Assembly: GCA_030627285.1 (NCBI GenBank)
Contig: DAOUSJ010000006.1
Span: 1-43,332 of the forward strand
Length of the DNA: 43,332 bases
Direction of reading: 5' to 3'
Source of the DNA: Methylococcaceae bacterium
GTDB lineage: Bacteria; Pseudomonadota; Gammaproteobacteria; Methylococcales; Methylomonadaceae
Positions 1 through 43,332 of the stretch are shown here, one piece after another. Every line of letters begins with the position of its first letter. The first letter of the stretch is position 1. The notes under the pieces were generated by a model. The model was not told the origin of the DNA. It was given only the letters and a program-made list of their open reading frames with translations, and did no database searches. The translations under genes and the position numbers were made by a program.

Positions 1-375
1 CGCATTAGTGTTTCTGAAGGGCATATTATTGGTGACACAGTTAGAAAAAATCTAATGCATAAATTCGACACTATAGTAGATGTTTTAGTACATATAGATC
101 CTGAAGATGATGAATTTAATCATCGTACTCATACACCTATTTCTAGATCCCAAATACTGCAGATTCTGCAAAAAAAACTTGGTAATGAGTTGTATAAGCA
201 GTTAGAAGTGGTAATAATTCATTATTTAAATGAACGGGTTGAGTGTGAGATTATAGTTTCACATTTGTTAGTAGCTACTGCACCGGAAAAAATTAGTTTA
301 TTGCAACAATCTTGCCAAGATTTAATTGCGGAATCAAATAATATTGATGATATTTATTTACTTTTGAAGGCATAA
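1..375 (+). CDS. Cation diffusion facilitator (CDF) family transporter, C-terminal part only
   Basis: The frame is open from the left edge of the window to the TAA at 373-375, so the gene begins outside the window. CDF proteins export divalent metals such as Zn, Fe or Mn from the cytoplasm by proton antiport. The visible 124 residues match the cytoplasmic C-terminal domain: an early VSEGHIIGD stretch resembles the usual 'v..aHrigd.v' helix, and DVLVHIDPEDDE matches the conserved 'DV.VHiDPe' strand of the family. An internal ATG at 55 is not the start, because homology runs upstream of it. The stop lies 2 bases before argJ, suggesting co-transcription. Metal specificity cannot be judged because the membrane domain with the transport-site residues is missing. 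Confidence 0.85.
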   Translation, partial: RISVSEGHIIGDTVRKNLMHKFDTIVDVLVHIDPEDDEFNHRTHTPISRSQILQILQKKLGNELYKQLEVVIIHYLNERVECEIIVSHLLVATAPEKISLLQQSCQDLIAESNNIDDIYLLLKA

Positions 376-377
376 AC

Positions 378-1592
378 ATGGCAGTAGGAAATATTTTATT
401 ACCCAAATTATATCCAGTTGCAGGTATAAGTTTAGGTACTAGCAAAGCTGGAATCAAGCAACATGATCGAGATGATTTATTAGTTTTGCAAATGCTTGCA
501 GGTGGAAGTTGTGCAGCTGTTTTTACCCAAAATGCGTTTTGTGCCGCCCCAGTAGAAATTGCTAAATCACATTTATCGCAGCAACCACGCTGGTTAATAA
601 TTAATTCTGGGAATGCCAATGCTGGTACTGGAAAGCAAGGTTTAGATGATGCTATAAATTGTTGTGCTAGTTTGGCTCAAAATGTAGCTGCAAATGAGAT
701 GCAAGTGTTGCCATTTTCCACTGGGGTTATTGGTGAATATTTACCGGTTGCAAAAATTCAAGCTGCGATTCCAGTTGCCATAGAAAATTTATCTGAAAAT
801 AATTGGTCGGCGGCGGCACATGCAATTATGACTACGGATACTTTTGCTAAGGGCGCTTCCAAAATAATTGCTATGAATGGCGGCAATATTACTCTTACTG
901 GTATCTCCAAAGGTGCTGGCATGATTCAACCTAACATGGCTACTATGTTAGGTTTTATTGCTACTGATGCTAATATTGAAGCGGATTTATTGCAAGAATG
1001 TTTGCAAATTGCTACTGATTTATCTTTCAATCGGATTACTGTAGATGGTGACACTTCAACCAATGATTCATGTGTATTAATGGCAAGTGCTAGTAGCAAA
1101 GTTCCTGAAATTGTAAAAAACACGGATAATTATAATCTGTTTTTAGCTGCAATTATTGAGTTGTGTAAAGATTTATCTGAAGCTATTATTCGTGATGGAG
1201 AGGGGGCAACTAAATTAATTCGGATTCAAGTTGCCGAGGCATTAAATGATGCTGAAGCTGTGTTGGTAGCTAAAACTATTGCTCATTCTCCATTAGTAAA
1301 AACTGCTTTTTTTGCGTGTGATCCAAATTGGGGACGAATTTTAGCTGCTGTGGGGCGTGCGGAAATTACCGCATTAGATATAACCAAGATTGGCATTTAT
1401 TTAGACAATGTATGTATTGTAAATAATGGTGAACGTGCGCATGATTATACTGAAGTTGCAGGTCAAGCAGTAATGGATCAAGCCGAAATTAGCATAGTGG
1501 TTAAATTGGGGCGCGGTGAAGCTATCCAAGAAGTTTTGACTTGTGATTTATCTTATGATTATGTCAAAATTAATGCTGAATATCGTACTTAA
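378..1592 (+). CDS. argJ: Bifunctional glutamate N-acetyltransferase / ornithine acetyltransferase ArgJ
   Basis: ArgJ moves the acetyl group from N-acetylornithine to glutamate, recycling acetyl in arginine biosynthesis; many forms also use acetyl-CoA. The 404-residue length is normal. The precursor self-cleaves before a Thr nucleophile: here KGAGMIQPNMATML places the Ala188-Thr189 cut. The oxyanion-hole motif STGVIGE is at 114-120. The C-terminus ends YDYVKINAEYRT, as usual in ArgJ. The ATG at 378 lies 2 bases after the CDF gene and has only a weak Shine-Dalgarno sequence (gaagg) inside that gene's end, so translational coupling is likely. No other arg genes are in the window. Confidence 0.96.
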   Translation: MAVGNILLPKLYPVAGISLGTSKAGIKQHDRDDLLVLQMLAGGSCAAVFTQNAFCAAPVEIAKSHLSQQPRWLIINSGNANAGTGKQGLDDAINCCASLAQNVAANEMQVLPFSTGVIGEYLPVAKIQAAIPVAIENLSENNWSAAAHAIMTTDTFAKGASKIIAMNGGNITLTGISKGAGMIQPNMATMLGFIATDANIEADLLQECLQIATDLSFNRITVDGDTSTNDSCVLMASASSKVPEIVKNTDNYNLFLAAIIELCKDLSEAIIRDGEGATKLIRIQVAEALNDAEAVLVAKTIAHSPLVKTAFFACDPNWGRILAAVGRAEITALDITKIGIYLDNVCIVNNGERAHDYTEVAGQAVMDQAEISIVVKLGRGEAIQEVLTCDLSYDYVKINAEYRT

Positions 1593-1607
1593 ATTGGCAA
1601 AAATGTA

Positions 1608-2204
1608 ATGATGAATATTACTACGATAGATTTTCTAAGGCATGGTGAGGTACAAGGAAAAGCTTGTTATCGTGGTATTACTGATGATCCGCTTACTACT
1701 TTAGGCTTGCAACAAATGCAACTAGCAATTCAAGATTATACTCCATGGTCAGCAATTGTTAGTTCACCTTTAAGCCGCTGTATAGAATTTGCCAATGAAT
1801 TGGGTTTAAAACATAATATTCCAATACAACTTGAGGCTAAATTGCAAGAAATTAATTTTGGCATTTGGGAAGGTAAAACTGCAACAGAAATTAATCAGTT
1901 AGATCCAGCTGGATTAGATAAATTTTATTTAGATCCAAGTAGTTATACTCCGCCGCAAGCAGAAAAATTTATTATTTTTCAGGCGCGAATAAAAGCTGCA
2001 TGGCAAGACTTATTAAATGCTTATCAAGGACAACATATATTATGTGTCACACATGCTGGGGTGATTAGAGCTATATTTACGCAATTACTCCAGATTTCAG
2101 TCAGTCAAAGTTTTGCAATTCAAGTTCAGCATGCTAGTTTGAGTCAATTTCAATGTTTGCATGCTGATACTGGTGATTTTGTGCAATTTAATTTCCATAA
2201 ATAA
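1608..2204 (+). CDS. Histidine phosphatase family protein (alpha-ribazole phosphatase / phosphoglycerate mutase-like)
   Basis: This 198-residue protein of the branch-1 histidine phosphatase superfamily carries the phospho-accepting RHG motif at 11-13, Arg57 in SSPLSRC, Glu81 in QEINFGIWEG and the second His149 in VTHAGVIRA, giving a complete catalytic set. The FGIWEG segment resembles CobC, which removes the phosphate from alpha-ribazole phosphate in cobalamin nucleotide-loop assembly. No cobalamin gene is nearby, so CobC is only a possibility and the substrate is open. It starts 15 bases after argJ in the same direction; the second ATG at 1611 is an equally possible start. Confidence 0.8.
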   Translation: MMNITTIDFLRHGEVQGKACYRGITDDPLTTLGLQQMQLAIQDYTPWSAIVSSPLSRCIEFANELGLKHNIPIQLEAKLQEINFGIWEGKTATEINQLDPAGLDKFYLDPSSYTPPQAEKFIIFQARIKAAWQDLLNAYQGQHILCVTHAGVIRAIFTQLLQISVSQSFAIQVQHASLSQFQCLHADTGDFVQFNFHK

Positions 2205-2217
2205 CTCTAACAAGTTT

Positions 2218-2280
2218 TAGATTAAAGAAACCTCTTGCTAATATATGCAGGTTTTAGTAGAATTCTCGCTCTTTAATCTA
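2218..2280 (+). promoter_or_regulatory. Structured leader upstream of rplM-rpsI
   Basis: An exact 11-base inverted repeat, TAGATTAAAGA at 2218-2228 and TCTTTAATCTA at 2270-2280, encloses a smaller hairpin (AAACCT at 2228-2233 with AGGTTT at 2249-2254). The rplM ATG follows 24 bases later, with almost no Shine-Dalgarno sequence. E. coli rplM-rpsI is autoregulated by L13 through its leader, so an L13-binding leader RNA is a reasonable reading. The alternative is a 3' hairpin of the preceding gene, but no run of T follows it. Confidence 0.45.
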
Positions 2281-2304
2281 TAGCCTTAACAGATACTTAA
2301 GTAC

Positions 2305-2733
2305 ATGAAAACATATAGTGCAAAACCAGCAGAAGTTAAGCGCGATTGGTACGTCATTGATGCAGAAGGGAAGACGCTAGGTCGCCTTGCCACCGAGGTT
2401 GCACGCCGTCTTCGCGGAAAACATAAGCCTGAGTACACTCCACACGTTGACACTGGTGATTATATTATTGTTGTCAATGCTGAAAAAATCGGAGTCACAG
2501 GTAATAAAGAAACAGATAAAATTTATTATCGACATACAGGTTATATCGGTAATATGAAATCAGCTAGTTTAGGTAAAATACGTAAAACTTTTCCAGACCG
2601 GATTATCAATACTGCTGTTAAAGGGATGTTACCTAAAAATCCATTAGGTCGTGCCATGTTCAAAAAATTAAAAGTGTATGCTGGTGAAAATCATACACAT
2701 CATGCGCAACAACCTAAAGTGTTAGATATATAA
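2305..2733 (+). CDS. rplM: 50S ribosomal protein L13
   Basis: L13 is an early-assembling protein of the large ribosomal subunit that binds 23S rRNA. The 142 residues equal the E. coli length, and the sequence has the family landmarks [15 protein letters not shown] near the start, [15 protein letters not shown] in the middle, and [11 protein letters not shown] with KLKVYAG near the end. It is followed after 9 bases by rpsI, the usual pair. The start codon lacks a good Shine-Dalgarno sequence, and the upstream inverted repeat at 2218-2280 suggests that translation is controlled. Confidence 0.98.
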
Positions 2734-2742
2734 GGACAAATT

Positions 2743-3132
2743 ATGGCAGCTCAATATTATGGAACTGGTAGACGTAAAAGTGCGGTCGCACGGGTTTATG
2801 CCACTACTGGATCAGGAAAAATCACCGTTAATAAACAAGCTATTGAAGTTTATTTTGGTCGTAAAACCGATCAAATGCTAGCACAACAACCTTTAGGTTG
2901 TGTTGAAAAAGTTTCTGAGTTTGATTTAAACATTTTTGTTAAAGGTGGTGGTCCATCAGGTCAAGCCGGTGCAATTCGTCATGGTTTAGCGCGTGCGTTA
3001 ATCGAATTTGATGAAAATTTGCGTTCTCCATTGAGAAAAGCAGGCTATGTAACTAGAGATTCACGTCAAGTTGAGAGGAAAAAAGTTGGTTTGCATAAAG
3101 CCAGAAAACGCCCTCAGTATTCAAAACGTTAA
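2743..3132 (+). CDS. rpsI: 30S ribosomal protein S9
   Basis: S9 belongs to the head of the small subunit; its C-terminal tail reaches the P-site tRNA. The 129 residues include [13 protein letters not shown] at the N-terminus, [20 protein letters not shown] in the centre and the basic tail ending QYSKR, whose last Lys-Arg contacts the tRNA anticodon region in known structures. A good Shine-Dalgarno sequence (aagga) precedes the ATG. It forms an operon with rplM and ends at a clear terminator (3155-3186). Confidence 0.98.
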
Positions 3133-3154
3133 AATTTTTGTTATTAGACTGGCA

Positions 3155-3186
3155 AGGGTTGTATATAATAATACAGCCCTTTTTTA
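3155..3186 (+). terminator. Rho-independent terminator after rplM-rpsI
   Basis: A 10-base stem (AGGGTTGTAT at 3155-3164 with ATACAGCCCT at 3171-3180, one G-U pair) has a 6-base loop and runs directly into six T residues. It lies 22 bases after the rpsI stop. Confidence 0.85.
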
Positions 3187-3279
3187 TGGGCGTAAGTTTT
3201 GTTATTGAAATAATAGGCATACAATTAGACTAAATCATTGTACAATTGGGGGTTAATTTTTTATTTAGTAGGTATATTA

Positions 3280-5019
3280 ATGTCCGATAGTGTTGCTCCT
3301 TTACCGTCTTTTCGTGATTTAGCACTAATAGAACCAGTATTAAAAGCACTTGATACAGTCGGTTATGAGACACCCTCCCCAATTCAAGCAGAAATTATCC
3401 CACATATTTTAGAAGGTAAAGATGTTCTAGGGCAAGCCCAAACTGGAACTGGAAAAACTGCTGCATTCGCGCTGCCTTTATTATCCAAGATTAATCTTAA
3501 ACAAAAAAATCCGCAAGTTTTAGTGTTAACTCCTACACGTGAACTAGCTATTCAGGTTGCAGAAGCGTTTCATCGTTATGCTTCTGGTTTAAATGGTTTT
3601 CATGTGTTACCTATTTATGGTGGTCAAGACTACAGTATTCAATTACGTCAACTTAGACGTGGTGTGCATATAATTGTAGGTACTCCAGGGCGTGTAATGG
3701 ATCATATCCGCCGTGAAACTTTAAAATTACATGAATTAAATTGTTTGGTTTTAGATGAAGCTGATGAAATGTTGCGCATGGGTTTTATTGATGACGTTGA
3801 ATGGGTTTTAGAACAATTACCTAAACAACGGCAAATTGCATTATTTTCTGCAACTATGCCTAAAGAAGTTCGCAAAATTGCTCAGAAGTATTTAAATAAG
3901 CCTGAAGAAATAACTATCAAGGTTAAAACTGCAACTGCTTCTAGTATTAGACAACGTTATTGGTTTGTAAGCGGATTACATAAGTTAGATGCATTGACGC
4001 GAATTTTAGAAGCAGAAACTTTTGATGGCATGATCCTTTTTGTCAGAACTAAAACTGCTACGGTAGAACTGGCAGAAAAGTTAGAAGCGCGTGGGTATTC
4101 AGCTGCTGCTATTAATGGTGATTTGTCGCAAGCGTTGCGTGAGCGTACCATTGAAAATTTAAAGAAAGGCAAAATAGATATTTTAGTTGCTACTGATGTT
4201 GCTGCACGGGGTTTGGATGTAGATAGAGTCAGTCATGTAATTAATTATGATATTCCATACGATACTGAAGCTTATATTCACCGAATTGGTAGAACAGGGC
4301 GTGCAGGACGTACTGGAGATGCAATTTTATTTGTATCGCCAAGAGAAAAGCGTTTGTTAGGCAATATAGAGCGTGCTACCAAACAAAAAGTAGAAGAAAT
4401 GCAATTGCCTTCTACTGAAATTATTAATGATAATCGAGTTAATCGTTTTAAACAGCGAATTACTGATACTTTAGCGATTGAGAATTTAGGTTTTTACACT
4501 CAATTAGTTGAGCAATATCAACAAGAACATGATATTCCAGCATTGGAAATTGCGGCGGCATTAGCTAGTTTATTGCAAGGTGATACACCATTATTACTGA
4601 AGAATGCTCCAGTTAGAACTCGTGCAGCTAGTAGAAATGATCGCAATGATAGAGGTGATTCACGTCGCGCACCACGTGAACGTAAGTCATCACATAAATC
4701 ATCTAATGTAGATATGGAATTGTTTAGGATTGAAGTTGGTCATAAACATGGGGTTAAGCCAGGTAATATTGTTGGTGCAATTGCTAATGAGGCTGGTATA
4801 GATGGGGATCATATTGCGCAGATTAAAATTGAAGAAAATTATAGCACTGTAGAATTGCCATCTGGAATGCCAAAAGAAGTGTTTCAAGCTCTTAAAAAAA
4901 TCTATGTTGCAGGGCAGCCTTTGAAAATTTCACATTATTCAAGTGCAGCAATTCAAAAATCTAAGTCTAAAAAAAGAGTATCTAATTCTAGACCTAAAGT
5001 AAGTAAAAAACCGTCTTAA
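3280..5019 (+). CDS. deaD: DEAD-box ATP-dependent RNA helicase DeaD/CsdA
   Basis: This RNA helicase assists ribosome assembly and mRNA decay, notably in the cold. I chose the ATG at 3280 (579 residues, MSDSVAPLP...) over a TTG 42 bases upstream, because aggt precedes it and the upstream extension is not family-like. Helicase motifs in order: AQTGTGKT at 53-60, PTRELA, TPGR, DEAD at 159-162, SAT at 190-192, and HRIGRTGR in the second RecA domain. The C-terminus (about residues 462-550) matches the DbpA-type RNA-binding domain, with FRIEVGHKHGVKPGNIVGAI, and ends in a Lys/Arg-rich tail. That domain separates DeaD from RhlB, RhlE and SrmB. A possible -10 TACAAT is at 3220-3225, but the -35 is poor. 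Confidence 0.95.
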   Translation: MSDSVAPLPSFRDLALIEPVLKALDTVGYETPSPIQAEIIPHILEGKDVLGQAQTGTGKTAAFALPLLSKINLKQKNPQVLVLTPTRELAIQVAEAFHRYASGLNGFHVLPIYGGQDYSIQLRQLRRGVHIIVGTPGRVMDHIRRETLKLHELNCLVLDEADEMLRMGFIDDVEWVLEQLPKQRQIALFSATMPKEVRKIAQKYLNKPEEITIKVKTATASSIRQRYWFVSGLHKLDALTRILEAETFDGMILFVRTKTATVELAEKLEARGYSAAAINGDLSQALRERTIENLKKGKIDILVATDVAARGLDVDRVSHVINYDIPYDTEAYIHRIGRTGRAGRTGDAILFVSPREKRLLGNIERATKQKVEEMQLPSTEIINDNRVNRFKQRITDTLAIENLGFYTQLVEQYQQEHDIPALEIAAALASLLQGDTPLLLKNAPVRTRAASRNDRNDRGDSRRAPRERKSSHKSSNVDMELFRIEVGHKHGVKPGNIVGAIANEAGIDGDHIAQIKIEENYSTVELPSGMPKEVFQALKKIYVAGQPLKISHYSSAAIQKSKSKKRVSNSRPKVSKKPS

Positions 5020-5046
5020 TGCCATCATAAATTACGACAGCATTAA
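5016..5046. terminator. Weak hairpin between convergent deaD and dsbC
   Basis: TTAATGC (5016-5022) pairs exactly with GCATTAA (5040-5046) around a 17-base loop, between the two convergent genes. Neither side has a strong T run, so a bidirectional terminator role is only plausible. Confidence 0.3.
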
Positions 5047-5071
5047 TAACTGATTAAGTTTAAAGGGGTTT

Positions 5072-5782
5072 TTATTCGCTAGCTAAAGTGCTGGCCAATT
5101 GTTTTGCAGGCATATAGCCAGGTAAAACATTCCCCTTTGCTGTTACCATCATTGGAGTTCCACGAACTTCAAATTGTTCACCCAACGCCATATGCTTATC
5201 CACCGGATTTTCACATTTTGGACTATTTGGAACATTGCCTAATTTGGCATTCGTTAAAGCTTGTTGCTTATCTTTAGCGCACCAAACTGCAACTGCTTTA
5301 TCATAAGATTCTGAACCTTTGCCAGCACGTGGAAAAAACAAGTATTGCACAGTAATTCCTTCAGCTAAATATTGATCTATTTCTGCATGTAATTTTCTAC
5401 AATAGCCGCAATCTATATCCGTGAATATGCTAACTTTATGTTGCTCCATTTTAGATTTGAAGACAACCATATTATCAGTACCCAAAGTTTTTAAAGCATT
5501 AACTCTAACTTCAGATAACTTTGCTTCGGTCAAATCTTTTTTTGCAGCCAGATCAATTAAGTGTCCTTGGAATAAATATTTGCCATCATCGGAAATATAA
5601 TAAATTCCGCCTTGCATTATAACTTCCTGAATACCTTTGATTTCAGAGTTCTTAATGGATTCTATTTTTACCGATGGCATCGCAATTTTTAACGCCTTTT
5701 TGACCTTATTAGCATTAGCGTAAACTGGGGATAGATTCAGCATTGCTATAGCAAACAGGCTGTATTTAATTAATTGAGTCAT
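5072..5782 (-). CDS. dsbC: Thiol:disulfide interchange protein DsbC/DsbG family
   Basis: DsbC is a periplasmic disulfide isomerase that reshuffles wrong disulfides and is kept reduced by DsbD. The protein has an N-terminal signal peptide (about 1-23, ending VYA), an N-terminal dimerisation domain, and a thioredoxin domain with the active-site CGYC at 125-128. The structural pair Cys168 and Cys190 and the cis-Pro loop RGTP near the C-terminus are present. At 236 residues it equals E. coli DsbC in size. It lies 51 bases downstream of rseP on the same strand, where bamA would sit in many relatives. DsbG is a less likely alternative. Confidence 0.93.
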   Translation of the reverse strand: MTQLIKYSLFAIAMLNLSPVYANANKVKKALKIAMPSVKIESIKNSEIKGIQEVIMQGGIYYISDDGKYLFQGHLIDLAAKKDLTEAKLSEVRVNALKTLGTDNMVVFKSKMEQHKVSIFTDIDCGYCRKLHAEIDQYLAEGITVQYLFFPRAGKGSESYDKAVAVWCAKDKQQALTNAKLGNVPNSPKCENPVDKHMALGEQFEVRGTPMMVTAKGNVLPGYMPAKQLASTLASE

Positions 5783-5833
5783 TATTATTCCGTGAAATTG
5801 AGAAAAATTAACGTAATTTTAAGTGGCAATGAT

Positions 5834-7195
5834 TTAAGTAAACCAACGTCCAATATCCAAAAACATTGCAAACAACATTAAGGACAGCATTATTAGCATC
5901 CCAGCTTGTTGAAACATAGCTTGAGTAGCTTCTAATACTGGGCTACCTTTAATTGCTTCAATGGCATAAAACATTAAATGTCCACCATCTAGCATTGGAA
6001 TAGGCAGTAAATTTAATACTCCTAAACTAATGCTGATGATTGCCATAAATTTTAAAAAATGTACCAAGCCCATTTCAGCTGATTTTCCTGCATATTGAGC
6101 AATACTTATTGGGCCACTTAAATTTTCTACTGAAGCTTTGCCGACGAACATTTTGCCGATCATGGTTAAAGTGCTACTGGAAAAATAGGCAGTTTTTTTA
6201 CAAGCGGCAATGAATGCTGCTCCAACTGGTAAGCTGTAATGAATTTGCATTGCTGCCAATACGGCTTCAGGAACAAAAACTCCCGCGCCAATTTTGCCAA
6301 TAGTTTTACCTTTATCTAAAACTGATTCTGGAGTAATTGTTAGTGGCATATGCACATCATTTCTAGCAATTACCAATTCTATAGGCTTTGCTGGGTGTTG
6401 TTGTACATATTCCACCCATTGATTCCAATCCTGCATTAAGACATTATCTGCACTAATAATCACATCATTAACTTGTAAACCAGATTTAAATGCGACTCCA
6501 GTGGGTAATATTTTGCCAATAATTGGGTTTAATTCTGGTGATTTAAGTTTTAAACCCAGTTGCTTATATAGCTGTTGTGGATTGGCTCTTAACTCAGTAG
6601 GAATTTGTATAGAACGGGTAATTTCACGAAAATCAGCAGTTTTAATTTGAACTGGAACTGCGCTTGTATCCGAACTTGCATGGGCAATGATTAAGCTAAT
6701 AGCTTCACGCCATGTAGGGGTTAATTGTTGATTAACTGCAATAATTTCATCACCAGTTTGAAAATCTGCATTGAAAGCTAAACTTGCTGTTTCTGGTTGG
6801 GCAATAATTGGGCGCATACCAGTTTCACCCAGCATAAATACTGCCCAATATAAACCGATGGCTAAAATTAAATTAAAAATTGGTCCTGCAATAACAATTG
6901 CGGTGCGAGCTAGTAATGGTTGTTGATTAAACGCTAGGGGTAGTTCTGAAGCAGAAACTTTGCCTTCACGTTCATCTAGCATTTTTACATAACCACCTAA
7001 GGGGATTGCAGCTAAAATGTATTCGGTACTATTAGAGTCTTTTTGGTATGTCCATAAAGGTTTGCCAAAGCCAATAGAAAATTTTAATACTTTAACCCCC
7101 ATTTTGCGGGCGACCCAAAAATGCCCGAATTCATGACATGAAACTAAAAATACAATCGCCACTATAAAATAAAATAACGTATGTAATAATTCCAT
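5834..7195 (-). CDS. rseP: RIP metalloprotease RseP (site-2 protease)
   Basis: This inner-membrane zinc protease makes the intramembrane cut in the anti-sigma factor RseA, releasing sigma-E, and clears signal-peptide remnants. The 453 residues include the metal motif HEFGH at 21-25 in the first membrane helix and the third-ligand motif LDG at 402-404 in a later helix. The periplasmic middle contains PDZ-like segments (for example GLQVNDVIISADN). The start overlaps the dxr stop by one base (TAATG), so translation is coupled. The usual next gene, bamA, is absent; dsbC follows. Confidence 0.96.
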   Translation of the reverse strand: MELLHTLFYFIVAIVFLVSCHEFGHFWVARKMGVKVLKFSIGFGKPLWTYQKDSNSTEYILAAIPLGGYVKMLDEREGKVSASELPLAFNQQPLLARTAIVIAGPIFNLILAIGLYWAVFMLGETGMRPIIAQPETASLAFNADFQTGDEIIAVNQQLTPTWREAISLIIAHASSDTSAVPVQIKTADFREITRSIQIPTELRANPQQLYKQLGLKLKSPELNPIIGKILPTGVAFKSGLQVNDVIISADNVLMQDWNQWVEYVQQHPAKPIELVIARNDVHMPLTITPESVLDKGKTIGKIGAGVFVPEAVLAAMQIHYSLPVGAAFIAACKKTAYFSSSTLTMIGKMFVGKASVENLSGPISIAQYAGKSAEMGLVHFLKFMAIISISLGVLNLLPIPMLDGGHLMFYAIEAIKGSPVLEATQAMFQQAGMLIMLSLMLFAMFLDIGRWFT

Positions 7196-8379
7196 TAGGA
7201 GTTTAACTCAGCAATAATGGTTTGAGCTTTGGTTCTTGCAGCTTGATCTACATGCAATATTTGGGTGAGATTTTCTATAATCCCAGCGTCAAAATTTGTC
7301 ATAGTCTTGGCAATAACTTTGGCAATATCAGTAAATTTAATGGTTTCATTTAAAAATTCTGCTACCGCAATTTCATTGGCAGCATTTAGAACTGTAGGCA
7401 TAATGCCGCCAGCTTGAATTGCATCTTGGGCTAATTTTAAACATGGAAAACGGTTTAAATCTGGGGGTGTAAAATCCATCTGAGCGACGGAAAAAATATC
7501 TAATGCGGCTACTCCAGAATCTATGCGTTCAGGATATGCCATGGCGTGAGCAATTGGAATTCGCATATCTGGGTTGCCCATTTGAGCTAAGACTGATCCA
7601 TCTACATAATCTACCATTGAGTGAATAATGCTTTGTTGATGAATTACTACTTGTACTTGTGTTGGGCTTAAGTTGAATAATAAACAGGCTTCAATTAATT
7701 CCAAACCTTTATTCATCATAGTGGCAGAATCTACGGAGATTTTACGTCCCATGTCCCATTTTGGATGGGCAACTGCTTGTTCAGGGGTTACATGTTCTAA
7801 GTCAGCAATTGGTGTGATTCTAAAAGGCCCACCAGAAGCGGTAAGTAAAATTTTCCGAACTGATTTGGCTACATCTCCAGCTTTATATTGTGCTGGCATA
7901 CATTGAAAAATAGCGTTATGTTCACTGTCTATAGGTAATAAAGTTGCACCAGCTTCAACCACGGCTTGCATAAATAATTGCCCTGACATTACCAAAGCTT
8001 CTTTATTTGCTAACAAAACAGTTTTTCCAGCTTGGGCGGCAGCTAAAGTGGGTAACAAGCCCGCAGCCCCTACAATTGCAGCCATTACCATATCTACATT
8101 TTCTAAAGTGGCGATGCTAACTAATTCATCAGTTCCAGATAAGATTTTTGTTGTAGTGATATTAGCTTGGGCTAATTGTTGTTGTAAAATTAAGGCTTTA
8201 TCTGGATTAACTACTACTGCATATTTTGGTTTAAATTGAATGCATTGTTGGTATAAAAGTGCAATATTAGTGTTGGCACTTAAGGCTATGACCTTATATT
8301 TATCTGGGTGGCGGGAAATTACGTCTAAGGTGCTGACTCCAATTGAACCAGTGGCTCCAAGAATACATAAGTTTTTCAT
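7195..8379 (-). CDS. dxr: 1-deoxy-D-xylulose 5-phosphate reductoisomerase
   Basis: Dxr (IspC) converts DXP to 2-C-methyl-D-erythritol 4-phosphate with NADPH, the committed step of the MEP isoprenoid pathway. The NADPH-binding motif GATGSIG is at 8-14. Metal ligands Asp151 and Glu153 are in [10 protein letters not shown], with Glu227 in MNKGLE, and the flexible-loop motif ASGGPF is at 181-186. The length of 394 is normal. It overlaps cdsA by four bases (ATGA) and rseP by one. Together with uppS upstream and ispE at 29918, it supplies the isoprenoid carrier for the cell wall. Confidence 0.97.
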
Positions 8380-9251
8380 GAAAAAATTCCAAAACTAATT
8401 AAGCTGATTCCAGCATAAAAAAATGGCGCGCCTGCGATAATGCTATCAATTCTATCTAAGATTCCGCCATGACCAGGTAATAAATTGCCACTATCTTTAA
8501 CCCCTTTTTGGCGTTTTACTAAGCTAAAGAATAAATCACCGTAAATTGAAACTAATACGGTTAAGACTGATAGTAAGATAAAATCTATAGCATTAATTAT
8601 TGGGAATCCATAAATTAAACTTAAAGTTATGCCGCAGGTAATTGCTGAACCTAATGCACCATACATGCCAGCAATAGTTTTTCCAGGGCTAATTTCAGGA
8701 GCTAATTTTTCATTGCCCCATTTTTTACCTGTAAAGTATGCAGCAATATCAGCGACCCAAATCAGTATTAAAAAGTATAAGATCATTTCATAGCCATATA
8801 ACAAATGTAAACGACTTACAAACATCCATGCGGATAATAATATAGTCCAGCCAATAAATACTTTATAGCCGAGTTTAAGTTCCATATTTAACATGGCTTG
8901 TGGAACTTGTCGGATTAAAATCATTATCATGACCCAAAAAATCACTGGTAATATGACCGTGAATTCAATCCAGCCTGAAATTTCTTTTATTTCTGGATAT
9001 TCGAAAGAAAATGCAATTAATTCTAATAATTGTGTCCAAAAAGTAACGACAAGCATTGGAATTATTAAGGCTATGAAGAATAGAATACGTTTGATTAATG
9101 AGTTTAAACCGATTAAGTTTAGCCATTCCCAAGCAGCTATTAAAATAATTAGGGCAATCATTAAAGCAAAATAAATAGCTGGCAAAAAACATACTGCAGC
9201 AATGACTATAGGAATCAGCACTAAAGCTGTTAAAATACGCTGGAATAACAT
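8376..9251 (-). CDS. cdsA: Phosphatidate cytidylyltransferase
   Basis: CdsA makes CDP-diacylglycerol from phosphatidic acid and CTP in the inner membrane, the branch point of phospholipid synthesis. The 291 residues are mostly hydrophobic with about eight membrane segments. The family signature lies near the C-terminus: [11 protein letters not shown], then [20 protein letters not shown]. The gene is six bases downstream of uppS and overlaps dxr by ATGA, the standard position in this operon. Confidence 0.96.
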
Positions 9252-9257
9252 GGTTAA

Positions 9258-10010
9258 TTATTGAGATTGGTTATTTAGGATTTGCGCTTCCGTGTGTCCA
9301 AAACGTCGTTGACGACCACGAAAACATATAATAGCTTCTTCAAGTTTGGCTTGATTAAAATCTGGCCACAATACAGAGGTAAAATATAACTCCGCATAAG
9401 CTAGTTGCCAGAGTAAAAAATTACTGACACGTTGTTCACCACCAGTACGAATGAATAAATCTAATGTTGGCAATTTAGCAGTGGTTAAATATTTATCAAT
9501 GTCAGTTTCAGTTAAAGAATCTGGATTTAATTCACCAGTAAGAATTTGTTTGCTCATGGCTTGAAAAGCTTGCTTCATGTCCCAGCGACCACCATAATTA
9601 GCGGCAATAGTTAAAGTTAAGCCTTGATTATATTGAGTTTTTTTTTCACTGTGAGCAATGACTTGTTGTAATTTTTCTGAAAATGCAGTTTTATCGCCAA
9701 TACATAAAAAACGTATTCCTTGTTGATGCCATTTTTCTAATTCTTTTTCCAAAGTAGAAATAAATAATGACATAATCATGCTAACTTCTTCTTTCGGTCT
9801 GCGCCAATTTTCACTGCTAAACGCAAACAAAGTTAATGCTAAAATTTTTTTTTCAGTACAATATTGAATCATTTTGTGGGCAGATTTTACCCCTTCATTA
9901 TGACCTATAATTCTAGGTAAATGACGTTTTTGCGCCCAACGCCCATTACCATCCATAATAATCGCAATATGTTGAGGATTACTATTTATTAATTCCACAT
10001 CATTAGACAT
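9258..10010 (-). CDS. uppS: Undecaprenyl diphosphate synthase
   Basis: UppS condenses eight isopentenyl units onto farnesyl diphosphate in cis, giving the C55 carrier for peptidoglycan and O-antigen. The 250 residues carry IIMDGNGRWAQ (catalytic Asp20), SSENWRRP, and near the C-terminus IRTGGEQRVSNFLLWQ with AYAELYF, all diagnostic of cis-prenyltransferases. It lies in the same operon as dxr, which feeds its substrate pathway. Confidence 0.97.
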   Translation of the reverse strand: MSNDVELINSNPQHIAIIMDGNGRWAQKRHLPRIIGHNEGVKSAHKMIQYCTEKKILALTLFAFSSENWRRPKEEVSMIMSLFISTLEKELEKWHQQGIRFLCIGDKTAFSEKLQQVIAHSEKKTQYNQGLTLTIAANYGGRWDMKQAFQAMSKQILTGELNPDSLTETDIDKYLTTAKLPTLDLFIRTGGEQRVSNFLLWQLAYAELYFTSVLWPDFNQAKLEEAIICFRGRQRRFGHTEAQILNNQSQ

Positions 10011-10025
10011 TTACAGTTACCTGAT

Positions 10026-10583
10026 TTACATTGAGAGTAAATCTTTTTCTTTTAGTTCCAATTCGGTATCAACTTCTTTTACATATTGATTAGTAGTTTT
10101 TTGTACTTGTTCTTCACCTGCATGGGCTTCATCTTCAGAAATCATTTTTTCTTTTAAAGCTTCTTTGATTTCGGAATTAGCTTCACGACGAATATTCCTA
10201 ATTGAAATGCGTCCAGTTTCAGCTTCCGCACGGACTATTTTAACTAAATCGCGGCGACGTTCTTCAGTAAGTGGCGGTAAAGGAATTCTAATTACCATGC
10301 CATTAGTAGCAGGATTTAAGCCCAAACCGGAAGATAAAATAGCTTTTTCAATTGCCCCCACCATAACTTTTTCCCAAGGAGTGACCTTTAAGGTTCTAGC
10401 ATCATCGACACTGACATTAGCAACTTGAGATAAAGGTGTAGAAGCTCCATAATAACTTACATTTATTTGATCCAATAAACTAGGATGCGCCCTACCAGTT
10501 CTAATTTTGGTAAAAGTATTTTTTAATGCCACAATGGTTTTAAGCATCCGTTGTGAAACATCTTGTTGAATATCGTTAATCAT
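10026..10583 (-). CDS. frr: Ribosome recycling factor
   Basis: RRF works with EF-G to split post-termination ribosomes. I place the start at the ATG at 10583 ([13 protein letters not shown]...), giving 185 residues, the E. coli length; the frame extends 13 codons upstream but that part does not resemble the family. [15 protein letters not shown] and [17 protein letters not shown] are conserved landmarks. The start lies inside the end of pyrH (8-base overlap), with a Shine-Dalgarno-like ggaaa just upstream, consistent with coupled translation. Confidence 0.97.
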
Positions 10584-11307
10584 TTTTATTTCCATTTTCA
10601 ATATAAGAACCAATATTTTCACCTTGCATCAAGCGCATTAAAGCCCCTGAATCAAAAATATTCATTACTCGCATTGGCAAATTATTATCATTACATAAAA
10701 CCAAAGCTATAGTATCCATGACTCGTAAACGTTGATCAATAGCTTGGTCATAAGTCAAATGTGGATAAAAAATTGCATTTGGATCTTGATTGGGATCAGT
10801 TGAATACACCCCTTTAACTTTGGTAGCTTTAATCATTAACTGGGCTTCAATTTCTACTGCTCGTAAACTAGCTGCAGAATCAGTAGTAAAAAAAGGATTG
10901 CCAGTACCAGCAGCAAAAATAACTACTCTACCTTTTTCCAAATGCCTGATTGCACGGCGACAAATGTAATCTTCACAAACTTCATTAATTTTTAAAGCAC
11001 TCATTACACGTGTGGATTGTCCGATAAATTCCAACGCATTTTGCATAGCTAAAGCATTAATTACCGTGGCCAACATACCCATATGGTCGCTAGTAACACG
11101 ATTTCCACCTTCAGCAGTTGCATTTTCTGAACCGCGTAAAATATTTCCACCACCAATTACCAAACCGACTTGCAATCCAGTATCACACAATTCTTTAATT
11201 TCAGCAGCTAAGCGTTTAATAATATCAGCATCAATACTACCTTTAGTACCCATTAATGCTTCGCCACTTAATTTGAGTAAAATTCTTTGGCAAATTAATT
11301 TCGTCAT
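10576..11307 (-). CDS. pyrH: Uridylate kinase
   Basis: PyrH phosphorylates UMP to UDP in pyrimidine nucleotide synthesis and belongs to the amino-acid-kinase fold, unlike eukaryotic UMP kinases. Landmarks in the 243 residues are [10 protein letters not shown] at the N-terminus, [10 protein letters not shown], and [15 protein letters not shown] near the C-terminus. Upstream, aggatatg provides a Shine-Dalgarno sequence. The 129-base gap to tsf may hold a weak promoter of its own (TTGAGT at 11399-11404, 17-base spacer, TATGGA at 11376-11381). Confidence 0.97.
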
Positions 11308-11436
11308 AGTTTACATATCCTGTTGAAATAAAAATATGGGAGATGATGTATTCATATTAACTTTAGCAACCCAATTCCATAAAACACACATAAATGTTAC
11401 TCAAAATATGTCATAGGAATTAGGTTTGGATAATAT

Positions 11437-12315
11437 TTAAGCGTTAACCTGTGCCATTACCTCAGCAGCAAAATCTTCTACTTTCTTTTCAATGCCTTCA
11501 CCGACTTCAAAACGAGTGAATTTAACTACCGCATTGTTTTTAGCTTTTAATAAAGCCCCAACTGTAGTTTTATCATCTTTAACAAAACCTTGACCTTCCA
11601 AAGTAATTTCAGCTAAGAATTTTTTGATTCTACCAGTAATCATTTTTTCTACAATTGCCGCAGGTTTGCCACTTTTTAATGCTTGTGCTGAAAAAATTTC
11701 TTTTTCTTTTTCAATCATTGCACTAGGAACTTGATCTGTTGAAACACATTCAGGTCTAATTGCCGCAATGTGCATTGCAATATCTTTACCTAATTCAGTG
11801 TCATTATTTGCTAATTCAACCAAAACGCCAATTTTACTACCATGTAAATAACAAGCATTGCCGCCAGTTGTAGAACTATATTTAATTGCTCTACGGATAG
11901 TAATATTTTCGCCTAATTTTGAAATTAAAGTTCTACGAGTCGCATCAACAGTTTCACCATTAGCGAAGCTTGTGGCTAACAATTCTGTAGCATCATTAAT
12001 ATCAGTAGTTAAGACTAATTCGGTAACGTCATTAACAAAATTGATAAAAGCATCGCCTTTAGCAACAAAATCGGTTTCACTATTAACATCAACCATAGCA
12101 GCAGTTTTGCCATCAGCAGATACTTTAACTCCTAAAATACCTTCTGCAGCTACACGACTAGATTTTTTATCTGCTTTGGCTAATCCAGATTTACGCATAT
12201 TTTCAATAGCAATTTCCATATCACCATTAGATTTTGTTAAGGCTTTTTTACATTCCATCATGCCTGAGCCTGTACGCTGACGTAGTTCCTTTACCATTGC
12301 TGCCGTAATACTCAT
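11437..12315 (-). CDS. tsf: Translation elongation factor Ts
   Basis: EF-Ts exchanges GDP for GTP on EF-Tu. The 292 residues begin with the UBA-like domain containing RQRTGSGMMECKKAL, followed by the conserved NSETDFVAKG segment that contacts EF-Tu. Length is close to E. coli (283). It lies 89 bases downstream of rpsB, with a terminator-like hairpin in that gap (12348-12375), so its level may be set partly by read-through. Confidence 0.98.
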   Translation of the reverse strand: MSITAAMVKELRQRTGSGMMECKKALTKSNGDMEIAIENMRKSGLAKADKKSSRVAAEGILGVKVSADGKTAAMVDVNSETDFVAKGDAFINFVNDVTELVLTTDINDATELLATSFANGETVDATRRTLISKLGENITIRRAIKYSSTTGGNACYLHGSKIGVLVELANNDTELGKDIAMHIAAIRPECVSTDQVPSAMIEKEKEIFSAQALKSGKPAAIVEKMITGRIKKFLAEITLEGQGFVKDDKTTVGALLKAKNNAVVKFTRFEVGEGIEKKVEDFAAEVMAQVNA

Positions 12316-12347
12316 TCTTTATTTTCCTATATATTATAACTTGACTA

Positions 12348-12375
12348 TAAAAACGCCCCCATTATAGGAGGCGTT
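12348..12375 (-). terminator. Intercistronic hairpin between rpsB and tsf (partial terminator)
   Basis: On the minus strand AACGCCTCC (12375-12367) pairs with GGGGGCGTT (12360-12352), with one G-U pair, around the loop TATAAT, then runs into five T residues. It sits in the middle of the rpsB-tsf gap, so it would act as an attenuator rather than end the operon. Confidence 0.6.
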
Positions 12376-12404
12376 ATATCTGAATCGTTTAAATCTACAA
12401 AAAC

Positions 12405-13181
12405 TTATTCAGGTTTTGGAGCTTCAGATACTTTTTCAGTAGTAGCAACTTTTTCTTCAACAAAATCATCAGTTTTCATAGATGATACATCTAAACGCGC
12501 AGCTTTAGCTTCTAAAACAGCATCTGCAGCAGCTTCACAATATAATTTTACTGCTCTAATTGAATCATCATTACCTGGAATAATATAATCTACATTCACA
12601 GGAGAATTATTTGAATCTACAATCCCGATTACAGGAATGCCAAGTTTTTTAGCTTCTAAAATAGCATTTTTTTCATAACCTACATCTAGAATAAAAATAG
12701 CATCTGGCACGCCACGCATATCTTTAATTCCACCTAAGCTACGCTCAAGTTTTTCTAATTCGCGTTCCATGCCCAAAGCTTCTTTTTTATTAAAGCGTTG
12801 ATATAAAGTTCCATCTGTTTTCATGGCCTCTAATTCTTTAAGACGATTAATTGATTTTTTAATCGTTTTAAAATTGGTTAACATGCCGCCTAACCAACGA
12901 TGATTAACATAAGGCATACCACAACGTATTGCTTGTTCAGCAACTGATTTACGTGCAGCTTTTTTGGTACCAACAAATAAAATATTGCCTTTATTTGCAG
13001 TCATTTGACCTAAGTAATTCATAGCATCATTAAACATTGGCAATGTTTGTTCTAAATCAATGATGTGAATTTTATTGCGCGCTCCAAATAAATAGCCCGC
13101 CATTTTTGGATTCCAATAACGAGTTTGGTGTCCAAAATGAACCCCTGCTTCTAGCATTTGACGCATTGACACTGCTGCCAT
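12405..13181 (-). CDS. rpsB: 30S ribosomal protein S2
   Basis: S2 binds late to the 30S subunit near S1. The 258 residues begin [19 protein letters not shown] and include [16 protein letters not shown] and [10 protein letters not shown], all conserved. The C-terminal tail is slightly longer than in E. coli (241) and rich in Glu, Lys and Val. A strong Shine-Dalgarno sequence (aggag) precedes the ATG. The gene heads the rpsB-tsf-pyrH-frr-uppS-cdsA-dxr-rseP operon, with its own promoter (13322-13350) and a structured leader. Confidence 0.98.
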
Positions 13182-13188
13182 GTTTTTA

Positions 13189-13290
13189 TCTCCTGAATGA
13201 AACCACTGTTATTTAGTGGTTTTGGGTTACGCCTCCACTTATCCCGCTTAGCAACCGAATGAATCAGCACCCTACTAATCGTGTCGATAA
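13189..13290 (-). promoter_or_regulatory. rpsB 5' leader with conserved-looking hairpins
   Basis: Just upstream of the rpsB Shine-Dalgarno sequence, the minus strand has a perfect 8-base stem (AAACCACT from 13222 to 13215 with AGTGGTTT from 13207 to 13200). Before it lies a GGG...CCC element at 13245-13224 holding GTGGAGGCGTAACCC. E. coli rpsB is autoregulated by S2 through a leader conserved among gammaproteobacteria; position and layout fit that element. The pairing is visible; the regulatory role is inferred. Confidence 0.6.
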
Positions 13291-13321
13291 ATGTGAGTAT
13301 TAATATAAAAATGAACTTATC

Positions 13322-13350
13322 TTTATAACATATAATTTTTTTTATACCAA
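13322..13350 (-). promoter_or_regulatory. Sigma-70-type promoter for the rpsB operon
   Basis: On the minus strand, -35 TTGGTA (13350-13345), a 17-base spacer, and -10 TATAAA (13327-13322). Transcription would begin near 13315, giving a leader of about 135 bases that contains the hairpins described for rpsB. Confidence 0.65.
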
Positions 13351-13444
13351 TAGTTTTTCTGGTAAACTCATAAAATAAACTGATACATATAAGCAATACT
13401 GTTTATCTAAGGTTAATTTTTCACCATCAATACATGCATCTATT

Positions 13445-14209
13445 ATGAGTATAATTATTAAAACTGCCGACGAAATTAACAAAATGCGGGTGGCAGGGAA
13501 ACTTGCAGCTGAAGTTTTGGAGATGATAGAGCCGCATGTGGTTGCTGGAGTAACTACCAATGAATTGAATGATTTGTGTCATGATTATATTGTGAATGTG
13601 CAACAAACTATTCCAGCACCATTAAATTATCGAGGCTTTCCAAAATCTATTTGTACTTCTGTGAATGACACTATTTGTCATGGAATTCCTAATGATAAGC
13701 CCTTGAAAAATGGGAACATTATTAATATAGATATTACTATTATTAAGGATGGTTATCATGGTGATACTAGTAAAATGTTTTGCATTGGTGCTGTAACTCC
13801 ATTTGCTAAACGTTTAATTCAGGTTACTTATGAAGCGTTATTTTTAGGCATTGAACAGGTAAAACCAGGGACAACTTTAGGTGATATTGGGTATGCAATT
13901 CAAACGCATGCACATAAGCATCATTATTCTATAGTGCAAGAATTTTGTGGTCATGGGGTTGGCAAAGAGTTTCATGAAGAGCCACATGTTATGCATTATG
14001 GTAAAGCGGGTGCAGGTGCAGCTTTAGAAGCGGGGATGATTTTTACCATTGAACCCATGCTGAATCAAGGTAAACGACATGTAAAAATGTTGAAGGATGG
14101 TTGGACTGCAAAAACTAAGGATCGTAGTTTATCAGCTCAATGGGAGCATACTATTTTGGTGACTGATACTGGTTATGAAATTTTAACTTTACGTGCAGAA
14201 GAATTATGA
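13445..14209 (+). CDS. map: Methionine aminopeptidase, type I
   Basis: Map removes the initiator methionine from new proteins. All metal ligands are present in the 254 residues: Asp96, Asp107, His170 (CGHGVG), Glu203 (FTIEPM) and Glu234 (WEHTI), plus the substrate-side His80. It is divergent from rpsB, as in many gammaproteobacteria, and overlaps glnD by four bases (ATGA), so these two are translationally coupled. No strong promoter is evident in the 263 bases upstream, which are shared with the rpsB leader. Confidence 0.97.
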   Translation: MSIIIKTADEINKMRVAGKLAAEVLEMIEPHVVAGVTTNELNDLCHDYIVNVQQTIPAPLNYRGFPKSICTSVNDTICHGIPNDKPLKNGNIINIDITIIKDGYHGDTSKMFCIGAVTPFAKRLIQVTYEALFLGIEQVKPGTTLGDIGYAIQTHAHKHHYSIVQEFCGHGVGKEFHEEPHVMHYGKAGAGAALEAGMIFTIEPMLNQGKRHVKMLKDGWTAKTKDRSLSAQWEHTILVTDTGYEILTLRAEEL

Positions 14210-16833
14210 ATATGACTAAGTTAGCTGATTTAAGGGCATTATTTTTATTGCCAGATCGAATTCAACAATTCAAAGCTCAAATTCAAACCCAGCAACAAAA
14301 TTTAAAACAACAATTTGATCCGCATCATTCGGTAAGAAATTTATTAAATGCTAAATCTAATTTTATTGACAATATTTTAAGTGTAGCTTGGGAATATTTT
14401 TTAGCAGATTCAGCTCAAGAACATGTTTTATGTGCGGTAGGTGGTTATGGTAGGGAAGAATTATTTCCACATTCGGATGTAGATGTATTAATTTTACTTA
14501 ATCATCAAGAAAATACTGAATTACAAAACCAGTTATCTAATTTTACTAATTTTCTCTGGGATATAGGTTTGAAACCTGGTTTAAGTGTGCGTACTTTAGA
14601 GGAATGTGTCAAGGAAGCAAGAGCAGATCAAACTGTAATTACTAGCTTATTAGAAATTAGATTAATCACTGGGAATTTAACTTTATTTACTCATTTTACA
14701 CAAAATATTGATTTTCACGATATTTGGTCATCAAAGACTTTTTTTGCTGCCAAAATGGAAGAGCAACAGAAACGTTATTGTAAGTTTAATGATACCGCCT
14801 ATTCTTTAGAGCCAAATATTAAAGAAAGTCCTGGTGGTTTAAGAGATTTGCACATAATTTCTTGGGTATTTAAATATCATTATAAGGCGGAAACTTTAAA
14901 AGAATTAATCAAATATGATTTTATGCCAGAATCTGAATACAATGATTTAATTGCTAGTAGGGATATTTTATGGCAAATGCGTTATGCGTTACATTTATTA
15001 ACTGATAAACATGAAGATAGATTGTTATTTGATTATCAGCGTGAATTAGCGGTGCAATTTGGTTTTATCATTAATAAACAAAATCAGAATATTGAGCAAT
15101 TTATGCAGTTTTATTTTAAAACTGTAGTTGGTTTGGAACGGATGAATGAAATGTTATTGCAATTATTTAGCGAACGTTTCGTGTGTCCAAAAGGTGATTG
15201 TGAAGTAATTGTAATTAATGATGATTTTGTAGAGATTAATGGTTATTTGGAAGCTAGATCAAATAGTATTTTTCAAAGGAATCCATTAAATCTTCTTGAA
15301 ATTTTTCTGATTTTACAAAAAAATACGAATTTAAAAGGTGTTCGTGCAACTACTATTCGTTTGATTCGTAAAAGCTTGGGTTTAATTGATGCTGATTTTC
15401 GTAACAATCCACAAGCAAATTATTTATTCATTGAAATTTTGCGACAACCACATGGGATTACGCATCAACTTAGACGCATGAACCGTTATGGAATTTTGGC
15501 AGCTTATTTACCTAGTTTTGCTAATATTGTAGCTAGAATGCAATATGATTTATTTCATATTTATACGGTAGATGTGCATACTTTGTTTGTAATTGGTAAT
15601 TTACGTAGATTTGCTTTGAAAACTCATCAGAAAGAATTACCTTTTTGTTATGACGTATTTAAGTTGGTTGAAAAACCAGAAATTTTGTATTTAGCCGCTT
15701 TATTTCATGATATTGCCAAAGGTATGGGTGGAAATCACTCAAAATTAGGTGAACATATTGCCAGAGACTTTTGTCAGCAGCATGCTTTGTCTGAGCATGA
15801 TACTAAGTTAATTACTTGGTTAGTCAGGCAACATTTATTAATGTCAATGACTGCGCAAAGAAAGGATATTAGTGACCCAAACGTTATTTATGAATTTGCT
15901 TCGCAAGTTAAAAATATTGAATATTTAAATCATTTGTATTTACTGACAGTTGCAGATATTCGTGCCACTAGTCATACCTTATGGAATAGTTGGAAGGATA
16001 TTTTATTACAAGAACTATATCATGCTTGTCATAGTAGTTTGCGCCGGAATTTACAAAATCCTGTGGATATAAATCAACGTTTGTTGGAAAATAAACAGGA
16101 GGCACAAACTGAATTATTGCAACAAAATTTTACAGCGGCTGATTTAGAAAAAATTTGGCAACATAATCATGATGACTATTTTTTGCGCTATGCTACTAAT
16201 GAAATTATTTGGCATACACAGGCAATTAATAGTTGTAATAAACAAGATTTACCCTTAGTTTTACTGCGTTCACGTACTCAAAATGATAGTACAGAATTAT
16301 TTGTATATACTAAAAATGAGGAGCAAATATTTGCTATTTGTACTGCTAGTTTGGATCAATTAGGTTTGACTATTTTAGATGCTAGAATTATGACCACTCT
16401 AGATCAATATACTTTAAATAGTTTCCAAGTTATTGAAAGATTAGGGGATATTATTCCAGATAATTATAGAAAACAACATATTTGTATTACTTTACGTCAA
16501 AATTTATTGGCTAAAAAAACTCTAAAGCCGATTAATATCCATCGTCAATCGAGACAGGCACAACATTTTCCAATTAAAAGTACCGTGTCTTTCCATAATG
16601 ACCCTTTGCAGAAGTATACAGTTATAGAATTTATTTCTACAGATTCTGCGGGTTTATTGTCTAGAATTAGCGAAATTTTTATTAGTTTAGATATTCAATT
16701 GCATAATGCCAGAATTACTACTATTGGCAGTCGTGCGGAAGATATATTTTACACTACTAATAAGCATGGAAATTTGCTTTCAACAGCACAAAAACAAACA
16801 TTAACCACGATTTTATTAGATAAATTTACTTAA
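14206..16833 (+). CDS. glnD: Bifunctional uridylyltransferase / uridylyl-removing enzyme (PII sensor)
   Basis: GlnD senses glutamine and adds or removes UMP on PII proteins, setting nitrogen control. The 875 residues show the full layout: a nucleotidyltransferase domain with GGYGREELFPHSDVD at 79-93, a central HD hydrolase domain with LFHDIAKG near 500 followed by SKLGEHIA, and two C-terminal ACT repeats (IFAICTASLDQLGLTILDAR and, near 805-840, FISTDSAGLLSRISEIFISL). E. coli GlnD has 890 residues. No glnB or glnK gene is in the window. Confidence 0.96.
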   Translation: MNMTKLADLRALFLLPDRIQQFKAQIQTQQQNLKQQFDPHHSVRNLLNAKSNFIDNILSVAWEYFLADSAQEHVLCAVGGYGREELFPHSDVDVLILLNHQENTELQNQLSNFTNFLWDIGLKPGLSVRTLEECVKEARADQTVITSLLEIRLITGNLTLFTHFTQNIDFHDIWSSKTFFAAKMEEQQKRYCKFNDTAYSLEPNIKESPGGLRDLHIISWVFKYHYKAETLKELIKYDFMPESEYNDLIASRDILWQMRYALHLLTDKHEDRLLFDYQRELAVQFGFIINKQNQNIEQFMQFYFKTVVGLERMNEMLLQLFSERFVCPKGDCEVIVINDDFVEINGYLEARSNSIFQRNPLNLLEIFLILQKNTNLKGVRATTIRLIRKSLGLIDADFRNNPQANYLFIEILRQPHGITHQLRRMNRYGILAAYLPSFANIVARMQYDLFHIYTVDVHTLFVIGNLRRFALKTHQKELPFCYDVFKLVEKPEILYLAALFHDIAKGMGGNHSKLGEHIARDFCQQHALSEHDTKLITWLVRQHLLMSMTAQRKDISDPNVIYEFASQVKNIEYLNHLYLLTVADIRATSHTLWNSWKDILLQELYHACHSSLRRNLQNPVDINQRLLENKQEAQTELLQQNFTAADLEKIWQHNHDDYFLRYATNEIIWHTQAINSCNKQDLPLVLLRSRTQNDSTELFVYTKNEEQIFAICTASLDQLGLTILDARIMTTLDQYTLNSFQVIERLGDIIPDNYRKQHICITLRQNLLAKKTLKPINIHRQSRQAQHFPIKSTVSFHNDPLQKYTVIEFISTDSAGLLSRISEIFISLDIQLHNARITTIGSRAEDIFYTTNKHGNLLSTAQKQTLTTILLDKFT

Positions 16834-16897
16834 ATTTTGGAGGTTTTAAATTTAGAAAATTTTTAGGATTTGAGAAAATTAATTTAGGGGTAAATTT

Positions 16898-16926
16898 TTG
16901 TGTTAAACTCGTTTTTTGCCCATAAT
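16898..16926 (+). promoter_or_regulatory. Predicted promoter for the moxR-tgpA-rnfGEA operon
   Basis: TTGTGT at 16898-16903 and CATAAT at 16921-16926 are separated by 17 bases, in the only sizeable gap (121 bases) upstream of the moxR gene. The -10 matches consensus at five of six positions; the -35 matches only at TTG. Confidence 0.5.
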
Positions 16927-16954
16927 TCACTGAATTTCTAGCCTTTATAAAGAT

Positions 16955-17860
16955 ATGCAAGCAAGTATTGAGCAATTTTTAACTGTCACCAATCAAATTA
17001 TTCTTGGCAAACAACATACGATTAGTTTAGCTGTGTGTTGTCTGTTTGCTAATGGACACTTACTTATAGAAGATATTCCAGGAGTAGGAAAAACTACTTT
17101 ATCCCATACTTTAGCACGGTTATTGGGACTTAACTATCAGAGGATTCAGTTTACTAGTGATTTATTGCCAGCAGATATTATTGGATCTTCAATTTATAAT
17201 GTTGAAACGCATGAATTTAGCTTTCATAAAGGTGCATTATTCAATCAGATGATTTTGGCCGATGAAATTAATCGTGCTACGCCGAAAGCTCAAAGTGCAT
17301 TGTTAGAAGCTATGGAAGAGCGTCAAGTTACTAGTGAAGGCAAAACTTATGCTTTACCAAAACCATTTTTTGTAATTGCCACCCAAAATCCTAGCCATCA
17401 AATTGGCACGTTTCCATTACCAGAATCGCAACTAGATCGTTTTTTAATGCGCTTAGAATTAGGTTATCCAAATCAGCAAGCGGAACGTGAATTGTTGTTG
17501 GGTAAAAATAGGCATGCGTTAATTGCGCAACTAGATATGGTATTAAGTCCAGAAATTTTAGCTCAAATTCAAGCTGCGGTTACTGAAATTTATGTTGCTC
17601 CAATTTTATTAGATTATTTACAAGCTTTATTAAATTATACTCGTGAAGCAGCAGAATATAATACTGGTTTATCTCCACGTGCAGGTCTAGCCTTATTGAC
17701 TGCGGCTAAAGCTTGGGCATTTATGCAGCAGCGGGATAATGTGATTCCAGAAGATATTCAAGCGGTATTACCAGCAGTAGCAGGGCATAGGTTAAATGCT
17801 AGTAATAGCGATTCCAAGGCTATTGTAGCTCCATTATTACAAAATGTTGCGATTCCATAA
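16955..17860 (+). CDS. MoxR family AAA ATPase
   Basis: MoxR ATPases act as chaperones, usually encoded beside DUF58 and von Willebrand proteins. The 301 residues contain Walker A GVGKTT at 43-48, Walker B LADEINRA at 101-108, the family segment TPKAQSALLEAMEERQVT, sensor-1 VIATQNP, and PLPESQLDRF. It starts the operon moxR-DUF58-tgpA, known from Pseudomonas, where TgpA is essential. The partner protein or client is unknown. Confidence 0.9.
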   Translation: MQASIEQFLTVTNQIILGKQHTISLAVCCLFANGHLLIEDIPGVGKTTLSHTLARLLGLNYQRIQFTSDLLPADIIGSSIYNVETHEFSFHKGALFNQMILADEINRATPKAQSALLEAMEERQVTSEGKTYALPKPFFVIATQNPSHQIGTFPLPESQLDRFLMRLELGYPNQQAERELLLGKNRHALIAQLDMVLSPEILAQIQAAVTEIYVAPILLDYLQALLNYTREAAEYNTGLSPRAGLALLTAAKAWAFMQQRDNVIPEDIQAVLPAVAGHRLNASNSDSKAIVAPLLQNVAIP

Positions 17861-17863
17861 GTC

Positions 17864-18829
17864 ATGGCTGTTAAGCAATGTCCGCTAAAAATATTTCGTC
17901 CTAAGAAATTAACTACCCATGCGATTGAATTAGGTCATCAACGAATTTTTATTTTACCCACCAATCGGGGTTTAAATTTCGCGCTGCTAATTGTATTGTT
18001 ATTGTTAATTGCCTTTGTATATAACAACAATTTAGTTTATTTATTGGCTTTTTTACTTGGAAGCATTTTTTTTATCACTATTTTGCACAGCTTTCAAAGT
18101 TTATCTGGGTTAGTGATTCAAATAGGCGCAGCGCAATCAGTATATGCAGGTGAAGCAGTAGGTTTTGATTTCTATTTGCATAATCCCAGCAAATACATGC
18201 GTCCTAGTTTGCAAATTAAATTGCGTCAAGATGAAGCGAATAATAATGTGTTGACGGCTGAAAAAACTATTCAATTACCAGCCAAAACAAAAATTTGTAC
18301 TCGAGTATATTCAATGACTAATACTAGAGGTTGGCATGCTTGTGAGCCTTTAATTCTTGCGAGTAATTACCCACTAGGATTATTTAGAGCGTGGTCAGTA
18401 TCTTATTTTGATTTAAAAGCCTTAATTTATCCTACACCTAGTTTAGAAAAGCTTCCGTTTCCAGTAAATTCTGGGGATCAAGAACCGCTTGGAAAGCTTC
18501 CAGTTGCAGGCACAGATGATTTTTATGGACTCAAAGAATATCAAGCAGGTGATGCTATTCGACGCATTCATTGGAAAGCATATGCGAAGGGACAAGGTTT
18601 ATATAGTAAGCAATATGATAATGAAGCGATTGGGAATGAATTGTGGTTAAGTTATGCCGCTACTACTGCCAGTAATTCAGAGCAACGCTTAAGTCAATTA
18701 TGTCGTTGGTTAATTGAAGCTGATACTACAGGGCTAGAATATGGCTTTGAAATTGCGGAATTACGCTTAGAACCTAGTTCTGGTAGTGAGCATCTAAGAC
18801 AATGTTTGCATGCACTCGCGGTATTTTAA
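17864..18829 (+). CDS. DUF58 domain membrane protein
   Basis: This 321-residue protein has two closely spaced membrane helices near the N-terminus (about 35-70: FALLIVLLLLIAFVY, then LAFLLGSIFFITIL). A cytoplasmic or periplasmic beta-rich part follows, then the DUF58 signature YQAGDAIRRIHWKAYAK at about 226-242. DUF58 proteins accompany MoxR ATPases and often have a degenerate von Willebrand-like fold. It begins 3 bases after moxR and its stop touches the next ATG (TAAATG), so the three genes are tightly coupled. The molecular role is not established. Confidence 0.85.
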   Translation: MAVKQCPLKIFRPKKLTTHAIELGHQRIFILPTNRGLNFALLIVLLLLIAFVYNNNLVYLLAFLLGSIFFITILHSFQSLSGLVIQIGAAQSVYAGEAVGFDFYLHNPSKYMRPSLQIKLRQDEANNNVLTAEKTIQLPAKTKICTRVYSMTNTRGWHACEPLILASNYPLGLFRAWSVSYFDLKALIYPTPSLEKLPFPVNSGDQEPLGKLPVAGTDDFYGLKEYQAGDAIRRIHWKAYAKGQGLYSKQYDNEAIGNELWLSYAATTASNSEQRLSQLCRWLIEADTTGLEYGFEIAELRLEPSSGSEHLRQCLHALAVF

Positions 18830-20800
18830 ATGACAGCTTTAAGTGTAAATCCAAAAATTTTAATCTTTTTATTTAGTGCTATTGGTTTAATAACTTTACC
18901 GCATGTTGCTAATTTACCGATTCCAATCTTCGCGTTTTTTAGTGCGTTATTTATCTGGCGGTTTGGATGTATATGGCAACCAAAATTGCTAGCACCTAAA
19001 AAATTGTTATTTCTACTAACTCTTAGCAGCTTCGGATTATTATTTAGTCAATATCAGAGTATTCTAGGACGTGATGCTGGCACGAGTTTTTTTATACTCG
19101 CGTTGGGACTGAAATTAATGGAAATTAATTCTGAACGGGATTTATACTTAATAACTTACTTAGCATTTATTGTTGCTGGCTCGCAATTTTTATATCAACA
19201 AAGCATTTTAATGGGAGTTTACAGTTTATTTGTCTGCATAGTTTTAATTGCAACTTTAGTCATTATTAACACTCCCAAGCCCAATACTGTCACGGCATTG
19301 AAAAAATCTGGCAGTATAATGTTGCAAGCATTACCAATGACAGTAATTTTATTTGTCTTATTTCCGCGTTTAGAAGCTCCACGCTGGATGATTTTTCAAG
19401 AAAGTTCTCAAAGTCTTACTGGTTTAAGTGAACAATTAGAACCAGGTGCTATCAGTAAATTAGGTTTGTCCGACGAATTGGTTTTTAGAGTCAAATTTAA
19501 AGGTGAAATACCCCCACCGAAACAACGTTATTGGCGGGGGCCGGTATATGGACATACAGATGGAAAACGTTGGAATATTACTCGGCATCAATCTGTAGTT
19601 GCGAAGCATCAAGCTAAATTAGATTTTAGTGGTTCTGGGTATGAATATAAATTAATGATGGAGCCGCAGACTAAAAACTGGGTGTTTGCTTTGGATATGC
19701 CAAATAAATTTCCTGCAACATTACGCCAAATTTCTACATATCAATTAGTTAGTATGAAAAACTCCCAACAACGGGCTGAATACCAACTTAGTTCTAATGT
19801 TAATTATAATACTGGCTATTTAACTAAAACTGAATTTAAGCTCAATACTCAATTACCTGTACGTGACCCATCGGTAAAAATACGACAGTTGATTCAACAG
19901 CTTGGCGCGAATAAGTCGAATCCAGAAGTATTTATTAAAAATTTGTTAAATCATTTTCGCACGGAAAAATTCCACTACACACTGACACCACCATTAATGG
20001 GTGCGCGTCCAATTGAAACTTTTTTATTCGAACAACGTCGGGGTTTTTGTAGTCATTATGCAACCGCATTTGTATATTTAATGCGGGTTGCAGGGATTCC
20101 AGCGCGGGTAGTTGGTGGTTATCAAGGTGGAAAAATTAATCCAGTTGGTGGTTTTTTAGAAGTTCGGCAAGCTAATGCACATGCTTGGACTGAAGTTTGG
20201 ATAGAAAATCAAGGCTGGGTGCGTTTTGATCCGACGGCTGCTATTGCTCCAGAACGGATTGAACAAGGTGTGAATATTGAGCAACAAATTGCCGCAGGGA
20301 GTGCTAATTTTAGTTCGATTAATATAGATAATAGTGCTTTAAGCTTGCTCAAAAATGCCAATATGTTGTTGCAAAGCATGGATTATAGTTGGCAACGTTG
20401 GGTAATTAATTATAATACTTCCAATCAAAACAGATTTTTAGATTCTTTGGGTATTGGTGATTTACGCAGCTTGTTTTTTTGGATGTTGGGTTTGATTGCC
20501 GTAGTTACCATAGTCTTAGCCCTAATATTATTTCCAGCTTATAAGATTAAACAAGATCCTATATTGCGACTTTATTTACGTTTTTGTAAAAAATTATCCA
20601 AAGTTAAGTTAATTCGCCAACCGCATGAAACTGCTTCTGCATTTGCACAACGAGCTATAATTGAGTTACCTGCACAACAAGTTCAGATTCAACAAATTAC
20701 TGAGTTGTATTTAACTTTACGTTATAGTAATAAAACTGAACTTCAAACTTTTAAACAACTCAAACAGCATGTACAGCAATTTAAAATTCAATCAAAGTAG
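18830..20800 (+). CDS. TgpA-type membrane transglutaminase-like protein (DUF3488)
   Basis: The 656 residues form an N-terminal block of several membrane helices (about 10-180), a periplasmic domain, one further helix near 545-565, and a C-terminal cytoplasmic tail (DUF4129-like). The transglutaminase core has the triad Cys407 (RRGFCSHYA), His451 (NAHAWTEVW) and Asp467 (VRFDPTA). Pseudomonas aeruginosa TgpA, an essential inner-membrane protein with a periplasmic transglutaminase domain, has the same plan and is also preceded by moxR and DUF58 genes. The substrate is unknown; a role in cell-wall protein linkage is only a suggestion. rnfG follows after 5 bases. Confidence 0.88.
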   Translation: MTALSVNPKILIFLFSAIGLITLPHVANLPIPIFAFFSALFIWRFGCIWQPKLLAPKKLLFLLTLSSFGLLFSQYQSILGRDAGTSFFILALGLKLMEINSERDLYLITYLAFIVAGSQFLYQQSILMGVYSLFVCIVLIATLVIINTPKPNTVTALKKSGSIMLQALPMTVILFVLFPRLEAPRWMIFQESSQSLTGLSEQLEPGAISKLGLSDELVFRVKFKGEIPPPKQRYWRGPVYGHTDGKRWNITRHQSVVAKHQAKLDFSGSGYEYKLMMEPQTKNWVFALDMPNKFPATLRQISTYQLVSMKNSQQRAEYQLSSNVNYNTGYLTKTEFKLNTQLPVRDPSVKIRQLIQQLGANKSNPEVFIKNLLNHFRTEKFHYTLTPPLMGARPIETFLFEQRRGFCSHYATAFVYLMRVAGIPARVVGGYQGGKINPVGGFLEVRQANAHAWTEVWIENQGWVRFDPTAAIAPERIEQGVNIEQQIAAGSANFSSINIDNSALSLLKNANMLLQSMDYSWQRWVINYNTSNQNRFLDSLGIGDLRSLFFWMLGLIAVVTIVLALILFPAYKIKQDPILRLYLRFCKKLSKVKLIRQPHETASAFAQRAIIELPAQQVQIQQITELYLTLRYSNKTELQTFKQLKQHVQQFKIQSK

Positions 20801-20805
20801 TCAAT

Positions 20806-21489
20806 ATGTCAGAAACACCGGAAGAATTACCGCAATTTCCAGCTAGTTCTAAACTTATTATTGCTTTAGGGATTATTGCATTTTTGTCAGGTTTATTAGT
20901 GGTGATTGTGTATGAATATACCAAACCTATTATTGCTGAAAACCAGCGTCTGGCAACTGAAAAGGCTATTTTTGCAGTTTTACCAGCGGCAAAAACTCGG
21001 TTAACTTTTGCAGTTCAAGCGAATAAATTGCAATTAGTCACTGATGCAGGTGTAGCTGAAGTCATATATGCTGGTTATGACCAGCAGAATAATTTAGTTG
21101 GTGTAGCTTTACATGCTGCCGCGCAAGGGTATCAGGATACGGTGCAATTATTATATGCGTATAATCCGCTTACAAGTTGTATTACTGGCTTTGCAGTGTT
21201 GAAAAGCACTGAAACTCCGGGATTTGGAACTAAAATTACTACAGACGTAGATTTTTTAGATAATTTTAAGTGTTTGCAAGCTACGGTAAATTTGGCTGGA
21301 ACAAATTTAAAGCATGCAATTAAAACTGTGCGGCATGGTACTAAACAACAGTCATGGGAAATAGATGCAATTGCAGGTGCGACTATTACTTCTAATGCTA
21401 TCGGACGCATGTTAAATGCCAGTGGAAATAAATTTCATGCGTTAATTGCAAAAAATTTAACTATGTTGCAACAAGCGCAAACTAAATAA
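20806..21489 (+). CDS. rnfG: Rnf/Rsx electron transport complex subunit G
   Basis: RnfG is a membrane-anchored periplasmic flavoprotein of the Rnf complex, which moves electrons between NADH and ferredoxin coupled to ions, or reduces SoxR in the Rsx form. The 227 residues have one N-terminal helix (about 17-36) and the FMN attachment motif DAIAGATITS at 187-196, where FMN would be linked through Thr193. ETPGFGTKI at 136-144 is also typical. The ApbE-recognised position before GAT is Ala rather than Ser or Thr. Unusually, rnfG comes first here and rnfB, C and D are absent. Confidence 0.9.
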   Translation: MSETPEELPQFPASSKLIIALGIIAFLSGLLVVIVYEYTKPIIAENQRLATEKAIFAVLPAAKTRLTFAVQANKLQLVTDAGVAEVIYAGYDQQNNLVGVALHAAAQGYQDTVQLLYAYNPLTSCITGFAVLKSTETPGFGTKITTDVDFLDNFKCLQATVNLAGTNLKHAIKTVRHGTKQQSWEIDAIAGATITSNAIGRMLNASGNKFHALIAKNLTMLQQAQTK

Positions 21490-21501
21490 GGTGAACTTCT
21501 G

Positions 21502-22173
21502 ATGTCTCAAACTATAGAAACTGAAAAACCTTTAACTTTAGAGGTATTTACTGCGGGATTATGGCAAGAAAACCCTGTGTTTGTAATGATGTTAGGTTTA
21601 TGTCCGACCTTAGCAGTAACTAATACTTTAGAAAATTCTTTAGGCATGAGTGCTGCAACTTTATTTGTGTTGGTTGGTTCTAATGCCTTAGTTTCAGCAC
21701 TTAGATTAGTGATTCCAAAACAAATTCGCATTACTGCCTACATAATTATTATTGCCACCTTTGTAACTATAGTAGATTATTTAATTCAAGCATTTAGTTT
21801 AGATTTACATAATAAACTTGGTGCGTTCATTCAATTAATTGTGGTGAATTGTCTAATTTTAGGGCGTGCTGAGGCTTATGCTTCCAGAAATGGATTTACC
21901 AAAGCAGTTGTAAGTGCGTTAGGCATGGGTTTAGGCTTTACCTTAGCTTTAGTTGCTTTAGGTAGTGTGCGGGAATTATTAGGTGCAGGGCAATTATTAG
22001 GCTATCAAATTTTTAGTCTGAATTTTGAACCTTGGGTAGTTATGATTTTACCACCTGGAGGTTTTATAGTTCTAGGTTCGTGGTTATTGTTGTTTAATTA
22101 TTTCCGCCAACGTAAAACTGAAAATTTGCTAGCGGTAGATTCTGCTAGCCATTGTACTGTGAAAAATAATTAA
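21502..22173 (+). CDS. rnfE: Rnf/Rsx electron transport complex subunit E
   Basis: RnfE is an integral membrane subunit, related to RnfA and to NqrD/NqrE. The 223 residues contain about six helices and the two conserved Cys motifs, LGLCPTLAVTN (Cys34) and VVNCLILGRAEAYA (Cys117). In solved Rnf and Nqr structures these pair with the matching Cys of the sister subunit to hold an intramembrane [2Fe-2S] cluster. The Shine-Dalgarno sequence aaggtga precedes the ATG. rnfA follows after 2 bases. Confidence 0.95.
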   Translation: MSQTIETEKPLTLEVFTAGLWQENPVFVMMLGLCPTLAVTNTLENSLGMSAATLFVLVGSNALVSALRLVIPKQIRITAYIIIIATFVTIVDYLIQAFSLDLHNKLGAFIQLIVVNCLILGRAEAYASRNGFTKAVVSALGMGLGFTLALVALGSVRELLGAGQLLGYQIFSLNFEPWVVMILPPGGFIVLGSWLLLFNYFRQRKTENLLAVDSASHCTVKNN

Positions 22174-22175
22174 TT

Positions 22176-22769
22176 ATGAACCCAGAATCACTTAGTTTTA
22201 TATTTTTAAACGCCTTTTTAATTAACAACTTTGTGTTAGCTTTATTCTTAGGCTTATGTCCATTTGTAGGGGTTTCTGCAAAACGCGAGACTGCATTTAA
22301 CATGAGTTTAGCCACAATGTTTGTGATGTTTGTTAGTTCAGTATGTGCTTATGGAATTAATTTAATTTTAGTAAAATTTGAGCTGGAATTTTTACGTTTA
22401 ATTAGCTACATTGCCTTAATTGCTTCAGCAGTGCAGTTAGTGGAAATGATTTTAAAAAAGTTCAGTCCGAAAATTTTTAGATTACTAGGAATTTTTTTAC
22501 CCCTGATTACTACTAATTGTGCAATTTTAGGCGTAGCTTTATTTCAAACTAATCGAGGCTATGATTTCTTGCAATCGGTAGCTTTTAGTATAGGCGCAGG
22601 TTTTGGTTTTGGACTGGCAATTATTTTAATGGCCGGATTAAGGGAAAAATTAGAATTAGCAAATTTACCTAATATTACTCAGGCAGCCGCTTTAAGTATG
22701 ATGTTGGCTGGAATTTTATCTTTAACTTTTATGGGGTTTGCTGGTTTAGGTACTACCACAACTATTTAA
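22176..22769 (+). CDS. rnfA: Rnf/Rsx electron transport complex subunit A
   Basis: RnfA is the inverted-topology partner of RnfE. The 197 residues are strongly hydrophobic with about six helices and carry LGLCPFVGVSAK (Cys28) and TTNCAILGVALF (Cys115), the ligand cysteines for the shared [2Fe-2S] centre. Length and motifs match E. coli RsxA (193). It lies 2 bases after rnfE and 13 bases before the small Cys-rich gene. Confidence 0.95.
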   Translation: MNPESLSFIFLNAFLINNFVLALFLGLCPFVGVSAKRETAFNMSLATMFVMFVSSVCAYGINLILVKFELEFLRLISYIALIASAVQLVEMILKKFSPKIFRLLGIFLPLITTNCAILGVALFQTNRGYDFLQSVAFSIGAGFGFGLAIILMAGLREKLELANLPNITQAAALSMMLAGILSLTFMGFAGLGTTTTI

Positions 22770-22782
22770 CAAGGTTCTTACA

Positions 22783-22965
22783 ATGATAAATTTTTTCTGT
22801 GCCATGACTATAATTTTTGTCTTAATGTGTGCCTGGATTTGGGCGCAACAAATTGCTAAAAATTATGCTGATAAACACCCAGAACTGGGTACATTTAAAC
22901 AAGAAGGTTTAGGCTGTGGCAAAAGTTGTGGTTGTAAATTGGGAGGTTGCGATAAAATCGGATAA
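22783..22965 (+). CDS. Small Cys-rich membrane protein, possible Rnf assembly factor (NqrM-like)
   Basis: This 60-residue protein has an N-terminal helix (about 3-22, including Cys6 and Cys16), a short charged linker, and a tail with Cys45, Cys49, Cys51 and Cys56 (CGKSCGCKLGGC). The plan resembles NqrM (DUF539), a small membrane protein with a Cys cluster that is required to mature the iron centre between NqrD and NqrE. The Cys spacing is not identical to NqrM. Its place as the last gene after rnfA suggests an equivalent job for the RnfA-RnfE cluster. I infer the role; the reading frame itself looks real because of the tight spacing and the aagg upstream. Confidence 0.65.
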   Translation: MINFFCAMTIIFVLMCAWIWAQQIAKNYADKHPELGTFKQEGLGCGKSCGCKLGGCDKIG

Positions 22966-22967
22966 AA

Positions 22968-23015
22968 TTCTGCCGGTTAATACACACATATTTTTGGTGT
23001 ACTAGAATGGCAGAA
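22968..23015. terminator. Hairpin between rnf operon and csp (convergent ends)
   Basis: TTCTGCC (22968-22974) pairs exactly with GGCAGAA (23009-23015), and inside it TACAC (22981-22985) pairs with GTGTA (22997-23001). For minus-strand transcripts it is followed by a short T run (AATTTTA). It most likely ends csp transcription and may also serve the rnf operon. Confidence 0.5.
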
Positions 23016-23032
23016 AAAGATCTAAATTTTAT

Positions 23033-23242
23033 TTAAACAACTGTTACGTCAACAGCTTGTGGACCTTTTGCACCTTGTTCAACGTCAAAAGAAACTTTTT
23101 GACCTTCAGCAAGAGTTTTAAAGCCGTCACCTGAAATTGCTCTAAAATGACAAAATACATCTGCACCGCCGCCATCTTGAGTAATAAAACCGAAACCTTT
23201 TTCTTCATTAAACCACTTAACTATACCTGTTGTTTTTGACAT
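23033..23242 (-). CDS. Cold-shock-domain protein (CspA family)
   Basis: This 69-residue single-OB-fold protein binds single-stranded nucleic acid. It has [15 protein letters not shown] with RNP1 (KGFGFI) and a RNP2-like DVFCHFRAI, in which Cys replaces the more usual Val. I chose the ATG at 23242 ([10 protein letters not shown]) over a TTG four codons upstream because family members start there. The predicted promoter (23276-23304) leaves a leader of only about 27 bases, unlike the long cold-sensing leader of E. coli cspA, so it may be expressed constitutively like cspC or cspE. Confidence 0.94.
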
Positions 23243-23275
23243 TATGTTGACCAATATATTGAATATAAACCCAGC

Positions 23276-23304
23276 ATAATATGAATTTTTGGTCTATTTA
23301 GCAA
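23276..23304 (-). promoter_or_regulatory. Sigma-70-type promoter for csp
   Basis: On the minus strand, -35 TTGCTA (23304-23299), a 17-base spacer, and -10 TATTAT (23281-23276). Confidence 0.6.
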
Positions 23305-23343
23305 GCAAAATAATTCACTTCGCCATTTAAGACTGATAATAGA

Positions 23344-24114
23344 TTATTCTAGCCAATTAATTTCTTGTGCGGTTTTAACGTTAATTACACATTGTTTCAG
23401 ATTATCTGCCATCTCAGCTTGGGTTGTTGATAAAGGTCTTCTAACCGCCATAATTTCGGCGTTTAATTGTGGGTATAACGGCTGTTGTTCTGCATCGGCA
23501 TAACCATCTGGAAATATAGGCTGGTTACTAGCTCCATATTTGTCTAAAGCCCCTACAGTGTGTAAAAACTCATGTGCGATAATAATATTATTTTGGGCAT
23601 TTTGTTTGGGGTCTGCAAATGCATGCACAATTGATAATAAACCTTTATTTAAACCTATAGAGTGTGCCAATGCGCGGTTTTCTAAAGCTTCATGATAGTA
23701 CACAAATATACGTACACGGTGGTGGTTTGATTCTGTATCAGGAGTGTTAAAAAATGCCCACCAACGAAACTTTAATCCCCAGAAAATAATTTTTAATATA
23801 GCTGCATCGGATGCCGGTGGAATAGGTGGTTGTGCAGTTATAGTTGCGCCTAATTGAATTCTGGTTACTGGATGGCTTAATACCGAATAATTTTCACCTT
23901 GAATTTCAAAAAAATCATTCACTTCTTGAAATATACTTACATCTAAATTATCAATGTATTCAGTTACTACAGTTTCGTTATCCGCATTAATTGGATAAAT
24001 TACAATGTCTAATGGATCTAACCAAGCTTGAGAATTTAATTCTTGGGTTCTAGTGTAAAATGCAACATAAGCTAAAATAGCCAATAAAATTAAAATACGA
24101 ATCATTTTAAACAT
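23344..24114 (-). CDS. Membrane-anchored protein with snapalysin/metzincin-like zinc motif
   Basis: I do not recognise a named family. The 256 residues begin with one hydrophobic helix (about 5-20), so the rest is probably periplasmic. Near the C-terminus is HEFLHTVGALDKY: His181, Glu182, His185, Gly188 and Asp191 fit the HExxHxxGxxD pattern of snapalysin-type metzincin proteases. About 30 residues later, EIMA (Met222) could be the Met-turn. A secreted or membrane-tethered zinc peptidase is therefore likely, but no substrate can be named. It starts 4 bases after the JAMM gene, so the two are probably expressed together with prmC-prfA-hemA. Confidence 0.65.
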   Translation of the reverse strand: MFKMIRILILLAILAYVAFYTRTQELNSQAWLDPLDIVIYPINADNETVVTEYIDNLDVSIFQEVNDFFEIQGENYSVLSHPVTRIQLGATITAQPPIPPASDAAILKIIFWGLKFRWWAFFNTPDTESNHHRVRIFVYYHEALENRALAHSIGLNKGLLSIVHAFADPKQNAQNNIIIAHEFLHTVGALDKYGASNQPIFPDGYADAEQQPLYPQLNAEIMAVRRPLSTTQAEMADNLKQCVINVKTAQEINWLE

Positions 24115-24118
24115 AAAT

Positions 24119-24532
24119 TTACACTACATTGAGTTGGCATTCTTGAGCTTGTTGGTGTTGGAGTTTAAACCCGCGTAATTCCAAAACCCCTTTAGTGTTC
24201 AATGAAATTATTAAATATAGAATTTCCATTTTTGGTGCTAAAGCTAAATCGGTAATTGAAGGTAATGCAGCAGCATGTGGATGTGAGTGATAAATAGCGA
24301 ATAATTCTTGTTGTTGGGTACGCATTAACTTAATTGCATTAATATGTTCGCTAGCATCTAAATTAAAATATTTTTGCGGTTCATGATGTGAATTTTTAAT
24401 TGGATAACAACAGATTGGAACTTGTTTGGTCGCGCCGATTAAACCGCATACTTCTACATCAGGTGTAGTTTGGGCATGTGCAAATATAGCTTGCATAATT
24501 TTAAGGGGTATTTGGATAATTTCTGCGTGCAT
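24119..24532 (-). CDS. JAMM/MPN (M67 family) metallopeptidase-like protein
   Basis: This 137-residue protein has the complete JAMM metal motif: Glu27 (EVCGLIG), HSHP at 82-85 and Ser92...Asp95 (SITD). Bacterial members of this family cleave C-terminal extensions from ubiquitin-like sulfur carriers such as CysO, ThiS or MoaD relatives, or desampylate proteins. No sulfur-carrier gene is in this window. It lies 17 bases after prmC, at a position where moeB (an E1-like sulfur-carrier activator) is found in E. coli and others, which hints at a related sulfur-transfer theme. Function is inferred from fold only. Confidence 0.85.
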   Translation of the reverse strand: MHAEIIQIPLKIMQAIFAHAQTTPDVEVCGLIGATKQVPICCYPIKNSHHEPQKYFNLDASEHINAIKLMRTQQQELFAIYHSHPHAAALPSITDLALAPKMEILYLIISLNTKGVLELRGFKLQHQQAQECQLNVV

Positions 24533-24549
24533 AATTAATATGTGAAAAA

Positions 24550-25389
24550 TTAAATTAATTGACCTACAGTTACTCTAGGCAACAAGGATAAATCTTGATA
24601 GGTTTGAATGTTTTGGTAACCATATTGCTGAAACAATGTTTGTACTGCGGATTTTTGCGTACAACCATGTTCAATTAATAACCAACCATTGCAAGTTAAA
24701 TACTGCGCCGAATTACTCACAATTTCCTTAATATCATCTAAACCTGTAGTGCCAGCAATTAAAGCAGTTTGGGGTTCAAAGCGTAAATCACCTGTTTGTA
24801 AATGTGGATCAGTAGCAGCAATATAAGGTGGATTGCTGACAATTAAATCAAATTTTTGAGTTGCTATGCTTTGAAACCAAGAACTTATTTGAAACTCAAT
24901 ATTGTTACATATATGTATGTTAGCATTTTCCTGCGCAATATTTAATGCAGCTGTACTTTTATCTACGGCTAATATTTGTAAATATGGCAGCTCTAAGGCC
25001 AAAGTAATTGCGATAACTCCAGAACCAGTACCTAAATCTAAAATCTTTGGCGCAGGGATTTTTGACAACAAATTTAGGCTAGTTTCAATTAATAATTCTG
25101 TATCTGGACGTGGAATTAATACTTCTGGAGTTACTTTAAATTCCCGTGACCAAAATTCACGCTGTCCAGTTAAATATGCAATTGGGATGCCATCAGCACG
25201 TTGATTAAGTAAATTTTTAAACGCGGATATTTGGCTAGTAGATAAAATTTTTTCTGGCCAAGTACGTAAATAACTGCGCTCTTTATGTAAAATCCAACAC
25301 AATAATACTTCTGTATCTAAAGTTGCAGATGCAGAAACTGGCTGTAATTTAGTTGCTCCCCAGATGATTGATTCCGAAATTGACGACAC
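24550..25389 (-). CDS. prmC: Peptide chain release factor N5-glutamine methyltransferase
   Basis: PrmC methylates the Gln of the GGQ motif in RF1 and RF2 using S-adenosylmethionine. The 279 residues show an N-terminal helical substrate domain, the SAM motif LDLGTGSG at 117-124 and the catalytic NPPY at 186-189. The start codon is GTG at 25389, overlapping the prfA stop by one base (TAGTG), so the enzyme is coupled to its own substrate's gene. Confidence 0.96.
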   Translation of the reverse strand: MSSISESIIWGATKLQPVSASATLDTEVLLCWILHKERSYLRTWPEKILSTSQISAFKNLLNQRADGIPIAYLTGQREFWSREFKVTPEVLIPRPDTELLIETSLNLLSKIPAPKILDLGTGSGVIAITLALELPYLQILAVDKSTAALNIAQENANIHICNNIEFQISSWFQSIATQKFDLIVSNPPYIAATDPHLQTGDLRFEPQTALIAGTTGLDDIKEIVSNSAQYLTCNGWLLIEHGCTQKSAVQTLFQQYGYQNIQTYQDLSLLPRVTVGQLI

Positions 25390-26474
25390 TAATCATCGCC
25401 TAGTTGGGTTAATAAATCTGCTTGATGTTCATGAATTAAAGGGCTAATAACTTGTTCTAATGCACCTTGCATAATATCATCCAACTTGTACAAAGTTAAA
25501 TTAATCCGATGATCTGAAATGCGTCCTTGAGGATAATTATAAGTTCTAATTTTCTCAGATCTATCTCCAGAACCTACTTGCAATTTGCGTTGTTGAGATT
25601 GTTCTGCATCAAGTTTTTCTTGTTCGGCATTTAATAAACGCGATTGTAATAACGCCATAGCGCGAGCGCGATTTTTATGCTGGGAACGCTCATCTTGGCA
25701 TTCCACAACCATGCCGCTAGGTAAATGTGTTAATCGAATAGCAGAATCAGTTTTATTTACATGCTGACCACCAGATCCAGAAGCCCTAAAAGTATCCACG
25801 CGCAAATCAGCTGGATTAATTTCAACTTCATCTACTGCTTCCGCTTCAGGCATTACTGCGACTGTACAAGCTGAAGTATGCACCCGTCCTTGGGATTCAG
25901 TTTCTGGAACTCGTTGAACTCTATGAGTTCCAGATTCAAACTTAAATTGTGAATACACATCTTGACCTGCAATTCGTAATACAATTTCCTTAAAGCCACC
26001 ATGATCGCCACGATTTTCAGAAATTAGTTCAGTTTTCCAACCTTTCTTTTCTACATAACGTTGGTACATTTTACTTAAATCACCTGAAAAAATAGCGGCC
26101 TCATCACCACCAGTACCAGCGCGAATTTCTAAATAAATATTTCGATTATCATTTGGATCTTTAGGCAGTAATAAAACTTGTAATTGTTGCTGGAGCTTAT
26201 CTTTTTCAATTGTGGCTAATTGCAATTCTTCTTGAGCCATAGCGCGCATTTCAGGATCTGAATCTTGTGCCATTTCTTGGTTAGCAACAATATCCTCAGC
26301 ATTGATTTGATAGTTTTTATAACATTCCACAATTGGTTCAATTTGGGAATATTCTTGTCCTAATGCGCGAAATTTATTTTGATCACTTTGGACTTCTGGT
26401 TGCGATAACAACGCCGCAATCTCAGTAAAGCGTTCGCTTAAATGGTCTAATTTATGTTGAATAGATGCTTTCAT
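25389..26474 (-). CDS. prfA: Peptide chain release factor 1
   Basis: RF1 reads UAA and UAG stop codons and triggers peptide release. The 361 residues include the GGQ catalytic motif at 235-237 ([13 protein letters not shown]) and the PxT codon-reading motif as Pro190-Glu-Thr192 in [15 protein letters not shown]. coli has PAT there. It lies 8 bases after hemA and is followed directly by prmC, the standard gammaproteobacterial trio. Confidence 0.97.
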
Positions 26475-26482
26475 ATTGAAAT

Positions 26483-27730
26483 TTATAATTTAAAAAGTTC
26501 TCGTGCTGCGGCAATTAAATCTGGACGTTCATTAATTCCAGCAGCACGAATTTGAATGCTGGGAACGTGGATTAATTTATTGGTTAAACTATGTGCCAGC
26601 CTAGTTAGAGCTTCTTCTGGGTCTATACCATGATTAAGTTGTTTGAGATATTTTTGCAATAATTGTTCCCGAATCATATCAGCTTGGGAACGATAGTCTT
26701 TAATTGTGGTATGCGCTCCTTGGGAACGTAGCCAGCCTAGAAAATGCTCTACTTGAGTATCAATGATTTCTTCTGCTTGCGCCGCTGCTTGGCGACGAGA
26801 ATTCATATTGGTATCAATAGTATGTTGTAAATCGTCCACAGTATACAAATACACGTCTTTTAATTGAGATACTTCTGCTTCTATATCCCGTGGTACGGCT
26901 AAATCAACCATAAAAATTGGTTTGTGTTTGCGTTTTTTAATGGCACTTTCTAACAAGCCTTTGCCCAAAATTGGTAATTGACTGGCGGTTGAAGATACCA
27001 CGATATCAGCTTCAGCTAAATGGGTTGGCAATTCAGATAGGGCAATCGCGTAACCATTAAATTGTGCTGCTAAAGTGTGGGCTTTATCATAAGTACGATT
27101 TGCAATAATAATGCGCCCAATTCCTTGTTGATGTAAATGTCTGGCGGTTAATTCAATGGTTTCACCAGCACCAATTAATAATGCAGTTTGTTGACTTAGC
27201 TTATCAAAAATTTGTTGAGCTAATTGAACCGCAGCAAAAGCTACTGAAACTGGACTTGAACCTATTTCAGTATCAGTACGAACTTTTTTGGCAGCGGAAA
27301 ATGTATGTTGAAATAATTTGCCTAAATATTTGCCTAAAGTTCCAGCTTCATAGGCAGCTTGATAAGCGGTTTTCATTTGCCCTAGAATTTGCGGTTCGCC
27401 TAAAATCATTGAATCTAAGCCACATGCAACTCTGAAAATGTGCCGAATAAATTGATTGCCCTGATAGCTGTATAAATATGGGATAAAGTCTGCTGGGTCT
27501 ATTTGCTGACTTTGAGCAATCCAATCAATGAGCGTATTGGTATTATTATCGGTCAATTCACAATAAAATTCTGTGCGATTGCAAGTAGATAAAATAGCCG
27601 CTTCAGTAATAGTTTGAGTTTGTAATAGTTGTTGCAAAGCCTGATTTAATATTTCAGCAGGAAATGCAAGTCGCTCACGAATAGCAACTGGCGCAGTATT
27701 ATAATTAATTCCTAGGGCAATCAAGGTCAT
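26483..27730 (-). CDS. hemA: Glutamyl-tRNA reductase
   Basis: HemA reduces glutamyl-tRNA to glutamate-1-semialdehyde, the first step of tetrapyrrole synthesis by the C5 route. The 415 residues begin [15 protein letters not shown] and have the catalytic Cys50 in LSTCNRTE, the [11 protein letters not shown] segment and an NADPH-binding region ([17 protein letters not shown]). It is the first gene of the hemA-prfA-prmC operon, divergent from the TPR-lolB run, with a predicted promoter at 27766-27794. Confidence 0.97.
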
Positions 27731-27765
27731 CTAAAGTTATGAAAAACAGTCTTTGAAGGGATGCT

Positions 27766-27794
27766 ATTCTAAGTAATATCCTACATTTATCCAA
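27766..27794 (-). promoter_or_regulatory. Sigma-70-type promoter for hemA
   Basis: On the minus strand, -35 TTGGAT (27794-27789), a 17-base spacer, and -10 TAGAAT (27771-27766), 36 bases before the hemA start. Confidence 0.5.
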
Positions 27795-27838
27795 ACAGAA
27801 TAAATCAGCTATCTGAATTAGGCTGTTTTCTGATAATC

Positions 27839-27844
27839 TATAAT
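27839..27844 (+). promoter_or_regulatory. Consensus -10 box for the TPR-lolB-ispE run
   Basis: A perfect TATAAT lies 26 bases before the GTG start of the TPR gene. No good -35 is seen at the usual spacing, so this is tentative. Confidence 0.35.
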
Positions 27845-27870
27845 AACTTTATAAGACTTAAGGATTTGTT

Positions 27871-29343
27871 GTGTTAGTTTTTAGACGAATGGCAATTGTG
27901 CTGTTTATTTTTGCCACTGCTTGTCAACATGTGAACCAGAAGCCTGAGTTAGCATTAAGCTTAGATTCTGCCACTGAGGTGGTGGAAAAAAAACCATTGA
28001 TTTTAACTGAAAGAACTAATTTTTCAGCTAACGATGCGTATATTTTTGCGTTATTTTTAACTGGTGAAATTGCTATTCAGCGTAAACAATTAGAAATAGC
28101 TTTAGAAGCGTATTTGCAAATTGCTGAATTAACTCAAGATGCTATGGTTGCGGAAAAAGCCACAAGATTAGGGGTGTATTTAAATGACCCTGAAACAACT
28201 GCGCAGGCGGCTTCAATTTGGTTGCGGCAAGATCCCAATAATATGATTGCGCGTGAAATTGGTTTGTCTGTGGCGTTAAATTTATATGATTCAGAAGCTT
28301 TGGTAGTTAATTTAAGCGCAGTGTTGCATGAAAATCCAGCTTTATTTGAAACTATTTTGTTTGAAATGCAAAAAAAGTTGAAAAATACCGATGATGTGGA
28401 ATTTATTTATGCTGGTTTAGATTCATTGGCTAAATTATATCCACAGCAGGCAATTATATTTTTATCTCAGAGTTTGTTGGCTGCGCGTTTGAATAAGATA
28501 GATTTAGCCCGTGAAAAAATTTCCATGGCGATAAAATTGCAGCCTCAATGGGAAAAAGCTTTGGAGCTTGAAACTGAATTATTATTGTATTCTGGTAAAT
28601 TGGCGTACAAGGAGAAAAAATTTACTGAGGCATTAGCTTGGTTTGATAAGATTTCGCTTGAAAAGCATCGTTTTAGTGCTGAAACTGCGGCAATTACCAC
28701 TTTAGAAGCGCAGAAAAAATTTCCTGAAGCAGCTGCACGTTTACAAAATTTATTGACTGAGTATCCAGAAAAAAAGCATGAAGTTTTGATTATGCAAGCT
28801 GAATCACATAATAATCAGGGTAATTATCAGCGGGCATTTGATGTTTTAAGTGAAATTCTTGTGCAAAATCCAGATGATAAAACTGCTTTATATTCAAGAG
28901 CTTTAACTGCTGAAAAATTGGATAATTTAATAGTTTTAGAAGCAGATTTGCAGAAAATTTTGGCGCAAGATCCAAATGATATTGGAGCTTTAAATGCTTT
29001 GGGTTATAGTTTGGCAGATAAAACTCAGCGTTATGAAGAAGCGGAAACTTATTTAAAACGTGCCTTGGTATTACAACCTGATGAGGCGGTAATTATTGAT
29101 AGTTATGGTTGGTTATTATTTAAACAGGGGAATTTAACCCAGTCTTTGGAATATTTGCAAACTGCTTATGATAAATTGGCTGAAAATGAAATTGTGGCGC
29201 ATTTAGCGGAAGTTTTATGGCATTTAAATCAGCAGCAAAAGGCTAAAGCTATGGTTTTACAGGCATTAAAAGATAGTCCTGAAGATGAATTTTTGTTGGA
29301 GTTTAAAAGCCGAATCTTGGATCAAGCTGTTGGGGTGCAATAA
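27871..29343 (+). CDS. Tetratricopeptide-repeat lipoprotein upstream of lolB
   Basis: The 490 residues begin with a hydrophobic signal and a lipobox-like IFATAC (Cys17), so it is probably a lipoprotein. The rest is alpha-helical TPR repeats, clear from about 250 onwards (for example DKTALYSRALTAEKLDN and PNDIGALNALGYSLADK). I chose the GTG at 27871 because aagga lies six bases before it; an ATG at 27889 would also keep the signal but has no such site. Its stop overlaps the lolB ATG by one base. Pseudomonas has the same gene before lolB. A scaffolding role in the envelope is likely; specific function unknown. Confidence 0.85.
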   Translation: MLVFRRMAIVLFIFATACQHVNQKPELALSLDSATEVVEKKPLILTERTNFSANDAYIFALFLTGEIAIQRKQLEIALEAYLQIAELTQDAMVAEKATRLGVYLNDPETTAQAASIWLRQDPNNMIAREIGLSVALNLYDSEALVVNLSAVLHENPALFETILFEMQKKLKNTDDVEFIYAGLDSLAKLYPQQAIIFLSQSLLAARLNKIDLAREKISMAIKLQPQWEKALELETELLLYSGKLAYKEKKFTEALAWFDKISLEKHRFSAETAAITTLEAQKKFPEAAARLQNLLTEYPEKKHEVLIMQAESHNNQGNYQRAFDVLSEILVQNPDDKTALYSRALTAEKLDNLIVLEADLQKILAQDPNDIGALNALGYSLADKTQRYEEAETYLKRALVLQPDEAVIIDSYGWLLFKQGNLTQSLEYLQTAYDKLAENEIVAHLAEVLWHLNQQQKAKAMVLQALKDSPEDEFLLEFKSRILDQAVGVQ

Positions 29344-29921
29344 TGAATTTATGGATGCGTGTAGTTATTGTCGGGAGTTTATTTTGGTTAGCTGCTTGTA
29401 GTAATGTTCCAGTTAAATCAGGTTCGGATTATAAGTTGGCGGAACGAGCTAGTTTGTATGCTTTGGAATATTGGTCTTTTGAAGGTCGGCTGGCATTATC
29501 TGATAGCGAAGAATCTTGGACAGCTTCAATTGAATGGCAACATTCTAAATTGCAAGATGCAATTAAACTTTCAGGCCCTTTAGGACAAGGTGCTGTGGTA
29601 ATTAGTTTGATGGCTGATGGTAGTGTGAATATTGATACTGGTGATGAAGAAATTCAGAGATCTGAAAATATTGACGAATTTATTCAGCAACAATTAGGCT
29701 TTTTTGTGCCAGTGCAAGCGTTGCGTTATTGGGTTCTGGGTTTAACTTCACCGAATGAGAATTTTGATTTAACCAAACATGGGTTTTCTCAATCGCAATG
29801 GGATATTAGTTATGCTCAAATGCAAAAAATAGCTAATATAGATCAATGGATGCCGAGGAAATTAACTGCTAAACAACAACAAACTAAATTAAAAATTATT
29901 ATTGATGATTGGATTTTATGA
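29343..29921 (+). CDS. lolB: Outer membrane lipoprotein receptor LolB
   Basis: LolB takes lipoproteins from periplasmic LolA and inserts them in the outer membrane, being a lipoprotein itself. The 192 residues have a signal peptide ending in the lipobox LAAC (Cys19), then a family-like start (YWSFEGRLALSDSEESWTAS) and LSGPLGQGAVVISL. The gene overlaps the TPR gene by one base and ispE by four (ATGA). Similarity among LolB proteins is low, so gene order carries weight here. Confidence 0.92.
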   Translation: MNLWMRVVIVGSLFWLAACSNVPVKSGSDYKLAERASLYALEYWSFEGRLALSDSEESWTASIEWQHSKLQDAIKLSGPLGQGAVVISLMADGSVNIDTGDEEIQRSENIDEFIQQQLGFFVPVQALRYWVLGLTSPNENFDLTKHGFSQSQWDISYAQMQKIANIDQWMPRKLTAKQQQTKLKIIIDDWIL

Positions 29922-30790
29922 TAGCAAATGATTCGAGTTTATGGGCGAAACAATGGCCTGCACCAGCAAAAATAAATCTAATGTTGCGGATTACTGGGCG
30001 ACGTGATGATGGTTATCATTTATTGCAAACAGTGTTTCAAATGACTGAATGGTGTGATTGGATTAAGTTTCAACCACTAGAGGCAGATGTAGTATGTTTA
30101 AAAACTACGATGTCAGCGGTGCTAGAAGCTGATAATTTAATTGTGCGAGCGGCTCAAATTTTAAAGAAAGCTGCTGCTTGTGCATATGGGGTTGAGATTG
30201 AAATTGAAAAGAATTTGCCCATGGGTGGTGGTTTAGGTGGTGGAAGTTCAAATGCAGCGACTACATTATTAGTTTTAAATAAACTTTGGCAACTTAATTT
30301 TTCTACGCAGCAACTAATGGATTTGGGTTTAGCTTTAGGTGCAGATGTGCCGGTGTTTATTTATGGTTATGCTACTTGGGCAGAAGGTGTGGGAGAGAAA
30401 TTTACTAAAATAACTATTCCAGAACAATGGCTTGTAATAATTCAACCTGATTGTCAGGTAAATACTGGAGAAATTTTTTCAGCAAAAAATTTGACACGTG
30501 CAAGTAAATCCATCAAAATGTCTGACTTTCTTGCAGGGCAACAGCAAAATGATTGTCTTGAGGTTGTATGTGAATTGTATCAACCTGTAGAAAAGGCATT
30601 ATTAGCAATGTCGGAATTTGCTAATGCAAAATTAACAGGGACAGGAGCATGTGTATTTGCTCAGTTTGATTCAAAGGTAAAAGCTGAACAGGCTTATGCA
30701 ACTTTGAAATCCAATGATTGGATTGTTTATTTAACCAAGGGAATTAACAAGTCACCGTTACTTGTTAAGCTGGAAGGCCTAAACGGCTAA
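29918..30790 (+). CDS. ispE: 4-diphosphocytidyl-2-C-methyl-D-erythritol kinase
   Basis: IspE is the ATP-dependent GHMP kinase of the MEP isoprenoid pathway, acting later than the dxr product in this same window. I chose the ATG at 29918, overlapping the lolB stop (ATGA), over a TTG nine bases upstream; this gives 290 residues. Motifs are [10 protein letters not shown] (Lys18), [12 protein letters not shown] at 103-114 for ATP binding, GADVP (Asp143) and [10 protein letters not shown]. lolB-ispE-tRNA-Gln-prs is the usual order in Pseudomonas and enteric bacteria. Confidence 0.96.
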
Positions 30791-30800
30791 CTCGATTTAT

Positions 30801-30875
30801 TGGGCTGTCGCCAAGCGGTAAGGCACGGGGTTTTGATCTCCGCATGCCCAGGTTCGAATCCTGGCAGCCCAGCCA
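30801..30875 (+). tRNA. tRNA-Gln (anticodon TTG)
   Basis: A complete cloverleaf is visible: acceptor TGGGCTG / CAGCCCA, anticodon loop TTTTGAT at 30831-30837 with TTG at 30833-30835, T arm CCAGG TTCGAAT CCTGG, and an encoded CCA end. It lies between ispE and prs on the same strand, 10 bases after ispE, so it may be processed from their transcript. Confidence 0.97.
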
Positions 30876-30915
30876 TCATTTCTCTACAATATTATCTATT
30901 TTTAGGAGTGTTCGA

Positions 30916-31869
30916 ATGAGAGACGCCTCTCTAATGGTGTTTTCAGGGAATGCTAATCTAGCATTATCACAAGGTATTGCCAAAGAATTAAATCTTCCAC
31001 TAGGAAATGCAACCGTAAATCGGTTCAGTGATGGTGAAGTTGCAGTTGAAATTGGTGAAAATGTTAGAGACAAAGATGTTTTTGTTATTCAACCTACTTG
31101 TTCACCGAGTAATGAAAACCTAATGGAATTATTAATGATGATTGATGCCATAAAACGTGCATCAGCATCTAGAATTACCGCAGTCATGCCATATTATGGT
31201 TATGCGCGCCAAGATAGGCGTACACGTTCTGCTAGGGTTCCAATTGGAGCCAAATTAGTTGCCAATTTAATTACTGAAGCCGGTGCGAGTCGAGTCTTAA
31301 CAGTAGATTTGCACGCAGATCAAATTCAGGGTTTTTTTAATATTCCTATGGATAATGTGTATGCATCACCAATTTTATTGTGTGATATTTGGCGACAAAA
31401 ATATCAAGATATAATGGTAGTATCGCCTGATGTTGGTGGAGTTGTGCGTGCGCGTGCCTTGGCTAAACGTCTGGATGATGCCGATTTAGCAATTATTGAT
31501 AAACGTCGCCCTAAAGCTAATGTATCCGAAGTAATGCATATTATTGGTGATGTAGCTGGACGTACTTGTATCATGATTGATGATTTGGTTGATACTGCTG
31601 GCACTTTATGTAATGCAGCTGAAGCTTTGAAAAGACGTGGAGCTGTTAAAGTAGTTGCCTATTGTACGCATGCAGTCTTATCAGGACGTGCTTTAGAAAA
31701 TATTAGAGATTCGGTTTTGGATGAGTTAATTGTAACTGATACCATACCTTTAAGACATGAACTAGTCACATTGGGTAAAATTAGGCAATTAGGTATTGCC
31801 GACATGCTAGCTGAAACAATTCGGCGCATTGCCTCAGGTGAATCAGTCAGTTCTATGTATGTCGATTAA
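30916..31869 (+). CDS. prs: Ribose-phosphate pyrophosphokinase
   Basis: Prs makes PRPP from ribose 5-phosphate and ATP, feeding purine, pyrimidine, histidine, tryptophan (see trpD here) and NAD synthesis. The ATG at 30916 has aggag seven bases upstream and gives 317 residues, near the E. coli length of 315; the frame extends further upstream only because it reads through tRNA-Gln. Conserved parts include [45 protein letters not shown] and the PRPP-binding loop [12 protein letters not shown]. Confidence 0.97.
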
Positions 31870-31907
31870 TAATAAATACTGTATTAAACCCAAGCTTTGG
31901 AGGAAAA

Positions 31908-32540
31908 ATGTCTAACGTATTTGAATTTGTGGCAACTAGCCGTGAAAAAACTGGTAAAGGTGCAGCAAGAGCTGTGCGTCGACAAGGTGAAATCCCTGCA
32001 ATAATATATGGTGGCAAGGCAGCTCCAGCTATGTTTAATTTAAATCACAATGATGTCAATAAGCATTTACAGCATGAAGCGGTATATTCGCATATATTGG
32101 AAGTTGTGATTAATGGTAATTCTGAAAAAGCTATTTTAAAAGCTATTCAGCGTCATCCTGCAAGACCACAAATTTTACATATGGACTTTTTACGGGTTAA
32201 CGAATCTGAAAAATTAAAAGTGCATGTACCATTACATTTTAAGAATGAAGCAATTTCAGAAGGTGTTAAAAAAGGCGGCATTGCAACTCATGCCCGCGTA
32301 GAAGTTGAAGTAATTTGTTTTCCATCTGCTTTGCCTGAATATCTAGAGATTGATTTACAGCATTTAGATTTGGGTGATTCGGTACATTTATCTGAAATTT
32401 TATTACCAGATGGTGTTGAAATTCTTGAATTAAGCCATGGTAGTGAACATGATACTGCAGTGGTTTCAATTATAGCTTCAAGAGTTGCTAAAGATGAAGA
32501 TGATGATAATGAAGAAGAAGTTGTTGTTGCAGCTGAATAA
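31908..32540 (+). CDS. rplY: 50S ribosomal protein L25 (general stress protein Ctc form)
   Basis: L25 binds 5S rRNA. The 210 residues form the long Ctc/TL5 type: an N-terminal 5S-binding domain (about 1-95, including ARAVRRQGEIPAIIYGG and RHPARPQILHMDFLRV) plus a beta-rich C-terminal domain, ending in an acidic tail. E. coli has only the short form, while Pseudomonas has the long one. A strong Shine-Dalgarno sequence (ggagg) precedes the ATG. pth follows after 5 bases. Confidence 0.96.
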   Translation: MSNVFEFVATSREKTGKGAARAVRRQGEIPAIIYGGKAAPAMFNLNHNDVNKHLQHEAVYSHILEVVINGNSEKAILKAIQRHPARPQILHMDFLRVNESEKLKVHVPLHFKNEAISEGVKKGGIATHARVEVEVICFPSALPEYLEIDLQHLDLGDSVHLSEILLPDGVEILELSHGSEHDTAVVSIIASRVAKDEDDDNEEEVVVAAE

Positions 32541-32545
32541 GAAAC

Positions 32546-33115
32546 ATGCTTAAACTATTGGTTGGTCTAGGGAATCCAGGTCAGCAATACGCACAAACCC
32601 GACATAATGTTGGGTTTTTGTTTTTAGAACATTTGGTGACTGAATTTGGCGGTACTTGGACTAAAGAATCCAAGTTTCAAGCTTGGGTAGCTGGTTGTTA
32701 TATAGGCTCTAATAAAATCCTGTTATTAAAACCTGATACCTTTATGAATCGTAGTGGGCAGGCAGTAGGTAAATTAGCCCGTTATTACAAATTAGCACCA
32801 GAAGAAATTTTAGTGATTCATGACGAACTAGATTTTGATGCTGGAATAGTTAAATTAAAATCCAGTGGCGGACATGCGGGACACAATGGTTTAAGAGATA
32901 TTATTGCGCATTTAAGTTCCAAAAACTTTTATAGATTACGTATCGGTATTGGACATCCAAATGTCGGTAAAATAGTTGCTGATTATGTGTTATCAAATTT
33001 TTCTAAGCTTGAAGTTAGTTTAATCATAGAAGTTTTTTATCAGATTGATGCAATTTTAGAGCCACTAATTGCTGGTAATGTGGACACTGCTATGCAAAAT
33101 TTACATACTAAATAA
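32546..33115 (+). CDS. pth: Peptidyl-tRNA hydrolase
   Basis: Pth frees tRNA from prematurely released peptidyl-tRNA. The 189 residues begin MLKLLVGLGNPGQQYAQTRHNVG with the catalytic His20; PDTFMNRSGQAV and VIHDELDFDAG supply the other active-site residues, and GGHAGHNGLRDI is conserved. It ends the prs-rplY-pth run. The tRNA operon promoter begins 8 bases after its stop. Confidence 0.97.
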   Translation: MLKLLVGLGNPGQQYAQTRHNVGFLFLEHLVTEFGGTWTKESKFQAWVAGCYIGSNKILLLKPDTFMNRSGQAVGKLARYYKLAPEEILVIHDELDFDAGIVKLKSSGGHAGHNGLRDIIAHLSSKNFYRLRIGIGHPNVGKIVADYVLSNFSKLEVSLIIEVFYQIDAILEPLIAGNVDTAMQNLHTK

Positions 33116-33122
33116 AAAATTC

Positions 33123-33151
33123 TTGACGAATGCAGATTTTTTTAGCATAAT
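33123..33151 (+). promoter_or_regulatory. Strong promoter for the tRNA-Tyr-Gly-Thr operon
   Basis: TTGACG at 33123-33128 and CATAAT at 33146-33151 with a 17-base spacer; both boxes match consensus at five of six positions. tRNA-Tyr begins 13 bases after the -10. Confidence 0.8.
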
Positions 33152-33163
33152 AACCAGCTGTTT

Positions 33164-33248
33164 GGAGGGGTTCCCGAGCGGCCAAAGGGATCAGACTGTA
33201 AATCTGACGGCTCAGCCTTCGGAGGTTCGAATCCTCCCCCCTCCACCA
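33164..33248 (+). tRNA. tRNA-Tyr (anticodon GTA)
   Basis: A class II tRNA: acceptor GGAGGGG / CCCCTCC, anticodon stem TCAGA / TCTGA with loop CTGTAAA (GTA at 33198-33200), a long variable arm (CGGCTCAGCCTTC), T arm GGAGG TTCGAAT CCTCC, and an encoded ACCA end. Confidence 0.97.
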
Positions 33249-33268
33249 TATCTTTTTAAGAATCTTTT

Positions 33269-33342
33269 GCGGGTGTAGTTCAGTGGTAGAACTCCAGCCT
33301 TCCAAGCTGATTATGTGGGTTCGATTCCCATCACCCGCTCCA
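33269..33342 (+). tRNA. tRNA-Gly (anticodon TCC)
   Basis: Acceptor GCGGGTG / CACCCGC, D stem GTTC / GAAC, anticodon loop CTTCCAA with TCC at 33301-33303, T arm around TTCGATT, and an encoded TCCA end. The first anticodon-stem pair is a C-A mismatch (CCAGC / GCTGA), where E. coli has a U-A pair. Confidence 0.95.
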
Positions 33343-33359
33343 AGTTCATTCCAAAATAA

Positions 33360-33413
<54 letters not shown>

Positions 33414-33435
<22 letters not shown>

Positions 33436-34064
33436 ATATTTAATTTCAAATATCTACGCAAATCTTTCGGTTCATCCAAATCCCATTGAGTTTCTAAAGT
33501 ATATACTTTTGTTTTAGCTGTTTGTAGCCTATTTTTAGTTATAGCAAAAACTTGATTGCTGCTCCAAGGCATATTTGTATCCACAAACACTTCTTTAACT
33601 AATCTAGACATACCAATTAGAATATAGCCACCATCTTCAGTTGGAGCTAAAACCACCTCATGCTTATGTTGCAACGCTAAAATTGCAGATTCAAAATTTG
33701 CGCTAGTCAAAGATACACAATCACAACCAACTAATAAAACTTGCGTATATTTTTGCAAGCCAAACTTTATGGCAGCTTCCATGCGCGCGCCCAAAGCTGC
33801 TGGGTTTAATTGCGAATGTAAACTTACGCCAAATTGTTGTTGCAGGGTTTGAAAAAAAATATGTTTTGGGTTCGGGCTACACCATAATTGAATTGGGCAT
33901 AAATTCGCTGCATATAATAATTTCAGCAAGTTGGTAGTTAATTCTATATGTAATTCCGCAGCTTCGGTTGCAGTTAAAGTTGGAATTAAGCGAGTTTTTA
34001 CCGTGCCTGCAATTGGTGCTTTGCAAAATACTTGGATGACAGCTTCAGGGAATATATAACTCAT
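33414..34064 (-). CDS. TIGR04282-type glycosyltransferase / DUF2064 nucleotidyltransferase-like protein
   Basis: The 216 residues have the GT-A-like landmarks of the TIGR04282 (DUF2064) family: KAPIAGTVKTRL at the N-terminus, GCDCVSL (acidic metal-binding position) in the centre, PTEDGGYILIG and WDLDEPKDLRRY near the end. Some members are called rSAM/selenodomain-associated transferases or are linked to arsenosugar synthesis; function here is unknown. The reading frame ends inside tRNA-Thr on the opposite strand, so the last seven or eight codons (about GAHNRI) are antisense tRNA. It overlaps the upstream gene by four bases (ATGA). Confidence 0.82.
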
Positions 34065-34861
34065 TTAGGTGGTTTAGTGCTAAGTTTTTTAAATGGCAAA
34101 ATTAATGACTGCAAAAAATTTATTTGCTGGGGTTGTCTAAATTGTTCCAAGCCACAATTCATCGTAGTTTGTGGTTGTGATGGCTGGGCAGTATAAGTTT
34201 TAAAGATTCGATCCCAGATTGAAATTGAAAAACCATAATTACTATCAGTTTCTGATTTTATAGTTGAATGATGAATTCTGTGCATATCAGGTGTAACTAT
34301 TACTCTGCGTAAAATTTTATCTAATTTCGGTGCTAAATAAATGTTACTGTGATTAAAGGTTGCGGCGGCATTTAAAATAATTTCAAAAGTTAATACTGCC
34401 AATGGGTCAGCTCCTAAAGCTATAATCCATAAAGTTTTATATAACATTGAAAGCTTGATTTCTATAGGATGAAACCTAATTGCAGTAGTCGCATCCATAT
34501 CTAAATCGGTGTGATGTACTTTATGCAAATTCCATAGTATTTTCCATTTATGTGAAATAATATGCTGTAAATAAATTGCAAAATCCAAACTGAGTAAACT
34601 TAGCGTGAATACCAACCAGATTGGCAGATTAATTAAATTCAAGATGCCATAGCCTTGAATTTGAGTTTCAATAGCCACTAAAAATGCTAAACCACCCAAG
34701 CTGAAGCGCATAATTACCGCATTTAAAACTGCTAAACTTATGTTAACTCGCCAACGTAATAAGCGTGGTAAACTTAATTTACGTCTGGGAAATAAACTTT
34801 CCCAGCTCAACATAATTCCAAAAACTCCAAGTGCAATGCTTAAACGCAGTATTATTTCCAT
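34061..34861 (-). CDS. Sterol desaturase / fatty acid hydroxylase superfamily protein
   Basis: This di-iron membrane enzyme family hydroxylates or desaturates lipids. The 266 residues have several membrane helices and the full His set: HIISH at 100-104, HKVHH at 113-117, His171 and HRIHH at 194-198. It is translationally coupled to the following glycosyltransferase-like gene (ATGA), suggesting a shared role in a modified lipid or glycolipid, though this is only inferred. The substrate cannot be told from sequence. Confidence 0.88.
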   Translation of the reverse strand: MEIILRLSIALGVFGIMLSWESLFPRRKLSLPRLLRWRVNISLAVLNAVIMRFSLGGLAFLVAIETQIQGYGILNLINLPIWLVFTLSLLSLDFAIYLQHIISHKWKILWNLHKVHHTDLDMDATTAIRFHPIEIKLSMLYKTLWIIALGADPLAVLTFEIILNAAATFNHSNIYLAPKLDKILRRVIVTPDMHRIHHSTIKSETDSNYGFSISIWDRIFKTYTAQPSQPQTTMNCGLEQFRQPQQINFLQSLILPFKKLSTKPPK

Positions 34862-34943
34862 AGTTAACCGTTAATTAATGTGCTTTTCAAACAGATAATT
34901 TACAATACTTAGGTTATTTTTTCACGTCAAACTATATTTTTGT

Positions 34944-35963
34944 ATGAATATTAATCAAGCTTTAGCTACTGTTTTACAACCGCAGTCATTAACTCGTGCG
35001 CAAATGCGCGCAGTAATGTTACAAATTATGACTGGCAAAACCACCGATGCACAAATGGCAGGATTTTTAATTGCCTTGCGTTGTAAAGGTGAAAGTATAG
35101 AAGAATTAACTGCTGCAGCTGAAGTAATGCGGGAATTAGCTATACCAGTAAATATTCAAGGCGAACATGTTATTGATACTTGCGGCACTGGTGGCGATGG
35201 CGCGAATACCTTTAATATTTCTACTACTTGCGCGTTTGTAGTCGCGGCTGCTGGAGCTAAAGTAGCAAAACATGGAAATCGTTCGGTCTCTAGTGCTTCT
35301 GGTAGTGCGGATGTGTTGGAAGCCGCTGGAATTAATTTAAATTTAACTGCCATCCAAGTGGAAGCTTGTGTAGAAGCAATTGGAGTTGGGTTTTTATTTG
35401 CTCCCAAACATCATAGCGCAATGAAGCACGCAATTGGGGTGCGCAAAGAAATGGCAGTGCGTACTATGTTCAATGTTTTAGGACCTTTATCTAATCCAGC
35501 AGAGGCTAAAAATCAATTAATTGGCGTATTTGCTGCAAATTTAACTGCTACCTTAGCGCGAGTATTAAAAAATTTAGGCAGTGAACATGTATTAATTGTG
35601 CATGCTGATGATGGTTTAGATGAAATTAGTATTGCTACAGAAACTTCAATTGCCGAATTGCATCAGGGGCTGATTCAGCAGTATAAAATTAAACCCGAAG
35701 ATTTCGGGATTCAAAGAAGTAGTTTAGCTAGTTTGGCTGTGCATGATGCAAAATCTAGTTTGGAATGTTTACTTTCAGTATTAGACAATCAAGCCGGTGC
35801 AGCTAAAGATATTGTAGTTTTAAACGCAGGTGCAGCTATTTATACGGCCAATTTAACTACTTCTTTAGCCGCAGGAGTTGAATTGGCACAGACTGTAATT
35901 GCTAATGGTGCAGCTAAAGCAAAATTCACTGCTTTAAGAGAATTTTCTAATAAGGTAGATTAA
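34944..35963 (+). CDS. trpD: Anthranilate phosphoribosyltransferase
   Basis: TrpD joins anthranilate to PRPP in tryptophan biosynthesis. The 339 residues carry the PRPP-binding GTGGDG at 81-86 (TCGTGGDGANTFNIS), KHGNRSVSS at 109-117, and the MKHAIGVRKEMAVRTMFNVLGPL region typical of the enzyme. It stands alone: no trpE, trpG or trpC is adjacent, and neighbours on both sides have other roles. No attenuator-like Trp leader is seen in the short upstream gap. Confidence 0.96.
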   Translation: MNINQALATVLQPQSLTRAQMRAVMLQIMTGKTTDAQMAGFLIALRCKGESIEELTAAAEVMRELAIPVNIQGEHVIDTCGTGGDGANTFNISTTCAFVVAAAGAKVAKHGNRSVSSASGSADVLEAAGINLNLTAIQVEACVEAIGVGFLFAPKHHSAMKHAIGVRKEMAVRTMFNVLGPLSNPAEAKNQLIGVFAANLTATLARVLKNLGSEHVLIVHADDGLDEISIATETSIAELHQGLIQQYKIKPEDFGIQRSSLASLAVHDAKSSLECLLSVLDNQAGAAKDIVVLNAGAAIYTANLTTSLAAGVELAQTVIANGAAKAKFTALREFSNKVD

Positions 35964-36101
35964 TTATTATGTAGATACTGATTTATTTGCACTGAAAAAT
36001 ATGCAACAAGCAAGTTAAAATGCAGATAAATTAATATTTACGCGGTAGGTTTAGATTGTTTTTTGGATCAAAAATATTTTATTAAAGAATTAAATTTAAT
36101 G

Positions 36102-36122
36102 TAATGTTATAATATTACATTA
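36102..36122 (+). promoter_or_regulatory. Zur operator (zinc box) upstream of the ZnuD-like receptor
   Basis: A 21-base palindrome with nine of ten pairs intact; its core AATGTTATAATATTACATT differs at one base from the gammaproteobacterial Zur box AATGTTATAATATAACATT. A consensus -10 (TATAAT at 36109-36114) lies inside it, so bound Zur would block the promoter. A further half-site-like ATTACATT follows at 36124-36131. The gene starts 26 bases downstream and Zur is encoded next to it. Confidence 0.8.
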
Positions 36123-36147
36123 TATTACATTTATTTATAAACTTTTG

Positions 36148-38166
36148 ATGATTGTGTTGATTTTTTTTCTGCCATTAATTTTATTTTCTGCTAGCATTTA
36201 TGCAGATGATTCAGTATTAGAATTAGAAGATGTGTTGGTGTCTTTACCTTTAGCAAATAAACAGGCAGCTACTATTTTGCCAGTAAATATTTTGGAAGCT
36301 AAGGATTTAGAAATGAAACTTGCCAATAGTATTGGTGCAACTTTAAAAAATGAATTAGGCGTGCATAATTCCTCTTTTGGAGCTGGAGTTGGACAACCGG
36401 TAATTCGTGGTCAAACAGGTTCACGAGTTAAGGTTTTGCAAAATGGTTTAGGTAGTTTAGATCTTTCTAATTTAAGTCCAGATCATGCTAATAGTACTGA
36501 GGTTTTATTAGCTAGAAGAATTGAAGTTTTAAGAGGACCTGCAAGCTTATTGTATGGTAGTGGTGCGATTGGAGGAATTGTAAATATATTGGATAATAGA
36601 ATTCCAGAAACTTTAGCAGAGCGACCATTTTCAGCTAGGTTGGAGCAGCGTTTTGATTCAGTAGCAGACGCAACTAGTACAGTTTTAAGTTATGATGCTC
36701 ACAAGAGTAAATTTGCTTGGCATTTAGATGGTTTTTATCGTCAACGGGATAATACCAGTATTGCTGGGAATGCTATTAATGAAAAATATGTTAGTACGGA
36801 TAATAATAGTCATGGTGTAATTAATAATAGTGATGCTGATAGTTGGAGTGGCACTGCAGGAGCATCATGGATAGATACTTGGGGTTTCGTTGGATTTGCG
36901 GTTAATTATTTAGACAATAATTATGGAGTCCCACCTGTGAATGAACAGGTAAGGATTGATTTGCAGCAAGTACGTTATGATTTGCGAGCTGAAATTAAGC
37001 AACCAATTGCTGGTGTAAGAAGTTTAAAATTACGTTTGGGAGTGAATGATTATCAGCATAATGAACTTGAAGAAGATGGAGCTGTAGGTACAGAATTTTT
37101 AAATGATGCTGTTGAAGGACGAGTGGAATTATTGCATGATGCTATAGGTTGGGTAGATCAAGGTATAGTTGGATTGCAAATAGAATCTAAACAGTTTTCA
37201 GCTATTGGTGAAGAAGCTTTAGTGCCACCTACTGATATTCAATCTTATGGAATTTTTGCAGTAGAAAACATTTTTTTAGATTCTTGGAGTTATGAATTTG
37301 GTTTACGCATTGAGCATCAAAGTATAGATGCTCAAGGATTTAAAAGCATTCAGCACACGCCAATTAGTGCGTCTGCGGCTGTATTATGGGATTTTAATTC
37401 AGAAAATTTGTTTAGTCTAAGTTTTGGTTATGCTCAACGCGCTCCAGATGTACAAGAATTATTGTCTCATGGCGTACATTTTGCTACTGGTAGTTATGAA
37501 CAAGGACAATCAGATTTAGGTTTGGAAACTACTTATAATTTGGAATTTAATTTGGTGAGTAATTATCAATGGGGACGTGCAGAGGTAAATTTATTTCACA
37601 GTTGGAATAAAGATTATATTCATCAAAAACATACGGGGCAATTGTATAATTTGTCGCAAGAATTAATGGTGAATAATTGTGCGGTAAATGTAAGTTGTGT
37701 GCCAGTATTGGAAACCGCGCAAACTGATGCACGCTTTTATGGTTTTGAAGCTAAATTGTTGTTACCTGTGTGGGAAGTTGAATCTAATAGCTTAGATGTA
37801 ACTATATTTACTGATTATGTGCGTGGTAAATTTAATACTACATCTAATGTGCCACGCCTTCCACCACTACGTTATGGAATGCAATTAGATTATTCTTATC
37901 AGCAAGATTTTGCGGCTAATTTACGCTTTACGCGAGTTGAAAATCAATCTCATGTGGGCAATAACGACACGCCTACTGAAGGTTATATGTTATTAGATGC
38001 TGGCATAAATTATCAGTTGGATTTAGATAACGTTAGTGAAGCTTTTCTATTTGTTAAGGGCAATAATTTATTCAATGAAAATTATCGTAATGCTAGTTCG
38101 TATTTAAGGAATTTTGCACCAGAAGCAGGACGTGGAGCAGAAGTAGGTCTTAGAATAAGTTTTTAA
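36148..38166 (+). CDS. znuD: TonB-dependent outer membrane receptor, ZnuD-like (zinc uptake)
   Basis: This receptor imports a metal or metal complex across the outer membrane using TonB energy. I use the ATG at 36148, giving 672 residues; a TTG directly before it is unlikely. A signal peptide (about 1-20, ending IYA) is followed by the possible TonB box EDVLVS, a plug domain with VIRGQTGSRVKVLQNGLG, SPDHA and RIEVLRGPASLLYGSGAIGG, then a 22-strand-type barrel ending in Phe. The SPDHA segment and plug sequence are typical of ZnuD-like zinc receptors. The Zur operator upstream and the zur gene downstream support zinc uptake. Confidence 0.88.
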   Translation: MIVLIFFLPLILFSASIYADDSVLELEDVLVSLPLANKQAATILPVNILEAKDLEMKLANSIGATLKNELGVHNSSFGAGVGQPVIRGQTGSRVKVLQNGLGSLDLSNLSPDHANSTEVLLARRIEVLRGPASLLYGSGAIGGIVNILDNRIPETLAERPFSARLEQRFDSVADATSTVLSYDAHKSKFAWHLDGFYRQRDNTSIAGNAINEKYVSTDNNSHGVINNSDADSWSGTAGASWIDTWGFVGFAVNYLDNNYGVPPVNEQVRIDLQQVRYDLRAEIKQPIAGVRSLKLRLGVNDYQHNELEEDGAVGTEFLNDAVEGRVELLHDAIGWVDQGIVGLQIESKQFSAIGEEALVPPTDIQSYGIFAVENIFLDSWSYEFGLRIEHQSIDAQGFKSIQHTPISASAAVLWDFNSENLFSLSFGYAQRAPDVQELLSHGVHFATGSYEQGQSDLGLETTYNLEFNLVSNYQWGRAEVNLFHSWNKDYIHQKHTGQLYNLSQELMVNNCAVNVSCVPVLETAQTDARFYGFEAKLLLPVWEVESNSLDVTIFTDYVRGKFNTTSNVPRLPPLRYGMQLDYSYQQDFAANLRFTRVENQSHVGNNDTPTEGYMLLDAGINYQLDLDNVSEAFLFVKGNNLFNENYRNASSYLRNFAPEAGRGAEVGLRISF

Positions 38167-38189
38167 AAACTATTAACTTAAAAGGACAT

Positions 38190-38690
38190 ATGTCAAAAAT
38201 ATTAGTTGCGCAACACAATCATAAAAGTTGCATTAAGCAAGCATTAAATTCAGCTGAAACAATTTGTAAACAAAAAAAATTGCGGTTAACTCCAATTCGC
38301 AAACGAATTTTTGAATTAATTTGGTCAAATCATAAAGCTGTAGGAGCTTATGATTTGTTGGAAAGCCTACATTTAGAAGATCCAAAGGCTAAACCAGTGA
38401 CTATTTATCGGGCGTTAGATTTTTTATTGGCTGCTGGTTTGATTCATAAAATTAAATCATTAAATGCTTTTATTGGTTGTTTACGACCAGAAATATCTCA
38501 CAATGCAATGTTATTAATTTGTAATGTTTGTCAGCAAACTGATGAAGTAGAAGCGCAGAATATTTACCAAAATATTTGTCAAATTGCGGAAAATAATGCA
38601 TTTCTACCTCAGAATATTAGCCTTGAATTACATGGAGTATGTAATAGTTGTCATCAAATTCAAGAGATAGATTTAAATAATTTAAGTTGA
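38190..38690 (+). CDS. zur: Zinc uptake regulator Zur (Fur family)
   Basis: Zur binds DNA when loaded with zinc and represses zinc-uptake genes. The 166 residues align with E. coli Zur: LRLTPIRKRIFELI, AYDLLESL, KPVTIYRALDFLLAAGLIHK and the structural zinc pairs Cys111-x2-Cys114 and Cys151-x2-Cys154, with Cys97 as a further possible ligand. The KP-TIYRALDFLL wording separates Zur from Fur and PerR. A good Shine-Dalgarno sequence (aaagga) precedes the ATG, 23 bases after the receptor gene, so zur is probably repressed by its own product through the shared operator. Confidence 0.92.
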   Translation: MSKILVAQHNHKSCIKQALNSAETICKQKKLRLTPIRKRIFELIWSNHKAVGAYDLLESLHLEDPKAKPVTIYRALDFLLAAGLIHKIKSLNAFIGCLRPEISHNAMLLICNVCQQTDEVEAQNIYQNICQIAENNAFLPQNISLELHGVCNSCHQIQEIDLNNLS

Positions 38691-38691
38691 G

Positions 38692-38710
38692 GTTGGTATA
38701 ATCTACCAAC
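38692..38710. other. Hairpin at the convergent end of zur and dhaK
   Basis: GTTGGTA (38692-38698) pairs exactly with TACCAAC (38704-38710) around a five-base loop, overlapping the dhaK stop. No T run follows on either strand, so a terminator role is uncertain. Confidence 0.35.
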
Positions 38711-39686
38711 GCAAGTTAGCGGTGTGTACTGGTGCATCCCATAATGCCAATAATTCATCATCCATAATAGTTATTGTGATTGAACAGCCAGCCATATCTA
38801 GGGAAGTAGTGTAGTTGCCAACTAAGGAGCGGACAATTTTTACACCCCGTTGTTGCCAAGCTCGTTCTGCTAATTCATAGATTAAATATAATTCTATTAA
38901 TGGCGTAGCTCCAAAACCATTAATATGTAATAAAACTGTTTGTCCAGCTTGAGGTTGCAAGGCTATGGAAATAGCTTCAGTTAGTTGGGAGACAATTCTA
39001 GTCGCAGATTTAAAAGCTTGGGTGGAACGCCCGCGTTCTCCATGAATTCCAACTCCAAATTCAAGTTCATCGTCATCTAAATCAAATGTTGGTTTGCCTA
39101 AAGCTGGTACGGTGCAACTATTTAAGGCTATTCCAATAGATGCGGTATTTTGAGTAACTTTAGCAGCTAAACTTACACATTCAGCTAAATCAGCACCGTT
39201 TTCAGTGGCAGCCCCGAGAATTTTTTCGACAATTAAAGTGCCTGCAACTCCACGTCTACCAGTGTAATGATTTTTAGGCAAAGCAATATCGTCACTGACT
39301 AAAATTGTGGCAACTTCACATTCCAACATTTCGGCGGCAATTTCAAAATTCATCACATCGCCAGCATAGTTTTTGACAATAAATAATGCGCCTTGATCGC
39401 CTACAACTGCATTGGTGGCAGCTAAAATTTGATCTGGAGTTGGTGAAGTAAAAATCTCCCCAGGACATGCTGCATCTAACATCCCAAGCCCAATTAAACC
39501 AGTATGTAAAGGTTCATGTCCAGAACCACCGCCAGAAATTAATGCGACTTTATTGGCAGTTTTTGGGTTTTTTCTAGTTAGGTATAAAGGTGCGGAGTTT
39601 AATTGCACAATATCAGCGTGAGCTTTTGCAAAACCAGCCAAACTATCAATTAATAAAGTATCTACAGTATCAATAAATTTTTTCAT
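38703..39686 (-). CDS. dhaK: Dihydroxyacetone kinase subunit DhaK (stand-alone)
   Basis: DhaK binds dihydroxyacetone covalently through a His hemiaminal. The 327 residues have SGGGSGHEPLH at 51-61, GDVMNFEIAAEM at 109-120, and the substrate His215 in GIHGERGR. Phosphate normally comes from DhaL (with ATP or with the DhaM phosphotransferase component), but neither is in the window. The next gene, 5 bases upstream in the same operon, is a HAD-IIA phosphatase. So either DhaL is elsewhere or this DhaK has another use, such as trapping or sensing an aldehyde or ketone. Confidence 0.92.
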   Translation of the reverse strand: MKKFIDTVDTLLIDSLAGFAKAHADIVQLNSAPLYLTRKNPKTANKVALISGGGSGHEPLHTGLIGLGMLDAACPGEIFTSPTPDQILAATNAVVGDQGALFIVKNYAGDVMNFEIAAEMLECEVATILVSDDIALPKNHYTGRRGVAGTLIVEKILGAATENGADLAECVSLAAKVTQNTASIGIALNSCTVPALGKPTFDLDDDELEFGVGIHGERGRSTQAFKSATRIVSQLTEAISIALQPQAGQTVLLHINGFGATPLIELYLIYELAERAWQQRGVKIVRSLVGNYTTSLDMAGCSITITIMDDELLALWDAPVHTANLRW

Positions 39687-39691
39687 TGTTA

Positions 39692-40534
39692 TTAATCCAT
39701 GCTTGCATTTAATTCAGTTAAAGCTGTAGTTACGGCTTGTAAATCATCCATAATCCAAGTGGGAGCATAATCAAGTGTGGCTAACTCTGCTATTGTGGAA
39801 ATGCCAGTTAAGACCATTAAACTACGCATATTAGCATTTACCGCGCCTAAAATATCGGTATTTAACCGATCTCCAATCGCAATAGTTTCATCTGCTTTAG
39901 TGCCTAATAATGCGATTGCTTGTTGATACATAATAGGTTCAGGTTTACCAATACAAGTGGGTTTAACTTCGGTGGCAGCTTCAAGCGCGGCTAAAATTGC
40001 GCCATTGCCATGCGTAATTCCAAGTTCTGTAGGTAAAGTTACATCACCATTAGTGCCAATAAATTTTGCGCCAGCACGGATGTTTAAAGTTGCGGTGGCT
40101 AATTTGTTCCAAGATAAAGTTTTATCCAAACCACAAACTACAATATCTGCACCTGCATTAGGATTATTGGCAGTTTTAACATCTTCCAAATCAGTGAGTG
40201 TGAAACCTAATTCAGTTAAAGGTTCGATAGCTCCATCTTCGCCAATTACAAATACTTTAGTGCTAGCAGGTGGATAATGTTTGGCTAAATATAAAGCAGT
40301 TGCCATACTAGAAGTTAAAATTTCTGCTTTGCTTACTGTAACGCCCATTTGTGCAAGTTTGGTTACATATTGGCTTTGTGTGAGACGGGCATTATTGGTG
40401 GCTAAAATAAATGGTAGTTTTAGTTTGCGTAATAATGCAAAAAATTCCACCAAACCTGCAATTGCTTGATTTCCTTGCCATAAAACTCCATCCATATCAA
40501 TAATTAAGGCGTTAATATTCTTAAAAGCTTGCAT
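39692..40534 (-). CDS. HAD-IIA family phosphatase (NagD / phosphoglycolate-glycerol-phosphate phosphatase-like)
   Basis: The 280 residues carry the HAD motifs: IIDMDGVLW (Asp13 nucleophile, Asp15), ATNNA, IGKPEP (motif III Lys) and IGDRLNTDI (motif IV Asp). The C2B cap between motifs places it with NagD, 4-nitrophenyl phosphatase and glycerol-3-phosphate phosphatases. In an operon with dhaK it might dephosphorylate a three-carbon phosphate such as DHAP or glycerol phosphate, but that is inference from position. Substrate is not determined. Confidence 0.88.
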   Translation of the reverse strand: MQAFKNINALIIDMDGVLWQGNQAIAGLVEFFALLRKLKLPFILATNNARLTQSQYVTKLAQMGVTVSKAEILTSSMATALYLAKHYPPASTKVFVIGEDGAIEPLTELGFTLTDLEDVKTANNPNAGADIVVCGLDKTLSWNKLATATLNIRAGAKFIGTNGDVTLPTELGITHGNGAILAALEAATEVKPTCIGKPEPIMYQQAIALLGTKADETIAIGDRLNTDILGAVNANMRSLMVLTGISTIAELATLDYAPTWIMDDLQAVTTALTELNASMD

Positions 40535-40560
40535 AAATTTCTCGTGTTAAATTAAAGGTG

Positions 40561-41028
40561 TTACCAAGTAGTATATGGCTGTTGACACAGTTGATTGTTA
40601 TAATAACGTATATCGCCAGTAACCTCTAAGCCTAACCAACTTGGCTGCAAAAATTTTTCATTTACATGTGATAATTCAATTTCTGCAACGATTAAACCAG
40701 CATTTTCACCCCAAAATTCATCTATTTCCCATATATGTTGTTGTATATTGACAAAATGGCGAGTTTTTTCAATCAATGGTGGTTGGCATAAATTAGTAAT
40801 TATTTCACTAGCATCAGTTATTGGGATTGGATATTCATACTCATCTCGTTGAGTGCCGATGGTGGCGGATTTCAAATTTAACCAAGCTTTATCAGCGGCT
40901 AAACGTACTCTAATTGAAGTTAAGCTATTGCTACTTAAATAACCTTGTTGATAGTTTTCCGAGTGAGTGACTAAAGCCCGCCAAGAATCATTTGCGAGTA
41001 AAAACTTATGTTCTATTTCTATTGCCAT
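40561..41028 (-). CDS. CYTH domain protein (inorganic triphosphatase / adenylate-cyclase-like tunnel fold)
   Basis: The 155 residues start with the CYTH signature ExExK as Glu4, Glu6 and Lys8 (IEIEHKFL). Alternating charged strands follow, with IRVRLAADKAWLNLKS and VAEIELSH, as in triphosphate tunnel metalloenzymes such as Nitrosomonas NE1496 (tripolyphosphatase). Tripolyphosphatase activity is most likely for small stand-alone bacterial members. It lies 26 bases upstream of the HAD gene on the same strand and may be the first gene of that operon. Confidence 0.87.
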   Translation of the reverse strand: MAIEIEHKFLLANDSWRALVTHSENYQQGYLSSNSLTSIRVRLAADKAWLNLKSATIGTQRDEYEYPIPITDASEIITNLCQPPLIEKTRHFVNIQQHIWEIDEFWGENAGLIVAEIELSHVNEKFLQPSWLGLEVTGDIRYYNNQLCQQPYTTW

Positions 41029-41225
41029 ATTTTATAATTTGATGTGAATTGCTAAAGCATATATTCTAAGTTAGCATACTGTGGTGTGTAAAAAAATGTA
41101 ATTAAACCAATCCTATAATAATTAATTTTTCTAAAAAACTGCGGATATTGCTGTTGATGTTATTAAAATTAACATTTAGCGCGAGATTAAATCTATTTTT
41201 AACATTCAATCTAATAAAAAAAACT

Positions 41226-42398
41226 ATGAATATAACTAATACTTTAACCAAATTTATGCTAGCTTTAAGCTTGCTGTATCCAATCCTAGTTCAAGCTGAA
41301 ATTCTAGCATTGGTAAATTATGAATCTAAACCTGAACAAACTCCAAGAAAAGAAGGTTTAGCGATTATTGATATAGATCTTGATTCTGAAGCGTTTGGAA
41401 AAATTGTAACGGACATTCCATTACCGCCAGATTTAGTTGCACACCATGTTTTTTATAATAAAGATGTCACTAAAGCCTATATAACTGCCTTGGGAAGCAA
41501 TCCGTTGCAAGTTATGGATATTACCAAAGAGCCTTACAAGCTAGAGACAATTTCAATTCCTGAATGCCAAGTTGCCGAAGACATGGTGTTTTCAGCTGAC
41601 AAAAAGCGATGGTATCTAACCTGTATGGGTTCTAATAATGTAATTATGGGCGACGCACAAACAGATACACAAATTAAAGTTATTTCCGCACCAAAAACAA
41701 AATCTAGCAAAAAATTTATTAGCCGCCCACATGGGATTGGTTTAAACGATAAAATTAATCGGATTGTAATTGCAAATACTGTCAATCCTGCGGACTTAAG
41801 CGATGCTGAAGATACAGTAACCGTCATTAAAGCGCGTAGTGGCAAAGTTTTATCAACACATAGAATGTCCAAAGAAACTGCACCTACAAGTGTTGCGCCT
41901 GTCGAAGCAGTGTTTTTGCCTAAATCAAATCCTGTAAGGCTTTACATTAATAATATGTTTGGCAATACTTTATGGACAGGAGTTTGGAATAGCATGAGTC
42001 AAAATTTTAAATTTTCACAAATTTTTGATTTTAATCCGTTAAAACAAGCTGTGCCGTTGGAGGTTTATTTCAATCATAATCTTGACCAAATGTATATTAC
42101 TACCGCAAGTCCAGGTTATTTGAATATTTTTGATATTCAAAACCCTGCGAAACCAAAATTATTAAAAGCAATTCCTACTGCCGAAGGCTCACATCATGTT
42201 GTATTTTCACCTGATGAACGCTATGCCTTTGTGCAAAATAGCTTGTTAAATTTGCCTAATATGAGCGATGGTTCAATTACAGTGGTTGATTTGCATAAAG
42301 CTACTGTTAAAACTACGATTGATACGTTTAAAAATCAAGGTTTAAACCCAAATAGCATTGTTATGATGCCGAAATGGCATCACGATAACGCACATTAA
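41226..42398 (+). CDS. Secreted YncE/YVTN-like beta-propeller protein
   Basis: I chose the ATG at 41226 because it begins a clear signal peptide (MNITNTLTKFMLALSLLYP, with a probable cut after LVQA at 24); upstream in-frame codons add a non-signal extension. The mature part (about 366 residues) has repeated blade-like units such as LQVMDITKEPYKLETISIP, LNIFDIQNPAKPKLLKAIP and HHVVFSPDERYAFVQNS, ending with SITVVDLHKATV. It is thus a periplasmic beta-propeller like YncE. No catalytic residues can be picked out; ligand and partner are unknown. No good Shine-Dalgarno sequence is seen. The 197 bases upstream hold no gene. Confidence 0.8.
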   Translation: MNITNTLTKFMLALSLLYPILVQAEILALVNYESKPEQTPRKEGLAIIDIDLDSEAFGKIVTDIPLPPDLVAHHVFYNKDVTKAYITALGSNPLQVMDITKEPYKLETISIPECQVAEDMVFSADKKRWYLTCMGSNNVIMGDAQTDTQIKVISAPKTKSSKKFISRPHGIGLNDKINRIVIANTVNPADLSDAEDTVTVIKARSGKVLSTHRMSKETAPTSVAPVEAVFLPKSNPVRLYINNMFGNTLWTGVWNSMSQNFKFSQIFDFNPLKQAVPLEVYFNHNLDQMYITTASPGYLNIFDIQNPAKPKLLKAIPTAEGSHHVVFSPDERYAFVQNSLLNLPNMSDGSITVVDLHKATVKTTIDTFKNQGLNPNSIVMMPKWHHDNAH

Positions 42399-42426
42399 AA
42401 AATACTGATTAGATAACTTAAGTTTG

Positions 42427-43233
42427 CTATATTTGGCAAGCTTTTGGTATCTTAATTTTTTTCTTAGCCGAATGTGTGACCGGATGCTTTTTAAACCACC
42501 ATGACAAAGTTGCATTACAACCATCACCTGCTGATATTGGTGCTTGTTTTATGCATTCAGGACTTGATTTAGGACACCGCAAACGCACATGAAAATGTTC
42601 ATCATGATAATACCAAGGGCGAATTTTTTGTAGCCATTGTCGATTTCCAGTAACTGTTGTGCATAAATCCTGCTTAATATGAGGATTAACAAAAATTCTA
42701 TCTACTTCTGGCATATTCGCTGCTAGTTCCAATAACTTTCGATGTTTATTTGTCCACATCGCATTTAAGCCTTTTCCATTTGGATTTAACATAGATGGTT
42801 GTTTGATATTACTGCGTTGTTTGTTTGCATTTGCATAACTTTTAGGATTCAAATTAAACCAAATATCAGCATCTAAACCAGATTGATGACTGCGATGCCC
42901 AAAAGGTAACGCGCCACCTCTATTTTGCCCTAAATCACCAATTTGTAAAATTCCAAGTTGCTGTTGTTGTGCTTGTTTTGCTAGTTCTTGTAATGTTTGA
43001 ATTAGCACTGGATGACCATAATAACGTTGCCGCTCTAAGTGAACCAATAAATAACCATTTCCTTGCAAAGGCAAGGCTTTTGCACCAAAAATACAACCAT
43101 TATTAGTTTTACCAATAACATAGGCTTCGGAGTTATTCGGCGGGCTAAATTGTGTCTCATTTACTGCGCTTACAGCATAATTTGCCTGAAAAAACATCAG
43201 TATCAAAAATAATGCTTTCAAAATAAAATTCAC
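42427..43233 (-). CDS. mepA: Penicillin-insensitive murein endopeptidase MepA
   Basis: MepA is a periplasmic zinc LAS-family (M74) endopeptidase that cuts D-Ala-meso-DAP crosslinks in peptidoglycan. The 268 residues begin with a signal peptide (about 1-23). The metal motifs are GHRSHQSGLDADIW at 112-125 (His113, Asp121) and HDEHFHVRLRCP at 210-221. Four or more Cys in the mature protein fit the disulfides seen in E. coli MepA. The start is GTG at 43233, with agagg upstream. The CRISPR-like repeat begins only 70 bases from the start, on the upstream side. Confidence 0.93.
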   Translation of the reverse strand: MNFILKALFLILMFFQANYAVSAVNETQFSPPNNSEAYVIGKTNNGCIFGAKALPLQGNGYLLVHLERQRYYGHPVLIQTLQELAKQAQQQQLGILQIGDLGQNRGGALPFGHRSHQSGLDADIWFNLNPKSYANANKQRSNIKQPSMLNPNGKGLNAMWTNKHRKLLELAANMPEVDRIFVNPHIKQDLCTTVTGNRQWLQKIRPWYYHDEHFHVRLRCPKSSPECIKQAPISAGDGCNATLSWWFKKHPVTHSAKKKIKIPKACQI

Positions 43234-43303
43234 TTTGCAACCTCTTTAAATTTCTGAATTAAACAATTTCTTATACACCTAATTTACTAATTATGAAACT
43301 AAA

Positions 43304-43332
43304 TGTCTCAGCCCCACAAGCGTGGGGAACAC
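43304..43332 (-). CRISPR. Type I-E-like CRISPR repeat at the window edge (single unit)
   Basis: Read on the minus strand, the unit starts GTGTTCCCCACGCTTGTGGGG and ends with CTGAGACA. The first half and the stem (CCCCAC / GTGGGG around AAGC) match the typical I-E repeat GTGTTCCCC...GGGG; the last eight bases differ from the common ATGAACCG. By I-E convention, transcription would run right to left, making this the leader-distal, often degenerate, last repeat. Only one unit is in view, so the array itself is inferred. Confidence 0.75.

Follow-up and report, generated by a model that had tools for sequence, protein, structure and literature searches.

A question raised by contig C94 of a metagenome-derived genome (G000; 1.93 Mb in 117 contigs, 94% complete) is whether the 29 bases on which it stops form the border of a type I-E CRISPR array that continues beyond the readable sequence. 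The window, i.e., the whole stretch of DNA analysed here, is the entire contig of 43,332 bp, and its sequence stops since the contig stops. As discussed below, the terminal element is most likely the last repeat, on the leader-distal side, of an I-E array that continues rightward past the contig end, the assembly having broken there. The features concerned are listed in Table 1.

Table 1. Features at the repeat-bearing end of the window.
Feature	Coordinates	Strand	Remarks
mepA, penicillin-insensitive murein endopeptidase (Peptidase_M74)	42427..43233	-	Neighbour gene, outside the CRISPR system
A+T-rich intergenic DNA from mepA to the repeat, array-distal flank	43234..43303	.	From the sequence
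Type I-E-like CRISPR repeat, probably leader-distal	43304..43332	-	Stem CCCCAC/GTGGGG, loop GCTT, degenerate tail CTGAGACA

The repeat on which the contig stops

Read on the minus strand, the terminal element is GTGTTCCCCACGCTTGTGGGGCTGAGACA. The initial annotation had noticed there an I-E-like start and a GTGGGG stem, had considered a chance match improbable and had placed the element exactly at the window end, and these statements are borne out. The bases of the start and stem can be read directly. At the base composition of the window (35.4% G+C), about 5e-6 occurrences of the exact motif GTGTTCCCC-N6-GTGGGG would be expected in it, and a search for the genus-type 29-mer that tolerated up to 3 mismatches gave one match in the window compared with none in any of 100 dinucleotide shuffles. 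The element makes up the last bases of C94, which terminates on the first base of the minus-strand repeat (base 43332). In the whole genome the exact motif has this single copy, and the reversed motif has none.

When the element is compared with the genus-type I-E repeat, 26 of the 29 positions match and 3 differ. Relative to the genus form with loop GCTT, the departures are only at positions 26, 27 and 29, so that all of the substitutions are confined to the final four bases, and the 25 bases ahead of the tail changes are intact, with the whole stem included. It had also been claimed that the tail differs from the usual one; the tail does depart from it, at three positions, but the usual tail in the genus is CTGAACCG rather than the ATGAACCG that had been assumed. 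The element is predicted to fold into the expected hairpin (-12.7 kcal/mol). It has the make-up by which an I-E repeat is recognized, i.e., 28-29 nt of the form GTGTTCCCC...GTGGGG...GAACCG with a hairpin, and it shows the 3' degeneration that is common, though not strictly defining, for a leader-distal repeat. An Rfam search gave no match at the repeat-bearing end of the window, and viral contigs searched with the repeat core gave no match.

A type I-E array has at least two repeats with a spacing of about 61 bp, spacers of 32-33 nt and a leader adjoining the first repeat. At the end of C94 one repeat is visible, with neither a second repeat nor a spacer, and this was counted against its being an array end. 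It is noted that because the assembly stops on the repeat, the array is unreadable past position 43332. A repeat search with up to 3 mismatches found no continuation of the C94 array on the other contigs of the assembly, the sole further repeats being two on contig C115. CRISPR arrays make short-read assemblies collapse, break or turn chimeric (PMC6617893), and we infer that such a break is the reason why C94 stops.

Arrays of relatives and the flank of the repeat

The same-genus genomes G004 and G005 contain I-E repeats of the form GTGTTCCCCAC-NNNN-GTGGGGCTGAACCG, with the tail CTGAACCG and a 61-bp spacing. The contig of the G004 array with leader also has Cas1 and Cas7e family matches, and these matches, together with the repeat type, suggest that the array is of type I-E. 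Among the relatives' arrays with a readable distal border (G005:C77, G028, G031 and G070), the final leader-distal repeat is altered in its tail in four of four cases, versus 1 of the 43 other repeats. Since the tail changes of the C94 repeat sit where the relatives' last repeats change, the repeat is read as leader-distal. The leader-distal end is a known site of accumulating repeat mutations (PMC4869251). Based on the tail pattern and the repeat strand, the leader and the remaining array would lie to the right of position 43332.

Two side observations concern other loci of these genomes. At G004:C105 1-393 (L046), I-E repeats in plus orientation meet an I-E repeat in minus orientation beside a leader, and the inverted junction suggests misassembly. 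In G003:C86 (L075), which has Cas7e and Cas1 matches, the repeats take a different form, GTCTTCCCCACGTCCGTGGGGGTGTTTCC (observed in L041), and therefore there is a second I-E-like repeat type in the genus.

On the other side of the repeat, blastn matches to the mepA loci of relatives end within the gene, short of the intergenic DNA. Among named relatives, the one nearest to the mepA protein is in a Methylococcaceae bin, with 72% identity, and the source organism is accordingly a probable gammaproteobacterium with kinship to methane oxidisers. A Pfam scan of 40 window proteins, that of mepA included, gave no match to a Cas family. The relatives have no array at the equivalent position beside mepA, which was likewise counted against the presence of an array end here. 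A conserved order of mepA and array was considered and rejected, with mepA having different neighbours in G002, G003 and G004 and the repeats of G005 being on the other side of the gene. Note also that G005:C20 4450-4754 (L070), from a bin of the same genus, shows one I-F repeat with I-E repeats immediately after it, adjoining a mepA gene; an I-F array and cas1 occupy the opposite end of this contig of 4.75 kb, which is possibly chimeric.

The cas genes and the second I-E site

The initial annotation had also led to the expectation of cas3, cse1, cse2, cas7, cas5, cas6e, cas1 and cas2 genes. The cas search took in Cse1, Cas7e, Cas6e and Cas1; in the 94%-complete assembly it found neither the first three nor a Cas1 of type I-E, and the result was counted against the reading as an array end. 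The sole Cas1 of the assembly is encoded where contig C95 ends, and its gene is cut by the contig end. The locus (G000:C95 8354-14671, L044) is assigned to type I-F because cas1 is accompanied there by a Cas2-Cas3 fusion, Csy1 and Csy2; the I-F repeat pattern that was tried has no match in the assembly. The I-E cas genes may have been lost, or they may lie within unassembled or unbinned DNA. Similarly, the C94 array and any I-E cas operon may have been missed by the assembly or the binning, or the arrays may be orphans.

A second I-E site is present in contig C115 (18777-19541, L004), consisting of two like-oriented I-E repeats with loop GCTT and, at the right, an I-E leader. Between this leader and that of the G004 array 101 of 127 aligned bases are identical, with 83% identity in the repeat-proximal part. 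The two repeats are separated by 707 bp that contain a small helix-turn-helix (HTH) gene and a resolvase gene truncated at the N-terminal end. A relative of this resolvase gene in G001 extends farther on the side that is truncated in C115. A plasmid search with the insert gave matches only in the resolvase part (about 74-82% identity), and viral contigs searched with the two spacer-like ends gave no match. The usual I-E PAM is AAG. At the resolvase-side junction, with the sequence read by eye, AAG is found at a distance of 33 nt from the repeat, which corresponds to one spacer; a PAM at the other junction, whose corresponding bases fall outside the contig, is a guess from the codons.

The C115 site is possibly an assembly chimera formed through spacer-protospacer matches, in which the assembly would have slid out of the spacers into the target element that they match, but no second copy of the 707-bp element was found in the G000 genome. 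The site may also have arisen by a real insertion or rearrangement. That the I-E arrays are orphans without I-E cas genes beside an I-F system, and that moreover the C115 spacers have truly been replaced by the 707 bp of mobile-element DNA, with both joins being protospacer-like, we regard as highly improbable. The idea that the C115 flanks represent one ancestral locus is unsupported, since 282 kb separate the two flanking genes in G001 and the genes do not share a contig in either G004 or G005.

Preferred reading, alternatives and comparison with known arrays

We favour the reading of the terminal element as an array end because C94 ends on the repeat, 26 of its 29 positions match the genus form, arrays are present in the same genus, the relatives' last repeats have altered tails, a homologous leader is present in C115, the hairpin is predicted, and assemblies are known to break at arrays. 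The earlier suggestion of a degenerate I-E border repeat is thus well supported by the repeat form within the genus, the altered terminal tails of the relatives and the I-E leader homologue elsewhere in the genome. An ordinary I-E terminal repeat with an ordinary assembly break is the most likely case. The assembler would have halted at the first repeat reached from the flank side, and the continuation to the right of position 43332, beyond the contig end, would consist of 32-33-nt spacers and then GTGTTCCCCACGCTTGTGGGGCTGAACCG. Transcription of a complete array would start on the right and proceed toward mepA, with the transcript being cleaved at the repeat hairpins by Cas6e to give guide RNAs for Cascade and Cas3.

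By contrast, the element could be a solitary relic, i.e., a single worn repeat left after the rest of the array had gone by deletion or decay. While this would be in line with the I-E cas genes (Cse1, Cas7e and Cas6e) not being found in the assembly, with the three substitutions in the tail and with the presence of just two more I-E repeats genome-wide, the unchanged first 25 bases, whole stem included, and a break that coincides with the edge of the repeat, as it should with several different sequences behind it, make a relic unlikely. The repeat could also have come from another array or organism and have been attached to the flank by the assembler, as the odd junctions at the I-E repeats in C115 and in G004:C105 might suggest; however, joining via a shared repeat should keep the standard tail, whereas the altered tail CTGAGACA is unique in the genome, and such a mis-join is therefore very unlikely. 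That this G+C-rich intergenic hairpin resembles a repeat by chance, or is a terminator or some other unrelated hairpin, is hardly conceivable in view of the motif expectation and the shuffles given above and of the true arrays of the same repeat form in relatives.

With the terminal element read as an array end, a CRISPR repeat that stands alone where a contig stops is recognisable and the likely direction of its array can be read from its worn side, and the absence of arrays or cas genes from a draft metagenome bin may reflect the assembly. By itself, the C94 repeat is of little significance, its biology being ordinary.

Finally, we compare the C94 repeat with the known arrays. The site in C115 has the identical stem and loop GCTT, and its distal repeat is likewise degenerate, at other positions; unlike C94, this site includes a leader and a second repeat, with mobile-element DNA in place of ordinary spacers between its repeats. 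In comparison with G005:C77 and G004:C105, where N4 is ACTC or ATAC, the C94 repeat has the loop GCTT and three tail changes instead of one, and it is the only repeat visible in its contig, whereas the 29-nt GTGTTCCCCAC-N4-GTGGGGCTGAACCG form is the same in all of them and the last repeat of G005:C77 is 3'-altered as in C94.
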